Assembly (NCBI RefSeq): GCF_011058165.1 | Contig: NZ_JAALEG010000003.1 | Coordinates: 1-64,000, forward strand | Source: Rhodococcus aetherivorans | Lineage (GTDB): Bacteria; Actinomycetota; Actinomycetes; Mycobacteriales; Mycobacteriaceae | Length of the DNA: 64,000 nt | Direction of reading: 5' to 3' | Shown: one piece after another, positions 1 to 64,000 of the stretch | How positions within the stretch are numbered: position 1 is the first letter of the stretch | Layout of the letters: each line of letters begins with the position of its first letter | Program-made: the position numbers and the translations under genes | Notes under the pieces: generated by a model | What the model saw: only the letters and a program-made list of their open reading frames with translations | Databases searched by the model: none | Told to the model about the DNA's origin: nothing

Positions 1-120
1 GTGTACACGCCCGAGGACCTGCAGCAGGTCCAGGACGAGTTCAACGGCCGCCCCCGGCAGACGCTACGCTGGCGCACGCCAACCGAAGCGTTCACCGAGC
101 TTGTCGCATCGGCCGCCTGA
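1..120 (+). mobile_element. IS30-family transposase, C-terminal fragment (cut by the window edge)
   Basis: The frame is open from base 1 and ends in TGA at 118-120. The last 39 residues include FNGRPRQTLRWRTPTEAF, which matches the conserved end of the IS30-family integrase core (N-x-RPRKTLGWxTPxE). The rest of the element lies outside the window, so completeness and activity cannot be judged. I could not delimit a terminal inverted repeat in 121-174. The fragment points in the opposite direction to the nrd operon and abuts the 3' end of nrdF. Confidence 0.75.
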
Positions 121-174
121 AACCGCCCAGATCGAACGCGTGTGACATTCGGCCACAACAGGTGGACCGTGGGG

Positions 175-3392
<3,218 letters not shown>

Positions 3393-3492
3393 GGTGCTTG
3401 CTCCCACTGTGAGTAGACGGGTTCGCCGCGCACCCGTATCCCCGACGGTGACGCAGCGTTGATGGAGTGGACGAGTGTGGGTGAGGTCGCGG

Positions 3493-3921
3493 TTACGCCG
3501 ACTGCAACGCCTGCGCCCAGAACTGTGCCAGGCCCTCGCGGACGCGCTCGACGTCCTCGGCGGTACCCATCAGTTCGAACCGGTAGAGGTACGGGACCTT
3601 GCACTTCTGGGAGACCACATCCCCGGCGTAACAATAGGATTCGCCGAAGTTGGTGTTGCCGGCGGCGATGACCCCGCGAATCAGCGCACGGTTGCGCGGA
3701 TTGTTGAGGAACCGGATGACCTGCTTGGGCACGAAGTTCGTGTCCCGGCCGGTCGCGGTGGTGCCGCCGCCGTAGGTCGGCAGGATCAGCACGTACGGCT
3801 CGTGCACCTCGAAGGTGCCGTCACGGTCGTGCAGCGGAATCCGGGTGGCCGGCAACCCCAGTCGCCGGACGAATCGGTGCGTGTTCTCCGATGTGCTCGA
3901 GAAGTACACCAACGAGGTCAT
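3493..3921 (-). CDS. nrdI: NrdI flavodoxin-like protein
   Basis: This 142-residue flavoprotein reduces or supplies oxidant to the NrdF dimanganese centre in class Ib systems. The N-terminus shows the FMN phosphate loop [12 protein letters not shown], and LPTYGGG and NTNFGESYC are typical of NrdI. The start is ATG at 3921. It lies between nrdH (69 bp upstream) and nrdE (100 bp downstream), the standard order of the operon. No truncation is seen. Confidence 0.95.
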
Positions 3922-3990
3922 GGATGTCTCACATCACTTCGCTCGGGTCCGGCGACCGGCCGCAGGGGCGGTGGGTCGGCGCGCGACGGG

Positions 3991-4221
3991 TCAGGCGGCG
4001 ACGGCGAGGGCCTTGATCCGGTCCGGGCGGAAGCCGGACCAGTGCTCGTCACCGGCGACCACCACGGGGGCCTGCAGGTAACCGAGGGCCATCACGAAGT
4101 CCCGCGCTTCCGGGTTCTCCGAGATGTCGACGACGGCGTACTCGATACCGGCCTTGTCGAGGGCACGGTAGGTGGCATTGCACTGAACGCAGGCAGGCTT
4201 GGTGTAGACGGTGATGTTCAT
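3991..4221 (-). CDS. nrdH: Glutaredoxin-like NrdH redoxin
   Basis: This 76-residue redoxin is the electron donor for NrdE. The active site C-V-Q-C is at residues 11-14, after TVYTKPA. The C-terminal WSGFRPD motif distinguishes NrdH from ordinary glutaredoxins and allows reduction by thioredoxin reductase. ATG at 4221 follows AAAGGGGAAACC, a good ribosome binding site, so the longer in-frame extension is not used. It is the first gene of the nrdHIEF operon, and the putative NrdR boxes lie 120-170 bp upstream. Confidence 0.95.
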   Translation of the reverse strand: MNITVYTKPACVQCNATYRALDKAGIEYAVVDISENPEARDFVMALGYLQAPVVVAGDEHWSGFRPDRIKALAVAA

Positions 4222-4340
4222 GGTTTCCCCTTTTCGACAACCTGACGACTGACTGCACAGCAGTGCCTCGAGGCCCGTCGTACCAGCACGATCCCGCTTC
4301 CCCGAGGGACCGGAAACGATCAAGCCTTCCAGCGCTCTAG

Positions 4341-4388
4341 ACACTACACCTAGTGGCCGACAGATTCATAGAACGCGAGATGTTGTGA
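4341..4388 (-). promoter_or_regulatory. Pair of NrdR-type boxes upstream of nrdH
   Basis: Box 1 at 4341-4356 is ACACTACACCTAGTGG, with perfect CACTA/TAGTG arms, and matches the NrdR consensus acaCwAtATaTwGtgt at about 12 of 16 positions. Box 2 at 4373-4388 is weaker, at about 11 of 16. The box centres are 32 bp apart, three helical turns, which is the usual spacing of paired NrdR sites. This suggests dATP/ATP-responsive repression of nrdHIEF. Matches were counted by eye. Confidence 0.6.
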
Positions 4389-4418
4389 GTTACAGCCGTG
4401 ATATTCCCAGGTCGTTAT

Positions 4419-6530
4419 TCACCGCGCGGGGCTGTCGGGCAGGTACGGGAGCACGTCCTCGAGGTGCACCGGAAGCCGGCGCACCCGCGCCCCGGTGGCG
4501 TGCCGGAGGGCATTGACGACCGCCGCGGCGCTGCCGACGATGCCGATCTCCCCGACCCCGCGCGACCCCATCGGTGTGGCGTGCAGGTCGTCCTCGTCGA
4601 GCCAGGTCGCGTCCACGTCGCCGACGTCGGCATTGGTGGGGATGTGGTACTCCGCAAGGTCGTGGTTGACCACGTGGCCGGTGCGGGGATCGCGGATGCT
4701 CTCCTCGTGCAGGGCCATGGAGATGCCGAAGCACATCCCGCCGATCAGCTGCGAACGGGCGGTGCGGGGGTTGACCACCCGGCCCACGGAGAACACGCCG
4801 AGCATCCTCGGCACCCGGATCTCGCCCGTGTCGACATCCACCCGCACCTCGGCGAAATGCGCGCCGAACGACTGGATGCGGTAGTGCTCGAGCGCGGGAT
4901 TCTCCTCGGCCGTCGCCGATGCCTCGGCACCCGGCTCCGGTCGATCCCCGTGCCGCTTGCGGAACGCGTGGGCCGCGGCGACGATCGCGGTGCCCCACGA
5001 CGAGGTACCGGAGGATCCGCCGGCGACGGTGGCGTTCGGCAGGGCCGAGTCACCGATCTCGAGATGGATGTCCTCGGGCCGGCAGCCGAGCGCGTCGGCC
5101 GCGACGAGGGTGAGCGTGGTCCATGCTCCGGTCCCGATGTCCGCGGCGCCGGTGCGGACGGTGAAGCGCCCGTCGCCGTCGTGCCGGACCGCGACCTCGG
5201 TGCCGGGGTTGACCAGGTGCGGGTAGCTCGCCGCGGCCACTCCGGTCCCCACGAGCCACCGGCCGTCGCGGCGGGTGCCGGGCGTGCGGTCGGCGGCGTC
5301 CCAGCCGAAACTGCGACTCCCCTCCCGCAGGCACTCCACCAGCCGGCGCGAGGACCAGGGCCGGCCGGACTCGGGATCGGCGGGCGGGTCGTTGCGGACC
5401 CGCAGTTCGATCGGGTCCATGCCGCACGCCACCGCCAGCTCGTCCATCGCGACCTCGCCGGCGAACATCCCGGGGGCCTCCCCCGGCGCACGCATCCAGT
5501 AGGGCGCGGGCACGTCGAGCGCGACGATGCGGTGCGAGGTGCGCCGATACGGCGAGGCGTACATCCCCCGTGACGACACCGCCGTCTGCTCCGCGTACTC
5601 GCGCACGTGCGAGGACTGCGAGAAGGCCTCGTGCACCATGGCTTCGAGACGCCCTTCCCGGCTCGCGACGAGGCGGACGTGCGAGACGGTGGGCGGCCGG
5701 TAGCCGACGTACCCGAACATGTCCTGCCGGGACACGGCGAACTTGACCGCCCGACCGGGCAGCAGGCGCGCCGCCATCGCCGCCACGACGTCGTGCGCGT
5801 GCGGCGCCCCCTTGGACCCGAAACCACCCCCGACGTAGGGACTGATCACCCGCATCTGCTGGGGGCGCAGACCGAGCACGGGAGCCAGCGTGGAGACGAC
5901 GCCGTGGGCGCTCTGCGTGGAGTCGTACAACGTCAACGACTCGCCGGACCACTCGGCCACGACCGTGTGCGGTTCGAGGGGGTTGTTGTGCTCCTCCGGG
6001 GTGGAATACCAGCCGTCGACCACGACGCCGTCGCGCTCCGCGGCCTCGGCCGCTGCGGCATCGCCCTGTTCCGTGTCGGTCGGATATCCGCCGTTGGCCT
6101 GTTCCGGGGCATAGCTGCGCGGGTGGTCGTGCCGGAACGCGACGTCGTGCGGCGCGGACTCGTACTCCACCCGGACCAGTTCGCTTGCGTGTCGCGCGAT
6201 CTCGGGCGTCTCGGCGACTACGGCGGCGACGATCTGCCCCCGGAAGGCGACGTCCGGGCTCTGCAGGACCGCGTACTCGGCCTCCGAGGTGTCCGCCAGG
6301 CGGGGGGCATTCCACGGGGTGAGAACGACGAGCACGCCGGGCAGGGCCTCCGCCTCCGCGGTCTCGATGCGGGTCACCGTTCCCCGCGCCACGGTTGCCG
6401 TGACCGGGACGAGGTAGGCCGGGTCGTCGACCGGATGCTCGTACGCGTAGGGCGCGGTTCCGGCCACCTTCTGCGGGCCGTCCACCCGCGGCGTCGACGT
6501 GCCGATCGGGCGCTGGGCCGAGTTGGTCAT
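4419..6530 (-). CDS. paoC: Molybdenum hydroxylase large subunit (PaoC/XdhA-like, molybdopterin-binding)
   Basis: This 703-residue protein is the Moco-binding catalytic subunit of a xanthine-oxidase-family hydroxylase or aldehyde oxidoreductase. It begins with the aldehyde-oxidase hammerhead domain (IGTSTPRVDGPQKVAGTAPY). It then shows the cofactor-binding GGGFGSKGA and GDSALPNATVAGGSS, and ends with the catalytic-glutamate motif GSRGVGEIGIVG. The ATG overlaps the paoB stop by four bases (ATGA). It is the last of three co-directional genes. PaoABC-type enzymes oxidise aromatic aldehydes, but the substrate here cannot be read from sequence. Confidence 0.88.
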   Translation of the reverse strand: MTNSAQRPIGTSTPRVDGPQKVAGTAPYAYEHPVDDPAYLVPVTATVARGTVTRIETAEAEALPGVLVVLTPWNAPRLADTSEAEYAVLQSPDVAFRGQIVAAVVAETPEIARHASELVRVEYESAPHDVAFRHDHPRSYAPEQANGGYPTDTEQGDAAAAEAAERDGVVVDGWYSTPEEHNNPLEPHTVVAEWSGESLTLYDSTQSAHGVVSTLAPVLGLRPQQMRVISPYVGGGFGSKGAPHAHDVVAAMAARLLPGRAVKFAVSRQDMFGYVGYRPPTVSHVRLVASREGRLEAMVHEAFSQSSHVREYAEQTAVSSRGMYASPYRRTSHRIVALDVPAPYWMRAPGEAPGMFAGEVAMDELAVACGMDPIELRVRNDPPADPESGRPWSSRRLVECLREGSRSFGWDAADRTPGTRRDGRWLVGTGVAAASYPHLVNPGTEVAVRHDGDGRFTVRTGAADIGTGAWTTLTLVAADALGCRPEDIHLEIGDSALPNATVAGGSSGTSSWGTAIVAAAHAFRKRHGDRPEPGAEASATAEENPALEHYRIQSFGAHFAEVRVDVDTGEIRVPRMLGVFSVGRVVNPRTARSQLIGGMCFGISMALHEESIRDPRTGHVVNHDLAEYHIPTNADVGDVDATWLDEDDLHATPMGSRGVGEIGIVGSAAAVVNALRHATGARVRRLPVHLEDVLPYLPDSPAR

Positions 6531-7516
6531 GCGACTGCCTCCGAGGTGAGTTCACGCAGTACCGAGACGAGGGTGCGGCGCAACAGCGGCACCTTGAACT
6601 CGTTGCCGTCGAGGGGCCGGGCATCGGCGAGTTCCGCGTCGGCGGCCGCAGCGAAGACGCCGTCACCGGGGGCGCTCCCCAGCAGGATGTGCTCGGCGCG
6701 ATGGGCGCGCCACGGCCGGTGCGCGACGCCGCCGAGGGCGATGCGGCATCCGGTGACGACGCCGTCGGCGACCGTCAGGTCCGCCGCCACCGAGACGAGC
6801 GCGAACGCGTACGACGCCCGGTCGCGCACCTTGCGGTACGTCGAGACGGCGCCTTCGGGCGCCGGGATCTCGACGTCCAGGATCAGCTCGTCGCGCTCGA
6901 GCACCGTGTCGTACTCGGGGCTTTCGCCGGGAAGCCGGTAGAGCTGCTCGACGGGGATGCACCGCTCCCCCTGCGATCCGAGCACCGTCACCTGGGCGTC
7001 GAGCGCGAGCAGCGCCACCGCCATATCCGACGGGTGGGTGGCGACGCACTGTTCGGAGGCGCCGAGGATGGCGTGGTAGCGGGTGTAGCCACCGATCGCG
7101 GTGCAGCCGCTGCCCGGGGTGCGCTTGTTGCACGGGGTCGACGGGTCCCGGAAGTACACGCAGCGGGTGCGCTGAAGCAGATTGCCGGCGGTGGTGGCCA
7201 TGTTGCGCAGCTGCGGGGAGGCGCCGGCCAGCAGGGCCCGGGCCAGGACCGGGTACCGGCGACGGACGATCGGGTGGGCGGCCAGGTCGCTGTTGCGCAC
7301 GTTGGCGCCGACGCGCAGCCCGCCTTCGGCGGTCTCCTCCACGACGTCGAGCGACAGGCGGGAGACGTCGACGAGGACGTCGGGCGCGGTGACGCCGAGC
7401 TTGAGGTGGTCCACCAGGTTCGTGCCGCCGGCGAGGAAGGCGGCACCCGGGTGGCCGGCGACCGCGGCGACCGCGGCGGCGGGATCGGCGGGCGTCTCGT
7501 AGCGGAACGTCTTCAC
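6527..7516 (-). CDS. paoB: Molybdenum hydroxylase FAD subunit with extra [4Fe-4S] motif (PaoB-like)
   Basis: This 329-residue FAD-binding subunit passes electrons from the Fe-S subunit. The FAD loop AAFLAGGTNLVDHLK is near residue 30, and TTAGNLLQRTRC follows. Four cysteines in CVYF, TPCNKR, GSGCTAIGG and SEQCVATHPSD match the insertion that carries a [4Fe-4S] cluster in PaoB and 4-hydroxybenzoyl-CoA reductase beta. Plain XdhB lacks it. The GTG start at 7516 follows GGGGAGGGG and overlaps the paoA stop by four bases. Confidence 0.88.
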   Translation of the reverse strand: MKTFRYETPADPAAAVAAVAGHPGAAFLAGGTNLVDHLKLGVTAPDVLVDVSRLSLDVVEETAEGGLRVGANVRNSDLAAHPIVRRRYPVLARALLAGASPQLRNMATTAGNLLQRTRCVYFRDPSTPCNKRTPGSGCTAIGGYTRYHAILGASEQCVATHPSDMAVALLALDAQVTVLGSQGERCIPVEQLYRLPGESPEYDTVLERDELILDVEIPAPEGAVSTYRKVRDRASYAFALVSVAADLTVADGVVTGCRIALGGVAHRPWRAHRAEHILLGSAPGDGVFAAAADAELADARPLDGNEFKVPLLRRTLVSVLRELTSEAVA

Positions 7517-8061
7517 GAGCAGTGCCCCTCCCCGCGCGCGACGTGGCGGAGCGCTTCGACGATGTTGGGGTAGGCCGCGCAGCGGCACAGGTTTCCGCTC
7601 ATGCGTTCGCGGATCTCGTCGTCGGTCAGTTCCGGGTCCTGTGTGAGGTCCGCGGTGACGTGGCTCGGGGAACCCTTGGCGGCCTCGTCGAACATCCCGA
7701 CGGCGGAGCAGATCTGGCCCGGTGTGCAGTAGCCGCACTGGAAGGCGTCGCATTCGACGAACGCCTGGGGCAGGTGCGAGGGACCGTCGTCCGCGATGCC
7801 GGCGGCGGTGACGACGTCGGCGCCGTCGTGGGCGACCGCGAGCGACAGGCAACTCACGATGCGCCGGGAGTCGAGCAGGACCGTGCACGCGCCGCACTGG
7901 CCGTGGTCGCAGCCCTTCTTCGGGGAGTAGATCCCGAGCCGGTCGCGCAGGGCATCGAGGAGCGTGGTGCGCACGTCGACGATGCAGCGGCGCTCACGGC
8001 CGTCGACGCGCAGGGTGATCGTGTGCTCGTGTTCGCCGGGACTGTCGCTCTCGTGCGCCAT
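7513..8061 (-). CDS. paoA: Molybdenum hydroxylase [2Fe-2S] subunit (PaoA-like)
   Basis: This 182-residue protein carries two [2Fe-2S] clusters. The plant-ferredoxin-type cluster is KKGCDHGQCGACTVLL plus a later Cys in IVSCLS, and the helical-domain cluster is QCGYCTPGQ with GNLCRCAAYP. ATG at 8061 sits behind GGAGGAG. An upstream in-frame start adds 19 residues without a ribosome site. Unlike E. coli PaoA there is no twin-arginine signal, so the enzyme should be cytoplasmic. It is the first gene of paoABC. No XdhC/PaoD-type chaperone is present nearby. Confidence 0.88.
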   Translation of the reverse strand: MAHESDSPGEHEHTITLRVDGRERRCIVDVRTTLLDALRDRLGIYSPKKGCDHGQCGACTVLLDSRRIVSCLSLAVAHDGADVVTAAGIADDGPSHLPQAFVECDAFQCGYCTPGQICSAVGMFDEAAKGSPSHVTADLTQDPELTDDEIRERMSGNLCRCAAYPNIVEALRHVARGEGHCS

Positions 8062-8153
8062 GGGCTCCTCCGTCGCGGTGGGGACTGGCGAGGTATTCCC
8101 CGCAGCATGCCCCGGCAATCACGGCTGCGGGCGCGAATGGGGTACGGACGGTG

Positions 8154-8185
8154 ACGGCCCCGGACCTGGCGTGGTCCGGGGCCGT
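8154..8185 (-). terminator. Strong hairpin between the FMN reductase gene and paoABC
   Basis: Two perfect 12-bp arms (ACGGCCCCGGAC and its complement) flank an 8-base loop. The hairpin lies just after the stop of the FMN reductase gene on the minus strand and upstream of paoA. It probably ends that transcript. No T-run follows, as is common in actinobacteria. Confidence 0.6.
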
Positions 8186-8201
8186 TCGGTGTGCAGCCGG
8201 C

Positions 8202-8762
8202 TCAGGCGTCGACGAGTTCCCGGCGGGCGTCGGCGAGCTGGGCGAGCAGCGCGGAGATCTGCTCGGCGACCTCGGCGTTCTCCTTGGGGTGGGCGTCGCC
8301 GAACTTGTCGATGGTGCCGCCGATGGACAGCTGCAGGCCCGTCCGGCTGCCGGCGATGCCGAGCGCCTTGACGGTCTCCTCGAGCGCCCACTTCGCGCCG
8401 TTGCCGCTGGGCGAGGCGCTGATGACGGCGACGGGCTTGCCGGCCAGGGCGCCGGCGCCGTACGGGCGGGAGAGCCAGTCGATGGCGTTCTTGAGCACGG
8501 CGGGGATGGTGCCGTTGTACTCGGGGGTGACGAGCAGGAGGGCGTCGGCCTCGCTCGCCGCGACGCGCAGCGCCCCGGCGGCGACGGGCGCGCCGGTCTC
8601 GCCGTCGAGGTCCTCGTTGTAGAAGGGCACCTCGCCGAGGCCTTCGTACACGGAGACCTCGACGCCCTGCGGCGCGACGGCGGCCGCGGTCTCGGCGAGG
8701 CGGCGGTTGACGGAGGCGGAGCGCAGGCTGCCGACGAGAGCGAGAACGCGGGTCTGGGACAT
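8202..8762 (-). CDS. NAD(P)H-dependent FMN reductase (NADPH_dep_FMN_red family)
   Basis: This 186-residue flavodoxin-fold reductase transfers electrons from NAD(P)H to FMN, azo compounds or quinones. The FMN-phosphate loop GSLRSASVNRRLAE is near the N-terminus, followed by TPEYNGTIPAVLKNAIDW, the family signature. ATG at 8762 follows GAAGGAAACACCCC. It is divergent from the TetR gene, and a perfect palindrome lies between them, so repression by that TetR is likely. The physiological acceptor is unknown. Confidence 0.88.
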   Translation of the reverse strand: MSQTRVLALVGSLRSASVNRRLAETAAAVAPQGVEVSVYEGLGEVPFYNEDLDGETGAPVAAGALRVAASEADALLLVTPEYNGTIPAVLKNAIDWLSRPYGAGALAGKPVAVISASPSGNGAKWALEETVKALGIAGSRTGLQLSIGGTIDKFGDAHPKENAEVAEQISALLAQLADARRELVDA

Positions 8763-8811
8763 GGGGGTGTTTCCTTCGGTTCGGGTGTCCGGGTCTGACT
8801 CCACTCTAAAC

Positions 8812-8823
8812 GGACCGCGGTCC
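8812..8823. promoter_or_regulatory. Candidate TetR operator between the FMN reductase and tetR
   Basis: GGACCGCGGTCC is a perfect 12-bp palindrome in the 88-bp gap between two divergent starts. A self-binding TetR repressor that also controls the flavin reductase would be expected to sit here. Location and symmetry are seen; binding is inferred. Confidence 0.5.
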
Positions 8824-8850
8824 ACTTCCATTCCCGGGCGGTACTGTGAC

Positions 8851-9480
8851 GTGGTGAACATTCCGCTGCTGCCGCTGGTCGGGGACGAGGGCGCCGAACG
8901 GTGCGACGCGGCCCGCAACCGGCGCCGGCTCCTCGAGGCGGCCTCGCTCCTCGTCGCCGAACGCGGCGTCGACGCGGTCACGATGGACGCCGTCGCCGCG
9001 CGCGCCGGGGTCGGCAAGGGCACCGTCTTCCGCCGCTTCGGCTCCCGTGCGGGACTCATGCGCGCCCTGCTCGACCATTCCGAACAGGCCCTGCAGCAGC
9101 AGTTCCTCACCGGTCCCCCGCCGCTCGGACCCGGCGCCGATCCCGTCGACCGGCTCGTCGCGTTCGGTCGTGCCCGCATCCGTCTCGTGGAGGTGCAGGG
9201 CGAGGTGCTCCGCGCCGCGGAGAGTTCCGCCGAGGCCCGGTTCAATGCCCCGGCACGGGCCGTCAGCCTGACCCACATCGAGGTCCTGCTTCGCACTGCG
9301 GGTGTCGACGGCGACCTCCCGCTGCTGGCCCAGGCCCTGTTCGCCCCGCTCGAGGCCACCCTGGTCCTGCATCAGTGGCGCGATCTGGGGTTCTCGCTCG
9401 ACCGGCTCGCCGACGGGTGGGCGGACCTGGCCCGCCGCGTCGTCACGGCGCCGCCCGCCGCCGGGCGGGCGGTACCGTGA
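8851..9480 (+). CDS. TetR/AcrR-family transcriptional regulator
   Basis: This 209-residue regulator has a typical N-terminal helix-turn-helix, with RNRRRLLEAASLLVAERG then AARAGVGKGTVFRRFGSR, and a variable C-terminal ligand domain. The start is chosen at GTG 8851, with GTG 8854 equally possible. Frames further upstream would run into the divergent promoter. It faces the flavin reductase and is followed six bases later by a lipoprotein gene. It probably represses the reductase and itself. Confidence 0.85.
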   Translation: MVNIPLLPLVGDEGAERCDAARNRRRLLEAASLLVAERGVDAVTMDAVAARAGVGKGTVFRRFGSRAGLMRALLDHSEQALQQQFLTGPPPLGPGADPVDRLVAFGRARIRLVEVQGEVLRAAESSAEARFNAPARAVSLTHIEVLLRTAGVDGDLPLLAQALFAPLEATLVLHQWRDLGFSLDRLADGWADLARRVVTAPPAAGRAVP

Positions 9481-9485
9481 CCGGC

Positions 9486-10277
9486 ATGCGGCGGACTCTC
9501 GGGCTCTCGATTCTCCTCGCGCTGGCCGCGACGACGGCCGCCTGCGCGGGCGACGGCGCCGCCGCCCCGCCCCAGGACCCGGCCGTGCTCGTGGGGCGGG
9601 CGTTCGTCTCCACCGCCGTGTCGGGCCCGCAGATTCCCGGCGGCGGCCCACTGGTCGTGGAGTTCCCCGATGCGGGCCGGATCGCCGCCACCGCCGGCTG
9701 CAACCGTTCGTTCGGGTCGGTGGAACTCGGCGACGGCGTGCTGCGCGCCGATCGGCTCGGCAGCACTCTCATGTCGTGCCCGCCGCCGCTCGACCGCGCC
9801 GACACCTGGCTGTCCGATCTGCTGGCGTCGGAACCGCGCTGGCGTCTCGACGGCGACGTACTCACCCTCGACGGCGGCGAAGTGTCCGTCTCACTGCTCG
9901 ACCGCACGGTCGCCGACCCCGACCGTCCCGTCGTGGACACGCACTGGGTGCTCACCGAACTCGTCACGGCCGACGCGGTGTCGACCTCCCGCGCCCTCGA
10001 GGACGCCGCGCCCACCCTGACCGTCGCCGGCGACGGCACGGTCTCGGGCAGCACCGGCTGCAACCGGTTCACCGGTACCGCCACCGTCGGAGACACCGTG
10101 GTCACGTTCGGGCCGCTGGCCACCACCCGCGCGGCGTGCCCCGACCCGGAGCTCGCGCGGATCGAGTCGGCCGTCCTGGGAGTGCTGTCCGGCGAGGTGC
10201 GGTACACGGTCGAGGGTGCGGCGATGCGGCTGACCGCCGCCGACGGTGTCACCGGTCTCGGATACACCGCCCGCTGA
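9486..10277 (+). CDS. Lipoprotein with two META domains
   Basis: This 263-residue protein has a signal sequence (MRRTLGLSILLALAATTAAC) ending in a lipobox-like cysteine at residue 20. Two META (HslJ-like) domains follow, each with the hallmark ATAGCNRSFGS or GSTGCNRFTGT segment and a later conserved Cys (LMSCPPP, RAACPDP). META proteins are secreted or surface-attached and mostly of unknown role. It lies six bases after tetR and is probably co-transcribed with it. Confidence 0.8.
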   Translation: MRRTLGLSILLALAATTAACAGDGAAAPPQDPAVLVGRAFVSTAVSGPQIPGGGPLVVEFPDAGRIAATAGCNRSFGSVELGDGVLRADRLGSTLMSCPPPLDRADTWLSDLLASEPRWRLDGDVLTLDGGEVSVSLLDRTVADPDRPVVDTHWVLTELVTADAVSTSRALEDAAPTLTVAGDGTVSGSTGCNRFTGTATVGDTVVTFGPLATTRAACPDPELARIESAVLGVLSGEVRYTVEGAAMRLTAADGVTGLGYTAR

Positions 10278-10278
10278 C

Positions 10279-10294
10279 GAGCCGGCTTCGGCTC
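10279..10294. terminator. Short hairpin between convergent genes
   Basis: GAGCCG-GCTT-CGGCTC forms a 6-bp stem with a tetraloop. It straddles the ends of the META lipoprotein gene and the convergent nucleosidase gene and could serve both directions. Confidence 0.4.
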
Positions 10295-10841
10295 AGTACC
10301 GCTCGACCAGCCACTGCGCGAGTGCGCGGGCACTGGCATCGACCTTGGCCGGCCAGTCCAGGGCGGTCTCGTCGGCGTGGTCGCTCACGTGCTTGACGAG
10401 CCGGCACTGCGCGCCCATGCGGGATGCGGCGAGCGCGACCGCGAAGCCCTCCATGTCGACGAGGTCGGCGCGGGCGGCGAGCGCGTCACGCACCTGCGCG
10501 TCCGAGACGAAGGAATCGCCCGTGGCGAGCACCGTCCCGTCCCCGTCGTCGAGTTCGAGCACGTCCTCGACCGGGTAGCCGAGGCTGCGCAGCACCTCGC
10601 TGCTGATGTCGTGATTGATCACCGCCGAGGGGACGTAGAGGCCGCCGTGGTGCAGGTGTAGCGCCCCGGCGGTCCCGATGTTGACCACCACCGGCGGGGT
10701 CCCGCGCCGGTGCCGCGCCAGCGCCTCGGTCACCGCGACGGCCGCGTGCACCTTGCCGATGCCGGTGATCACCGTCTCGTAGTGCGCCGGCACGTGCGCT
10801 GCCTCGGACTTCGTGGCGGCGACGACGAGGATCTCGGTCAA
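10293..10841 (-). CDS. Nucleosidase (purine/MTAN phosphorylase-like fold)
   Basis: This 182-residue protein resembles nucleosidases of the MTA/SAH nucleosidase superfamily, which cleave the glycosidic bond of adenosyl thio-compounds. Family-like segments are [25 protein letters not shown], the catalytic-site [10 protein letters not shown] and VKHVSDHAD. It is shorter than MtnN at about 230 residues. The proposed start is TTG at 10841, overlapping the upstream stop as TTGA and preceded by GGGAGAGAAG. No ATG or GTG fits the conserved N-terminus. Exact substrate unknown. Confidence 0.75.
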
Positions 10842-11617
10842 CTCTTCTCTCCCAGCGCGAGGGTCGCGAGCGCCGCCCGGTGCAGCGCCCGCCCGTACCC
10901 CGCACCGTAGCCCGCCGCGTGCACCGCCAGCGGATGCAGCTGGTGCATCGGCACGCGCTCGCGCCATCCGGCTCGCAGCGGGCACGTGGCGTCGTAGGCC
11001 GCGACGATCTCGTCGAGCCGGGGGCAGCCGAACAGCGCCAGCATCGCCAGGTCCGTCTCGCGATGACCGCCGTGCGCCGCCGGGTCGATCAGCACCACCC
11101 CCGCGGCGGTCCACAGCACGTTGCCGTTCCACAGGTCGCCGTGCAGGCGGGCGGGGGGTGCACCGTCGTCGAACTCCCCGGCGGCGACGCGCGCGCAGGC
11201 CCGCTCGACGTCGGGCAGCTGCGCGGCGGTGACGCTGCCGGCGTCCACCGCGATCCGCAGGAACGGCTCGACCCGTTCCACCACGTAGAACTCGCCCCAG
11301 CTCGCGTGGACCGTGCTACTCATCGGCCGCTTGCCGATGAACAGCTGGCCGTCGAATCCGTCCGGTGCGCAACCGAATCCGGCGGCGCCCGCGGCGTGCA
11401 TACGCGCCAGGCGAGCGCCGAACTCCCGAGCCGCCGCGGCGGTGGGGGCCGCCTCGGTCAACCGCTCGAGGTCGATGTGGTCCACCCCGACGTCGCGGAC
11501 ACCGGCAACGGGCATGCCGGCGTCCGCGAGCCAGGCCAGCCCGGCGGCCTCGGCGCGGAAGAAGTCGGGGTGAGCCCCGGCCCGGTGCTTGCGGAAGACG
11601 TCGCTGCTCATCGCCAC
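10838..11617 (-). CDS. Fructosamine kinase-family / aminoglycoside-phosphotransferase-fold protein
   Basis: This 259-residue protein belongs to the fructosamine-3-kinase family (protein-kinase-like fold), which phosphorylates glycated amines for repair. The catalytic-loop motif is [12 protein letters not shown] and the metal-binding segment is [19 protein letters not shown]. The lysine/ATP part at the N-terminus is short. The start may be GTG 11617 or ATG 11611; neither has a clear ribosome site. It overlaps the downstream nucleosidase gene by four bases. Confidence 0.8.
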
Positions 11618-11686
11618 GAGTGTGCCCGCGGCGCGCCGCGCATGTCACCCGAGCAGACCGTCGGGCGTCCCGCTAGGGTTCGGAAT

Positions 11687-12526
11687 ATGGCGAACCTTCG
11701 CGAGCAGATCATCGAGGAACTCGGCGTCCGGCCGACGATCGACCCCCGGGCGGAGGTCCGGTCCCGCGTGCAGTTCCTGAAGGACTACGTCGTGTCGACC
11801 CCCGCCAAGGGGTTCGTTCTCGGCATCAGCGGCGGTCAGGACAGCACCCTCGCCGGCCGGCTCGCCCAGCTCGCGGCGGAGGAACTGCGGGCCGAGGGCC
11901 GCGAGGCCGAGTTCGTCGCGGTGCGGCTGCCCTACGGCGAGCAGGCCGACGAGCACGACGCGCAGGTCGCGCTGGAGTTCATCGGTCCCGACCGCTCGTT
12001 GCGGATCAACGTCAAGCCCGGTGCCGACGCCTCGGCCGCCGAGGTCGGGCAGGCCATGCACGAGATCTACGGCAACGGATCGCAGCTGAGCGACTTCGTG
12101 CGGGGCAACATCAAGGCCCGCGAGCGGATGATCCTGCAGTACGCGATCGCCGGCGAGCTCGGCTACCTGGTGGTCGGGACGGACCACGCCGCCGAGGCGG
12201 TGACCGGGTTCTTCACCAAGCACGGCGACGGCGGGGTGGACCTGACCCCGCTCGCCGGCCTGACGAAGCGGCAGGGCGCAGCGCTGCTGCGCGAACTCGG
12301 GGCTCCCGACAGCACCTGGCAGAAGGTGCCGACCGCGGATCTCGAGGAGGACCGGCCGGCCCTTCCGGACGAGGTGGCCCTGGGTATGACCTATGCGGAG
12401 ATCGACGACTACCTCGAGGGCAAGGACGTCACCCCGGAGCTGGCCGAGAAGCTCGAGCGGACGTTCCTGAACACCCGGCACAAGCGGACGGTGCCGGTGT
12501 CGCCGTTCGACACCTGGTGGCGCTGA
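11687..12526 (+). CDS. nadE: NH3-dependent NAD+ synthetase
   Basis: This 279-residue enzyme amidates nicotinic acid adenine dinucleotide to NAD+ using ammonia. The ATP-pyrophosphatase P-loop is [54 protein letters not shown] and [14 protein letters not shown] are diagnostic. It lacks a glutaminase domain, as in E. coli NadE. The ATG at 11687 lies a few bases after a TAGGGT -10-like hexamer, so the mRNA may be leaderless. It ends in a repeat-rich gap facing moaD. Confidence 0.95.
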
Positions 12527-12535
12527 CAGCCACCC

Positions 12536-12612
12536 CGCCCGGCGGCCGGGCCGATCCGCCCCGCCCGGCGGGCCGGGCCTGATCCGCTCAGCCCGGCGGC
12601 CGGGCCTGATCC
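12536..12612. repeat. Three GC-rich near-direct repeats, each a hairpin, between nadE and moaD
   Basis: Three copies of a roughly 27-bp unit built on GCCCGGCGGCCGGGCCTGATC fill the gap between the convergent genes nadE and moaD. Each copy contains the self-complementary GCCCGGC/GCCGGGC arms. Their position suggests stacked bidirectional terminators. They may also have expanded by slippage. Confidence 0.6.
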
Positions 12613-12614
12613 CG

Positions 12615-12875
12615 TCAGCCGCCGGCGAACGGCGGGAGGACGTCGACCGTAGGTCCGGCGGCGCGTCCGAGGTCGCGGGTGAGTTCGGAGTCGATGAGGA
12701 ACGCGGCCACCGACAACACCCGCGCCATCTCGGCGCCGTGACGGTCGATCAGGGCGGTCTTGAGGGTGCCCAGATCCACCGACGGCGCCAGCGCCACCGT
12801 CTCCTTCTCCACTCCGGCCGCGTCCGCCGCCGCCGCGAAATACCGCACCTCGATGCCCGTCACGGTCTCACCCAC
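12615..12875 (-). CDS. moaD: MoaD, molybdopterin synthase sulfur-carrier subunit
   Basis: This 86-residue ubiquitin-like protein carries the thiocarboxylate sulfur for molybdopterin synthesis. It ends in PPFAGG, the double glycine that is adenylated and sulfurated. The core reads [14 protein letters not shown], then the conserved [13 protein letters not shown] at 12875 overlaps the end of moaA by eight bases and follows GGGAG, so the two genes are translationally coupled. Its MoaE partner lies on the other arm of this locus. Confidence 0.88.
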
Positions 12876-13929
12876 CGATAGCTCCCATGCTGCGCTGCGG
12901 CGGGGTGAAGTCCGCCGCGTCGATGCCGTGTCCGGCCCACTTGTTCCACATTGCACCACGCCACAGCGCGGCGAGCTCGTCGTCGTTCGCGCCGCCGCGC
13001 AGCGCCGCCCGCAGGTCGGTCTCCCGGTCGCTGAACAGGCACGAGCGCACGGTGCCCTCCGACGTCAGGCGGGTGCGGTCGCAGTCCGAGCAGAACGACC
13101 GGGTCACCGACGCGATGATGCCGACCGTCGCGGGCCCGCCGTCGACCGCCCAGCGTTCGGCCGGCGCCGACGGGTCCTCGCGGCCGACCTCGGTGAGGGC
13201 GAAGCGGGCGGAGAGCACGTCGAGCAGCCGCTGCGCGGGCACCATGTTCGCCCGGGCCCACTCGTGGTCGGCGTCGAGCGGCATCTGCTCGATGAACCGC
13301 AGCTGCACGCCCTCGTCGAGGCACCAGGCCAGCAGGGCCGCGGCCCCGTCGAGGGTCTGCGGCATGAGCACCGCGTTGACCTTCACCGGCGCGAACCCGG
13401 CCGCCTTGGCCGCGCGGATCCCGTCGAGCACCGAATCCAGCCGATCGCGCCGGGTCAGCCGGGCGAACCGCGCGCGGTCGACCGAGTCCAGGGAGATGTT
13501 GACCCGGGTCAGGCCCGCCTCCGCCAGCGCCCGGGCACGATGGGCGAGTCCCACCGCGTTGGTCGTCACCGCCAGCGGGATGCCGGGGACGGCGCGCGCA
13601 CACCCGGCGACGATCTGCTCGAGGTCCCGCCGCATGAGCGGCTCCCCGCCGGTGAAGCGCACCTCCCGGACCCCGAGCCGGTGCACCGCGACGGCCACGA
13701 GCCGCACGATCTCGTCGGCGCTGAGCAGCCGCTCGCGCGGGATCGCCGGCAGCCCCTCCTCGGGCATGCAGTACGTGCAGCGCAGCGAGCACTTCTCGGT
13801 GATCGACACCCGCAGGTCGCGCGCGACACGCCCGAACCGGTCCAGCAGTTCGGGAGTGTCGGGCCGGTCGGAGACGTCGTCGACAGCGGCAGGGCGCACC
13901 GCCGGGATCCCCACGTGCACCGCGGTCAT
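12868..13929 (-). CDS. moaA: GTP 3',8-cyclase MoaA
   Basis: This 353-residue radical-SAM enzyme makes the first intermediate of molybdopterin from GTP. The radical-SAM cluster is CSLRCTYC. The C-terminal cluster cysteines are in [15 protein letters not shown] and [17 protein letters not shown] and TTNAVG are family landmarks. MoaA commonly ends in GG; here the end is SMGAIGG, compatible with activation. ATG 13929 follows GGAGG. It is divergent from moeA, which starts 120 bp away. Confidence 0.95.
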
Positions 13930-14049
13930 CGGGCCTCCGTCCTCATGACCCTCAGTATGCCGTCGCGGGCCCCGTCGTGCGGGAGGAGCAGAAACCACGA
14001 CCCGGACGAGGACGCACGGCGCCGCGAGCGATGTGCCTAGGATTGGCCC
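13930..14049. promoter_or_regulatory. Divergent promoter region between moaA and moeA
   Basis: The 120-bp gap carries a TAGGAT hexamer at 14038-14043, about six bases before the moeA ATG. This fits a leaderless moeA transcript. On the minus strand CATACT could be a -10 for moaA. The space is too short for a Moco riboswitch, and none is recognisable. Confidence 0.4.
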
Positions 14050-15315
14050 ATGGCGGGCGGCAGGCGGTCGGTGGAGGAGCATGCGCGACACGTGGCGACG
14101 TTGCTCTCCCCGTTGCTGATCCGCGGTACCGAACCGGTGCCGCTGCTCGAAGCGCTCGGCCGGGTGCTGGCCGAGGACGTCGTCGCTCCGATCGACCTCC
14201 CCACCTTCCGCAATTCGCAGATGGACGGCTACGCGGTCGACACGGCCTCGCTCACCGCGGCGCCCGCGACCCTGCCCGTGCGTGCCGTCCTCGCGGCCGG
14301 CGACGGGGTCGTCGCGCACGTGCCCGGGACCGCCACCAAGATCATGACCGGCGCGCCACTGCCCACCGGTGCCGACGCCGTCGTTCCCGTCGAGGACACC
14401 GTGCCGGTCGAGGACACCGTGCCGGTCGAGGACACCGTGCCGGTCGAGGACACCGTGCCGGTCGAGGACACCGCGGCCGAGGGGCGGGGACTCCGGGTCA
14501 CGGTGTGCAGGCTGCCCGAACCGGGGGCATACGTGCGCGAGCGCGGCAGCGACATCCACCGCGGTCGCACGCTGCTGCCCGCGGGCACCGTCGTCGCGGC
14601 CCGGCACGTCGCGGCGCTCGCCGCCGTCGGCCTGACCCACGTGTCCGTCCGGACTCGGCCGCGCGTGGCGGTGATCTCGACCGGCAGCGAACTGGTGCCC
14701 GGAGGAAGCGTTCTCGCCCCGGGCAAGATCCACGACTCGAACGGGCCGGCCCTGGCCGCCAGCGCGGCCGCCAACGGGGCGCTGGTGGTCTCGGTGGATC
14801 GCAGCGGCGACGATGCGGAGGTGTTCGCGGCGAAACTCGCTCGCGCCGCCGCCGTCGCCGAGGTGGTGTTCACCTCGGGCGGGGTGTCGAAGGGCGACTT
14901 CGAGGTCGTCAAGGACGTGCTCGGCCCGCGAGGGGCCGAATTCGTGTCGGTGGCGATGCAGCCGGGCGGTCCGCAGGGCACGGCACTGGTGGATTCCGTG
15001 CCGGTGCTGACCTTCCCCGGCAATCCGGTCAGCGCGCTGGTCTCGTTCGAGGTGTTCGCCCGGCCGGTACTGCGAGCCGCCGCGGGGCTGCCCGCCGTCG
15101 AGCCCGAGACCCGGCCTCTGTCAACAGGTCTCAGCTCCGTGCCGGGCAAGCGCCAGTTCCTGCGCGCTCGCCGCGACGGCGGCGCCGTGGTGGCGATCCC
15201 CGGCGCCGGGTCCCACCTGATCGCCGCGATGGCCACCGCGGACGTACTGCTCGACATCCCTGCCGACACCTCGGACCTCGAACCCGGAGAACTCGTGAAG
15301 GTACTACCGCTATGA
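14050..15315 (+). CDS. moeA: Molybdopterin molybdotransferase MoeA with an internal 6-residue repeat expansion
   Basis: This 421-residue protein inserts molybdate into adenylated molybdopterin. MoeA landmarks are [52 protein letters not shown] and [14 protein letters not shown]. Right after GADAV, the segment VPVEDT occurs five times in a row, encoded by 18-bp units at 14383-14472. Only the first copy is expected from the family. The frame is preserved, so the protein is probably made. It is the first gene of moeA-moaCB-moaE. Confidence 0.92.
14383..14472 (+). repeat. 18-bp tandem repeat inside moeA (five units)
   Basis: Unit 1 is GTTCCCGTCGAGGACACC. Units 2 to 5 are identical copies of GTGCCGGTCGAGGACACC. 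The exact identity of four units implies recent slippage. Each unit encodes VPVEDT, so copy-number changes keep the reading frame. Confidence 0.95.
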
Positions 15316-16358
15316 CCGAACCGCACGACCTCACCCCGCCCGACGGCGGGGCCCTGAGTCACCTCGACGACCGGGGCCGCGCCCGCATGGTCGACGTGTC
15401 CGGCAAGGCCGACACCGCCCGCGTCGCGGTCGCCGCCGGCGAACTCGTCACCACCGCGGAGGTGGTGTCGCTGGTGCGGGCCGACGACATGCCCAAGGCG
15501 GACGTGCTCGCCACCGCGCGGATCGCCGGGATCGCGGCGGCCAAGCGCACGTGGGAGCTGATTCCGCTGTGCCACCAGTTGGCGCTGTCGTCGGTGAAGG
15601 TCACCTTCGGGTTCACCGACACCGCGATCACGATCGAGGCGACGGCAAAGACGAAGGGCCCCACAGGCGTCGAGATGGAGGCCCTCACCGCCGTCGCGGT
15701 GGCCGGGCTGACGTTGCACGACATGGTCAAGGCCGTCGACCCCGCCGCGGTGCTGAACGGAGTGCGGTTGGTCTCGAAGGAGGGCGGCAAGCGCGGGCAC
15801 TGGCAGCGCGACGAGGCGGAGACCGCCGCACCGGCGGAGGACGAGACCGTCACGCCGGACGAGGACGACATCCTGGAGCAGGCCGGCGTGCCGGCGACGG
15901 TGCTCGTCGCGTCCACGGGTGTGGCTGCCGGTACGCGGGAGGACAGGACGGGCCCGCTGATCGCGGACTTTCTCGAGGCGCGCGGCTTCACGGTGCGGGG
16001 TCCTCTGGTGTATGCCGACGCGGACATCGCGTGGGGCCTCGAGGACGCGCTCGCCGGCGACCCGGCCCTGGTGATCTCCACCGGCGGGACCGGCGCCTCC
16101 CCCACGGACGCGACCCCGGAGGCGACGCTGGCGCTGCTGGACCGCGAGCTGCCGGGGGTCGCCGAGGCCATCCGCCTGCGCGGCCTGCAGGCCACCCCGC
16201 ACGCCTCGCTGTCACGCGGCGTGGCCGGGCTGGTGGGCCGCACGGTGGTGGTCAATCTGCCCGGCTCACCGGGTGGCGTGAAGGACGGGCTGGCGGTGCT
16301 CGAGCCGATTCTCGGCCACCTGCTGGCCCAGGTCGCCGGAGGAGGCGCGCATGAATGA
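15312..16358 (+). CDS. moaCB: Bifunctional MoaC-MoaB fusion (cyclic pyranopterin monophosphate synthase / molybdopterin adenylyltransferase)
   Basis: This 348-residue fusion joins two steps. Residues about 1-165 are MoaC: SHLDDRGRARMVDVSGK, AGIAAAKRTWELIPLCHQL and TGVEMEALTAVAVAGLTLHDM, which holds the catalytic residues. An acidic linker of about 20 residues follows. Residues about 190-348 are MoaB/MogA-like: STGVAAGTREDRTGP, the pterin-binding ISTGGTGASPTDATPEA and NLPGSPGGVKDGL. The ATG overlaps the moeA stop (ATGA), and moaE begins inside its end. Such fusions are known in actinobacteria. Confidence 0.93.
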   Translation: MTEPHDLTPPDGGALSHLDDRGRARMVDVSGKADTARVAVAAGELVTTAEVVSLVRADDMPKADVLATARIAGIAAAKRTWELIPLCHQLALSSVKVTFGFTDTAITIEATAKTKGPTGVEMEALTAVAVAGLTLHDMVKAVDPAAVLNGVRLVSKEGGKRGHWQRDEAETAAPAEDETVTPDEDDILEQAGVPATVLVASTGVAAGTREDRTGPLIADFLEARGFTVRGPLVYADADIAWGLEDALAGDPALVISTGGTGASPTDATPEATLALLDRELPGVAEAIRLRGLQATPHASLSRGVAGLVGRTVVVNLPGSPGGVKDGLAVLEPILGHLLAQVAGGGAHE

Positions 16359-16797
16359 GCTGCTGGCACGGATCTCGGCCGAGCCGCTCGACCCGGCGTC
16401 GGTGGACGCCGCGGTCGCCGGCCCCCAGCACGGGGCGGTGGTGCTGTTCAGCGGGGTGGTGCGCAACCACGACGGCGGGCGCGCGGTGAGCGCGCTCGAG
16501 TACCGGGCGCACCCCGAGGCGGAGCGATTCCTGCGTCGCTGTTGCGAACAGGTGGCGGCGGAGTCGGGACTGCCGGTCGCCGCGGTCCACAGAGTGGGCG
16601 ATCTCACCATCGGCGATCTCGCGCTGGTGGCGGCGGTGGCGGCACCGCACCGGGCCGAAGCCTTCGCTGTGTGCGCCGAACTGGTCGAACGCATCAAACG
16701 CGAGGTCCCCATCTGGAAGCGGCAGCGATTCGAGGACGGTCTGTCCGAGTGGGTCGGCCTCGACGCGTGCGCCGACGAGCATCCCGGCGTGGGGTAG
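16351..16797 (+). CDS. moaE: MoaE, molybdopterin synthase catalytic subunit
   Basis: This 148-residue subunit works with MoaD to convert cyclic pyranopterin monophosphate to molybdopterin. Landmarks are GAVVLFSGVVRNHDGGRAV, LEYRAHPEAE, VHRVGDLTIGDLALV, HRAEAF and the active-site EVPIWKRQRFEDG. It overlaps moaCB by eight bases, indicating tight coupling. With moaA-moaD on the opposite strand, all MPT steps except MoeB-type sulfur loading are present here. Confidence 0.95.
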   Translation: MNELLARISAEPLDPASVDAAVAGPQHGAVVLFSGVVRNHDGGRAVSALEYRAHPEAERFLRRCCEQVAAESGLPVAAVHRVGDLTIGDLALVAAVAAPHRAEAFAVCAELVERIKREVPIWKRQRFEDGLSEWVGLDACADEHPGVG

Positions 16798-16972
16798 GCT
16801 GCGGTAGTTCGGGCATCACGACGATGCTCACCGTCGTGGGATACCGGCGGGCCGGGATCGTGCCCGGTTCCGCATGCAATACCGGCATCGGCTTTCCTTG
16901 CGGCGATCCACTGCGCCCTCCGAGATCGTCTCGGGGTGCGTGCACGCTGCATCGAAAGGCAGTTCTGTACCT
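16798..16972 (+). promoter_or_regulatory. Leader region of the DEAD-box helicase gene
   Basis: The 175-bp gap opens with a TAGGCT hexamer near 16795, which could place a transcription start around 16805 and give a leader of about 170 nt. Within it, 16817-16823 and 16832-16838 (CACGACG/CGTCGTG) form a 7-bp hairpin, and further GC-rich pairing follows. Long structured leaders are common in cold-shock RNA-helicase genes. No named riboswitch is recognised. Confidence 0.35.
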
Positions 16973-18403
16973 ATGACCGTTTCCTTCTCCGACCTCGGCG
17001 TCCCCCGGACCCTGGTGGCCTCCCTGGGCGACAGCGGCATCACGAGCCCGTTCCCGATCCAGGTCGACACGCTGCCCGACACGCTGGACGGCCGTGACGT
17101 GCTCGGCCGGGGCCGCACGGGCAGTGGCAAGACGCTGGCGTTCTCCATTCCGCTCGCCGCGCGCCTGGCCGGCCGCGCCACCCGCGAGGCCGGCCGCCCG
17201 CGTGGGCTGGTGCTGGCCCCCACCCGCGAGCTGGCCACGCAGATCGCCGCGGTCGTCGAGCCCCTCGCGCGGGTCGCCGGGCTGCGGGTGACCACCATCT
17301 TCGGCGGAGTGTCGCAGAACCGGCAGGTCGACGCGCTGCGCCGCGGCGTGGACATCGTGATCGCCTGCCCGGGCCGCCTCGAGGACCTGATGCGGCAGAA
17401 GTTCGTCACGCTCGACGCGGTGGAGATCACCGTGCTCGACGAGGCGGACCACATGGCCGATCTCGGCTTCCTGCCCGGCGTGACGCGCATCATGAACGCG
17501 ACCCCCAAGGACGGTCAGCGCCTGCTGTTCTCGGCCACGCTGGACAACGGCGTCGACAAGCTCGTCAAGCGGTTCCTGCGCAACGAGGTGCTGCACTCGG
17601 TCGACGAGGCGCACTCCCCGGTGGCGGCGATGACCCATCACGTGTTCGACGTCGACAACGCCGACACGAAGAAGGACCTCGTGCGGACCCTGGCGTCCGG
17701 TACGGGCCGGCGAATCCTGTTCATGCGCACCAAGCATCAGGCCCGCAAGCTCGCCCGTCAGCTCACCGAGTCCGGCATCCCGGCGGTCGATCTGCACGGC
17801 AACCTGTCGCAGAACGCGCGCGACCGCAACCTCGCGGCGTTCTCCTCCGGTGAGGCGCGTGTGCTCGTGGCCACCGACGTCGCGGCCCGCGGCGTCCACG
17901 TCGACGACGTGGAACTGGTGGTGCACGTCGACCCGCCGGCCGAGCACAAGGCGTACCTGCACCGTTCGGGCCGTACGGCCCGCGCCGGGAGCACCGGCGA
18001 CGTCGTGACCGTGGTGCTGCCCGAGCAGCGCAAGGATCTGGCCGTCATCATGCGCAAGGCCGCGATCAAGGTCACTCCGGTGCGGGTGACGGCGAAGTCG
18101 GAGCACGTGCTGGACCTGGTCGGCGAGATCGCCCCGCACGTGAGCCCGTCGGTCAAGCAGGCCGCACCGGCCCCGTCCGGCGGTGGATCGCGACGGCCGG
18201 CCCGGCGCAGCGGCAGCGGGGCCGCCGCTCAGCGCGGCGCCCGGCAGCACGGCGGCGGGGCCGCCCGGCAGCACGGCGGCGGGGCCGCCCGGCAGCAGGG
18301 CGCGTCGCGGCAGGAGCAGCCGGCGGCCCGGCAGGAACGCGCCGGCCAGGCCGGGGGGCGCCGGCGTCGCCCGAATCACACGTCGGCGACCGCCGCACGG
18401 TAG
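16973..18403 (+). CDS. DEAD-box ATP-dependent RNA helicase
   Basis: This 476-residue helicase unwinds RNA duplexes. Motifs in order are the Q motif (FPIQVDTLP), Walker A GRTGSGKT, PTRELATQ, DEADHMAD in place of the usual DEAD-x-M, SAT, VATDVAARGVHVDD and HRSGRTARAG. ATG 16973 is chosen because family similarity begins at VSFSDLG. The C-terminal tail of about 85 residues is disordered, Arg/Gly/Gln-rich and contains near-repeats of RQHGGGAA encoded by 24-bp DNA repeats. It stands alone with its own leader. Confidence 0.93.
   Translation: MTVSFSDLGVPRTLVASLGDSGITSPFPIQVDTLPDTLDGRDVLGRGRTGSGKTLAFSIPLAARLAGRATREAGRPRGLVLAPTRELATQIAAVVEPLARVAGLRVTTIFGGVSQNRQVDALRRGVDIVIACPGRLEDLMRQKFVTLDAVEITVLDEADHMADLGFLPGVTRIMNATPKDGQRLLFSATLDNGVDKLVKRFLRNEVLHSVDEAHSPVAAMTHHVFDVDNADTKKDLVRTLASGTGRRILFMRTKHQARKLARQLTESGIPAVDLHGNLSQNARDRNLAAFSSGEARVLVATDVAARGVHVDDVELVVHVDPPAEHKAYLHRSGRTARAGSTGDVVTVVLPEQRKDLAVIMRKAAIKVTPVRVTAKSEHVLDLVGEIAPHVSPSVKQAAPAPSGGGSRRPARRSGSGAAAQRGARQHGGGAARQHGGGAARQQGASRQEQPAARQERAGQAGGRRRRPNHTSATAAR
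18242..18300 (+). repeat. 24-bp tandem repeat in the helicase tail
   Basis: Two identical 24-bp units (18242-18265 and 18266-18289) and a partial third encode RQHGGGAA in the basic tail. The unit length is a multiple of three, so the frame is kept. Such RGG-like tails usually bind RNA. Confidence 0.8.
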
Positions 18404-18427
18404 GTAGGTCCCCGCTTCCGGACCCGC

Positions 18428-19456
18428 TCAGCGCGGGGTGAACCGGTGCACGGCCAGCATCGCGTCTGCCGGCACCGGTTCGGTCGGGACACATTCGGCG
18501 AGCCGGGCGCGTACCGCCTCGGGGTCCAGATCGGCGCCGATCACGACGAGCCGGGTGGTGGCAGGGACGTCGCCCGTGCGCCGGACGGGGTCGAAGCGGA
18601 TGTGGTCGCCGACGGTGTGCAGCAGGTAGGTGCGCGTGCGTCCCCCGGCGACGACGTGGACGTACCCCTTGATGCGGAACACCCCGGCCGGCTGGTCCTC
18701 GAGGAAGTCGACGAGGGCACGCGGGTGCAGCGGGACGGGGGACTCGAAGTCGACGGCTTCGTAGCCGTCGTGCAGGTGCGTGTGGTCTCCGTCCTCGTCG
18801 TGTTCCTCGTACAGCAACCGGTCGAGGCTGAGTTGTTCGCCGGGTTGCGGCTCGGGGCGTTCGGGGATGTCGAACAGCAACGCCGGGTCGATGCGCCCGT
18901 GCACGGTGGACACGATCGCGGCGCGGTCGTTGAGGCGGCACAGCAGTTCGAGCAACTCGTCGTGGGCGTCGCCGTCGATGCGGTCGGTCTTGTTGAGCAG
19001 CACGAGGTCCGCGAGCGCGACGTGCTGATCGAGTTCGGGATGCCGGCCCCGGACGGTGCCGAACTCGGCGGCATCGACGACGAGGACGAGACCGCCGTAA
19101 CCCACGTGTTCGTTGCCCGAGCCGACGACGAGCCGGATCATGTTGCGCGGCTCGGCGAGTCCGCTGGCTTCGACGACGATGACGTCGATGCCGGAGGTAC
19201 GGTGCGCGAGCCGGTCGAGCATCGCGTCCATGTCGGCGACGTCGACGGCGCAGCACAGGCAGCCGTTGCTCAGCGAGACCATGGAGTCGACCTGCCCGGC
19301 GACCATCATCGAGTCGATGTTGACCGAGCCGAAGTCGTTGACGATCACGCCGATTCGCGCGCCGCGGTTGTTGCGCAGCAGGTGATTGAGCAGGGTGGTC
19401 TTCCCGGAGCCCAGGAATCCTGCGACGATCACCACGGGGGTCCGCTTGTTCGCCAT
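18428..19456 (-). CDS. COG0523 (CobW/ZigA-type) metallochaperone GTPase
   Basis: This 342-residue G3E-family P-loop GTPase delivers a metal (zinc, cobalt or other) to client enzymes. Walker A is GFLGSGKTTLLNHLL. The metal-binding CLCC follows SNG, then EASGLAEP, the guanine-specificity NKTD and a C-terminal CobW domain with GYVHVVAGG. A His/Asp-rich loop (EEHDEDGDHTHLHDG) may bind metal. ATG 19456. The neighbours do not reveal the client. No Zur box was identified. Confidence 0.88.
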   Translation of the reverse strand: MANKRTPVVIVAGFLGSGKTTLLNHLLRNNRGARIGVIVNDFGSVNIDSMMVAGQVDSMVSLSNGCLCCAVDVADMDAMLDRLAHRTSGIDVIVVEASGLAEPRNMIRLVVGSGNEHVGYGGLVLVVDAAEFGTVRGRHPELDQHVALADLVLLNKTDRIDGDAHDELLELLCRLNDRAAIVSTVHGRIDPALLFDIPERPEPQPGEQLSLDRLLYEEHDEDGDHTHLHDGYEAVDFESPVPLHPRALVDFLEDQPAGVFRIKGYVHVVAGGRTRTYLLHTVGDHIRFDPVRRTGDVPATTRLVVIGADLDPEAVRARLAECVPTEPVPADAMLAVHRFTPR

Positions 19457-19470
19457 GAGGCGAGCCTAGC

Positions 19471-19507
19471 GGTGCGTCCCGCCGGCCGGTCCGGGACGGG
19501 ACGCACC
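19471..19507 (-). terminator. Hairpin after the metallo-hydrolase gene
   Basis: GGTGCGTCCCG and its complement form perfect 11-bp arms around a 15-base loop. They lie between the stop of the MBL-fold gene and the start of the COG0523 gene on the same strand, so they probably separate the two transcripts. Confidence 0.5.
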
Positions 19508-19517
19508 ACGGGCCTCG

Positions 19518-20144
19518 TCAGTTGCCCCGGCGGATCCATTCCTCGAGATGCGGGGACTCGGTGCCGATCGTCGTGCCGTCGCCGTGACCGGTGTGCACCT
19601 TCGTCTCGGCGGGCAGGGCGAACAGCTTGTCGCGGATCGAGCCGATGATGGTCGGGAAGTCCGAGTACGAGCGTCCCGTCGCACCGGGACCGCCGGAGAA
19701 CAGGGTGTCGCCGGTGAACAGCTCGCCCGCCTCCGGCAGGTACAGGCACGTCGAGCCGGGCGAGTGCCCGGGGGTGTGGATGACCTGGATGTCGGTGCCC
19801 GCCACCGTGATCCGATCCCCGTCCGCGAGCGGCCGGTGCGCGACACCGGGGTGGGTCATCTCCCACAGCACGTCGTCGGCGGGGTTGAGCAGGATCGGGG
19901 CGTCGAGCTTGTCGGCCAGCTCGGGGGCGACGGTGACGTGGTCGTTGTGCCCGTGCGTGCACACGATCGCCACCACCTTCCGGCCACCGACGGCGTCGAT
20001 GATCGGCTGCGCGGTGTGCGCGGCATCGATCACGACCACCTCGTCGTCGTCGCCGACGAGCCAGATGTTGTTGTCGACCTCCCACTCGCCGCCGTCGAGG
20101 GCGAAGGTGCCGTGGGTGACGACCCGATCGATACGCAGAGTCAC
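19518..20144 (-). CDS. MBL-fold metallo-hydrolase paired with mycothiol formaldehyde dehydrogenase
   Basis: This 208-residue metallo-beta-lactamase-fold hydrolase has the metal motif [10 protein letters not shown], then [21 protein letters not shown] and TGHGDGTT. It is the immediate partner of the S-(hydroxymethyl)mycothiol dehydrogenase. By analogy to glyoxalase-II-like enzymes it may hydrolyse S-formyl-mycothiol. That role is inferred from pairing and fold. GTG at 20144 overlaps the dehydrogenase stop (GTGA). Confidence 0.87.
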
Positions 20145-21226
20145 AGGACCACCACCGAGCGCAGCACCTCGCCGCGGTGCATGGTCTCGAACGCCTTCTC
20201 CACCTGGTCGAGGGCGATGCGCTCGGTGACGAACTTCTCGAGCGGCAGCCGGCCCTGCTGGTAGAGGTCGACGAGCATGGGGAAGTCCCGCTCGGGCAGG
20301 CAGTCGCCGTACCAGGACGACTTGAGGGACCCGCCGCGGGAGAAGAAGTCGATCAGCGGCATCTCGAGGGTCATCTCCGGGGTGGGCACCCCGACGAGGA
20401 CGACGGTGCCGGCCAGGTCGCGGGCGTAGAACGCCTGCTTCCACGTCTCCGGGCGGCCGACCGCGTCGATGACCACGTCGGCGCCGAAGCCGCCGGTCAG
20501 CTCCTGGATCGCCTCGACCGCGTCGACCTCGGCCCCGTTGATGGTGTGGGTAGCCCCGAGGTCGGTGGCCCACTCGAGCTTCCTCGGGTCCCGGTCGACC
20601 GCGATGATCTTGTTGGCGCCGGCGAGGCGGGCGCCCATGATCGCGGCGTCGCCCACGCCGCCGCAGCCGATCACCGCGACGGAGTCGCCGCGGGTCACCC
20701 CGCCGGTGTTCACCGCGGCACCGAGGCCTGCCATCACCCCGCAGCCGAGCAGGCCGACGACGGCCGGGTCGGCGCTGGGGTCGACCTTGGTGCACTGCCC
20801 TGCGTGCACGAGGGTCTTGTCGGCGAACGCGCCGATGCCCAGGGCCGGGGTCAGCTCGGTGCCGTCCTCGAGGGTCATCTTCTGCGTGGCGTTGTGGGTG
20901 TCGAAGCAGTACTGCGGGCGGCCGCGCTTGCAGGCGCGGCACTGCCCGCACACGGCCCGCCAGTTGAGGACGACGAAGTCCCCGACGGCGACCGAGTCGA
21001 CGCCCGCACCGACGGACTCGACGACACCGGCGGCCTCGTGCCCGAGCAGGAACGGGAACTCGTCGTTGATGCCGCCCTCCCGGTAGTGCAGGTCGGTGTG
21101 GCACACGCCGCACGCGGCGATCGCGACGACGACCTCCCCCGGCCCCGGGTCGGGGATGACGATCGGCACGACCTCGACGGGAGCGCCCTTCGCGCGGGCG
21201 ACGACGCCCCGGACCTGCTGTGGCAT
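20141..21226 (-). CDS. mscR: S-(hydroxymethyl)mycothiol dehydrogenase (mycothiol-dependent formaldehyde dehydrogenase)
   Basis: This 361-residue zinc alcohol dehydrogenase oxidises the formaldehyde-mycothiol adduct with NAD+ and may also act as an S-nitrosomycothiol reductase. Catalytic zinc ligands are in [14 protein letters not shown] and GHEAAG, and structural zinc ligands in [15 protein letters not shown]. The Rossmann glycine motif is [15 protein letters not shown] 21226 follows AAGGAGAC. It forms an operon with the MBL hydrolase. It fits as a sink for formaldehyde from the demethylation genes at 25-29 kb. Confidence 0.92.
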
Positions 21227-21393
21227 GACGGTGTCTCCTTCTTCTCGTGCGGTGCTCGCGCGACGTCGGCGACGTATCGCGGTATGCGCACACGCTATCG
21301 GCGGCGCGGCACCCCGGTACCTGATCGAAGGAGTGGATCGACCTGACCGAAAGACCAGTCCCCCACTTTCGACCCCGAAATGCCGAAGTGTCG

Positions 21394-21422
21394 TTGATCG
21401 AGTACGGAAGTCCGGCTAAGCT
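21394..21422 (+). promoter_or_regulatory. Vegetative-type promoter upstream of whiB3
   Basis: TTGATC (21394-21399) and TAAGCT (21417-21422) are separated by 17 bases, close to sigma-70-type spacing. The predicted start lies about 60 bases before the whiB3 ATG. Confidence 0.5.
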
Positions 21423-21490
21423 TCGGTATGACCGCCCTCACAGGGCGCAGCGTCCAGGCGAGGCGACCCCTCGCAGGCCCGAGGAGTGCA

Positions 21491-21805
21491 ATGTCGATCG
21501 CCAACACGGTGACCCTCCCCCACCCCCGCAGCGAAAGCTGGGACTGGCAGCTGCACGCGGCGTGCCGGGGCCACGAGTCGTCGGCCTTCTTCCATCCCGA
21601 GGGGGAACGTGGCCGCGCACGCGAACTGCGCGAGTACCGCGCCAAGCTCGTCTGCGCCCGGTGTCCGGTTCTCGAGCGCTGCCGCACCCACGCACTGGAA
21701 GTCGGTGAGCCGTACGGCATCTGGGGTGGCATGTCGGAGTCCGAGCGCCGCTCGTGCCGCGCCGCCGTGGATCGGTCGGCCCGGTGGGGCATGCTGGGGC
21801 GCTGA
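21491..21805 (+). CDS. whiB3: WhiB3-like iron-sulfur transcriptional regulator
   Basis: This 104-residue protein binds a redox-sensitive [4Fe-4S] cluster and partners with the principal sigma factor. The four cysteines are in AACRG, VCARCPVLERC (three). The turn motif is GIWGGMSESER. The segment FFHPEGERGRARELREYR and HALEVGEPYG are the WhiB3 signature, distinguishing it from WhiB1 and WhiB2. ATG 21491 has GGAG five bases upstream. It lies 51 bp before gluconokinase. Confidence 0.88.
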   Translation: MSIANTVTLPHPRSESWDWQLHAACRGHESSAFFHPEGERGRARELREYRAKLVCARCPVLERCRTHALEVGEPYGIWGGMSESERRSCRAAVDRSARWGMLGR

Positions 21806-21856
21806 CGCGACCCGCCTGCGCCGCGACGCGACGCAGGCGCCACCAGGGAGGCACGA

Positions 21857-22405
21857 ATGGACTCACCCGGCCACCCCGGCCCGCCGATTCTCGTCGTCAT
21901 GGGGGTGTCCGGCTCCGGCAAATCGACCGTCGCGGCACTCGTCGCCGAGGCCACCGGATGGGACCTGCTCGAGGGCGACGACCTGCATCCGCGTGCCAAC
22001 GTGGAGAAGATGGCCGCCGGCCGGCCGCTCAGCGACGCGGACCGGGCGCCGTGGCTCGCGGCGGTCGGCGCGTGGATCCGGGACCACACCGGCCGGGGCA
22101 GGCCGGGGGTGGTGACGTGCTCGGCGCTGCGCCGCCGCTACCGGGACGACCTCGCCGGCGAGAACGTGGTCTTCGTGCACCTGGCGGGCACGCGCGAGCA
22201 GATCCGGGAACGGCTCCGCACGCGGCGCGGCCACTACATGCCGGCCGACCTGCTGGACTCGCAGTTCGACACGTTCGAGCCGCTCGAACCCGACGAGGCG
22301 GCGATCGTCGTCGGCATCGACGCCGAGCCCGCCGACGTCGCCGCCGAGATCGTGGCGCGGGCGGCCGAGTGGACGCGCGGGACGGACGTCAGCCCGCGGC
22401 CTTGA
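21857..22405 (+). CDS. gntK: Gluconokinase
   Basis: This 182-residue kinase phosphorylates D-gluconate to 6-phosphogluconate. Walker A is GVSGSGKSTVA. EGDDLHPRANVEKMAAGRPL, CSALRRRYRD and RRGHYMPADLLDSQFDTFEPLE are the full GntK signature. GGGAGGCACGA precedes ATG 21857. No gluconate transporter or GntR regulator is adjacent. The gene converges on, and overlaps by 17 bases, the LuxR-type regulator. Confidence 0.92.
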   Translation: MDSPGHPGPPILVVMGVSGSGKSTVAALVAEATGWDLLEGDDLHPRANVEKMAAGRPLSDADRAPWLAAVGAWIRDHTGRGRPGVVTCSALRRRYRDDLAGENVVFVHLAGTREQIRERLRTRRGHYMPADLLDSQFDTFEPLEPDEAAIVVGIDAEPADVAAEIVARAAEWTRGTDVSPRP

Positions 22406-23675
22406 TCCCCGCCTCGGCGCCGAGCGCGGCCGCCTCGCCGCGGGTGCTCACCCCGAGCTTGCGGAGCACCGAGGCCACGTGGAACTTGACCGTCGACTCG
22501 CTGACACCGAGCCGCTCGGCGATCACCCGGTTCCGCCGGCCCGCGACGAGGTGCTCGAGCACCTCCACCTCGCGTGGCGCGAGGACCGCCAGCGCCTCGA
22601 GTGCGGGGCTGCCGGCCACGGGTGCGGGCATGTCGAGCGGTAGCCGGGCCGCGACCCGGCAGCCCCAGCCGGGCGTGGACTCGGCCTCCACGGTGCCGCC
22701 GAGGGTTTCGGCCCGGTCCCGTAGCTGCCGCGCGAGGTCGGCGGCGTCGGCCTCGCCGTCACCGTCGTCCCGGATGTCGATCAGCAGGTCGGTTCCGTCG
22801 CAGTTCCAGGCGACCCGGACGCGGCCGAGGTTCGCCTGCGCGGACATCGCGAGGACCGCGCCGCGGGCGAGGGCCCGGGCCGCATGCGCGACCTCGCCCG
22901 GCAGCGCCCGCCCGTCCACCGGCGGGGCGACCATCTCGAGGACCACCTCGCGGTGCCGGAGCAGACCGCGCAGTTCACCGTGCAGCCTAGCGAAGGCGGT
23001 GGTCACCGCCTCCTCGGCGAGTTCGCGGTGCCGGTCGACGGCCGAGCGCAGCCCGATGAGGGCATTGGTGGCGGTTTCGCGTGCGGTGATGCGGGCCCGG
23101 GTGTCGTCGAGGTCCCTCGACCGCAGCGTCGCGAGGATCGACTCGAGCGTCATCGCATGGGCCTCGGTGAGCTCGGCAACGGTCCGTGCGCGTTCGGAGG
23201 AGGCGGCGCGGGATTCGGCGAGGTACGCCGGGCTGGCGTTGCGGACCTGCAGCTGGATGCCGGTGGCCACCACAGCGAACAGGGCCCGGACCAGCTCGAG
23301 GGGAATCGAGCCGGTGCGGGCACCGCCCGGGACGAGCACGAGCAGCGTGTCGGTGGCGTCGAGGATCGCCCACACGTCGCGGTCCCGGCCCGCGATCCGG
23401 GCCGGGCCGCGACGGATCTGCCCGGTCGCGAGTTCGCTTCGGACGCGGTCGAGTTCGGCGATGGTCACGCGGTCGACGATCGCCGGGTCGCCGGCCACCT
23501 TGCGGGGCCGGCCGGTGCATTCCCGCGTGAAGATCACCAGGGCGGTGTGCGGGACCAGGTCGGTGAGCAGCGCCGAGAAGCGCTGGCCGATCTCGGTGAG
23601 CGGCCCGACCAGTACGTCCCGCAGATTCGTGATCAGCGTGTCGGGGGCCGGGATCGGGGTGTTCACTCCGGTCAC
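22389..23675 (-). CDS. LuxR-family regulator fused to a histidine-kinase-like ATPase domain
   Basis: This roughly 428-residue protein has an N-terminal half without a clear family. A central HATPase-like region follows, with degraded ATP-lid boxes IRDDGDGEAD and TPGWGCRVAARLP. The C-terminus is a LuxR/FixJ helix-turn-helix (LAPREVEVLEHLVAGRRN, ERLGVSESTVKFHVASVLRKLGVSTR). No phospho-accepting His box or receiver domain is seen. It could therefore sense a ligand directly. It follows the aromatic-acid MFS gene by 35 bp on the same strand. The start is GTG 23675 or GTG 23666. Confidence 0.72.
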   Translation of the reverse strand: MTGVNTPIPAPDTLITNLRDVLVGPLTEIGQRFSALLTDLVPHTALVIFTRECTGRPRKVAGDPAIVDRVTIAELDRVRSELATGQIRRGPARIAGRDRDVWAILDATDTLLVLVPGGARTGSIPLELVRALFAVVATGIQLQVRNASPAYLAESRAASSERARTVAELTEAHAMTLESILATLRSRDLDDTRARITARETATNALIGLRSAVDRHRELAEEAVTTAFARLHGELRGLLRHREVVLEMVAPPVDGRALPGEVAHAARALARGAVLAMSAQANLGRVRVAWNCDGTDLLIDIRDDGDGEADAADLARQLRDRAETLGGTVEAESTPGWGCRVAARLPLDMPAPVAGSPALEALAVLAPREVEVLEHLVAGRRNRVIAERLGVSESTVKFHVASVLRKLGVSTRGEAAALGAEAGIKAAG

Positions 23676-23710
23676 GATAGCGCGCGCAGCCCGGCGACCG
23701 GCCCCGCCGA

Positions 23711-25072
23711 TCAGTGTGTGGCCACCGAGGCGGGTGTGTCGGCGGACCGGGCGTCGGCGGTGTGCGCCTCGAACCGCAGCCGTCCCACGGCGACGGCGGC
23801 GAGCACGAGGGCGCCGGCGACGAGCAGGTAGAGCTGGGTGGGCGACCAGTGCAGGTCGAGCAGCGCACCGGCGACGATCGGCGAGGCGATGGCCCCGAGC
23901 CGGCCGACGCCGATGCCCCAGCCGACGCCGGTCGCCCGCACCGACGGCGCATACACCGAGGGCGTGATCGCGTACAGGCCCGCGATGCACCCGTTGACGA
24001 ACACGCCGATGAGGGCGCCGAGGGCGAACGCGACGACCACCGCGACGGTGGCGGGGACGAAGACCACGAGCAGAGCGCCGGCGATCACCATGTACGACGC
24101 CAGGACCCGCTTCAGCGCGAATCGCGCGGACAGCGCGCCGAGCAGCGTTGCGCCGAAGATGCCGCCGAGGTTCAGCAGCACGCCCCCGGTGATGCCCTGG
24201 TCGGCCGACAGGCCCGCTTCGACGAGCAGCTTCGGCGTCCAGCTCGTCACGAAGTAGAAGGCGAACATGGTCAGGAAGAACGCGGCCCAGACGAGCACCG
24301 TCGAGCGACGCTGCCGCGGTGCGAGGAGGCTGCCGACCCTGACGCCGGACCGCGGCCCGGAATCGTCGGCCTGTCGCGGCGCGGGCAGCGCGGCGAGCGG
24401 CTGGTGCCCGGCGCGGACCGCGAACGCGTTGATGCGGGCGAGGGCGTGGGCGGGCCGCCGGGCGAGCAGGAAGTCGAGGGATTCGGGCAGGCGGAGGTAC
24501 ACGACCGGGATGATCACCGCGGTGCAGACGCCGCCGAACAGGAAGACGGATCGCCATCCGTAGGAGTTCTGCAGCACGACGGCGATGATGCCGCCGACGG
24601 TGGCGCCGACGGCGTAGCCGGTGGAGTTCAGGCTCACCGCCAGCGCGCGCCACCGGTTGGAGGCGTACTCGCTGGCGATGACGTTGCTGCTGGCGAGGAT
24701 TCCCCCGATGCCGACGCCGGTGAGGGCGCGCAGCAGCCCCAGCTGCAGGGCGCTCTGGCTGACCGCGGAGGCAAGCATGCCGATCGACGCGATCCCCAGG
24801 CAGAGCAGGATCATGCCGCGGCGGCCGATCGTGTCGGCCCACGGCGCGAGGAACAGCGAGCCCGCGGCCATGCCGAACAGGCCTGCGCTGAGCAGCAGGC
24901 CGAGCGCCGAACCGGACAGGCCCCACTCCTGGGACACCGACTGGGCGGTGAAGGCCATGACGAGCACGTCGAAGCCGTCGAGGACGTTGAGCAGCACGCA
25001 GATCGCCACCGCGCCCCATTGGAAGCGCGTCATCGGGCTGGTGTCGATGCGTTCACGTAGATCGATTGCCAT
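23711..25072 (-). CDS. MFS transporter, aromatic acid:H+ symporter (AAHS) type
   Basis: This 453-residue protein has twelve predicted membrane segments. It carries the AAHS signature LDGFDVLVMAF in helix 1, the loop 2-3 motif APWADTIGRRGMILL and a central loop after residue 200. AAHS carriers (PcaK, VanK, BenK) import benzoate-type acids. ATG 25072 is chosen over a 22-residue longer form because family homology begins at the helix-1 region. It is divergent from the Rieske oxygenase and co-directional with the LuxR regulator. Confidence 0.85.
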   Translation of the reverse strand: MAIDLRERIDTSPMTRFQWGAVAICVLLNVLDGFDVLVMAFTAQSVSQEWGLSGSALGLLLSAGLFGMAAGSLFLAPWADTIGRRGMILLCLGIASIGMLASAVSQSALQLGLLRALTGVGIGGILASSNVIASEYASNRWRALAVSLNSTGYAVGATVGGIIAVVLQNSYGWRSVFLFGGVCTAVIIPVVYLRLPESLDFLLARRPAHALARINAFAVRAGHQPLAALPAPRQADDSGPRSGVRVGSLLAPRQRRSTVLVWAAFFLTMFAFYFVTSWTPKLLVEAGLSADQGITGGVLLNLGGIFGATLLGALSARFALKRVLASYMVIAGALLVVFVPATVAVVVAFALGALIGVFVNGCIAGLYAITPSVYAPSVRATGVGWGIGVGRLGAIASPIVAGALLDLHWSPTQLYLLVAGALVLAAVAVGRLRFEAHTADARSADTPASVATH

Positions 25073-25152
25073 GTATCGGGCCCCTGTTCGAAGGATGTGA
25101 GGCGAGTCACCTGCGAGGAGCGTGATGGATCGGATCACAACGAATCCACCCT

Positions 25153-25213
25153 CCTTCCGGATACCGGAAGGGCGCCGCCCGACTTTCCGCCATCCGGAAG
25201 TCGGGTGGCGCCC
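25153..25213. promoter_or_regulatory. Nested palindromic operators between the MFS carrier and the oxygenase operon
   Basis: Site 1 (25153-25171) is CCTTCCGG-ATA-CCGGAAGG with perfect 8-bp arms. Site 2 (25170-25213) has GGGCGCC and CCCGACTT arms matched by AAGTCGGG and GGCGCCC, around an inner TTCCG...CCGGAA core like site 1. The two cores are about 28 bp apart in a divergent promoter. They are likely targets of the local LuxR- or IclR-type regulator. The pairing is seen; the binder is inferred. Confidence 0.55.
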
Positions 25214-25290
25214 GTCACGTGCCGCCCGTCACGGTGGAGGCATCCGCCGGTCGCTCGGACCGGAACCATCCCCGTGGAGACGAGACAACC

Positions 25291-26352
25291 ATGACGAAGA
25301 TCGCCCGGAACCAGTGGTATGTGGCCGCCTACGGCCGCGAGATCGACCGGGAACTGTTCGCCCGGACCATCTGCGACGAGCCGATCCTGTTCTGGCGCAC
25401 CGAATCCGGTGAGGTCACCGCAATGTCGGACCGGTGCGTGCACCGCCGCTTCCCGCTCTCGCAGGCGCCGAGCCGCCTCGCGGGCGACACGGTCGTATGC
25501 GGCTACCACGGCTTCACCTACGGGTCCGACGGCGGCTGCGTGGCCGTGCCGGGCCAGAAGCGGGTGCCCCGCACCGCGCGACTGAAGTCGTACCCGGTGG
25601 TCGAGCAGGACTCGTTCGTGTGGATCTGGATCGCCGACCCGGACCGTCCGGCCGAGCCCGATCCGACCCGCATCCCCCGGGCGCCGTGGCTCGACGCGCC
25701 CGGCTACGCCGTGGCCTCGGGCATGGAGCCGCTGCGGGCGCGCTACAGCCTGCTCGTCGACAACCTGATGGACCTCTCCCACGAGACGTACCTGCACGGC
25801 GGCTACATCGGCACCCCCGAGGTGGCCGAGACCCCCATCACCACCGAGGTCGACGACGAGGCCGGGATCGTCTACGTCTCCCGGCACATCGCCGACGCGG
25901 AATGCCCGCCCTTCTACGCCGAATCGACCGGCCTCGAGGGCCGCATCACCCGGTGGCAGGACATCGAGTACCACCCGCCGTGCCTGTACCTGCTGCACAG
26001 CCGGATCGCGCCCGTCGGCGTGCTGCCGCCCGAGACCGGACCCGACAGCGACGCGTTCCACGTCGAGGTGGTCTACGCGATCACCCCGGAGACCGAACAC
26101 TCCACTCACGATTTCTGGTCGGTGGCAAGGGATTTTGCGCTCGAGGACGAGAAGGTCACCGAGTTCCTGCGCGAGAACAACCGCACCGTCGTGCTGCAGG
26201 ACGTCGTCGCGCTCGACCGGCTCGAACAGGTGCTCGCCACCGAACCAGAGGGGTACCAGGAACTGAGCATCAACATCGACGCCGGCGCTCTGGCCGCGCG
26301 GCGGATCCTGCAGGCGATGACGGCGGGCGGCACCCTCGCCGAGACGAGGTAA
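25291..26352 (+). CDS. Rieske non-heme iron oxygenase, VanA-type aromatic O-demethylase
   Basis: This 353-residue terminal oxygenase belongs to the vanillate O-demethylase group. The Rieske ligands are C49-x-H51 (RCVHRRFP) and C70-x2-H73 (VCGYHGF). The mononuclear iron ligands are in DNLMDLSHETYLHGG. The enzyme would hydroxylate a methoxy group, releasing formaldehyde. ATG 25291 is chosen because homology starts at NQWYVAAY. The next genes encode a small Cys protein, a VanB-type reductase and a P450. Vanillate itself is only one of several possible substrates. Confidence 0.87.
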   Translation: MTKIARNQWYVAAYGREIDRELFARTICDEPILFWRTESGEVTAMSDRCVHRRFPLSQAPSRLAGDTVVCGYHGFTYGSDGGCVAVPGQKRVPRTARLKSYPVVEQDSFVWIWIADPDRPAEPDPTRIPRAPWLDAPGYAVASGMEPLRARYSLLVDNLMDLSHETYLHGGYIGTPEVAETPITTEVDDEAGIVYVSRHIADAECPPFYAESTGLEGRITRWQDIEYHPPCLYLLHSRIAPVGVLPPETGPDSDAFHVEVVYAITPETEHSTHDFWSVARDFALEDEKVTEFLRENNRTVVLQDVVALDRLEQVLATEPEGYQELSINIDAGALAARRILQAMTAGGTLAETR

Positions 26353-26355
26353 CCG

Positions 26356-26574
26356 ATGTCCTCGCAACCGAACCGGATGCTGCGCGGGCCCAACGTGATG
26401 CGCGTCGTGTGGCTGCCCGGCTCCGACCGCCTCGAGGGAACGTGCCATTGCGGTGCCCGGCACGTCGCCGAGGATCCCGTCACGCTGTGGGACTGGCTGC
26501 TCGCTCATCCCGTCGGCCACGCCGACGCCCTCCCCCGGCCGCCCGAACCGACCCGCGAAGTCGCTCACGCGTAA
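26356..26574 (+). CDS. Small protein with a CxCG motif in the demethylase operon
   Basis: This 72-residue protein starts three bases after the oxygenase stop and ends 10 bases before the reductase start. I do not recognise its family. It has a single Cys pair in GTCHCGARHVAED that could bind metal, and a Trp-rich stretch (LWDWLLAHPVGH). The tight spacing and codon use like the neighbours support it being a real gene. It may be an accessory to one of the oxygenases. Confidence 0.65.
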   Translation: MSSQPNRMLRGPNVMRVVWLPGSDRLEGTCHCGARHVAEDPVTLWDWLLAHPVGHADALPRPPEPTREVAHA

Positions 26575-26584
26575 GGACCCGACC

Positions 26585-27562
26585 ATGACATTTCCGGAAA
26601 ACAACTCCCCGGCAAACGAATTCGGCACCGACCTCGAAATCGTCGAGCGGACGGAACCCGCGGACGGCGTCGTCGCGCTGTGCCTGCGGCACCCGGACGG
26701 CGGGCCCCTGCCGCCGTGGAGTCCCGGCGCGCACATCGATCTCGTGCTCGACGAGGACCTCGTCCGTCAGTACTCGCTGTGCGGCGACCCGGCCGACACC
26801 GGGACGTGGCGCATCGCCGTCCTGCGCGAGGCCGACGGCCGCGGCGGCTCGCAGTACGTGCACGACAAACTCGCCGTCGGTGACCGCGTCCGCGTTCACG
26901 GACCCCGCAACAACTTCGACCTCGCCCCGGCGCCGCGCTACCTCTTCCTCGCCGGCGGGATCGGGATCACCCCGATAGTGCCGATGATCGCCGCGGCCGA
27001 GGCGGCCGGCGCCGACTGGTCCCTCGTCTACGGCGGCCGCCGCCGCGCCTCGATGGCGTTCGCCGACGACCTCGTCACCCGCTACCCGGGCCGGGTCACC
27101 CTCGTGCCGCAGGACGAACGGGGCCCGCTCGATCTGCCGTCGCTGCTCGGGGACCCGCGTCCCGGCACCCTCGTCTACTGCTGCGGCCCCGCCGGGCTGC
27201 TCGACGCCGTCACCACCGCCTGCGCCGACCGGCCCGCCGGGTCGCTGCGGATCGAACGGTTCGCCGCGAAGGAACAGTCCGCTCCGGTGCGCTCGGACGG
27301 CTTCGAGGTGGAGCTGGCCCTGAGCGGTACCACCGTCACCGTCGCGCCCGACGAGAGCGTCCTGGACGCCGTCGCCGCCGCGGGTGTGCAGGTGCTCTCG
27401 TCCTGCCGCGAAGGTACCTGCGGCACCTGCGAGACCACCGTGCTCGCCGGCACGGTGGACCACCGCGACTCCCTGCTGACCCCCGAAGAACAGGCCGCGC
27501 ACGACACCATGCTGATCTGCGTGTCCCGCGCCGCCTGCCCCCGCCTGGTTCTCGAACTCTGA
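26585..27562 (+). CDS. VanB-type oxidoreductase (flavin/NAD domain plus [2Fe-2S] ferredoxin domain)
   Basis: This 325-residue reductase of the phthalate-dioxygenase-reductase family passes electrons from NAD(P)H to an oxygenase. The flavin-binding motif is RQYSLCGDP. The nucleotide-binding part includes LFLAGGIGITPIVPM and YCCGPAGLLDAV. The C-terminal ferredoxin has SSCREGTCGTCETTVL plus a later Cys (LICVSRA). ATG 26585. It lies between the Rieske oxygenase and the P450, and is the only reductase in the cluster, so it may serve both. Confidence 0.9.
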   Translation: MTFPENNSPANEFGTDLEIVERTEPADGVVALCLRHPDGGPLPPWSPGAHIDLVLDEDLVRQYSLCGDPADTGTWRIAVLREADGRGGSQYVHDKLAVGDRVRVHGPRNNFDLAPAPRYLFLAGGIGITPIVPMIAAAEAAGADWSLVYGGRRRASMAFADDLVTRYPGRVTLVPQDERGPLDLPSLLGDPRPGTLVYCCGPAGLLDAVTTACADRPAGSLRIERFAAKEQSAPVRSDGFEVELALSGTTVTVAPDESVLDAVAAAGVQVLSSCREGTCGTCETTVLAGTVDHRDSLLTPEEQAAHDTMLICVSRAACPRLVLEL

Positions 27563-27587
27563 CTGCCCGAATCCCGAGGTGACCGCC

Positions 27588-28787
27588 GTGACCGTCGCAA
27601 TGCACCCGCCCACCCTCGACGACGACCCGTTCGACGACGCCGTCCTCGCCGACCCGTACGAGTTCCACGCCCGGCTGCGCGCCGCCGGACCGGTGGTGTA
27701 CCTGCCCCGATACGACGTGTACGCGACGGGCAGGTTCGAGGAGGTCCACGCCTGCCTCACCGACTGGCGCACCTTCGTCTCCGGACGAGGGGTCGGCCTC
27801 GCCGACTTCGCCCACGAGACGCCGTGGCGTACCCCGAGCCTGCTGCTCGAGGCCGACCCGCCGGACCACACGGTGGTGCGGGCGGCCATGGGGGCCGTCG
27901 TCTCGCCGCGCACCGTGCGCGCGCTACGCGCCGGGTTCGAGGCCGAGGCCGACGCCCTGGCCGACGCGCTCGTGGCCCGCGGTGAGTTCGACGCCGTCAC
28001 CGATCTCGCCGAGGTGTTCCCCCTGCGGGTGTTCCCGGACGCGGTGGGGATCCGGGAGGACGGCCGCGAGCATCTGTTGCCGTACGGCGCCATGGCGTTC
28101 AACGCCTTCGGGCCCCGCAACGACCGCGTGGAGAGGGCACTCGCCGCGTCCGGGCCGACGCAGGAGTGGGTCGCGGAGTCGTGCCGGCGGGAGAATCTCG
28201 CGCCGGGCGGGTTCGGCGCGCAGATCTGGGCGGCCGCCGACCGTGGTGACATCACCGCCGAACAGGCGCCTATGCTCGTTCGATCCCTGCTCACCGCCGG
28301 CGTGGACACCACCGTTCACGGCATCGCCAACACCGTCTACGCCATGACGCGGTTCCCCGGGCAGTGGCAGGCGCTGCACGCCCGGCCGGCGCTCGCGAAG
28401 TTCGCGTTCGACGAGGCGCTGCGCTGGGAATCGCCCGTGCAGACCTTCTTCCGCACCACCCCCACCGACACCGAGGTGGCCGGCGTCCCCATCGGCGAGG
28501 GCCGCAAGGTCCTGCTGTTCCTCGGCGCCGCCAACCGCGACGAACGGCGATGGGGACCCGATGCGCACGTCGTCGACATCCACCGCTCCGCCGGCGGACA
28601 CGTCGCGTTCGGCATGGGCATCCACCAGTGCGTCGGTCAGCCGATCGCGCGGCTCGAGGCCGAGGTGCTGCTCACCGCGCTGGCACAGCGGATCCGGCGG
28701 ATCGAACCGGCCGGGGATCCGGTGCCGCAACCGAACAACACGCTCAAGGGCTGGGCTAGCATTCCGCTCAGAGTCGAACCGGCCTGA
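27588..28787 (+). CDS. Cytochrome P450, CYP199A-like (4-methoxybenzoate-type O-demethylase)
   Basis: This 399-residue P450 has the I-helix LLTAGVDTTVHGIA, the EALR ExxR motif and the heme loop FGMGIHQCVGQ, with Cys348 as thiolate ligand. Long stretches match Rhodopseudomonas CYP199A enzymes that demethylate 4-methoxybenzoate, for example AGPVVYL, SRGVGL-like GRGVGLADF, LEADPP, LLPY and VQTFFRTT. This match is from memory. GTG 27588 is preferred because GAGGTG lies just upstream, with GTG 27579 as an alternative. No ferredoxin gene is adjacent; the VanB-type reductase is 25 bp upstream. Confidence 0.85.
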   Translation: MTVAMHPPTLDDDPFDDAVLADPYEFHARLRAAGPVVYLPRYDVYATGRFEEVHACLTDWRTFVSGRGVGLADFAHETPWRTPSLLLEADPPDHTVVRAAMGAVVSPRTVRALRAGFEAEADALADALVARGEFDAVTDLAEVFPLRVFPDAVGIREDGREHLLPYGAMAFNAFGPRNDRVERALAASGPTQEWVAESCRRENLAPGGFGAQIWAAADRGDITAEQAPMLVRSLLTAGVDTTVHGIANTVYAMTRFPGQWQALHARPALAKFAFDEALRWESPVQTFFRTTPTDTEVAGVPIGEGRKVLLFLGAANRDERRWGPDAHVVDIHRSAGGHVAFGMGIHQCVGQPIARLEAEVLLTALAQRIRRIEPAGDPVPQPNNTLKGWASIPLRVEPA

Positions 28788-28821
28788 CCGGAGCAGTTCC
28801 CGAGGAAGGGGTGAGCACACC

Positions 28822-29607
28822 GTGACCCCCACCGGCGCCGCCCGCCCGGCCACCGGTTCCGTCACGGTACGCGCGCTCACCCTCCTGGAGGCGTTCACGC
28901 GCGAGCAACCCAACCTGACCCTGAGCGAGATTTCCCGGCGCACCGGCCTGCCGCTCACCACGGTGCACCGGCTCGCCGGGGATCTCACCGAGTGGGGCGC
29001 GCTGGAACGCGACTCGTCCGGCCGATTCAGCATCGGCCTCCGGCTGTGGCAGGTCGCGGCGCTCGCGCCGCGCGGCACGCTGCTGCGTGAGCTGGCGCTG
29101 CCCGTGATGGAGGACCTGTCGCAGATCACCCAGGAGAACGTGCAGCTCGGTGTGCGTGAGGGGACCGAGGTGGTGTTCGTCGAACGCCTGCGCGGTCAGC
29201 GGGCGGTGAAGACCCTCACCCGGGTCGGCAGCCCCTTTCCCATCCACGCGTCCGGCCTGGGACTCGTGCTGCTCGCGTTCGCACCGCGCTCCGTTCAGGA
29301 GGAGGTGCTGGCCCGGCCGCTGGAGCGGTTCACCGAACGCACCCTCACCTCCCCCGCCGAGCTGCGCCGGGTCCTGGCCGAGGTACGCCGCTCCGAGATC
29401 GCGGTGAGCGACCGGCAGGTGACGATGGAGGCGGTCTCCGTGGCCGCACCCATCTTCGAGCGGCCCGGCGTCGCCATCGCGGCGCTGTCGATCGTCGCCG
29501 CCGCGGACACCGCGCAGGTCACCGCACTGTCCCAACTGGTCCGCGCCGCGGCCCGCGCGATCGGCCGCTCCCTGCGGCCCGGCGGATTGACGAGCAGCGA
29601 TGGGTGA
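28822..29607 (+). CDS. IclR-family transcriptional regulator
   Basis: This 261-residue regulator has an N-terminal winged helix (VRALTLLEAF, LTLSEISRRTGLPLTTVHRLAGDL). The C-terminal IclR effector domain follows, with FVERLRGQRAVKT, PIHASGLGLVLLAF and the ligand-site SVAAPIFERPGVAIAALSIV. GTG 28822 follows a purine-rich GGAAGGGGTGAG. It lies 34 bp after the P450 and overlaps the downstream ligase gene by eight bases. It probably controls this operon in response to an aromatic acid. Confidence 0.88.
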   Translation: MTPTGAARPATGSVTVRALTLLEAFTREQPNLTLSEISRRTGLPLTTVHRLAGDLTEWGALERDSSGRFSIGLRLWQVAALAPRGTLLRELALPVMEDLSQITQENVQLGVREGTEVVFVERLRGQRAVKTLTRVGSPFPIHASGLGLVLLAFAPRSVQEEVLARPLERFTERTLTSPAELRRVLAEVRRSEIAVSDRQVTMEAVSVAAPIFERPGVAIAALSIVAAADTAQVTALSQLVRAAARAIGRSLRPGGLTSSDG

Positions 29608-31102
29608 ACCCGCCCGCACCGTGCCGCGGCTGCTGCTCGACCGGGTGGCCCGCACGCCCCACGCGGAGGCATTCCGGCACCCCAGCGGCGACGACTGGAC
29701 GAGCGTGTCGTGGACCGAGGTGGCCGGCCGGGTCACCGCCCTCGCCGCCGGGTTGATCGGCCGTGGAATTCGCCCGGGCGCGCACGTCGCCGTCTGCGCC
29801 GCCACCAGCTACGAGTGGATCCTCGCCGACCTCGCGATCGTGTGCGCCGGGGCGGTCACCGTGCCGGTCTATCCCGCCACCCCGCCGACAGAGGTGGTGG
29901 CACTGCTCCGGCACTCGGGCAGCGTGCTGACCTTCACCGACCGGCCGCTGCCCACCGCGCCGGTGCTGCACCTGGACCGGCTCGGCGAACTCGAGGCCGA
30001 GGGCCGACGGCTCCTGGCCGCCGATCCCGGAGCGGTCGCGGCCCGCATCGCGGGCGTGACGCCCGACCACCTGGCCACCCTGATCTACACCTCCGCCTCC
30101 GACGGCACCGCCAAGGGCGCGTGCCTGCCGCACGCCGCCGTCACCTACGAGGCCCGGGCCATGGCCCGCCTGGGCATGCTCACGCCCTCGGACCTGCAAC
30201 TGCTGTGGCTGCCGCTCTCCCACGTCTTCGGACGTGCGCTGCTGTTCGTGGGCGTGCACCTGGGCGTGCCGACGATCGTCGACGGCCGTGCCGATCGGGT
30301 CGTGCAGCGCCTCGGCGAGGTCCGGCCGACATTCCTCGGGTCCGTTCCCCACGTGCTGGGCAAGATCCGCGCCGGCGTGGAGTCCGGTGCCGCGGATCTG
30401 GGCCGGTTGCGGTTCGTGATCTCCGGCTCGGCGCGGCTCGACCGTCCGCTGGCCGAGTGGTTCGAAGGGGCCGGCGTGCCGGCACTCGAGGGATACGGCC
30501 TCACCGAGACCGCGGGTCCGTGCTGCGTCAACCGCCCGGACAGCCGGCGCCTCGGTTCCATGGGCCGGCCGCTGCCCGGCACGCAGGTGCGCATCGCCGC
30601 CGACGGGGAACTGCTCGTCCGCAGCCCCGCCGTCATGTCCGGATACCACGACGACGCCGAGCGCACCGCCGCAGTCCTCGACCGCGACGGGTGGTTCCAC
30701 ACCGGCGATCGCGCCGTCGTCGACGACGACGGTTTCGTCACCCTGCGCGCCCGCAAGAAGGAGGTGTTCAAGACCTCCACCGGCAAGTACGTCGCGCCGG
30801 TCGCCGTCGCACGCCGGTTCCGGGCACTGTTGCCCGGCGCGGACCTCGTCGTGGTGGGCGAGCACCGCCCCTACTGCGTAGGACTGGTGGTCCCCACCTC
30901 GGGCCGGGCGATCCCCCCGGCCGAGGCCGCGGCCGCCGTCGCCCGGCTCAATGCGGAGCTCGGCCGCTGGGAACGCATCCGCCGGTTCACCGTGCTGCCC
31001 GCACCGCTGCCGCCCACGGAGGTCGACGCGCACGGACGCCCGCTGCGGGAGCGGGTGCTCGCGCGCTGCGCCGAGGTGGTGCGCCGGCTGTACGAGGGTT
31101 GA
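29600..31102 (+). CDS. AMP-binding acyl/aryl-CoA ligase-like protein with degraded core motifs
   Basis: This 500-residue protein has the fold of long-chain acyl-CoA synthetases, with YGLTETAGP, FHTGDRAVVDDDGFVTLRAR and KEVFKTSTGKYVAP all in place. The phosphate-binding loop reads YTSASDGTAKGA instead of YTSGTTGxPKG. The C-terminal segment that normally holds the catalytic lysine reads PPTEVDAHGRPLRERV, with no Lys. It could be inactive or only capable of adenylation. It overlaps iclR by eight bases. A role in activating an aromatic acid is possible but unproven. Confidence 0.75.
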   Translation: MGEPARTVPRLLLDRVARTPHAEAFRHPSGDDWTSVSWTEVAGRVTALAAGLIGRGIRPGAHVAVCAATSYEWILADLAIVCAGAVTVPVYPATPPTEVVALLRHSGSVLTFTDRPLPTAPVLHLDRLGELEAEGRRLLAADPGAVAARIAGVTPDHLATLIYTSASDGTAKGACLPHAAVTYEARAMARLGMLTPSDLQLLWLPLSHVFGRALLFVGVHLGVPTIVDGRADRVVQRLGEVRPTFLGSVPHVLGKIRAGVESGAADLGRLRFVISGSARLDRPLAEWFEGAGVPALEGYGLTETAGPCCVNRPDSRRLGSMGRPLPGTQVRIAADGELLVRSPAVMSGYHDDAERTAAVLDRDGWFHTGDRAVVDDDGFVTLRARKKEVFKTSTGKYVAPVAVARRFRALLPGADLVVVGEHRPYCVGLVVPTSGRAIPPAEAAAAVARLNAELGRWERIRRFTVLPAPLPPTEVDAHGRPLRERVLARCAEVVRRLYEG

Positions 31103-31744
31103 TCAGGGGCGGTAGCCCGGCTCGGTGCGACCGGCGTCCCAGGTGCGATCGGCGTCCCAGGTGGACACCGCCCAGATCACCACCACGTCGATCGCGATGA
31201 TCGCGAGCGACCATCCCGGGTAGTAGGGCAACCACAGGAAGTTCGCGATGATCGACAGCGCCGCGATGACGATCGCGGCGACGCGCGCCCACGTGGCTCC
31301 CGTGACGAGAGCGAGACCGATCACGGCCACGAGGATGCCCAGGATCAGATGCACCCAGCCCCACGCCGAGACGCTCCAGGAGAAGGTGTACTCCTGGCCG
31401 ACCACGATGATGTCGTCCTTGGCGATCGCGGCGATGCCCTGCAGAACCTGCAGGACGCCGACCGTCGCGAGCAGGATGCCGGCCGCGATCGACGTGCCCG
31501 CGGCGAAGCCCTGCTTCAGGCCGGACCCCGTTGCAGGTCCACTGTCGTGGCGGACCGCGGCGGGGCCGCCGGCCTCGTGGGCACCACCACCGTGGCGCGC
31601 GGACGCACCCGCCGCTGCCGTGGAACCTGCACCGGCGGTGGCACCTGCACCAGCCTTCGAACCTGTGCCGGCCGTCGAACCTGCACCGGCCGTGGCACCC
31701 GCACCGGTTGGAGAACCCGGGGTAACGCTCGAACCTTCGGACAC
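31103..31744 (-). CDS. DUF7144-like four-helix membrane protein with a Gly/Ala/Thr-rich N-terminus
   Basis: This 213-residue protein has a low-complexity N-terminal 70 residues rich in GAGATAGAGST units. About four hydrophobic helices follow, from GILLATVGVLQVLQG to AIIAIDVVVIWAV. The membrane part resembles a common actinobacterial family of unknown function that contains WGWVHLILGI. The GTG start at 31744 follows AGAGGTGAGC. The repeat region probably faces the cytoplasm. No operon partner is evident. Confidence 0.7.
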   Translation of the reverse strand: MSEGSSVTPGSPTGAGATAGAGSTAGTGSKAGAGATAGAGSTAAAGASARHGGGAHEAGGPAAVRHDSGPATGSGLKQGFAAGTSIAAGILLATVGVLQVLQGIAAIAKDDIIVVGQEYTFSWSVSAWGWVHLILGILVAVIGLALVTGATWARVAAIVIAALSIIANFLWLPYYPGWSLAIIAIDVVVIWAVSTWDADRTWDAGRTEPGYRP

Positions 31745-31897
31745 GACAGCTCACCTCTCCCGTTTTCGAAGCGATCCCTCACAGTGTGCGCCGCCGGACG
31801 AGAGCGTGGAGCAGGTTCCGAGGGTGAAAAATGTCGGCATTGCCCGGAGAAGGGGGCCGCCGCGGTGGGAGAAGGATCCGGAGAGTGCCGGAGGGAG

Positions 31898-31970
31898 TGG
31901 AGCTAAGGGGACTCGAACCCCTGACCCCCACACTGCCAGTGTGGTGCGCTACCAGCTGCGCCATAGCCCC
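31898..31970 (-). tRNA. tRNA-Ala (GGC), copy 1
   Basis: This 73-base cloverleaf reads from GGGGCTATGGCGCAGCTGG to the acceptor 3' strand TAGCTCCA. The anticodon loop CTGGCAG gives anticodon GGC, for alanine GCC/GCU codons. CCA is not encoded. An identical copy lies 80 bp upstream on the same strand. Confidence 0.95.
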
Positions 31971-32009
31971 GTGCAGAACAACCGTGCCACCCGCGGTGGC
32001 CTCTCACGA

Positions 32010-32041
32010 CGAGAGGCGAGAGCATTCACTCTCGCCTCTCG
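32010..32041. terminator. Perfect 13-bp inverted repeat between the twin tRNA-Ala genes
   Basis: CGAGAGGCGAGAG and its exact complement flank the six-base loop CATTCA. The hairpin lies in the 80-bp spacer after the upstream tRNA copy. It could end that transcript or mark a processing point between the two tRNAs. Confidence 0.6.
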
Positions 32042-32050
32042 CGGTGATGG

Positions 32051-32123
32051 TGGAGCTAAGGGGACTCGAACCCCTGACCCCCACACTGCCAGTGTGGTGC
32101 GCTACCAGCTGCGCCATAGCCCC
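32051..32123 (-). tRNA. tRNA-Ala (GGC), copy 2
   Basis: The sequence is identical over all 73 bases to copy 1, with anticodon GGC, and CCA is not encoded. It is the upstream member of the tandem pair on the minus strand. A local duplication is the simplest origin. Confidence 0.95.
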
Positions 32124-32263
32124 GTACTCGGATCGTCACCCGGGATTCACTCCCCGGTGCGAGAAGAAAATTACACCATCGCCGTCGACGACAACAAATC
32201 GCCTGGTCAGTGGCGACGGTGCGGGCGACGGTGATCGGACGGCCGACCACCGTCGCCGCCGCC

Positions 32264-33010
32264 TCAGCCGAGTTCAGCCACCCAGTTGTCGTTGCCGAGG
32301 GCGTCGATCACCGTGCCGTTGTGCACCACCGCGGGGGTGCCGGACGCGCCCGCCGCAGCGAGCGCCTGCCGTCCCGCCTCCGCGTCGACGGCGGCCTGCT
32401 CGACGCGCGCGCCGTCGGCGACGCACTGCGCCGCCTCGTCGGACGCCCCGGCGTCCCGCGCCATCTGTGCCAGCTCGGCGTTGGTGAGGTCGCTGTCGCT
32501 CCGCTCGGCGGGCTGGTTCTCCGGCGAGAGCAACGCGGCGTGGAACGCGGAGAACGCCGTCGCATCACCGGTCTGCGCGACGCACTGGCCGGCCGCGACC
32601 GCGCGGGTCGAGTAGTCGCCGCTCGCGGAGAGCTGATCGAGGAACGCGAGCATGTGGTACCGCACGGCGACGTCGCCGGCGTCGACCGCCTGCGCGAGTT
32701 CCTGGCCGTGCTTGTGCTCGAGCTCGGCGCAGTACGGACACAGCGGATCCTCGAACAGGTCGATCGTGGTCGCGGCGTCGGGAAGACCGAGCACGATGAC
32801 ACCGTCGTCCTGCAGCTCCACCTGCACCGCGGTGTTCTGCACCGTCCCGTAGCCCTCGTTGCGCGCCTTGCCCCGGTTCGACTGCCACAACACCCCCCCG
32901 ATGACCAGCACCGCGATGACCAGGACCGCGATGCCGCCGAGGATGAAGGTGGACTTGCTCGACGTCGGCTCCGGCGTGTACTTGACCGGTTTGACCTTCT
33001 TCGCGCTCAC
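32264..33010 (-). CDS. DsbA-family membrane-anchored thiol-disulfide oxidoreductase
   Basis: This 248-residue protein has a cytoplasmic N-tail and one membrane helix (about residues 23-42, TFILGGIAVLVIAVLVIGGVL). An extracytoplasmic thioredoxin-like domain follows, with the active site LCPYC (DLFEDPLCPYCAELEHKH) and the cis-Pro loop GTPAVVHNG. Such proteins form or reshuffle disulfides in exported proteins. GTG 33010. The MauE-like gene 37 bp upstream is a plausible redox partner. Confidence 0.87.
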   Translation of the reverse strand: MSAKKVKPVKYTPEPTSSKSTFILGGIAVLVIAVLVIGGVLWQSNRGKARNEGYGTVQNTAVQVELQDDGVIVLGLPDAATTIDLFEDPLCPYCAELEHKHGQELAQAVDAGDVAVRYHMLAFLDQLSASGDYSTRAVAAGQCVAQTGDATAFSAFHAALLSPENQPAERSDSDLTNAELAQMARDAGASDEAAQCVADGARVEQAAVDAEAGRQALAAAGASGTPAVVHNGTVIDALGNDNWVAELG

Positions 33011-33047
33011 GGAATCTGCCCTTCGCTGCTCGGGGATCGATGCGGGA

Positions 33048-33536
33048 TCACTCTGCCATCGCGGGCTGAGTGCGTGCTGAGAGCCTCGCCCGTGAGCCGA
33101 GACCGAGCGCGAACGGACTGCGCGGGAACACCGTCAACCACCCGGCCAGGGCGAGGAAGCCGAGGTCTCGTGCGATCTCCCCGGCGTAGTCCCAGCCGTT
33201 CACGTCCGCCGCTCCACCGCCGCCGAAGCATCCGCAGTCGATGGACAGGCCGCGGGCCCAGACCGAGGCGATCACCGCGATCAAGGTCAGCAGCGCAGCC
33301 GCGCCCACGACCGCTGCGGCGCGCACCGCGAGTCCGATCAGCAGCAGCAGGCCGAGCACGAGTTCGAGGATCGGCAGACCGGCCGCAACGGGCCGTACGA
33401 GCGCCTCGGGCAACAACTGGTATGCGCGGACGGCCACGACGGTCTGTGACGGATCGGCGAACTTGATCCATCCGGAGATCAGCCACACGGCAGCGAGACC
33501 GAGCCGGGCGATCAGGCTGAACAGGGGAATCCACAC
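33048..33536 (-). CDS. MauE/DoxX-like redox membrane protein
   Basis: This 162-residue protein has four hydrophobic helices (LAAVWLISGWIKF, LELVLGLLLLIGLAV, ALLTLIAVIASVWA and LGFLALAGWLTVF). It carries a Cys pair in SIDCGCFGGGG at the membrane face, typical of MauE-type proteins that relay electrons to or from DsbA-like partners. The GTG start at 33536 gives the expected first helix. It is in tandem with the DsbA-like gene. Confidence 0.8.
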   Translation of the reverse strand: MWIPLFSLIARLGLAAVWLISGWIKFADPSQTVVAVRAYQLLPEALVRPVAAGLPILELVLGLLLLIGLAVRAAAVVGAAALLTLIAVIASVWARGLSIDCGCFGGGGAADVNGWDYAGEIARDLGFLALAGWLTVFPRSPFALGLGSRARLSARTQPAMAE

Positions 33537-33562
33537 CCCTTCGACAGTACCGACGACTGGGG

Positions 33563-34771
33563 TCAGATCTCCGTGGCTTCGGTCACTGTAGGTTTCCGGG
33601 CGGGCCGCGGCGCCAGCGCCCAGGGCACGGCGACGAGCAGCATGACGGCGCCGGTCACGGCGAAGGCGGCCCCGTACGACACCTGCTGAGCCAGGATTCC
33701 GGCGGCGACCGGTCCGATCACCGCCCCCACATCCGCGGTCATCTGGAACGTCGCCAGCACCGGGCCCCCGCGCGCCCTGCTGCCGACCACGTCGGCGACG
33801 GACGCCTGCTGGGCCGGGTTCATCAGGCCGGACCCGACGCCGGCCAGCAGCGACGTCGCGAAGAACAGCGCGAGGTTCGTGGTGAGGCCCATCGCGATCG
33901 TGCTGGTCCCGCACACCACCAGCCCCAGCAGGACGAACGGGCGGCGGCCGAACCGGTCGGACAACCGCCCGGAGACCATCAGGACCAGGGCATTGCCCAC
34001 GGCGAACACCGTCAGTGCCACCCCGGCGAGGCCGGCGTCGCGCCCGAGGACCTCCACGACGAACAGCGGCACCATCGCCACCCGCACGCCGAAGACGACC
34101 CAGCCGTTGGCGAAGTTCGACCCGAGCGCGGCCCGGTACACCGGCGACCGCAGAGCCTCCCGCAGCCGCATCACCGGCATGGCGCCGCCGGAGTCCGGCA
34201 CGGCAAGCGCGGAGTGGCGCAGGCTCACGAACACGACCGCCGCCGCGACGAGCAGCGCCACCGCATAGATGAGGAACGGTGCCCGCAGGCCCAGCCCGAC
34301 CAGGGCGCCCCCGGCGAGGGGGCCACCGATGTTGCCGAGCAGGAAGCTCGTCGCGTAGAGCCCCGACACCCGGCCCCGCGCGTTCGGCGGCGAGATGCGG
34401 ATCAGCAACCCGAGCGCCGAGACGGTGAACATGGTGGAGCCGATGCCGCCGAGCGCCCGGAACAGCAGCAGCTGCCAGTAGTCCGTCGCGAAGGCGCAGG
34501 CGCCGGTGGACAGCGCCACGATGAGCACACCGGCGGTGTACACCGGCCGCTCCCCCAGCCGCTGCACGAGGTTTCCGCTCGCGGGGGCGAACAGCAGGCG
34601 CATCGCCGCGAACGCCGAGATGACGACGGACGCCGCGGTGACCCCCACCCCGAAGCTGCGCGCGAACTGCGGCAGCGCGGGTGCGACGAGACCGAAACCG
34701 AGGGCGATGACGAAGGCCGCGCTGACCAGGACCCAGATCTCCCGCGGCAGGGCGGCGTCGCGTGTTCGCAT
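33563..34771 (-). CDS. MFS transporter (DHA1-like drug or metabolite exporter)
   Basis: This 402-residue protein has twelve predicted helices. The MFS loop motifs are GNLVQRLGERPVYTAGVLI after helix 2 and GRLSDRFGRRPFVLLGL in the second half. GPLAGGALVGLGLRAPF resembles motif C of exporters. ATG 34771. The closest similarity is to multidrug-type DHA1 carriers, but the substrate cannot be deduced. It lies 26 bp upstream of the MauE-like gene. Confidence 0.85.
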   Translation of the reverse strand: MRTRDAALPREIWVLVSAAFVIALGFGLVAPALPQFARSFGVGVTAASVVISAFAAMRLLFAPASGNLVQRLGERPVYTAGVLIVALSTGACAFATDYWQLLLFRALGGIGSTMFTVSALGLLIRISPPNARGRVSGLYATSFLLGNIGGPLAGGALVGLGLRAPFLIYAVALLVAAAVVFVSLRHSALAVPDSGGAMPVMRLREALRSPVYRAALGSNFANGWVVFGVRVAMVPLFVVEVLGRDAGLAGVALTVFAVGNALVLMVSGRLSDRFGRRPFVLLGLVVCGTSTIAMGLTTNLALFFATSLLAGVGSGLMNPAQQASVADVVGSRARGGPVLATFQMTADVGAVIGPVAAGILAQQVSYGAAFAVTGAVMLLVAVPWALAPRPARKPTVTEATEI

Positions 34772-34832
34772 GATGGCCTGATGTTAGCGACGCGCACGAC
34801 CGGGAGGGCGGGCGCGTCCCGCCGGTGCGGGC

Positions 34833-36467
34833 TCAGCCGAGGACGTGGGACACCAGGTCCCGCGCCGCGTCCTGGACGCGGGCGAGGTGCTCCGGGCCGA
34901 GGAACGATTCGGCGTAGATCTTGTACACGTCCTCGGTGCCGGAGGGCCGGGCCGCGAACCACGCGTTCTCCGTCGTGACCTTCAGGCCCCCGAGCGCGGC
35001 ACCGTTGCCCGGCGCGGCGGTGAGGGTCGCGGTGATCGGCTCGCCGGCGAGTTCGGTGGCGTCGACCTGGTCGGGCGAGAGCTTCGCCAGGACGGCCTTC
35101 TGCTCGCGCGTCGCGGGCGCGTCGACCCGGGCGTACGACGGGTCGCCGTAGCGCTCGGCGAGCTCGGCGTAGCGCCGGGAGGGGGTCGTGCCGGTCACGG
35201 CGGTGATCTCGGACGCGAGCAGGGCCAGCAGGATGCCGTCCTTGTCGGTGGTCCACACCGAGCCGTCGCGCCGCAGGAAGGAGGCGCCGGCGCTCTCCTC
35301 TCCACCGAAGCCGAGGCTGCCGTCGAGCAGGCCGGGAACGAACCACTTGAAGCCCACCGGCACCTCGAGCAGACCCCGGCCCAGGCCCGCGGCCACGCGG
35401 TCGATCATCGACGAGCTCACGAGGGTCTTGCCGACCTTCGCCTCGGCCGACCATCCGGACCGGTGCCGGTACAGGTAGTCGATGGCGACCGCGAGGTAGT
35501 GGTTCGGGTTCATCAGCCCCCCGTCGGGGGTGACGATGCCGTGCCGGTCGGCGTCGGCGTCGTTGCCGGTCGCCAGGTCGTAGCGGTCGCGGGCGCCGAT
35601 CAGCGACGCCATCGCGTTGGGCGACGAGCAGTCCATCCGGATCCTGCCGTCGGTGTCGAGGGTCATGAACCGCCAGGTGGCGTCGACGAGCGGGTTGACG
35701 ACGGTCAGGTCCAGCCGGTGCCGCTCGGCGATCTCGCCCCAGTAGTCGACGCTGGCGCCGCCGAGCGGATCGGCGCCGACGCGCAACCCGGCGTCGCGGA
35801 CGGCGTCGAGATCCACGACGTTCGGCAGGTCGTCGATGTAGGCGGCGAGGAAATCGTGCCGGCCGGCGTCGGCGAGCGCCCGGACGGCGGGCACCCGGCG
35901 CACCCCGTTCAGCCCCGCGGCGAGCAGTTCGTTGGCGCGCGCCGCGATCGCCGACGTCGCATCGGTGTCGGCGGGCCCGCCGTGCGGCGGGTTGTACTTG
36001 AAGCCGCCGTCGCGGGGTGGATTGTGCGACGGGGTGACGACGATGCCGTCGGCGCGGGCACCGGATCCAGCGCCGGCGTTGTGCCGCAGGATCGCGTGGC
36101 TCACGGCCGGGGTCGGCGTGTAGCGGTCGCGAGCGTCGATCACCACGTCGACGCCGTTGGCGGCGAGCACCTCGAGTGCGCTCGTCCACGCCGGCTCCGA
36201 CAACGCGTGGGTGTCGCGGCCGAGGAACAGCGGACCGGTGATCTGCTGCGCCGCCCGGTACTCGACGATCGCCTGGGTGGTGGCGAGGATGTGCTGCTCG
36301 TTGAAGGCGCCGTCGAGGCTGGAACCGCGGTGACCGGAGGTGCCGAAGGCCACCTGCTGCATCGGATCCTGCGGGTCCGGCGTCACCGTGTAGTACGCGG
36401 TGACCAGGTGCGCGAGGTCCTCCAGATCCTCCGCCGCCGCCGGTTGTCCCGCTCGTTCGTGCGCCAT
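34833..36467 (-). CDS. pgm: Phosphoglucomutase (alpha-D-glucose phosphate-specific)
   Basis: This 544-residue enzyme interconverts glucose 1-phosphate and glucose 6-phosphate for glycogen, trehalose and cell-wall precursors. Landmarks are [18 protein letters not shown], the phosphoserine loop [20 protein letters not shown], the metal-binding DADADRHG, the sugar-specificity EESAGASFL and the phosphate-binding [15 protein letters not shown] 36467 follows GGAGGTCAC, so the 12-residue upstream extension is not used. Length is normal. Confidence 0.95.
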
Positions 36468-36545
36468 GTGACCTCCTCGTCCACCCGACCTTGCCCTGCT
36501 CATCTTGCCCGCCCGGCGTGCCCGGCGCGCGCCGATCGCCGTCGG

Positions 36546-36890
36546 TCAGGACGTGAGGGCATACCCGGCCCAGGCCGCGGCCGTGCCGGCGAGCACGCTC
36601 ACCGCCGCATACACCGTCGCGGTGACCGGGCGGCGCACCCGGACGAGACCGACCGTCTCGACGGCGAACGTCGAGTAGGTGGTCAGGCCCCCGCAGAACC
36701 CCGTGCCGAGCAGCGCGAACGTCGAGGGCGCGAGCGCGGCCCCGGACAGCACACCGAGCAGCAGGCAACCGAGGAGGTTGACGGTCAGGGTCGCCACCGG
36801 GACGCTGCGGTAGGAGCGGACGTGCCGGCCCGCGAGATAGCGCAGGACCGCTCCGGCACCGCCGCCCAGGGCGACGAGCAGGACGGTCAT
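36546..36890 (-). CDS. crcB: Fluoride channel CrcB/FluC, second subunit
   Basis: This 114-residue four-helix protein exports fluoride. It has VALGGGAGAVLRYLAG, TLTVNLLGCLLLGVLSG and the pore-lining GTGFCGGLTTYSTFAVE. The start overlaps the stop of the first crcB gene (ATGA). Paired crcB genes often form a dual-topology or heteromeric channel. No fluoride riboswitch is seen upstream. Confidence 0.92.
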   Translation of the reverse strand: MTVLLVALGGGAGAVLRYLAGRHVRSYRSVPVATLTVNLLGCLLLGVLSGAALAPSTFALLGTGFCGGLTTYSTFAVETVGLVRVRRPVTATVYAAVSVLAGTAAAWAGYALTS

Positions 36891-37240
36891 CGGGCCGTCC
36901 GGTGCCGCCACGCCTCGCCGGCCGCCATGCCGGCGCGCGCCGCCGCGAGTGCCCCCACGAGTGTCACGGCCACATAGACGACGGCAGTCGCGGGGTGGCG
37001 GACCGCGTCGACGGCGAACGTGGAGAAGGTGGTGAAGCCGCCGAGCACACCGACGCCGAGGAACAGGCGCCACAGCCGGTCGGGACCGAGCATCGCTGCG
37101 ACGACGCCGAGCAGCAGCGAACCGGCGATGTTGATCGCCGCGATCGTCCAGATGCCGGGGAATTGCACGGACAGCGCGTATCGGGTGACGGCGCCCACCG
37201 CGCCGCCCGCGGCGACGACGGCCGTCGGCTTGTACTCCAT
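36887..37240 (-). CDS. crcB: Fluoride channel CrcB/FluC, first subunit
   Basis: This 117-residue paralogue of the downstream gene has AAGGAVGAVTRYALSV, NIAGSLLLGVVAAM and GVLGGFTTFSTFAVDAV. The start is ATG 37240 (MEYKPTAVV). The longer open frame upstream runs into the tmRNA terminator and has no homology. It leads the two-gene crcB operon. The low identity between the two copies suggests heteromeric use rather than recent duplication. Confidence 0.92.
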   Translation of the reverse strand: MEYKPTAVVAAGGAVGAVTRYALSVQFPGIWTIAAINIAGSLLLGVVAAMLGPDRLWRLFLGVGVLGGFTTFSTFAVDAVRHPATAVVYVAVTLVGALAAARAGMAAGEAWRHRTAR

Positions 37241-37267
37241 GCCGGTAACCGTAGAGGTCCGGCATAT

Positions 37268-37303
37268 GCGAAGGACCCCGGCCGGGTGGCCGGGGTCCTT
37301 CGC
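37268..37303 (-). terminator. ssrA terminator hairpin
   Basis: GCGAAGGACCCCGGCC and its exact complement form a 16-bp perfect stem with a GGGT/ACCC loop. It begins seven bases after the tmRNA 3' end and lies just upstream of crcB. No T-run follows. Confidence 0.8.
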
Positions 37304-37309
37304 GTTTCC

Positions 37310-37677
37310 GGTGGAGCTGCCGGGAATCGAACCCGGGTCCTCCGCCGCCTCGCCAGGGCTTCTCCGTGTGCAGTTCGCTATGTCTCTACTTGGATCTCCC
37401 GGTCCCGCGAACAAGCCGAGATGACGATCCCAGTCGCTGTTTGTTGTCCCGTCCGGCTCCGCGACCGAGCCGTACGGTGGAGCTCCCTAGTCGATGCCAG
37501 GATCCGGGGCGGGAGCACACCCGGTCTGACAGAGACGCACTCGCTTAGGCAGCGAGGGCGTACTCGCGCTGAGTAGACTCGGCGCTTATTGGTTTGCAGC
37601 GACGCTTACGGTGGTCTCTTGCCTGCACCGACACGCTTCCCCTAGCTCAACGTACGCAGTCGAAACCGTTCAGCCCC
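37310..37677 (-). ncRNA. ssrA: tmRNA (transfer-messenger RNA)
   Basis: This RNA of about 368 bases rescues stalled ribosomes together with SmpB. The 5' end reads GGGGCTGAACGGTTTCGAC. The 3' tRNA-like end has GGTTCGATTCCCGGCAGCTCC. The acceptor arms GGGGCTG and CAGCTCC pair, and full CCA is not encoded. The tag frame at 37545-37583 encodes AESTQREYALAA and a TAA stop, close to the mycobacterial ADSHQRDYALAA. smpB lies about 1 kb upstream on the same strand. Confidence 0.96.
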
Positions 37678-37778
37678 GTACGTACCTGCGGCCTTCGCAG
37701 GACTACCCACTCTAACGCGCGGGCCCCCCTCCGTCATTCCCATTTCCACCGTGATGCGAATGACGTGGCTCACAGCCC

Positions 37779-38621
37779 TCAGGCGGCCGCGGTGATCATG
37801 CCGACGGCGGTGAGGGCGAGCACCATTCCGGTCATCTGGCCCCGCCCGATGCGCTCGCCCAGCACGACCATCGCCAGCAGCACGGTCGCCGCCGGGTACA
37901 GCGCGCCGATGACGCTCACCAGCGACAGCATGCCGCCCTGGAAGGCGAACATCAGCGCACCGTTGGCGATCACGTCCAGCACCGCGACCGCGATGATGTG
38001 CGGATAGACCCGGCTCGGCGGCCGGATCATCTGCCGCACGCCCAGGGCCACCGCCCACACGACGAGTGTCGCCGTGAGCCGGGACATGCCGAGGGGCCAC
38101 AGGCCGGTGCCCGCGGGGACGCGGTGCAGCGCGACGAACATCAGCGCGAACGCGACTCCGGAGCCGACGGTCAGCCACGCCACGTTCGCGGTGAATCGGG
38201 GTTGCTCGTCCCCGGCGACGCCTTCCTTCGATTCGCGACTGACCAGCACGACGGCGACGAGGGCGATCGCGATGCCGGCGTAGGCGACCGGTCCGGGCCG
38301 CTCCCCCGTCGCGATCCCGACGAGCACCGGGATACCGGCCACGAGCACGGCGGTGAGCGGGGACACCACCGACATCGGGCCCGCGGCGAGCGCGAGATAG
38401 AACCACCAGATCGCGAGCCCGCCGGCGACACCGGCCGCCGCACCCCAGCCGAGGGACTCGGGGGTGAGGTCGCCGCCCACGAGCGGCGCGACGGCGAGCA
38501 CCAGCAGCAGCGACAGCGGGTACGAGACGATCACGAACCGCAGCGCCGCCACCCGGCGGGACGCGACCCCGCCGAGGAAGTCGCTCACCCCGTAGCCGAC
38601 CGCGGCCACCAGGGCGAGCAC
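37779..38621 (-). CDS. EamA/DMT-family transporter
   Basis: This 280-residue protein has ten predicted membrane segments in two EamA halves. The first half includes AAVGYGVSDFLGGVASRR and SVVSPLTAVLVAGIPVLVG; the second includes MSRLTATLVVWA and SVIGALYPAATVLLAMVVLGERI. Substrate unknown. The GTG start at 38621 lies eight bases after the smpB stop, although homology hints that a CTG a few codons upstream could be used. The gene is inserted between smpB and ssrA. Confidence 0.82.
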   Translation of the reverse strand: MLALVAAVGYGVSDFLGGVASRRVAALRFVIVSYPLSLLLVLAVAPLVGGDLTPESLGWGAAAGVAGGLAIWWFYLALAAGPMSVVSPLTAVLVAGIPVLVGIATGERPGPVAYAGIAIALVAVVLVSRESKEGVAGDEQPRFTANVAWLTVGSGVAFALMFVALHRVPAGTGLWPLGMSRLTATLVVWAVALGVRQMIRPPSRVYPHIIAVAVLDVIANGALMFAFQGGMLSLVSVIGALYPAATVLLAMVVLGERIGRGQMTGMVLALTAVGMITAAA

Positions 38622-38629
38622 GATCGCCG

Positions 38630-39103
38630 TCAGCGCATGCCCTTCACCCGCCGGCCGAGCTCGCGGGTCACCTCGCGCTCGGCGGTGCGACGGGCCAGGT
38701 CCTGCCGCTTGTCGTAGTCCTGCTTGCCCTTGGCCAGCGCCAATTCGACCTTCACCTTGCCGTCGGAGAAGTACATCGACAGCGGGACCAGGGTCTGGTT
38801 GCCCTCACGGGTCTTGCCGACGAGGTTGTCGATCTCCCGGCGGTGCAGCAGCAGCTTGCGGGTGCGCCGGGGCGCGTGGTTGGTCCACGTGCCGTGCCCG
38901 TACTCGGGGATGTGCAGCCCGCGCAGCCACACCTCGCCGTCGTCGACGGTGGCGAACGCGTCGACGAGCGACGCCTTGCCCTCGCGCAGGCTCTTGACCT
39001 CGGTGCCCAGGAGCGCGACTCCGGCCTCGTACGTGTCGAGAATGGTGTAGTTGTGCCGTGCCTTGCGATTCGTGGCGATGACCTTGCGGCCCTTTTCCTT
39101 CAC
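38630..39103 (-). CDS. smpB: SsrA-binding protein SmpB
   Basis: This 157-residue RNA-binding protein delivers tmRNA to stalled ribosomes. Landmarks are [37 protein letters not shown], the central [28 protein letters not shown] and the basic C-terminal tail [18 protein letters not shown] 39103 follows GGAGGGG. It lies downstream of ftsEX, an arrangement shared with mycobacteria. Confidence 0.95.
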
Positions 39104-39196
39104 TTTCGGGCCCCTCCGGTCCTCGATGCGTCCGACAGATCTGTGTACAGCATAGGTAGCGGACGCAACGAGATATTCCCGCGCACCGACGCGCGG

Positions 39197-40102
39197 CTAT
39201 TCACGCACGTACAGGCGCAGGGTGACGTAGGCGGTCAGGGCCGCCATGCCGACGCCCACCAGCACCAGGATCGGCGAGACCAGCAGCACGTCGCTGTTGG
39301 AGATGCGGGCGACGATGTTGGCCTCGTAGACCTCCGAGAGCACCTCGTCGACGAAGGCGCCCTTCGCGACGAACAACCCCGCGATCGCCAGCGCCGCGCC
39401 GATCACGGCCGCCACGACGGCCTCGAGCAGGAACGGCAGCTGGGTGTACCAGCGGGTGGCGCCGACCAGCCGCATGATGCCCACCTCGGTGCGGCGGGTG
39501 AACGCGGCGATCTGCACCATGTTCGCGATGAGCAGGATCGCAGCGACCGCCTGGACCGTGGCGATCGCGAATGCGGCGTTGCGGACGCCGCCCAGCACGC
39601 TGAACAGCCGCTCGACGAGGTCCTTCTGATTGAGCACGCTGTCGACGCCGGGACGGACGGCGAACTGGTCCTCGATCACCCCGAAGCGGTCGGGATCCGA
39701 GAGCTTGATCTTGAACGAGGCCGGGAAGCTCTCGGCACTGACGAGCTCGGCGAGCTCCGGCTGGTCCTTGAAGACCCGCTCGGTCGCGTCGGCGACGGCG
39801 TCCTCGCGGTTGAGGTACTGCACCGACACCACCGCCGGGGTGTTCTCGAGGTCCGAGCGCAGGGTGCGGCAGATGTCCTGTTCGCAGTCGGGGTCGAGGG
39901 TCGAGATGTCGTCGGTGAGGAACACCTGCACCTCGACCCGGTCGAGGAAGATCTGCTGCGTCTTGTCGGCCATCTGCACGACGAGCAGACCCGCGCCGAA
40001 CAGGCCGAGGGAGATCGCGGTGGTCAGGATCATCGCGACGGTCATGGTCAGGTTGCGGCGCAGGCCGGTGACGACCTCGCTCAGGATGAAGCTGGCACGC
40101 AT
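39197..40102 (-). CDS. ftsX: Cell division protein FtsX
   Basis: This 301-residue permease-like partner of FtsE transmits ATP-driven movement to peptidoglycan hydrolases. It has a cytoplasmic N-tail, helix 1 (AMILTTAISLGLFGAGLLVVQ) and an extracellular domain of about 120 residues with a DCEQDIC Cys pair. Three helices follow, with RRTEVGIMRLVGAT in the cytoplasmic loop. ATG 40102. It follows ftsE by 60 bp. The length matches actinobacterial FtsX. Confidence 0.94.
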   Translation of the reverse strand: MRASFILSEVVTGLRRNLTMTVAMILTTAISLGLFGAGLLVVQMADKTQQIFLDRVEVQVFLTDDISTLDPDCEQDICRTLRSDLENTPAVVSVQYLNREDAVADATERVFKDQPELAELVSAESFPASFKIKLSDPDRFGVIEDQFAVRPGVDSVLNQKDLVERLFSVLGGVRNAAFAIATVQAVAAILLIANMVQIAAFTRRTEVGIMRLVGATRWYTQLPFLLEAVVAAVIGAALAIAGLFVAKGAFVDEVLSEVYEANIVARISNSDVLLVSPILVLVGVGMAALTAYVTLRLYVRE

Positions 40103-40162
40103 GGAGTGTCGAAGTCCTTCGGTTGCCGGAGGGGCGAGAGCGATGGGAGCGGAGGAGCGCGG

Positions 40163-40852
<690 letters not shown>

Positions 40853-40883
40853 GCCGCCATGCTAGCCGTTATCGGACGGTGAC

Positions 40884-41324
40884 CTAAGGAACCGACTCGC
40901 CGGTAGGTTCGGCGGGGGACGAATCGCCGAGGCCGGGAATCGGAATCTCGGGCAGCCGCAGGCCGGGCTGAGTCGTCGTGGTCGTCGGGGCCGGGGCCTC
41001 GGGAACGGTGCGCGAACCCGCTCCGCCGGGCGTGGATCCGGTCCCGGTCGGCGCCGGCGTGGTCGTCGTCGGGGTCGGCTCCGTAGTGGTCGACGTGGGG
41101 CTCGGTTCGGCGGTGGTGGGCTCGGGCACGTACGGCACGTACGGCGTCTCGCTGACGACCACCGCGCCCGGCGGCGCCGTCGCCGTGCCCTGTTCCTCCT
41201 CCGGGTTGAGGTACAGGTAGAGCACCCACAGCCCCAGCCACACCAGGCACAGGGCCAGGGTGGCGGTACGCAGCCGGCCGCCGAAGACGTGGTCCGGGAT
41301 GTGGAACCTGCGAGGCTCGCTCAC
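40884..41324 (-). CDS. Pro/Thr-rich single-pass membrane protein of the prfB-ftsEX region
   Basis: This 146-residue protein has one membrane helix (about residues 20-38, TATLALCLVWLGLWVLYLYL). An extracytoplasmic tail of about 100 residues rich in Pro, Thr and Ser follows, with no recognised domain. The corresponding position in mycobacteria also holds a proline-rich membrane protein. The start overlaps the mscS stop (ATGA), and ftsE follows 31 bp later. A role near the divisome or cell wall is suggested only by position. Confidence 0.75.
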   Translation of the reverse strand: MSEPRRFHIPDHVFGGRLRTATLALCLVWLGLWVLYLYLNPEEEQGTATAPPGAVVVSETPYVPYVPEPTTAEPSPTSTTTEPTPTTTTPAPTGTGSTPGGAGSRTVPEAPAPTTTTTQPGLRLPEIPIPGLGDSSPAEPTGESVP

Positions 41325-42205
41325 CGCACCGCCTCGATCCCGTGGATCGGGGTGGACGTGTCGAGCTGTGGATGGACGGTGAGGCCCTGCCGGCGCAACG
41401 CGAGCGCGACCCGCACGCGCAGTTCCCGTCCCACCTGGAACTGCTTGCCGGGCAGGGTGCGCGCGACCATGCGAACGCTGACCTGGTCGACCTCGAGGCT
41501 CTCGACGCCCATCACGGTGGGCTCGTCGAGCAGCAGTTCCTTCAGCTTCTCGTCCTCGAAGGCATTGACGCCGACCTCGTGCAGGATGTCGTTGACCTCC
41601 GCGATGTCGGCCGTGACCGGGATCGGCACGTCGACGACCGCACGGGCCCAGTCCTTGGAGAGGTTGACGGCCTTGTTGATCTGCCCGTTGGGCACGGTGA
41701 TGACCTCGCCGGCGGCGTTGCGCAGCTTGGTGACGCGCAGGGTGACGTCCTCGACCGTGCCGACGGCGTCGGCGGAGGCCCCGGTGACCGAGATCTGGAC
41801 CGTGTCACCGAACCCGTACTGCCGTTCGGTGATGATGAAGAATCCGGCGAGAATGTCCTGGACGATGCGCTGGGCGCCGAAGCCGAGCGCCGCGCCGAGG
41901 ACGGTCGCGGGGGCCACCAGGCTGCCGATGGGCAGCGCGAGGTAGTCGAACACCTTCAGGGTGGCGACGATGTAGACGAACGTGATGACCACCCAGGTGA
42001 TCACCTGCGCCACCGAGTGCCGGTGTTTCGTCACCTCCGAGCGCACCAGCGCGTCGGACTGCTGATACGTCTCGTCGATGCGGCGGGTGATGCGGCCGCC
42101 GGTCCAGCTGACGAACCGCGCGACGAGGACAGCGCCGAGCACGGTCAGCGCGATCTGCAGACCGCTGGTCGACAGCCAGTCGAGGAGCCTGGTACCGGGA
42201 AACAG
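41321..42205 (-). CDS. mscS: MscS-family mechanosensitive channel, probable CTG start
   Basis: This 294-residue channel has helix 3 and the beta domain of MscS ([39 protein letters not shown]), VTLRVTKLRNAAGEVITVPNG and the C-terminal mixed domain. The first ATG/GTG is GTG 42142, which would cut the first helix and has no ribosome site. CTG at 42205 follows GGAGGATCCACC. It restores LFPGTRLLDWLSTSGLQIAL, expected of the family. A TAA stop lies just upstream. The gene starts 22 bp after prfB. Confidence 0.85.
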   Translation of the reverse strand: MFPGTRLLDWLSTSGLQIALTVLGAVLVARFVSWTGGRITRRIDETYQQSDALVRSEVTKHRHSVAQVITWVVITFVYIVATLKVFDYLALPIGSLVAPATVLGAALGFGAQRIVQDILAGFFIITERQYGFGDTVQISVTGASADAVGTVEDVTLRVTKLRNAAGEVITVPNGQINKAVNLSKDWARAVVDVPIPVTADIAEVNDILHEVGVNAFEDEKLKELLLDEPTVMGVESLEVDQVSVRMVARTLPGKQFQVGRELRVRVALALRRQGLTVHPQLDTSTPIHGIEAVR

Positions 42206-42226
42206 GGTGGATCCTCCGTAGCCGTG

Positions 42227-43351
42227 TTATTGATTCTGCTTCTGGTTCTCGCGCATGCGCCACCGGATGCCCTCTTCGAGGAACCCGTCGATGTCGCCGT
42301 CGAGGACGGCGGCCGGGTTGTTCACCTCGTACTCGGTGCGCAGGTCCTTGACCATCTGGTACGGGTGCAGGACGTAGGAGCGCATCTGGTTGCCCCACGA
42401 GCTGCCGCCGTCGCCCTTGAGCGCGTCCATCTCCGCGCGCTCCTCCTGCCGCTTGCGTTCGAGCAGCTTGGCCTGCAGCACGCGCATGGCCGAAACCTTG
42501 TTCTGCAACTGCGACTTCTCGTTCTGGCAGGTGACGACGATGCCCGTGGGGATGTGGGTCAGGCGCACCGCGGAGTCGGTGGTGTTGACGGACTGCCCGC
42601 CCGGGCCGGACGAGCGGTACACGTCGACGCGGATGTCGTTCTCGTCGACGTCGATGTGGTCGGTGGTCTCGACGACCGGCAGCACCTCGACCTCGGCGAA
42701 CGACGTCTGGCGGCGGCCCTGGTTGTCGAAGGGGCTGATCCGCACGAGCCGGTGGGTGCCCATCTCGACCGACAGGGTGCCGTACGTGTAGGGCGCCTTG
42801 ATCGCGAAGGTCGCGGACTTGATGCCGGCCTCCTCCGCGTACGAGGTGTCGTACACCTCGACCGGGTAGCCGTGCTTGTCGGCCCACCGGATGTACATGC
42901 GCATGAGCATCTCGGCCCAGTCCGCGGCGTCGACGCCGCCGGCGCCGGCGCGGATGTTGACCAGCGCGTCGCGCTGGTCGTACTCGCCGGACAGGAGCGT
43001 GCGCACCTCCATCGCCTCGATGTCGGTGCGCAGGCCGGCCCGCTCGGCGTCGGCGTCGGCCATGGCGGCGGCGCGGTCCTCACCCTCCTCGCCCTCGGCG
43101 AGTTCGTAGAGCACCGGTAGGTCGTCGAGCCGGGAGCGCAGCTCCTCGACGCGGCGCAGTTCGCCCTGGGCGTGCGAGAGCTGGCTGGTGACCTGCTGCG
43201 CGTGCTCCTGGTCGTTCCACAGCTCCGGGTCGGCGGCCTGGTGCTCGAGTTCGTCGATACGCCGACGCAGCTCGTCCACGTCGAGAACCGCCTCGACGGT
43301 CTCGAGGGTGGTCGCCAGTTCGGCCAGGTCTGCGGAAACATCGGGATGCAC
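42227..43351 (-). CDS. prfB: Peptide chain release factor 2
   Basis: This 374-residue protein terminates translation at UGA and UAA. The stop-codon recognition motif SPF is in [15 protein letters not shown], and the catalytic GGQ is in [10 protein letters not shown]. The frame is continuous from GTG 43351 ([12 protein letters not shown]), so the programmed +1 frameshift found in many bacteria is absent, as in other actinobacteria. It heads the prfB-mscS-membrane protein-ftsE-ftsX-smpB run. Confidence 0.96.
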
Positions 43352-43430
43352 GATTCCCAAGGTTACCGGGTGTGCGGCGGTACCTCGCCACCGCTCGGGG
43401 CCCGGTGGGCTCTCGGCTAGCGTCTGAGGC

Positions 43431-44216
43431 ATGAGCACCGACCTCTCGGCCGATCTGGACCTCGCCCTGCGCCTCGCCGACGAGGCGGACGCCATCACGC
43501 GCACCCGGTTCGGCGCCCTCGACCTGACCGTCACCGACAAGCCGGACCTGACACCGGTGTCGGATGCCGATCTCGGCGTCGAACGCGCCGTGCGCGGCAC
43601 CCTCGGCGCCGAGCGCCCGGGCGACGCGATCCTCGGCGAGGAGTTCGGCGGCGACGCGGTGTTCACCGGCCGGCAGTGGGTGGTCGATCCGATCGACGGG
43701 ACGAAGAACTTCGTGCGCGGCGTGCCGGTGTGGGCCAGCCTCATCGCCCTGCTCGACGACGGCGTGCCCGTGGTGGGGGTGGTGAGCGCCCCGGCGCTGA
43801 ACCGTCGCTGGTGGGCCGCGGCGGGCGCGGGCGCGTGGATGGCGCACGACGGCGCAGAGCCGCGCCGCATCGCCGTCTCGCAGGTCACCGACCTGTCCGC
43901 GGCGTCGCTGAGCTTCTCGAGCCTGTCCGGCTGGCGCGATCGCGGTCGGCGCGACGAGTTCGTCGCGCTCACCGACGAGGTGTGGCGGGTGCGGGCCTAC
44001 GGCGACTTCTATTCGTACTGCCTGCTCGCGGAGGGTGCGGTCGACATCGCACTTGAGCCCGAGGTGTCCCTGTGGGACCTGGCCGCGCTCGACGTGCTGA
44101 TCCGGGAGGCGGGAGGCCGGTTCACGAATCTGGACGGTGCGGCCGGCCCGCACGGCGGCAGCGCGGTAGCCACCAACGGGGCGCTGCACGAGGGCGTGCT
44201 CACGCGCCTGCGGTGA
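43431..44216 (+). CDS. hisN: Histidinol-phosphatase HisN (inositol-monophosphatase fold)
   Basis: This 261-residue enzyme dephosphorylates histidinol phosphate in histidine synthesis. The metal motif is [20 protein letters not shown], preceded by GEEFG (ILGEEFGGD). The second motif is [17 protein letters not shown]. In M. tuberculosis hisN lies close to fadE24-fadE23, as here. The fold is shared with inositol phosphatases, so specificity rests on this synteny and on [13 protein letters not shown]. Confidence 0.88.
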
Positions 44217-44261
44217 TCCGCGCGGCTCCCGCCCACCCCGAACTTACTCGATAGTAGACAC

Positions 44262-44285
44262 CTACCTTACTCCGGAGTAAGGTAG
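44262..44285. promoter_or_regulatory. Perfect 24-bp palindrome upstream of the fadE pair
   Basis: CTACCTTACTCCGGAGTAAG and the following GTAG form an exact 24-bp palindrome, 37 bp before the fadE24-like ATG. A weaker related repeat (CTTACTCGATAGTAG) lies at 44243-44257. The form is typical of TetR-type lipid regulators. No regulator gene is adjacent, so the binder would act from elsewhere. Confidence 0.75.
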
Positions 44286-44322
44286 TGGTGTCCGTCCCCA
44301 CATCGAGAAACTTCTGGTGATC

Positions 44323-45708
44323 ATGAGCAAGCAAGAGAGTGTGGCCCGGAACACCCCTCGCGACACGTCCGCGGTGGGCCTGAATCCCCTCCGACGGGAC
44401 GCCATGGGCGCCGCGATGCGGGTGCTCACGCGGATCACCGGTTCGGAGCTCGCGGACCGGTACAACCTCCGACAGGCCATCGACCGGGTGACCTACCAGT
44501 CCACCAAGACCGGCTTCAAGACGCTCGGCGCCGCCACCCGCACCTTCAAGAAGGTCACCGGCGGCAACGCACCTCAGCGCCTCGACCCCGCCGTCCGCAC
44601 CGACCTGTTCGACCTGACCCCCACCGACGATCAGCAGATGATCGCCGAGACCGTCCGCGAGTTCGCCGCCGAGATCCTGCGGCCCGCCGCGCACGACGCC
44701 GACGAGGCGGCCGCCGCCCCCACCGACCTCCTCGCCCGGGCCGCCGAACTCGGCATCACCCTCGTCAATGTGCCCGAGACGTTCGAAGGAGCCGCCACCG
44801 AGCGGGGCGCCGTCACCAACGCGCTCGTCGCCGAGGCGCTCGCCCACGGCGACATGGGGCTGGCCCTGCCGATCCTCGCGCCGAGCGGCGTCGCGGTCGC
44901 CCTGACCCAGTGGGGCACCGAGGAGCAGCAGCGGACCTACCTGCCGGCGTTCGCCGGGGACGACGTCCCGCAGGCCTGTGTCGTGATCACCGAGCCGCGC
45001 GCCCTGTTCGACCCGTTCGCGCTGCAGACCAAGGCGGTGCGCTCCCCCAGCGGTTACCGGCTCAACGGCGTCAAGTCCCTCGTGCCGGCCGCCGGCAGCG
45101 CCGAGCTGTTCGTCGTCGCCGCCGAGCTCGACGGAAAGCCGTCGCTGTTCCTGGTCGAGTCCGACAGCAAGGGCGTCGCGATCGAGGCCGACCCGTCGAT
45201 GGGCCTGCGTGCCGCCGGGCTCGGCCGGCTGCATCTGACCGACGTCGCCGTCCCGCAGGCCGCCCTGCTCGGCGACGCGGACGCCGACGCACGCGCCGAG
45301 CAGTACGCGGACGCGGTCCGCCTCGCCCGCCTGGGCTGGGCCTCCCTCGCCATGGGTACCGGGCAGGCCGTGCTCGACTACGTCGTCCCCTACGTCAACG
45401 AACGGGAGGCGTTCGGCGAACCGATCAGCCACCGGCAGGCCGTCGCCTTCATGGTCGCCGACATGAAGATCGAGCTCGACGGCATCCGGCTGGTCACGCT
45501 GCGCGGCGCGGCCCGCGCCGAGCAGGGCCTGTCCTTCGCCCGGGAGGCGGCGCTGGCCCGCAAGCTCGCCACCGACAAGGGCATGCGGATCGGCCTCGAC
45601 GGCGTCCAGCTGCTCGGTGGCCACGGCTTCACCAAGGAACACCCCGTCGAACGCTGGTACCGCGACCTGCGCGCCGTGGGCGTCGCCGAGGGCGTCGTCC
45701 TCGTCTGA
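44323..45708 (+). CDS. fadE24: Acyl-CoA dehydrogenase, FadE24-like
   Basis: This 461-residue flavoprotein oxidises acyl-CoA to enoyl-CoA. An N-terminal extension of about 95 residues precedes the ACAD fold, which starts at FDLTPTDDQQMIAETVREFAAEIL. The middle domain (ACVVITEP) lacks the usual T-x-P-x-x-GSD flavin motif. The C-terminal QLLGGHGFTKEHPVERWYRDLR is typical. Altered flavin contacts fit a subunit of a heteromeric ACAD. ATG 44323 is used. The next gene is the fadE23-like partner. Confidence 0.85.
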   Translation: MSKQESVARNTPRDTSAVGLNPLRRDAMGAAMRVLTRITGSELADRYNLRQAIDRVTYQSTKTGFKTLGAATRTFKKVTGGNAPQRLDPAVRTDLFDLTPTDDQQMIAETVREFAAEILRPAAHDADEAAAAPTDLLARAAELGITLVNVPETFEGAATERGAVTNALVAEALAHGDMGLALPILAPSGVAVALTQWGTEEQQRTYLPAFAGDDVPQACVVITEPRALFDPFALQTKAVRSPSGYRLNGVKSLVPAAGSAELFVVAAELDGKPSLFLVESDSKGVAIEADPSMGLRAAGLGRLHLTDVAVPQAALLGDADADARAEQYADAVRLARLGWASLAMGTGQAVLDYVVPYVNEREAFGEPISHRQAVAFMVADMKIELDGIRLVTLRGAARAEQGLSFAREAALARKLATDKGMRIGLDGVQLLGGHGFTKEHPVERWYRDLRAVGVAEGVVLV

Positions 45709-45751
45709 GCCGCCCGATCCGGCAGCGTCACCTCACACCTAGGAATCTGTG

Positions 45752-46960
45752 ATGATCAATCTCGAACTTCCCAAGAGGCTCAAGGCGTCGGCGAACCAGG
45801 CGCACCAGGTCGCCGCGCAGATCTTCCGTCCCGTCTCGCGCAAGTACGACCTCGCCGAGCACGTGTACCCGGTCGAGCTCGACACGATGGCCGCGATGGT
45901 CGAGGGGTTGAACGACTCCGGCCAGGGCGCCTCGGGCGCGGCGCTCGGCCGCGGCGACGAGCCGAAGAAGCAGGCCGGCAACGTCAACGGCGGCAACATG
46001 GCGTCGCTGCTCAATGTGATCGAAACCTGCTGGGGCGACGTGGGGCTCACCCTGTCGATCCCCTACCAGGGGCTCGGCAACTCGGCGATCGCCGCCGTCG
46101 CCACCGACGAGCAGCTCGAACGCTTCGGCAAGGTGTGGGCGTCGATGGCGATCACCGAGCCGAGCTTCGGCTCCGATTCCGCCGCCGTGACCACCACCGC
46201 CGTCCTCGACGGCGACGAGTGGGTCCTCAACGGCGAGAAGATCTTCGTCACCGCCGGCGAGCGCTCGACCCACGTGGTGGTGTGGGCGAGCGTCGACAGG
46301 TCGAAGGGGCGCGCGGCGATCAAGTCGTTCGTCGTCCCGCGGGACGCCCCCGGCCTGAGCGTGGCGCGCCTCGAGCACAAGCTCGGCATCAAGGCCTCCG
46401 ACACCGCCGTCCTGGTGCTCGACAACTGCCGGATCCCGAAGGACAACCTGCTCGGCAGCCCCGAGGTGAACGTCGAGAAGGGGTTCGCGGGGGTCATGCA
46501 GACCTTCGACAACACCCGCCCGATCGTCGCCGGCATGGCCGTCGGCGTCGCCCGCGCGGCGCTCGAGGAACTGCGCGGCATCCTCGCCGAGGCCGGCGTC
46601 GAGGTGTCCTACGACATCCCGGCCTGCAACCAGCACGCCGCGGCCGCCGAGTTCCTCGCACTCGAGGCCGACTGGGAGGCGGCCTACCTGCAGGCGCTGC
46701 GGGCCGCGTGGATGGCCGACAACAAGCATCCCAACTCGCTCGAGGCCTCGATCTCCAAGGCCAAGGCCGGCCGCACCGGCACCGCGGTCACCCTCAAGGC
46801 CGTCGAACTGGCCGGCACCTACGGCTACTCCGAGCGTCCGCTGCTCGAGAAGTGGGCGCGCGACTCGAAGATCCTCGACATCTTCGAGGGCACCCAGCAG
46901 ATCCAGCAGCTCATCATCGCGCGGCGGCTGCTGGGCCTGTCGAGCACCGAGCTGAAGTAG
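45752..46960 (+). CDS. fadE23: Acyl-CoA dehydrogenase, FadE23-like
   Basis: This 402-residue ACAD has intact motifs: MAITEPSFGSDSAAVTTTAV for flavin, then WVLNGEKIFVTAGE, and FEGTQQIQQLIIARRLLGL at the end. A Glu base is plausible near the C-terminal YGYSERPLLEKWARDSK. ATG 45752 has AGGA eight bases upstream. It lies 43 bp after the fadE24-like gene. In mycobacteria the pair is described as a heterotetramer. Confidence 0.87.
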   Translation: MINLELPKRLKASANQAHQVAAQIFRPVSRKYDLAEHVYPVELDTMAAMVEGLNDSGQGASGAALGRGDEPKKQAGNVNGGNMASLLNVIETCWGDVGLTLSIPYQGLGNSAIAAVATDEQLERFGKVWASMAITEPSFGSDSAAVTTTAVLDGDEWVLNGEKIFVTAGERSTHVVVWASVDRSKGRAAIKSFVVPRDAPGLSVARLEHKLGIKASDTAVLVLDNCRIPKDNLLGSPEVNVEKGFAGVMQTFDNTRPIVAGMAVGVARAALEELRGILAEAGVEVSYDIPACNQHAAAAEFLALEADWEAAYLQALRAAWMADNKHPNSLEASISKAKAGRTGTAVTLKAVELAGTYGYSERPLLEKWARDSKILDIFEGTQQIQQLIIARRLLGLSSTELK

Positions 46961-46989
46961 CAGGTCACAGACCACTTCTCCGAGGGGTC

Positions 46990-47023
46990 GGGCCCCCGCC
47001 GTAGGCACCGACGGTGGGGGCCC
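46990..47023 (+). terminator. Terminator after fadE23
   Basis: GGGCCCCCGCCGT and ACGGTGGGGGCCC pair over 12 of 13 positions around an 8-base loop, 30 bp after the stop. The convergent broken channel gene lies just beyond. Confidence 0.7.
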
Positions 47024-47046
47024 TCTCGCGCTCCGGGGGCGGTCCG

Positions 47047-47462
47047 CTACACGCGAGAGCCGGCGGAATCGTCCTCACGTGCGCGGCGGAGATCTTCGCG
47101 GAGGGCGACCACCTCGACCGTCAGCGCGGCCACCTGCGCCCGTGTCACCGCCTGGCTCGCCTCGTCCTGCTCGCCCACACGCTCGACCGGCCAGGACGCC
47201 AACGTGACCGTCACGACACCGAGCAGGGCGATGCCCGCGATCATCAGGGCGGCCGCGATCAGCCGGCCGGTGGCCGTGACGGGGGCGAAATCGCCGTAGC
47301 CGACCGTGGTGACACCCAGGTGAGCACCATCACCGCCTCGCCCACCCGCGCCGTGCCGTCCGCCGGCTGGGCGAGCACCAGCCATGCGTACGCGGCCAGG
47401 AACATCCCCGCCGCGGTGGCCATCGGCCATTCGGACAGGCGGCGCCACCGTTCCTCGGTCAC
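47047..47462 (-). pseudogene. Potassium channel remnant (internal deletion and frameshift)
   Basis: GTG 47462 opens a frame encoding VTEERWRRLSEWPMATAAG and a first membrane helix (FLAAYAWLVLAQ), ending near EAVMVLTW around 47320. The downstream part, in another frame, carries the K+ selectivity filter VTTVGYGDFAPVTATGRL, the last helix (AAALMIAGIALLGVVTVTLASW) and a coiled-coil tail to the TAG at 47047. The helices normally found between them are missing. Deletion plus frame change at the join makes it a pseudogene unless the sequence is in error. Confidence 0.75.
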
Positions 47463-47587
47463 TCGAACGCCCCGGAGGCGAGGTATCGGATCACGAACGG
47501 ATCCTGCCGTCACCGCCGCGCGGGCCGGAATCGCCTCCCGTCCGGGTGCCCGCCGGCAATTCGGACGAATGTCCATGACTGTGAGGC

Positions 47588-47614
47588 GCGTCACCACTAG
47601 GGTTGCGGTGACGC
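47588..47614. promoter_or_regulatory. Candidate operator overlapping the fadD-type promoter
   Basis: GCGTCACC and GGTGACGC form perfect 8-bp arms with an 11-base spacer. A TAGGGT -10-like hexamer (47599-47604) lies between the arms, 40 bp before the ligase ATG. A bound repressor would block the promoter. Confidence 0.5.
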
Positions 47615-47643
47615 GAATCCGGCACGAGCTCGAAGGGGACAGC

Positions 47644-49287
47644 ATGCCCGGGCAGGACATCATCGACAGGATCACCGGTGCCGCCGGGGGGGTGACCGAC
47701 ACGCTGGGCGCCGTACGGGTGCTCGCCCGCTCCGGGCTGCTGCACTTCCCCCGGGTGGACCACGGGATCGGCACCCTCGTCGCGGTGAGCCGCTACGGTC
47801 CGTTCGCCGGACCGGTGCACGCCCACGCCGCGCGTGGCTTCGACGCCGTCGCCCTCGTCGACGAGCGTGGCCGGCTGAGCTACCAGGAACTCGAGGCGCA
47901 GTCGAACGCGCTCGTGCGGGCGCTGCAGGCCGACGGCGTCGCGGCGGGGGACGTGATGGGCCTGATGGCCCGCAACCATCGCGGACTCGTTCTCACCATG
48001 CTCGCCGCCGCCAAGCTCGGCGCCAAGCTGGTCATGATGAACACCGGGTTCGCTCCGCGGCAGCTCGCGGACGTCGCCGCGCGCGAAGGTGTGGGCACCT
48101 TCGTCTACGACGCCGAGTTCGCGGCGGTGGCGGCCGCCCTGCCGCCGGAGGTACGGACCTACAGCTCGTGGCCCGAGGGCGACGAGCCGGGCCCACCGGG
48201 CATCGAGTCCGTGCTCGCGCAGTTCGATGGGTCCGCCGTTCCGCCGCCGAGCACGCTGGGCGGTTTCGTTCTGCTCACCAGCGGCACCACCGGCACACCC
48301 AAGGGCGCCCCGCGCGAGCGCACGTCGCCGCTCGCCTCGGCGCAGTTCCTGGACCGGGTACCGCTGCGGCCGGGACAGACGATGCTGATGGCGGCGCCGG
48401 CGTTCCACGGGACCGGAATCTCGCAGTTCGGGCTCGCCCTGGCGTTGGGGCAGACGGTGGTGATGGAGCGACGGTTCGATCCGCTCGAGACGGTTCGCCT
48501 GATCGAGCGGCACCGGGCCAACGTGCTGGTCGTCGTGCCGACCATGCTGCAGCGGATCCTGGACCTCGGCGGCGAGACGATCGGGCGGTACGACACGTCG
48601 AGCCTGCAGATCATCTTCTCCGCCGGGTCCGCGCTGTCGCCGGACGTGTGCCGGCGTACCCGTGAATACTTCGGCGACGTGCTGCACAACCTGTACGGCT
48701 CCACCGAATGCGCGGTGGCCACGGTCGCTACTCCCGAGGACATCCGCCGGGCGCCGGGCACGGCCGGACGGCCGCCGGTGACGTGCCGGGTCGAACTGTA
48801 CGACGAGGCCGGCAACCGGATCACGACGCCCGGCGAGGTGGGCCGGATCTTCGTCGCGAGCGGTCTGAGCTTCGACGGCTACACCGACGGCCGGGACAAG
48901 GAGCGCATCAACGGTCTGCTCTCGACCGGCGACGTGGGGCACTTCGACGAGGACGGGCTGCTGTTCGTCGACGGCCGAGACGACGACATGATCGTCTCCG
49001 GCGGCGAGAACGTGTACCCGCTCGAGGTGGAGAACCTCCTCGTCGAGCGGGACGACGTGTTCGACGCCGCGGTGGTCGGCGTGGAGGATCCGGACTTCGG
49101 TCACCGGTTGCGCGCCTTCGTGGTGCCGGCGGAGGGCTCCGAGCGCGACGCCGAGGAGATCAAGGAGTACGTCAAGGCGAACCTGGCCCGCTACAAGGTC
49201 CCGCGCGACGTCGTCTTCCTCGACGAACTGCCGCGCAACGCGACGGGAAAGCTGCTGCGACGCGTGCTTGTCGACATGAAGCCCTGA
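47644..49287 (+). CDS. Fatty acyl-CoA/AMP ligase (FadD family)
   Basis: This 547-residue adenylate-forming enzyme activates a fatty acid. All core motifs are intact: LLTSGTTGTPKGAPRE, NLYGSTECAVATVA, LSTGDVGHFDEDGLLFVDGR and the catalytic-lysine PRNATGKLLRRVL. The N-terminal 75 residues are an extension seen in FadD2/FadD12-like mycobacterial enzymes. ATG 47644 follows GAAGGGGACAGC. It is transcribed alone behind a palindromic promoter. Confidence 0.88.
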   Translation: MPGQDIIDRITGAAGGVTDTLGAVRVLARSGLLHFPRVDHGIGTLVAVSRYGPFAGPVHAHAARGFDAVALVDERGRLSYQELEAQSNALVRALQADGVAAGDVMGLMARNHRGLVLTMLAAAKLGAKLVMMNTGFAPRQLADVAAREGVGTFVYDAEFAAVAAALPPEVRTYSSWPEGDEPGPPGIESVLAQFDGSAVPPPSTLGGFVLLTSGTTGTPKGAPRERTSPLASAQFLDRVPLRPGQTMLMAAPAFHGTGISQFGLALALGQTVVMERRFDPLETVRLIERHRANVLVVVPTMLQRILDLGGETIGRYDTSSLQIIFSAGSALSPDVCRRTREYFGDVLHNLYGSTECAVATVATPEDIRRAPGTAGRPPVTCRVELYDEAGNRITTPGEVGRIFVASGLSFDGYTDGRDKERINGLLSTGDVGHFDEDGLLFVDGRDDDMIVSGGENVYPLEVENLLVERDDVFDAAVVGVEDPDFGHRLRAFVVPAEGSERDAEEIKEYVKANLARYKVPRDVVFLDELPRNATGKLLRRVLVDMKP

Positions 49288-49294
49288 GCACATG

Positions 49295-49335
49295 GGAAGG
49301 GCCCGGCACCGGATGATCCGGTGCCGGGCCCTTCC
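49295..49335. terminator. Bidirectional terminator between the fadD-type gene and tRNA-fMet
   Basis: Two perfect 19-bp arms (GGAAGGGCCCGGCACCGGA and its complement) flank the loop TGA. It lies eight bases after the ligase stop and four bases beyond the convergent tRNA 3' end, so it can serve both. Confidence 0.85.
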
Positions 49336-49338
49336 ACT

Positions 49339-49415
49339 TGGTAGCGGGGACAGGATTTGAACCTGCGACCTCTGGGTTATGAGCCCAGCGAGCTACCGAG
49401 CTGCTCCACCCCGCG
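49339..49415 (-). tRNA. Initiator tRNA-fMet (CAT)
   Basis: This 77-base tRNA has an encoded CCA. The anticodon loop in GGGCTCATAACCC gives CAT. The anticodon stem has the three G:C pairs of initiators. Position 1 is C and position 72 is U, leaving the acceptor mismatch that marks initiator tRNA. This separates it from elongator Met and Ile2 tRNAs. Confidence 0.95.
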
Positions 49416-49426
49416 TTGCAAGAACG

Positions 49427-49456
49427 AAGTTACACGGCCCGATGAACGGAATGCAA
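49427..49456 (-). promoter_or_regulatory. Promoter of tRNA-fMet
   Basis: On the minus strand TTGCAT (49451-49456) and TAACTT (49427-49432) are 18 bases apart, with the tRNA 5' end 12 bases downstream. A 16-bp perfect palindrome TGTGTCCTGGGACACA lies at 49492-49507, further upstream. Confidence 0.55.
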
Positions 49457-49620
49457 ATCGCCTGGGCGAAGGCCGTTTTCGCCCCTCATCCTGTGTCCTG
49501 GGACACACTCGCGCGACGACCCCGCTCACATAACGGTGGAATAACAATCGCGTGGCGAGGCGGCCGACCTGCAGTGCGAGAGCGGCTGCCCCGGCCGGAC
49601 GCCGAGTCGTCCTCGAACCG

Positions 49621-49655
49621 ACGGGGCCCCGCGCACCTCGTGCGCGGGGCCCCGT
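49621..49655 (-). terminator. Terminator after the UPF0182 gene
   Basis: ACGGGGCCCCGCGCA and its complement form a perfect 15-bp stem with loop CCTCG, 16 bp after the stop of the large membrane protein gene. Confidence 0.8.
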
Positions 49656-49670
49656 TCGTCGCGGAAGGGA

Positions 49671-52658
49671 TCAGCCGCCGGTGGACTGGTACGCGTCCAC
49701 GGCCGCCTGCACCCGTTGCAGCGCCCGGCCGTAGGCGGCGAAGTCGCCCGTGCTCTGGGCCGCACTGAGCTCGGCCAGCGCCGCGTCGAGTTCGGCGACC
49801 GCGGCCGCCCGGTCCGCGGGAGCCGGGGCGGGAGCGGGGTTCGGCGCCGGAGCGGGCGCCGGAGCCGCTGCCTGACCGTCCTGCTCCGTCCCCTCGACCG
49901 GCGCGGTGGGCGCCGACTCGCCACCCGGCGCGGTGGCCGCACTGCCGACACCGGCCCCGAAGACCTGGTCCAGCGCCGAGGCGAGGGTGGGGGCGTAGCC
50001 GATGCGCACGCCGCCGGCAGGGCCGGGCTCGCGATAGCTGACGATCACCCGGGACAGCTGCGGGAACGTCGACGTGCTCCCCGTCGCCGAACTGCGTTCC
50101 GTGTACATCGGCTGGACGTAGAGGATCCCGCCCTGGGCGATGGGCAACGTCAGCAGGTTGCCGTACTGGATCCGGTTGGATCTCTCGAGCAGGGTCCGCT
50201 CCGACGCGACGCGCGTGTCGGAGATCATCGCGTTCTGCGTCTGTTCGGGACCGAACGTCTGGGTGTCGGTCGGCAGCCGCAGGATCGTGAACCTGCCGTA
50301 GTTGTCCGGGTCCGAGTCCACCGAGATGTACGCGGACAGGAACTGCCGGTTGAAGCCCACCATCGCCGAGGTGAGCCGGAACGACGGGCGGGCCGTCTCC
50401 TCGTCACCGATCAGCACGTAGTACGGCGGCTGGTTCGCGGTCGTGTCCACCGTCGGATCGCTCGGCACCGACCAGAACGCGTTGTTGGTGAAGAACTCGC
50501 GCGGGTCGTCCACGTGATACTTCGCCAGCATCTCGCGCTGCACCTTGAACAGGTCCTCCGGGTACCGGAAGTGCGAGCGGAGCTCGTCGGAGATCTGATC
50601 CTGCGGGGTCACCGCATCGGGGAAGACACCCATCCACGCCTTCAGGACCGGGTCCTGGTCGTCGACCTGGTAGAGGGTCACGGTGCCGTCGTACGCGTCG
50701 ACCGTCGCCTTCACCGAGTTCCGGATGTAGGAGACCTCCTTGCGGGGCAGCAGCCGGCCGGTGTTCTGGTCGACGCTGTCCTCGACGAGCCCTTCGAGGG
50801 AACTGCGCTGCGCGTACGGGTAGTTGTCGAGCGTGGTGTAGGCGTCGACGATCCACACGATGCGCCCGTCGACCGCGGCGGGATAGGCGTCGCCGTCGGC
50901 GGTGAGCCACGGCGCGACCTTCGTCACCCGGTCCCGCGGGTCGCGGTTGAACAGCAGCTTCGACTCGCTGCCGATGGCGCTCGAGAACAGGATGTTGCGT
51001 TCGGCGTACTTGGACGCGAACGCGAGCCGGTTGAACCAGTTGCCGATCGAGACGCCACCCGAGCCGGTGTAGGTGTACTGCGCGGTGTCGGTGTCGTACT
51101 CCCGCGGGGCCTCCCCCTCGGCGGCACCGACGATCGCGTAGTCGGGCTCCTCCTGCGCGATGACCTCACCGAAGTAGATCCGCGGCTGCTCGACCGGAAT
51201 CACCTGGTTGCCCGACTCGAGCGATGCGATGTCGCTGACCATGTACACCGGGTAGCCACTGTTGCTGTTCGCGGCCTCTTCCGCGGACTCGCTGGCGGCC
51301 GCGTTCACCCGGTTGGCGGGAGCCGCGACCAGGCCGTTGCCGTGGGTGTACACCGTGTGCTTGTTGATCCAGTCGGTCTGGTTGCCCGTCAGGCTCGACG
51401 GCGACAGCTCGCGGGCGGCGACGATGTAGTCCTCGCGCTCCCCGTCGATCTCGTACCGGTCGATGTCCAGCGACGGCGGGAACCCGTAGAAGTTCTTCAG
51501 CTGCTGCTGCTGGGTGAAGGTGCGCGGCAGCACGTTGGGATCGAGCAGGCGGGTGTTGGCGATGGTGGTCACGTCCGCCGGCACGTTGCGCGGTGACGTG
51601 GTGCCCACGCCGGGGTAATCCCGGTACTCCACGATCTCGTCCGTGATGCCGTAGGCCTCACGCGTCGCCGCGATGTTGCGCTCGATGTACTCGGACTCCT
51701 TGACGGCGGCGTTCGGCCGGACGGAGAACTGCTCGACCACCAGCGGCCACACGGCCCCGACGAGGATCGACGAGAGCACGAGCAGGGCCGTCGCCATCGC
51801 CGGGATGCGCAGGTCGCGCAGCACGATGGCCGCGAAGAACGCCACCGCGCAGATGACCGCGATCGCCATCAGGATCAGCTTCGCGGGCAGCACGGCATTG
51901 ATGTCGGTGAAGCCCGCGCCCGTGAAGGTGGGCTCCTTGCGCCCGCTCCACAGCAGTGCGTACCGGTCGAGCCAGTACGCGATCGCCTTGAGCGCAACGA
52001 AGATCCCGGCCAGCACGGCCAGCTGGATGCGGGCGGCGCGGGTGAGGCTGCCGCCGCGGCCGGCGAGCCGGATGCCGCCGAAGATGTAGTGGGTGACCAG
52101 GCTGGCGAAGAGCGCCAGGATGACCGCCACGAACATCCAGTTCAGCAGGAAGCGGTAGAACGGCAGGTCGAAGGCGTAGAACCCGACGTCCAGCCCGAAC
52201 TGGGGGTCCGTGGTGCCGAACGAGCCGCCGTTGAAGAACATCTGCACGGTCACCCAGCTCGCCTGCGCGATCAGGCCCGACAGCAGGCCGAGCACGATCG
52301 GAATGCCGAGGCCGAACGTGCGCAGCCGGGTCATCACCGTGGTGCGATACCGCGAGATGGGGTCGTTGGGCCCGGATGCGGGCACGAACACCGGCCGCGA
52401 TCGGTACGCCAGCAGCAGCGCCAGCCACACCACACCGCCCACGAACAGGCTCACGAGGAGGAACAGGACGATCCGGGTCAACAGCACCTTCAGGTACACG
52501 TCACGGAAGTCGACCTCGCCGAACCACAGCCAGTTGGTGTAGGCGTCCACCAGTCGGGGACCGACCAGCAGCAGCACCGCGGCCACCACGGCCAGGCTCA
52601 GCAGGATCTTGCTGCGTTTCGACAGCGAAGGTACTCCGGTGGGGGGCCTCATGCCCAC
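49671..52658 (-). CDS. UPF0182-family large membrane protein
   Basis: This 995-residue protein has about seven N-terminal membrane helices (residues about 15-320). An extracytoplasmic domain of about 600 residues of unknown function follows, and the C-terminus is Pro/Ala-rich. Family landmarks are YTNWLWFGEVDFRDVYLKVL, YSQ-like FGLDVGFYAFDLPFYRFLLNW and YLDRYALLWSGR. GTG 52658 is chosen because GGGAG lies eight bases upstream; ATG 52652 is close. The homologue in M. tuberculosis (Rv3193c) has the same neighbours. Confidence 0.9.
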   Translation of the reverse strand: MGMRPPTGVPSLSKRSKILLSLAVVAAVLLLVGPRLVDAYTNWLWFGEVDFRDVYLKVLLTRIVLFLLVSLFVGGVVWLALLLAYRSRPVFVPASGPNDPISRYRTTVMTRLRTFGLGIPIVLGLLSGLIAQASWVTVQMFFNGGSFGTTDPQFGLDVGFYAFDLPFYRFLLNWMFVAVILALFASLVTHYIFGGIRLAGRGGSLTRAARIQLAVLAGIFVALKAIAYWLDRYALLWSGRKEPTFTGAGFTDINAVLPAKLILMAIAVICAVAFFAAIVLRDLRIPAMATALLVLSSILVGAVWPLVVEQFSVRPNAAVKESEYIERNIAATREAYGITDEIVEYRDYPGVGTTSPRNVPADVTTIANTRLLDPNVLPRTFTQQQQLKNFYGFPPSLDIDRYEIDGEREDYIVAARELSPSSLTGNQTDWINKHTVYTHGNGLVAAPANRVNAAASESAEEAANSNSGYPVYMVSDIASLESGNQVIPVEQPRIYFGEVIAQEEPDYAIVGAAEGEAPREYDTDTAQYTYTGSGGVSIGNWFNRLAFASKYAERNILFSSAIGSESKLLFNRDPRDRVTKVAPWLTADGDAYPAAVDGRIVWIVDAYTTLDNYPYAQRSSLEGLVEDSVDQNTGRLLPRKEVSYIRNSVKATVDAYDGTVTLYQVDDQDPVLKAWMGVFPDAVTPQDQISDELRSHFRYPEDLFKVQREMLAKYHVDDPREFFTNNAFWSVPSDPTVDTTANQPPYYVLIGDEETARPSFRLTSAMVGFNRQFLSAYISVDSDPDNYGRFTILRLPTDTQTFGPEQTQNAMISDTRVASERTLLERSNRIQYGNLLTLPIAQGGILYVQPMYTERSSATGSTSTFPQLSRVIVSYREPGPAGGVRIGYAPTLASALDQVFGAGVGSAATAPGGESAPTAPVEGTEQDGQAAAPAPAPAPNPAPAPAPADRAAAVAELDAALAELSAAQSTGDFAAYGRALQRVQAAVDAYQSTGG

Positions 52659-52813
52659 GTGCCACACTCCCAATTCTCCGGCGACGCGAACGCGCCGCAG
52701 CTGTTCACCCCGACTGTCACCCACGGCACTCGCGGTGACCGTTTCGCCCCACTCTACGGAATGAGGCGACCACCACGCCGCGCGGCGACGAGACCCGGCG
52801 ACGATGCAAGGAT

Positions 52814-53419
52814 ATGTCCGTGAGCGACAGTCATCCCGTCCCGTCCGAAGACGCCCTGCGCCGGTGCGTCGGTGAGATCGTCGACTTCGTCGACGCCGGT
52901 GGCTGGGGACAGCCGCCGACGATGTTCGCGCTGGTGCCCACGGCCCTGCTGGCGGCGTCGGAACCCACCCTGCTCGACCAGCTCGACGAGGGCCACGAGT
53001 ACACCCCGGTGGAGCAGGAGGCCTTCCCCGACGACGTCGAAGGCGGCAGCCCCGCCCTCGACGAGTTCCTCGCCACCACCAGCTGGCCCGATTCCGTCGC
53101 CGGCTGCGCCCTGGTGCAGGAGATCGTGGTGCTGCCCCCGAGCGCGGAGTCGGATCTCGACGACGCGCTGGTGCCGCTGCTCGCCGATCCGCACGCCGCC
53201 GACGAGGCCGCCCGGGCCGCGGCGCACGGGCACCCGGAGCGGCGCGATGCCCGCCTGATCGCGGCGGTCCTGCGCGACGGGCCGTCGCTGTCGCTGCTGC
53301 AGCTGAGGCCCACCGACGAGGACGACCCGTTCGCCGGGATCGAGCTGCGCACCTACGACAACCTCGCGCCGAACGTGGTGTCCGCCCTGTACGCGACCCT
53401 CGAACCGGGCGACGACTAG
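52814..53419 (+). CDS. PPA1309-family conserved actinobacterial protein
   Basis: This 201-residue acidic soluble protein is conserved in actinobacteria and has no known function. Typical segments are GWGQPPTMFALVPTALLA, TSWPDSVAGCALVQEIVVLPP and the C-terminal NLAPNVVSALYATLEPGDD. ATG 52814. It is divergent from the UPF0182 gene and converges on the PDZ protease gene. No motif suggests catalysis. Confidence 0.8.
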   Translation: MSVSDSHPVPSEDALRRCVGEIVDFVDAGGWGQPPTMFALVPTALLAASEPTLLDQLDEGHEYTPVEQEAFPDDVEGGSPALDEFLATTSWPDSVAGCALVQEIVVLPPSAESDLDDALVPLLADPHAADEAARAAAHGHPERRDARLIAAVLRDGPSLSLLQLRPTDEDDPFAGIELRTYDNLAPNVVSALYATLEPGDD

Positions 53420-53439
53420 GACCGGTCCCGCACGACGGC

Positions 53440-54465
53440 CTAGCCGCAGGTGGGCGCGTCGCCGCCGGCGGCGAGGGAGCCGAGCGCGTCGATCGCGCCC
53501 TCGAGGGTCTCGACCTTGACCAGCCGCATCCCGTCGGGGGCGTCGCTCTGTGCCTCGGCGCAGTTGTCGGCGGGCACGAGGAACACCGTGGCGCCGTCCT
53601 CCGCGGCCCCGACGAGCTTGTGGGTGATGCCGCCGATCGGGCCGACGACCCCGTCGGAGTCGATGGTGCCGGTGCCTGCGACGACCTCGCCGCCGCTGAG
53701 CTCGCCGGGGCTGAGCTTGTCGACCACGGCGAGGCTGAAGATCAGCCCCGCCGACGGGCCACCGACGTCGGCGAGGTTGAACGTCACGTCGAACGGCACG
53801 TCCGGGACCTCCTCGGGGCTGATGCCGAGGAAGCCCTTGTCCGGGTCGTCGGGGCGGGCTCCCACGGTCACCGAGGCGGTCTGCTCGACCCCGTCGCGCA
53901 CCAGCACGACGTCGACCGGGGTGCCGGGCGCGACGGCGGCGACGGCCCGCTGCACGCTGCCGGCGGTGGTCACCGGCTCCCCGGCGACGGTGACGAGCCG
54001 GTCGCCCTCGCGCAGCACGCCGGCGGAGGGCCCGGACTCGCCGACCCTGGCGACGCGCAGGACGACGGGCAGGTCGAGGTGGTGCAGGGCGGCGAGTTCC
54101 GCGCTGCGTTCGGACTGCTCGAACTGGGCGGCGTCCGCCTCCTTGACCTGTTCCCTGGTCGCGGTGGGCGGGTAGATCTGCTCGCGGGGGGCGATCCCGT
54201 ACCGGCTGCCCAGCCACGCCGAGAGCGCCTGCGCCACGGTCAGGCGGTCGCTGACCCCGACCGTGGTCATCACGAGCTCGCCACTGGTGGGGTCGGTGTC
54301 GGCGCCCTCGATGGCGACGACAGCCTTGCCGTCGATCTCGCCGAGGGTGTCGAACGTCGGGCCCGGACCGAGCGCCACGTACGGCACCTTCACGTTCAGC
54401 GCCACCGTCACCAGCAGCAGCGCGGGGAACAGCGCCGCCAGGATCGTCACGAGCCGTCGATTCAC
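53440..54465 (-). CDS. Membrane-anchored PDZ / Lon-like Ser-Lys protease (YlbL family)
   Basis: This 341-residue protein has an N-terminal signal anchor (ILAALFPALLLVTVALNV) and a PDZ domain (GPSAGVLREGDRLVTVAGEPV). A Lon-type proteolytic domain follows, with Ser in VGGPSAGLIFSLAVVDK and Lys in GITHKLVGAAEDGA. It should act at the outer face of the membrane. The start is GTG 54465. It is divergent from the zinc metalloprotease gene, as in mycobacteria (Rv3194c/Rv3195). Confidence 0.9.
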   Translation of the reverse strand: MNRRLVTILAALFPALLLVTVALNVKVPYVALGPGPTFDTLGEIDGKAVVAIEGADTDPTSGELVMTTVGVSDRLTVAQALSAWLGSRYGIAPREQIYPPTATREQVKEADAAQFEQSERSAELAALHHLDLPVVLRVARVGESGPSAGVLREGDRLVTVAGEPVTTAGSVQRAVAAVAPGTPVDVVLVRDGVEQTASVTVGARPDDPDKGFLGISPEEVPDVPFDVTFNLADVGGPSAGLIFSLAVVDKLSPGELSGGEVVAGTGTIDSDGVVGPIGGITHKLVGAAEDGATVFLVPADNCAEAQSDAPDGMRLVKVETLEGAIDALGSLAAGGDAPTCG

Positions 54466-54553
54466 CCGGCCAGGGTATCCGGAGCGGCGATGTTCGCGAT
54501 CAGCGTGATCGCGGGGGCCGCCACCCCGCGGTGCGCCTTGTACCGTTGACGAC

Positions 54554-56056
54554 ATGAGCGACACGCCTTTCGGATTCTCGAATCCCGACGACGACCCGGA
54601 CCGCAGGAAGGACTCCGGTTCCGGCGCCGAGGGATCCGGCGCCGAGGGCGCCGGCCCGGAGGGCGCCGGGTCCCAGGGCGGCGCCACCGGCGGGTTCCCC
54701 TTCGGTTTCGGGGCCCCCGGCGCAGGCGGTGCCCCGTTCGGCGCGGGCGGCGACAACCCGTTCGGCGCGCAGGGCTTCGACCCGGCGGCGCTCGGGCAGA
54801 TGCTGACACAGTTCGGTCAGATGCTCAGCGGCATGGGCAGCGCGGTGGGGTCCGGCGGTTCCGGGCCGGTCAACTACGAGGTGGCCGGCAAGCTCGCCCG
54901 CCAGCAGATCGGCTCCGTCACCCCGGTGTCGTCCGGGTCGGCGGACGCCGTCCGGGACGCCGCACATCTGGCGGAGCTGTGGCTCGACGGGGCGACGACC
55001 CTGCCCGCGGGCGCGACCCGCACCGTCGCGTGGACGCCCGTCGACTGGCTCGACAACACGCTCGAGACGTGGAAACGCCTGTGCGATCCGGTGGCCGAGC
55101 AGGTCAACGGCATGTGGATGCAGGGCCTGCCGGAAGAGGCCCGGGCGATGGCCGGGCCGATGCTCGGCATGTTCTCCCAGATGGGCGGGCTGGCGTTCGG
55201 TTCCCAGCTCGGCCAGGCCCTCGGGCAGCTCGCCAAGGAGGTCCTGACCTCGACCGACATCGGCCTGCCGCTCGGGCCCGCGGGCACGGCGGCGCTGATG
55301 CCCGCCGCGATCGAGGCGTTCGGTGAGGGACTCGAGCAGCCGGCCCAGGAAGTCCTGGTCTTCCTCGCCGCCCGGGAGGCGGCACACCAACGGCTCTACA
55401 GCCACGTGCCGTGGCTGCGCTCGCGCCTGCTGTCCACTGTGGAGGACTACGCGCGTGGCATCCGGATGGACTTCTCCGCGATCGAGGACCTCGCCCAGGG
55501 TATCGATCCCATGGCGCTGACGGATCCGTCGAAGATCGAGGAACTGCTCAAGGGTGCGGCGTTCGAGCCGCAGACCACCCCCGAGCAGAAGCAGGCCCTC
55601 GAACGCCTCGAAACGCTGCTCGCCCTGGTCGAGGGCTGGGTGGAGACCGTGGTCGCCGACGCGCTCGGCGACCGGCTGCCCGGGGTGGCCGCGCTGAGCG
55701 AGACGCTGCGCCGCCGCCGCGCGAGCGGCGGGCCCGCCGAGCAGACCTTCGCGACTCTCGTCGGTCTCGAGTTGCGGCCGCGGAAGCTGCGCGAGGCCGC
55801 GGCCCTGTGGCGCCGGCTCACCACCGATGCCGGGCCGGACGCGCGGGACAAGGTATGGGCGCACCCGGATCTGCTGCCGGACTCGTCGGACCTCGACAAC
55901 CCGGCCGCGTTCCTCGACCGCGTCATCGGCGGAGAAGCGGGGGCGTTCGACGATCCGATCGCCCAGCTGCGCGAGACCGAGGCGCGCGAACGCGCCGAGC
56001 GGGAGAAGGGCGAGCCGGGCTCCGGCGAGTCCACCGATCCCGACGAATCCGCCTGA
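54554..56056 (+). CDS. Zincin-like metalloprotease (DUF2342 family)
   Basis: This 500-residue protein has a disordered Gly/Pro-rich N-terminus of about 80 residues (FGFGAPGAGGAPFGAGG). A helical DUF2342/zincin-2 core follows, with a metal-site-like LAAREAAHQRLYSHVPWL and LVEGWVETVVADAL. A late RPRKLREAAALWRRL segment is typical of the family. The protease role is a family prediction. It is the first of a plus-strand run with the E1-like and ABC1 kinase genes. Confidence 0.85.
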   Translation: MSDTPFGFSNPDDDPDRRKDSGSGAEGSGAEGAGPEGAGSQGGATGGFPFGFGAPGAGGAPFGAGGDNPFGAQGFDPAALGQMLTQFGQMLSGMGSAVGSGGSGPVNYEVAGKLARQQIGSVTPVSSGSADAVRDAAHLAELWLDGATTLPAGATRTVAWTPVDWLDNTLETWKRLCDPVAEQVNGMWMQGLPEEARAMAGPMLGMFSQMGGLAFGSQLGQALGQLAKEVLTSTDIGLPLGPAGTAALMPAAIEAFGEGLEQPAQEVLVFLAAREAAHQRLYSHVPWLRSRLLSTVEDYARGIRMDFSAIEDLAQGIDPMALTDPSKIEELLKGAAFEPQTTPEQKQALERLETLLALVEGWVETVVADALGDRLPGVAALSETLRRRRASGGPAEQTFATLVGLELRPRKLREAAALWRRLTTDAGPDARDKVWAHPDLLPDSSDLDNPAAFLDRVIGGEAGAFDDPIAQLRETEARERAEREKGEPGSGESTDPDESA

Positions 56057-56150
56057 ACGCACATCGGGCCAGGTAGGCGCCAGTTTTACCCTGTGGACAA
56101 CCCGCCTCGGGCACAGGTGGTGCGACGGGGGTTGCTGTCAGGCTGACGGC

Positions 56151-57011
56151 ATGACCACGGCAACGCATCCACAGTCCGGACCGGCGCTCGACCCTGCCCT
56201 CGAGGTGCTCCACCGACCGGACGGGACGGTACAACTCGGGTGGGGTCCGGACACGGCGGCCGTCCTGTCCCCCGGCGCGGGGCTCGACGCGTTCGGACTC
56301 TCGACGGTGCTGCGCCTGCTCGACGGGCGCTCGTCGCGCGAGGAGATCCTCGCCCGCACCGCGCGGGCGGGGCTGCCGGGCGCCGCCGTCACCGCCCTGC
56401 TCGACGAGCTGACCGCCCTCGGTGCGGTCCGTGATCCCGGCGTAGCCGCGCTGCAGGTCCCCCGGGTGCGGGTGCACGGGCGCGGGCCGCTGGCAGACGC
56501 GCTGGTCGCCCAACTGACGGTGTCGGGCACGCGGCTGCGCCGGTCCGCCGTCTACACCGGCGACAGCGACGTCGCCCGCTGGGACGCGCAGTGCGTGCTG
56601 CTCACCGACGCGCTGGTGCCCGACCCCGGTCTCGTCCGCGAGCTGATGCGGCACCGTGTGCCGCATCTGCCCGTACTGCTGCGCGACGGCCGCGGCATCG
56701 TCGGCCCCTTCGTCGTCCCGGGCCGCACGAGCTGCCTGCGCTGCGCCGATCTGACCCGCACGGATCTCGATCCGCACTGGCCGCAGCTGGCCGCCCAGCT
56801 GTGCGACCGCGTCGGGTGTGCGGAGCCCGCAGCGGTGCTGGCGACCGCGGCCCTCGCCCTCGGACAGCTCGACGCGATTCTCGCCGCCTCGCCGTCCACG
56901 CCGCCCGCGACGTTGGACCGGACCCTCGAGGTGGATCTGCGCAGCCATCGACTCACGTCGCGGCGCTGGTTCCGGCACCCGGACTGCGGGTGCGGAGGCA
57001 CACCCGCGTGA
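56151..57011 (+). CDS. Orphan E1-like / cyclodehydratase-type protein
   Basis: This 286-residue protein resembles the ThiF/E1-like part of azoline-forming cyclodehydratases. It has a degenerate Rossmann region (VHGRGPLADALVAQL) and a zinc-type Cys set in SCLRCADLTR and HPDCGCGG. No precursor peptide, YcaO or dehydrogenase gene is near, so a natural-product role is unlikely. The same orphan occurs at this position in mycobacteria (Rv3196). ATG 56151. Confidence 0.72.
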   Translation: MTTATHPQSGPALDPALEVLHRPDGTVQLGWGPDTAAVLSPGAGLDAFGLSTVLRLLDGRSSREEILARTARAGLPGAAVTALLDELTALGAVRDPGVAALQVPRVRVHGRGPLADALVAQLTVSGTRLRRSAVYTGDSDVARWDAQCVLLTDALVPDPGLVRELMRHRVPHLPVLLRDGRGIVGPFVVPGRTSCLRCADLTRTDLDPHWPQLAAQLCDRVGCAEPAAVLATAALALGQLDAILAASPSTPPATLDRTLEVDLRSHRLTSRRWFRHPDCGCGGTPA

Positions 57012-57012
57012 A

Positions 57013-57079
57013 GCGGCGCACCGCGCCGGTCACGCAGCGGCGCACCGCGCCGGTCGCGCAGCGGCGCACCGCGCCGGTC
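57013..57079. repeat. Three direct repeats between the E1-like and ABC1 kinase genes
   Basis: GCGGCGCACCGCGCCGGTC occurs at 57013-57031, 57037-57055 and 57061-57079, a period of exactly 24 bp. Each 19-base unit is identical and contains the inverted core GGCGCACCGCGCC. It fills nearly the whole gap before the kinase gene. Confidence 0.9.
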
Positions 57080-57105
57080 TGACGCCGTCAGGCATGATGG
57101 TGGGC

Positions 57106-58425
57106 GTGGCCGAAATCCCCCGCAGAAGCAGTTCCCGCACCGCCAAGCTCGCCAGCATCCCCCTCGGGATCGCCGGTCGCGCCGCGGTGGGATTCGGCCG
57201 GCGTCTGGCCGGCGGGGACCGCGAGGAGATCGATGCCGAGCTCGCGGCGAAGGCGGCCGAGCAGCTGTTCACGGTGCTCGGCGAGCTCAAGGGCGGAGCC
57301 ATGAAGGTGGGCCAGGCGCTGAGCGTGATGGAAGCCGCGGTGCCGGAGGAGTTCGCCGAGCCGTACCGGGAGGCGCTGACGAAGCTGCAGTCGGCGGCGC
57401 CGCCGCTACCGGCCAAGGCGGTCCATCGCGTCCTCGATCAGCAGCTCGGCGCCCGCTGGCGGGAGCGCTTCGCCTCGTTCGACGACATTCCCACCGCCTC
57501 GGCGAGCATCGGCCAGGTCCACCGCGCGGTGTGGGCGGACGGCCGCGAGGTCGCGGTGAAGGTTCAGTACCCGGGCGCCGACGAGGCGCTGCGCGCCGAT
57601 CTGCGCACCCTGTCGCGGTTCGCGGGACTGTTCGCGACGGTAATGCCGGGCACCGACGTGCGGGCCGTGCTCGACGAGCTGACCGCGCGCACCGAGGAGG
57701 AGCTCGACTACCGGATCGAGGCCGACAACCAGCGGACGTTCGCCAGGGTGTTCGCCGACGATCCCCGGTTCGTCGTGCCGCGGGTCGTCGCCAGCTCCCC
57801 GAAGGTCTTTGTCACCGAATGGCTCACGGCGACACCGCTTTCCATGATCATCGCCGAGGGAACCCGCGAGCAGCGCAACCGGGCCGGGGCGCTGCTGGCA
57901 GAGTTCCACTTCGCGTCCCCGGCACAGGTGGGGCTGCTGCACTGCGATCCGCACCCGGGCAACTTCATGCTGCTCGACGACGGCCGGCTCGGCGTCATCG
58001 ACTTCGGTGCCACGGCCGCGATGCCGAACGGGTTGCCGCCGGTGCTGGGCCGGATGGTGCGGCTGGCCCTCGAGGAGCGCTTCGACGAGCTGACCACGCT
58101 GCTCTACGAGAACCGGTTCGTCCTGCCGGGCCGGGAGGTCACCGAGCAGGAGATCGCGGACTACCTGCGCCCGTTCACGGATCCGATCCACACGGAGTCG
58201 TTCCACTTCACCCGGGCCTGGCTGCAGAAGGCGGCGGGCACCGCCACCGACTTCTCCGGATCCAACTTCCGCACTGCGCGGGCACTGAACCTGCCGCCGG
58301 AGTACGCGAACATCGTCCGCGTACTCCTCGGCTCCGTCGGTATCTGCGCGCAACTGGACGCGCACGCGCCGTACATGCGGATCCTGTCGGCGTGGCTGCC
58401 GGGATTCACCGATCCGGTGGACTGA
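57106..58425 (+). CDS. ABC1/AarF (ADCK-like) atypical kinase
   Basis: This roughly 439-residue protein belongs to the UbiB/ADCK family. Landmarks are GGAMKVGQALS (the KxGQ motif), PTASASIGQVHRAVWADGREVAVKVQYPG, TEEELDYRIEADNQ, the catalytic-loop HCDPHPGNFML and VIDFGAT. Its role in actinobacteria is unclear, and quinone metabolism is one proposal. The start may be GTG 57106 (VAEIPRRSS) or ATG 57094. The 24-bp repeats lie directly upstream. Confidence 0.87.
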   Translation: MAEIPRRSSSRTAKLASIPLGIAGRAAVGFGRRLAGGDREEIDAELAAKAAEQLFTVLGELKGGAMKVGQALSVMEAAVPEEFAEPYREALTKLQSAAPPLPAKAVHRVLDQQLGARWRERFASFDDIPTASASIGQVHRAVWADGREVAVKVQYPGADEALRADLRTLSRFAGLFATVMPGTDVRAVLDELTARTEEELDYRIEADNQRTFARVFADDPRFVVPRVVASSPKVFVTEWLTATPLSMIIAEGTREQRNRAGALLAEFHFASPAQVGLLHCDPHPGNFMLLDDGRLGVIDFGATAAMPNGLPPVLGRMVRLALEERFDELTTLLYENRFVLPGREVTEQEIADYLRPFTDPIHTESFHFTRAWLQKAAGTATDFSGSNFRTARALNLPPEYANIVRVLLGSVGICAQLDAHAPYMRILSAWLPGFTDPVD

Positions 58426-58446
58426 CCTCCCGGCAGCCGGTCCGGC

Positions 58447-58725
58447 CTAGGCGCACACCAGTTCCTTGCGAGGGCGTCCCCGCGGACGCTTGCGGGCGAC
58501 GACGACACCCCGTTCGAAGATCTCGCCGCCCCACACGCCCCACGGCTCGGCACGGTCGAGTGCCGCGGCGAGGCAGTGGGCGCGGATCGGGCACCGGCCG
58601 CACAGCGCCTTGGCTCGCTCCAGTTCGGTCGGTGATTCGGCGAACCACAGGTCCGGATCGCCGTCGCGGCAAGGCAACTCGCGCACGCGCGTCGTATGGT
58701 CGACGTCGAGCGTTGCGGTCTGCAC
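58447..58725 (-). CDS. whiB7: WhiB7-like transcriptional activator
   Basis: This 92-residue [4Fe-4S] regulator activates intrinsic antibiotic-resistance genes. The cysteines are in LPCRDGD and LCGRCPIRAHC, followed by WGVWGGEIFERG. The AT-hook RPRGRPRK at the C-terminus is the WhiB7 hallmark. GTG 58725 follows GAGGAGACATCCATC. A leader of more than 300 bases contains a promoter, an upstream ORF and an attenuator. It lies between the ABC1 kinase and uvrD2, as in M. tuberculosis. Confidence 0.93.
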   Translation of the reverse strand: MQTATLDVDHTTRVRELPCRDGDPDLWFAESPTELERAKALCGRCPIRAHCLAAALDRAEPWGVWGGEIFERGVVVARKRPRGRPRKELVCA

Positions 58726-58785
58726 GATGGATGTCTCCTCTGTCTGGTTCGGATGCGATGCGCGAACCGGGCAGAAGACGAAGAA

Positions 58786-58816
58786 GGCCACGGTCCGCTG
58801 GGCGGTGTCCGTGGCC
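58786..58816 (-). terminator. whiB7 leader attenuator hairpin
   Basis: On the minus strand GGCCACGG and CCGTGGCC pair, with an inner CCGC/GCGG extension. The hairpin is followed by the pyrimidine-rich TTCTTCGTCTTCT. It lies between the upstream ORF stop and the whiB7 start, exactly where a transcription attenuator is expected. Confidence 0.7.
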
Positions 58817-58832
58817 GGAAGGCGAATGAAGA

Positions 58833-58982
58833 TTACCGGGGTGAACCTCGGTGGCTTCGGGGCACGGACGAAGGGGCGGCTGCTCGCACGCGGGCGACGC
58901 GCGGAGTGCACGCGCCGGCGGCGACGGGGGCGCCGGCGACGGGGGCGGCGACCACCACTGCAGCTGCATCGAAGCCGAGCAT
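58833..58982 (-). CDS. Upstream ORF (leader peptide) of whiB7
   Basis: A 49-codon frame starts at ATG 58982 behind GAAGGAGGTGGCCCCG, the best ribosome site in this region, and ends 16 bases before the attenuator stem. The peptide begins MLGFDAAAVVVAAPVAG and is Ala/Val/Pro-rich, with no domain. In mycobacteria translation of such a leader sets whiB7 attenuation, and slowed ribosomes allow readthrough. Function here is by analogy. Confidence 0.7.
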   Translation of the reverse strand: MLGFDAAAVVVAAPVAGAPVAAGACTPRVARVRAAAPSSVPRSHRGSPR

Positions 58983-59037
58983 CGGGGCCACCTCCTTCGT
59001 CGTCCGCGCACGGGCCTTTCCCGTGACATCGACCTCC

Positions 59038-59076
59038 AGCCTAGGAACTCGGCCGTCGATCGCACAACCCATTTTC
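59038..59076 (-). promoter_or_regulatory. WhiB7-type autoregulated promoter
   Basis: Reading the minus strand, an AT-rich GAAAAT (59071-59076) lies three bases before TTGTGC (-35, 59062-59067). An 18-base spacer then leads to TAGGCT (-10, 59038-59043). The A/T patch just upstream of -35 is the contact for the WhiB7 AT-hook. Confidence 0.75.
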
Positions 59077-59079
59077 TAC

Positions 59080-59096
59080 CTGCGGTTTTACCGCAG
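59080..59096 (-). terminator. uvrD2 terminator
   Basis: CTGCGGT and ACCGCAG form a 7-bp stem with a three-base loop, 13 bp after the uvrD2 stop. It directly abuts the AT-rich element of the whiB7 promoter. Confidence 0.5.
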
Positions 59097-59108
59097 CTTT
59101 GCGAACCG

Positions 59109-61250
59109 CTACAGATCGAGGGTATCGGGCGCGCGTTCACCGCGCACGACGGCGAGCACGTCCGCGCCGAACTGCTCGAGTTTCTTCGCCCCGATGCCGG
59201 GGATGGCGACGAGGGCACGGTCGTCGCCCGGCCGCTGCTCAGCGATCGCGATGAGCGTGTTGTCGCTGAACACCACGTAGGCGGGGACCTTCATCTCCTT
59301 GGAACGTTCCCGGCGCCAGTCCTTCAGCGCCATCAGCAGCGATTCGTCCAGGTCCGACGGGCAGCCCTCGCAGCGCCCGAGCATGGTCGCGGACGACCCC
59401 ATCAGGGGCTTTCCGCACACGCGGCACTGCGGCCGCTTACGTTTCGGCGACGCGGGGGCCGCGATCCGGGAGGCCGGCGAGTCGTCGGGGATCAGACCGT
59501 GCAGGAACCGGGACCGCCGCCGCGACCGGCGGCCGCCCTCGGTGCGCGAGAGCGCCCAGGACAGTTGCAGGTGCACGCGGGCGCGGGTGACCCCGACGTA
59601 CAGCAGGCGGCGCTCCTCCTCGATGCCGGCCTCGTCGGGCGGCGTGGAGCTGTCGCCGACGACGTGCACGATGGGCAGGGTCCCGTCGGTGAGGCCGACG
59701 AGGAAGACCGCGTCCCATTCCAGGCCCTTGGCCGCGTGCAGCGACGCGAGCGTCACGCCCTGCACCGTCGGCGGGTGCCGCGCCTCGGCCCGCGCCGCCA
59801 GGTCACGCAGCAGACCGTCGAGATCGAGGTCGGGCTCGTGCCCGAGAAGCTCCTCGGTCAGCTGCACGAGCGCCCGCAGCGATTCCCACCGTTCACGGGC
59901 CTGCGCACCGGCAGGCTCGGCCTCGGTCAGGCCGAGCGGGGCGAGCACCGCCCGCACCAGCGTGACGAGGGCGGCGCCGCGATCGGCGCCCTCGGGCAGG
60001 TCGTCGCGGCCGTGGGCCTGCCGCAGCGCGCCGACCGCCTGGCGCACCTCGGCGCGGGTGAAGAAGCCCTCGCCGCCGCGGACCTGATACGGGATACCGG
60101 CCTCGGTGAACGCCTGCTCGTAGGCCTCCGACTGGGCATTGATGCGGTAGAGCACCGCGATCTCGGCGGCGGACACCCCCGATCCCAGCAGCTTCGCGAT
60201 CGACTTGGCCACGGCCTGCGCCTCGGCGGGCTCGTCGTCGTACTCGGCGAACGCCGGCTCGGGTCCGGGCGGGCGCTGGCCGACGAGCTGGAGCCGGGTC
60301 CCGGCGATGCGGCCGCGTGCCGCACCGATGACCCGGTTGGCGAGGGACACCACCTGCGGCGTGGAACGGTAGTCGCGTTCGAGCCGGACCACGGTGGCGT
60401 CCGGGAATCGGCGGGAGAAGTCGAGCAGATACTGCGGGGTGGCACCGGTGAACGAGTAGATCGTCTGATTCGCGTCGCCGACGACGGTGAGGTCGTCGCG
60501 GTCGCCGAGCCACGCGTCGAGCACGCGCTGCTGCAGGGGCGTGACGTCCTGGTACTCGTCGACGACGAAGCAGCGGTAACGGTCGCGGAACTCCTCGGCG
60601 ACGGCGGTGTGCTCCTCGAGCGCGGCGGCCGTGTGCAGCAGCAGGTCGTCGAAGTCGAGGAAGATACCGTCGTCGCGCACCTTGAGGGACTCGTAGCCGG
60701 CGTAGACGGCAGCCACCCGTCCGGCGTCGGCGGGGGGCTCACGCCGGGCCCGGGCCACCGCGGCCGGGTAGTCCTCCGGCGCAACGAGCGAACCCTTGGC
60801 CCACTCGATCTCCGAGAGCAGGTCGCGCACGGTGTCGGTGTCGGTGGCGAACCCGGCACGGTGCGCGGCCTGGGAGACGACGGCGAACTTGCGGTCGAGC
60901 AGCTGCCACGGCGTGTCGCCGACCACTCGCGGCCAGAAGTAGCGCAGCTGCCGCAGCGCGGCGGCGTGGAAGGTACGCGCCTGCACCTGCGGCCCCGAGC
61001 CGCCCACCCCGAGTTCGCGCAGCCGGCTGCGCATCTCCCCGGCGGCGCGGGCGGTGAACGTGACGGCGAGGACCTGGCCGGCCGCGACGTGTCCGTGGGA
61101 CACCAGGTGCGCGATGCGGCGGGTGATGGTCCGGGTCTTTCCCGTCCCGGCACCGGCGAGCACACACACCGGGCCCCGCGGCGCGAGGACCGCCGCCGCC
61201 TGCTGGGGATCCAGGCCCTCCACCGATGCATCTGCTCGCATGGGCTCCAT
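59109..61250 (-). CDS. uvrD2: ATP-dependent DNA helicase UvrD2
   Basis: This 713-residue superfamily-1 helicase has Walker [16 protein letters not shown], the DEYQD box [47 protein letters not shown] and [11 protein letters not shown] four-Cys zinc motif ([15 protein letters not shown]) and a C-terminal HRDC domain ([17 protein letters not shown]) follow, the UvrD2 architecture of actinobacteria. The start is taken as ATG 61250; ATGs at 61253 and 61241 are in frame. Confidence 0.94.
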
Positions 61251-61346
61251 CATGGCAGGACGCGGTGACAGGCCTCCGGCCCACACCGACTGTGGTGGAG
61301 AACACATTTCACCGTCGCGCGGAACAGCGGGTGCCCCGGAGTTGTT

Positions 61347-61610
61347 GTGCGCACCGTGACTACGACCGATGCTCCCGCCCTGACGCTCTACACCACCGAC
61401 TGGTGCGGCTACTGCCGCCGCCTCAAGAGCCAGCTCGACGAGCACGGCATCGGCTACGCCGAGATCGACATCGAGGCCGACCCGTCCGCCGCCGAGTTCG
61501 TCGGCAGCGTCAACGACGGAAACCACGTCGTTCCCACCGTGCAGTACGCCGACGGCAGCACCGCGACCAATCCCCCGCTGTCCGCGGTCAAGCAGGCGCT
61601 CGGTCTCTAG
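61347..61610 (+). CDS. mrx1: Mycoredoxin 1
   Basis: This 87-residue glutaredoxin-like protein uses mycothiol to reduce mixed disulfides. The active site CGYC is in [18 protein letters not shown], followed by [13 protein letters not shown], the cis-Pro [10 protein letters not shown] and [15 protein letters not shown] 61347 has GGAG five bases upstream. It is divergent from uvrD2, as in mycobacteria (Rv3198A). It supports a mycothiol-based thiol system, consistent with mscR at 21 kb. Confidence 0.92.
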
Positions 61611-61646
61611 CCGACGGCACCGCATCCGCCGGGAGCACCGAGGAGC

Positions 61647-62489
61647 TCAGGTGGTGTATCCCGGCGGGGCCGGCACGGCGTGTTCGGCCGCCCGGCTGAC
61701 CTGCTCCCATGCCGCCCAGTCCCGGATGCGCTCCTGCGCGAGTCCGACCGCGGCGTCGTAGACGACGCTGCCGAGGATCAACCGTCGCGGCGGGGCGTCG
61801 CTGTCCACGGCTGCCCGGACCGCGGCCGCGGCGAGCGCCGGCTCGCTGTCGACGCCGCCGGCGGCCGACGTCGCTGCCATCTCGGCGCGCAGCGCCGCAT
61901 AGTCGTCGAGCGGCGCGGTGGCGGGCATGTCCTTGTACAGGTCCGTCCAGTATCCGCCGGGTTCGACGATCGTCACGGCGACCCCGAAGTGTGCAGCCTC
62001 GGCAACGACCGCCTCGCTCAGTCCTTCCAGTGCGAACTTGCTGGCGCTGTACAACCCGGTGGTGGGAAATGCCGCGATCCCCGCAACACTGGAGATCTGC
62101 AGCAGGCGGCCCGGGCGCCGACGCAGCGCCGGCAACACCGCCTGCGTGACCCACAGCGCTCCGAAGAAGTTGGTCTCCATCTGAGCGCGTGCCTGCTCCT
62201 CGGTGAACTCCTCGACGAAGCCCGTCCACATCGTCCCAGCGTTGTTGACGACGACATCGAGGCGCCCGAAGTGGTCGACAACCCGATCGACCGCCGCGAA
62301 CACCGCCGACCGGTCGGTCACGTCGACGTCGACGGTGAGCACCCGCTCGTCGTCCCGGAACTCGGGCACGGCGGTTGCGGTGCGGGCAAGAGCGGCCACC
62401 CGGTCTCCTGCGGTGAGCGCCTCCCGGGTGAACGCTCGGCCTAGCCCTCGGCTTGCCCCCGTGACCAGCCATATCCGCTGCTCGACCAT
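61647..62489 (-). CDS. Short-chain dehydrogenase/reductase
   Basis: This 280-residue NAD(P)-dependent oxidoreductase has the cofactor loop VTGASRGLGRAF, VVNNAG, ISSVAG and the catalytic YSASKFALEGL. It resembles classical SDRs annotated as ketoreductase or retinol-type; substrate unknown. ATG 62489. It is divergent from a TetR gene with two shared operators between them, and probably repressed by it. The pair interrupts the conserved mrx1-nudC order. Confidence 0.88.
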   Translation of the reverse strand: MVEQRIWLVTGASRGLGRAFTREALTAGDRVAALARTATAVPEFRDDERVLTVDVDVTDRSAVFAAVDRVVDHFGRLDVVVNNAGTMWTGFVEEFTEEQARAQMETNFFGALWVTQAVLPALRRRPGRLLQISSVAGIAAFPTTGLYSASKFALEGLSEAVVAEAAHFGVAVTIVEPGGYWTDLYKDMPATAPLDDYAALRAEMAATSAAGGVDSEPALAAAAVRAAVDSDAPPRRLILGSVVYDAAVGLAQERIRDWAAWEQVSRAAEHAVPAPPGYTT

Positions 62490-62514
62490 ACCGGCGCCTC
62501 CTCGGATCTAGACG

Positions 62515-62577
62515 AGACGGATCGTCTCGCCATGCGAGTATGCGACCCTCGTTCCCTTCTGTCAAGACGGTCCGTCT
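62515..62577. promoter_or_regulatory. Twin operators between the SDR and tetR genes
   Basis: AGACGGATCGTCT (62515-62527) and AGACGGTCCGTCT (62565-62577) are near-identical 13-bp palindromes, 50 bp apart, in the divergent promoter. Each is likely a TetR dimer site, one near each start. Confidence 0.75.
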
Positions 62578-62604
62578 CGTCTCGGTTTGGCTATGCTGGG
62601 TTCC

Positions 62605-63204
62605 ATGCCGCCGAGAACCACCCGCCGCAGCGACGCCGCCCGGACAGCGATCCTGACCGCCGCGGTGGAGTTGGTCGGTGAAGTGGGCTACAGCAAGTCG
62701 AGCATCGAGGCGATCGCTGCCCGAGCCGGCGTCGGGAAACAGACCATCTACCGGTGGTGGTCGTCGAAGGGATCGGTGCTGCTCGACGCCTACCTCAACG
62801 CAAACGTGGGCGGCGAACCGGAGGACCCGCAGGGCCTACCGAACACGGGCGATCTCGTCGCCGACATGAGGGCGGTGCTGCGCGCCACCGTCGACGAACT
62901 GAACGATCCCCGGTTCGAACGGCCGTTGCGCGCGCTGACCGTCGCCGTACTCGAGGACGAGTCCCTGGCCGCCGAATACTCCCGTCGTCTCGACGAGCCG
63001 ATGCGGCAGATGAAGAAGGAGCGGCTGCGCGCGGCGCAGCGACAGGGTCAGCTGTCCCCCGATGTGGATCTCGACGCCGTCGTCGACACCCTCTTCGCCC
63101 CCGTCGCCCAGCGCTGGCTGCTGCGCTCCGGTTCGCTGACCTACGAATACACCGATCACCTCGTCGAGACCGTGCTCACCGGTCTGCCGAGGCCAGGGTC
63201 CTGA
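62605..63204 (+). CDS. TetR/AcrR-family regulator of the adjacent SDR
   Basis: This 199-residue regulator has the helix-turn-helix ILTAAVELVGEVGYSKSSIEAIAARAG followed by VGKQTIYRWWSSKGSVLLDAY. The C-terminal domain resembles TetR_C_16-type dimer domains. The start is ATG 62605 (PPRTTRRSDAARTAI) or ATG 62593. Twin palindromes in the shared promoter make autoregulation and control of the SDR likely. Confidence 0.88.
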   Translation: MPPRTTRRSDAARTAILTAAVELVGEVGYSKSSIEAIAARAGVGKQTIYRWWSSKGSVLLDAYLNANVGGEPEDPQGLPNTGDLVADMRAVLRATVDELNDPRFERPLRALTVAVLEDESLAAEYSRRLDEPMRQMKKERLRAAQRQGQLSPDVDLDAVVDTLFAPVAQRWLLRSGSLTYEYTDHLVETVLTGLPRPGS

Positions 63205-63209
63205 CCGGT

Positions 63210-64000
63210 TCAGTTCCCCCGGACCCAGCCCTCCAGCATGCCCCGGGCGATCGAGATCGATCCCGGCAGCAACAACGGGGCGTCGGCCGGGGAGGCCCAG
63301 TCGCCGAGCGCCAGCGCGGCCCGCACCTCGTCGCGGGTGAACCAACGGGCCTCGGCGATCTCCCCGTCGAGGAAGGCCAGCGGATGCTCCGGATCGGCGA
63401 CGGCGGAGAACCCGATCATCACCGACCGCGGGAACGGCCACGGCTGGCTGCCGAGGTACCGCACGTCTCGCACGTCGACGCCGACCTCCTCGCGGATCTC
63501 CCGCACGACGCAGGACTCGAGCGACTCCCCCGCCTCGACGAACCCGGCGAGCACGGAGAACCGTCGCTCCGGCCACACCGGCTGTCGCGCCAGCAGGACC
63601 CGGTCCGCGCCGTCGTGCACGAGACAGATGATCGCCGGGTCGGTACGCGGGAACTCCTCGTGACCGGTGCTGGTGCTGATCCTCGACCAGCCGGACAGGG
63701 TCGGCTCGGTCGGCGCTCCGTCCAGTGAACTGAAGCCCGCGTTGTCGTGCCAGTTGAGCAGGGCCACCGCGGTCACCATCAGACCCGCGTCGGCGTCGTC
63801 GAGCCGCTCCCCGACCCGGCGCAGGTCGGCGACCGTTCCGGTCTGCGCGAGCACCCGGATCGCCCACACGTGCCGGTCGCCGCGCACACCGAGGAACACC
63901 GCGCCGGGAACCGGCTCGGGTCCCAGCTCCACCGCCGCGGCGAACACCAGGGCGTCGCCGTCCACCGGCACCTGCCCGCGACGATCGACCCGCAGCAGAT
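63210..64000 (-). CDS. nudC: NAD+ diphosphatase NudC (5' end beyond the window)
   Basis: This Nudix enzyme hydrolyses NADH and can remove NAD caps from RNA. The Nudix box is GFVEAGESLESCVVREIREE followed by VGV. The NudC-specific SQPWPFPRS follows. NWHDNAGFSSLDG and GHEEFPRTDPAIICLVHDGADR match mycobacterial NudC. The frame stays open to the window end, with LLRVDRRGQ in the family register, so the true start lies outside. An internal GTG at 63971 is not the start. Confidence 0.93.
   Translation of the reverse strand, partial: LLRVDRRGQVPVDGDALVFAAAVELGPEPVPGAVFLGVRGDRHVWAIRVLAQTGTVADLRRVGERLDDADAGLMVTAVALLNWHDNAGFSSLDGAPTEPTLSGWSRISTSTGHEEFPRTDPAIICLVHDGADRVLLARQPVWPERRFSVLAGFVEAGESLESCVVREIREEVGVDVRDVRYLGSQPWPFPRSVMIGFSAVADPEHPLAFLDGEIAEARWFTRDEVRAALALGDWASPADAPLLLPGSISIARGMLEGWVRGN

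Follow-up and report, generated by a model that had tools for sequence, protein, structure and literature searches.

A VanB-type reductase as probable shared donor of a Rieske oxygenase and a candidate P450 O-demethylase in a Rhodococcus aetherivorans gene cluster

CYP199A2 and CYP199A4 of Rhodopseudomonas are served by a separate ferredoxin and reductase. The related Rhodococcus cytochrome P450 PbdA takes its electrons from PbdB, a one-protein flavin/Fe-S reductase; together, as PbdAB, they demethylate 4-methoxybenzoate, veratrate and isovanillate (PMC11530827). Actinobacterial type II VanAB (R. jostii RHA1, Streptomyces sp. NL15-2K) pairs a Rieske oxygenase with a reductase (PMC9867520). The guaiacol demethylase GcoA/GcoB (a CYP255A with a three-domain reductase; PMC6021390) resembles the locus described here in its single reductase protein, its aryl-O-demethylating P450 and its lack of a separate ferredoxin, but differs in P450 family, in the N-terminal position of the GcoB [2Fe-2S] domain and in having no Rieske partner. 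We describe a Rhodococcus aetherivorans cluster in which the genes of a VanAB system and a CYP199-type P450, two unrelated candidate demethylases of plant-derived aromatic acids, stand together, found in a stretch of 64,000 nucleotides that we call the window.

Genes of the cluster

A first-pass annotation reported a VanA-type Rieske oxygenase, a single PDR-family reductase and a CYP199-type P450 encoded in one run. This proved correct: the three genes are intact open reading frames on the forward strand, with the expected domains. That annotation passed over the small gene vanX and the downstream IclR gene, which are included below.

19518..20144, minus strand: MBL-fold hydrolase (glyoxalase-II-like matches below cut-off)
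20141..21226, minus strand: S-(hydroxymethyl)mycothiol dehydrogenase (TIGR03451, 699.9 bits, cut-off 512.9)
23711..25138, minus strand: divergent MFS transporter, nearest to the aromatic acid:H+ symport family (MFS_1; TIGR00895, 371.7 bits, below the cut-off of 418.55)
25291..26352, plus strand: vanA, actinobacterial-type Rieske oxygenase of vanillate O-demethylase (the Pfam domains Rieske and VanA_C both exceed the cut-off)
26356..26574, plus strand: 'vanX' (name coined here), conserved small protein of 72 aa, between vanA and vanB
26585..27562, plus strand: vanB, PDR-type reductase combining flavin, NAD and [2Fe-2S] domains; candidate electron donor to both oxygenases (domains, motifs, VanB clade)
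27579..28787, plus strand: CYP199-type cytochrome P450, candidate para-methoxybenzoate O-demethylase (nearest structure 9g9q, active-site residues kept)
28822..29607, plus strand: IclR-family regulator (IclR_C and HTH_IclR; GTG start picked by eye)

VanA carries the Rieske motif C-x-H...C-x2-H and, picked out by eye, D-x2-H-x4-H (DLSHETYLH); its nearest solved structure is dicamba demethylase 3gb4. It is up to 80% identical to VanAs of relatives and up to 82% to those of other genomes. With the R. jostii NBRC 16295 genome (G189) standing in for RHA1, identity to the type II VanA is 78%, above the 60% that we required together with the Rieske and VanA_C domains. The gene order vanA-vanX-vanB-iclR also agrees with the type II systems, except that the window has a P450 gene between vanB and iclR. 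Many VanA-VanX-VanB rows continue with an IclR gene after VanB; here it lies 34 bp downstream of the P450, and its product matches the PcaR/PobR family (TIGR02431) below cut-off. Of 28 further VanA loci, 25 carry a vanX counterpart, and an alignment of 23 has G22, D24, L26, C30, C32, G33, P41, W45, W47 and H51 invariant. The window vanX matched nothing in NCBIfam, nor did its Pseudonocardia counterpart in Pfam.

On the opposite strand, the mycothiol-linked dehydrogenase possibly removes formaldehyde for the vanA-P450 cluster, as its position suggests. The MBL-fold hydrolase, whose gene overlaps the end of the dehydrogenase gene, is perhaps its partner, again judging by position.

The structures nearest to the P450 are CYP199/PbdA 9g9q, then 2fr7 and CYP199A4 4dnz. 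PbdA, CYP199A2, CYP199A4 and variants score 463-499 bits against it and the next family about 170 bits. The window P450 retains the carboxylate-binding and pocket residues reported for PbdA (window numbering R84, S87, L90, A173, F174, F177, R235, S236, A240, T244, V287 and F290), among them the carboxylate-binding arginine, two serines and aromatic pocket of CYP199 (R84, S87, S236, F174, F177, F290). The P450 of R. jostii L131 (the NBRC 16295 orthologue of PbdA, near-identical to it) is 61% identical to the window P450. Upstream of this L131 P450 lies a reductase of the same build as that of the window, which we treat as PbdB and which is 63% identical to the window reductase.

PbdA and CYP199A4 also oxidise 4-ethylbenzoate (PMC11530827), and some P450s of the window's kind adjoin what by eye are ABC transporter-like genes; the enzyme might then act on another carboxylate and not be a para-methoxybenzoate demethylase. 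We give this the lowest probability of the readings considered, as the residues published for the pocket and for carboxylate binding are present and a 4-hydroxybenzoate 3-monooxygenase gene lies near such a P450 on an R. opacus plasmid.

Placement of the reductase

The window reductase has the Pfam domains FAD_binding_6, NAD_binding_1 and Fer2 and the motifs RxYS, GGIGI and C-x4-C-x2-C...C. Its nearest solved relatives are the C-terminal reductase parts of the P450 fusions 6kbh and 6laa, which we take to be CYP116B-type, followed by phthalate dioxygenase reductase 2pia; unlike these fusions, it is encoded on its own, with two oxygenases as candidate partners.

That a reductase of this type should feed a P450 has a precedent, since actinobacterial PbdA already has one (PMC11530827). 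The notable point is that the window reductase falls in the VanB clade, with partners of VanA, and not in the PbdB clade. A tree of 98 reductases has a branch, with support 99*, that separates a VanB clade of 43 rows, which takes in all 17 VanA-linked and all eight VanA-and-P450-linked reductases, from a PbdB clade of 55 rows, 54 of them P450-linked. The window reductase joins two VanA-VanX-VanB reductases and one P450-linked reductase in a 99* group, with 72% as its best identity. As in type II VanAB, the window VanA has a PDR-type reductase of the VanB clade as its neighbour, and, unlike in PbdAB, the P450 is not beside a PbdB-clade reductase; for the window row alone, an AU test did not reject placement on the PbdB side (p 0.23). 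Placing the eight shared reductases there together was rejected (p 2e-5). The reductase upstream of the NBRC 16295 PbdA orthologue belongs to the other clade and has no VanA gene with it, whereas the candidate donor of the window lies between VanA and the P450.

A chimeric reductase with a VanB front and a PbdB back, arising when adjacent operons such as L048 collapse into one, was considered and rejected; sliding identity along the window reductase shows no switch between the two types, the differences staying between -0.02 and +0.04 over seven segments.

Linkage in other genomes

Recurrence of the VanA-VanB-P450 order in other genomes, proposed as a check, was found: it occurs at nine loci in at least five genera (the window, two each in Pseudonocardia, Frankia and Planotetraspora, Streptomyces violens and G227). 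The VanAs of eight of these, all but G227, do not form a single clade (AU p 0.0006), so the association has formed or come apart on more than one occasion.

The tree leaves P450s of the window's kind (window-kind below) as an unresolved grade and does not establish them as a clade. Together with those of Planotetraspora they make up 19 rows; directly upstream stands a VanB-clade reductase in 11, a PbdB-clade reductase in none and no reductase in eight. For 56 PbdA-type rows the figures are 52 PbdB-clade, none VanB-clade, three unplaced and one without. No reductase lies directly upstream in any of the 23 sampled alphaproteobacterial loci, and an adrenodoxin-like motif occurs within 2.5 kb in 20 of them; CYP199A2 and CYP199A4 share kinship, pocket and predicted reaction with the window P450, but these loci are without the window-type reductase. 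The premise that CYP199A enzymes need a separate ferredoxin and reductase holds for alphaproteobacteria but is incomplete: Rhodococcus PbdA uses one-protein PbdB (PMC11530827), and most actinobacterial CYP199s sampled stand beside a PbdB-clade reductase.

The residue four positions after the heme cysteine, tried as a mark of the redox partner, is P in 15 and L in two of 17 window-kind P450s, H in all 56 PbdA-type, L in all 23 alphaproteobacterial, Q in both Planotetraspora and P in all four Arthrobacter-like rows. Discriminating columns in two segments assumed proximal number seven of 36 (binomial p 0.07). We did not take the residue as evidence, because the grouping tracks ancestry, Planotetraspora is an exception and the column enrichment is weak.

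The first-pass annotation counted it against sharing if one oxygenase is regularly missing from homologous clusters. This is so for the sampled CYP199 family, mostly reductase-P450 pairs without VanA; it is less so for window-kind rows, of which eight in 19 include VanA. Where a window-kind P450 does not adjoin VanA, VanA is found elsewhere in seven of eight genomes searched, five of the seven having an intact VanA-VanX-VanB. Modestobacter lapidis, for instance, has its P450 unlinked from vanA-vanX-vanB. VanA is also common alongside PbdA-type P450s (22 of 39 genomes), a difference too small to lean on.

In the remaining two of the seven, P. xinjiangensis and P. alaniniphila, VanB is beside the P450 and VanA-VanX stands on its own. 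Such an arrangement might mean that the reductase is mainly for the P450, PbdB-like, with VanA poorly served or vestigial. For the window this is very improbable: its VanA is intact and close to the VanAs of ordinary operons, and its reductase groups with VanA partners. Nor is the split proof that VanB is shared; it is weak evidence, because VanA also lacks a linked VanB in four genomes that have no CYP199 match and in five Actinomadura genomes that carry PbdBA. Each split genome has one more VanB-like reductase, a possible donor to VanA; in G. sabuli and R. opacus a PbdB-clade reductase is present too. In favour of sharing, only one reductase reaches E 1e-95 in five of 14 genomes.

Electron donors and the predicted route

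Within the cluster the PDR reductase is indeed the only electron donor, but the genome encodes a second VanB-clade reductase (G000:C66:74988-75914, 60% identity; Pfam places SDR and MFS genes next to it, and further P450s lie about 5.5 and 7.4 kb off), ten further homologues of 33-50% identity and six Fer4_15 ferredoxins. VanB might accordingly serve VanA only, its location beside the P450 being incidental and the P450 drawing on the second reductase or on a ferredoxin and reductase. Pseudonocardia dioxanivorans CB1190, which has a window-kind P450, would fit: neither VanA (E 1e-60) nor a VanB homologue (E 1e-20) was found there, though an empty search of this sort, having no positive control, proves nothing. 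We nevertheless regard mere co-location as unlikely. Just 16 bp separate vanB from the P450, all 11 linked reductases of the 19 rows are of the VanB clade, and a motif scan found no ferredoxin within 2.5 kb of the window P450. The pattern is loose: its one match in the whole window (50042-50287) was judged by eye to be chance, and it also matched 3 of 56 PbdA-type loci and two window-kind loci (L059, L088), in the latter in other frames of VanA and P450 genes. Two of the 20 alphaproteobacterial matches were inspected and both are ferredoxin-like.

Our best reading, suggested by linkage and clades, is that VanB would serve both the Rieske and the heme oxygenase. The first-pass proposal of one reductase for both gains comparative support from the VanB-clade placement, the linked reductases and the nine loci, even as its premise on CYP199 donors was incomplete. 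From the sequence we consider it probable that vanA-vanX-vanB-P450-iclR is a methoxybenzoate catabolic operon in which VanB feeds VanA and the window-kind P450 in place of PbdB. The five genes would be co-transcribed for use of methoxylated benzoates. The P450 would remove the para methyl group, converting veratrate to vanillate and 4-methoxybenzoate to 4-hydroxybenzoate, and VanA the meta methyl group, converting vanillate to protocatechuate; the predicted route runs from veratrate through vanillate to protocatechuate. VanB, a vanillate-type flavin/[2Fe-2S] reductase, would pass electrons to both, so that window-kind P450s would use VanB whereas their PbdA-type cousins use a dedicated PbdB. 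For the family at large we lean, with less assurance, towards a CYP199 branch that lacks a dedicated PbdB and depends on VanB, one reductase feeding a Rieske non-heme and a heme-thiolate oxygenase in consecutive steps, from the same operon or in trans.

Among the matches listed in a literature search, no title or abstract opening described such reductase sharing; most subscription papers lay outside its scope. The abstract of PMC11530827 calls O-demethylation essential and rate-determining in lignin conversion, for which a small one-reductase cassette from veratrate to protocatechuate would be useful. The VanB/PbdB split lends itself to asking, by comparison, what sets P450-reductase specificity. 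If the reading is true, one donor for a Rieske oxygenase and a P450 would amount to a rewiring of bacterial redox partners across enzyme superfamilies.

The gene row and its recurrence

The first-pass annotation reported a VanA-type Rieske oxygenase, a reductase and a CYP199A-like P450 in one run; this observation is real and recurrent, the single-row order being found in at least nine loci. In the window the row runs vanA-vanX-vanB-P450-IclR, with vanX our name for a small gene, and its intergenic gaps are 3, 10, 16 and 34 bp:

25291-26352, forward strand: vanA (Pfam Rieske and VanA_C)
26356-26574, forward strand: vanX, small gene between vanA and vanB, 72-aa product
26585-27562, forward strand: vanB, PDR-type reductase (Pfam FAD_binding_6, NAD_binding_1 and Fer2)
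27579-28787, forward strand: CYP199-type P450 (Pfam p450)
28822-29607, forward strand: IclR regulator (Pfam IclR domains; start chosen by eye)
Upstream of vanA, divergent: MFS protein (closest model aromatic acid:H+ symport, score under cut-off)
About 4 kb upstream: S-(hydroxymethyl)mycothiol dehydrogenase (TIGR03451, over cut-off)

The gene for this mycothiol-dependent formaldehyde dehydrogenase overlaps one for an MBL-fold hydrolase, the pair spanning 19518-21226 close to the demethylase operon. The mycothiol dehydrogenase is a plausible sink for formaldehyde from both demethylases, to which it is linked by position only.

Among 151 relatives, 39 genomes had a P450 match at E 1e-60, in 44 places; 20 regions were taken, including distant P450s. 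Also sampled were the best 80 of 564 named P450 loci and five plasmid loci (from 62 records). VanA loci were found in 15 of the 151 relatives, counting the window and a 43% outlier, and in the genomes of 13 of 14 chosen loci.

The VanA-VanB-P450 row occurs in the window, a plasmid of Pseudonocardia sp. EC080619-01, P. oroxyli, Frankia AgKG'84/4 and AgB32, Planotetraspora thailandica and P. mira, Streptomyces violens (where a second, divergent VanA-VanX-VanB is present as well) and genome G227. For all of these except G227, approximately unbiased (AU) tests reject a single clade of VanAs (p 0.0006) and allow that the P450s may be one clade (p 0.24); P450s of the window kind have therefore entered or left vanillate operons on more than one occasion. 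VanA was absent at E 1e-80 from all 17 other genomes of the window's genus searched, and within the genus the trait is sporadic.

VanX has a core of ~45 residues in which C-x-C, W-x-W and a His do not vary among 23 aligned sequences, and its predicted structure comprises three strands and one helix. Of the 28 other VanA loci examined, 25 gave a counterpart, the exceptions being the two Frankia operons and locus L245, and VanX accompanies VanA where VanB is elsewhere (L227, L228, L256-L259). An NCBIfam search with VanX and a Pfam search with its Pseudonocardia counterpart gave no match, a literature search returned nothing, and comparison of the model with solved structures gave no strong match. 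As a guess, VanX might act in assembling VanA or in the entry of electrons.

The P450, its pocket and its usual donors

The nearest solved structures to the window P450 are 9g9q (PbdA, the CYP199 of R. jostii RHA1), then CYP199A2 and CYP199A4 with variants; the next P450 family scores ~300 bits lower. The PbdA pocket residues named in the excerpted text of PMC11530827 are retained. In the window-9g9q alignment register, numbering matches that source for Arg84, Ser87, Leu90, Ser237, Ala241, Thr245, Val288 and Phe291; its Phe173 and Phe176 fall at 175 and 178, and its Ala174 corresponds to Ala173 of the window P450. CYP199A2 and A4 have Val there, whose larger side chain is suggested to clash with the 3-methoxy group of veratrate (PMC11530827, in excerpt). 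Because Ala173 is kept where those enzymes carry Val, the window P450 should, as predicted from sequence, accept veratrate like PbdA. Across sampled rows, which include the best 80 of 564 named loci, this position is Ala in 17/17 window-kind and 35/56 PbdA-type rows (Leu in 16) and Val in 20/23 alphaproteobacterial rows.

The earlier premise that CYP199A enzymes normally use a separate ferredoxin holds for alphaproteobacterial members, where none of the 23 sampled loci has a PDR-type reductase upstream and 20 show an adrenodoxin-type motif no more than 2.5 kb away, but not for actinobacteria, where PbdA runs on PbdB, a flavin- and Fe-S-containing protein (PMC11530827, in excerpt). A P450 fed by a PDR-type one-protein reductase is thus already published; no account of one driven by the vanillate reductase was found in the literature searched, which included excerpts of PMC9867520 and PMC6021390. 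R. jostii NBRC 16295 (L131) encodes a near-identical PbdA (839.6 bits to 9g9q), and the reductase directly upstream, 63% identical to the window's, is by its position taken to be PbdB.

Reductase clade and P450 kind

In a tree of 98 reductases (including those of the best 80 of 564 named loci), a branch at 99* splits a VanB clade of 43 (all 17 VanA-linked, all 8 linked to both VanA and P450, 6 P450-linked, 12 others) from a PbdB clade of 55 (54 P450-linked, 1 other). The window reductase groups at 99* with VanA-VanX-VanB reductases of G040 and R. opacus G160, plus the P450-linked one of an R. opacus plasmid (L060). Placing it alone on the PbdB side is not rejected (AU test, p 0.23); placing all eight shared reductases there is (p 2e-5).

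We sorted 103 P450 rows, including the best 80 of 564 named loci, into groups by reading the P450 tree. The 17 window-kind rows come from the window, Pseudonocardia, Frankia, S. violens, R. opacus, Geodermatophilaceae and a Mycobacteriaceae MAG; of these and two Planotetraspora rows together, 11 are directly preceded by a VanB-clade reductase and 8 by none. In the same position, 52 of the 56 PbdA-type rows have a PbdB-clade reductase, 3 an unplaced one and 1 none; of four Arthrobacter-like rows, 3 have a VanB-clade one and 1 none; the 23 alphaproteobacterial rows and one other row have none. P450 kind and reductase clade associate; the Fisher value (p 1.6e-12) ignores ancestry and is to be discounted rather than taken at face value, because the groups were read from a tree in which window-kind rows form an unresolved grade.

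Separated loci and a proposed shared reductase

Eight searched genomes have a window-kind P450 not beside VanA (MAG contig L078 and the host of plasmid L060 lay outside the search). M. lapidis, G. sabuli, G. ruber, the Mycobacteriaceae MAG and R. opacus have VanA-VanX-VanB elsewhere and no VanB-like reductase directly upstream of the P450. That VanB is the only reductase found at E 1e-95 in M. lapidis and likewise in this MAG. A PbdB-clade reductase is additionally present in G. sabuli and in R. opacus; about 1 kb downstream of its P450, R. opacus further has a distantly related Rieske-reductase pair (35-36%). P. xinjiangensis and P. alaniniphila carry VanB-P450 at one site, VanA-VanX without VanB at another and one further VanB-like reductase each. 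In P. dioxanivorans CB1190 (L086), the eighth, neither VanA (E 1e-60) nor a VanB homologue (E 1e-20) was found. The reductase-less P450s of Modestobacter and Geodermatophilus (L076, L077) adjoin, by eye, ABC transporter-like genes, hinting at dedicated uptake.

Five genomes with a PbdA-type P450 and VanA (G023, G123, G131, G134, G148) have a reductase for each oxygenase, the two rows being adjacent in G148. At L048, IclR-reductase-P450 adjoins VanA-VanX-VanB-IclR, each system with a reductase of its own, which makes the locus a natural control for sharing. At L057 the PbdA-type P450 is split over two frames beside its reductase; the genome concerned, G023, has VanA-VanX-VanB as well.

Several findings count against sharing. 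Among the 20 PbdA-type genomes examined, 4 have VanA-VanX without linked VanB, each of them an Actinomadura, and in a further one the locus, L246, breaks off at a contig edge; Actinomadura G165 (L292) resembles the four. In the family of G172, 5 of 30 VanA loci lack a linked VanB (~1.5 kb of flank seen); for 4 of the 5, the genome gave no CYP199 match at E 1e-95. VanA is therefore evidently able to use an unlinked reductase and, the separation not being peculiar to the window-kind P450, the split cases are no more than suggestive. The window's own genome holds other candidate donors. Among them is a second VanB-clade reductase (L169, G000:C66:74988-75914; 60% identity), which is flanked by SDR and MFS genes and has other P450s at distances of 5.5 and 7.4 kb. 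The Actinomadura loci (L256-L259, L292) have VanA-VanX without linked VanB despite a PbdB-PbdA pair; VanA there may draw on PbdB or on another PDR, which would be sharing in the opposite direction.

The best reading of the row, and in our judgement a probable one, is an operon that removes the para O-methyl group before the meta one, with VanB common to both oxygenases, as the first-pass annotation had proposed for the reductase. The P450 would act first, at the para position, the VanA Rieske oxygenase would follow at the meta position, and VanB would pass electrons to both. The cluster is a new variant built of known parts, not a new type of system.
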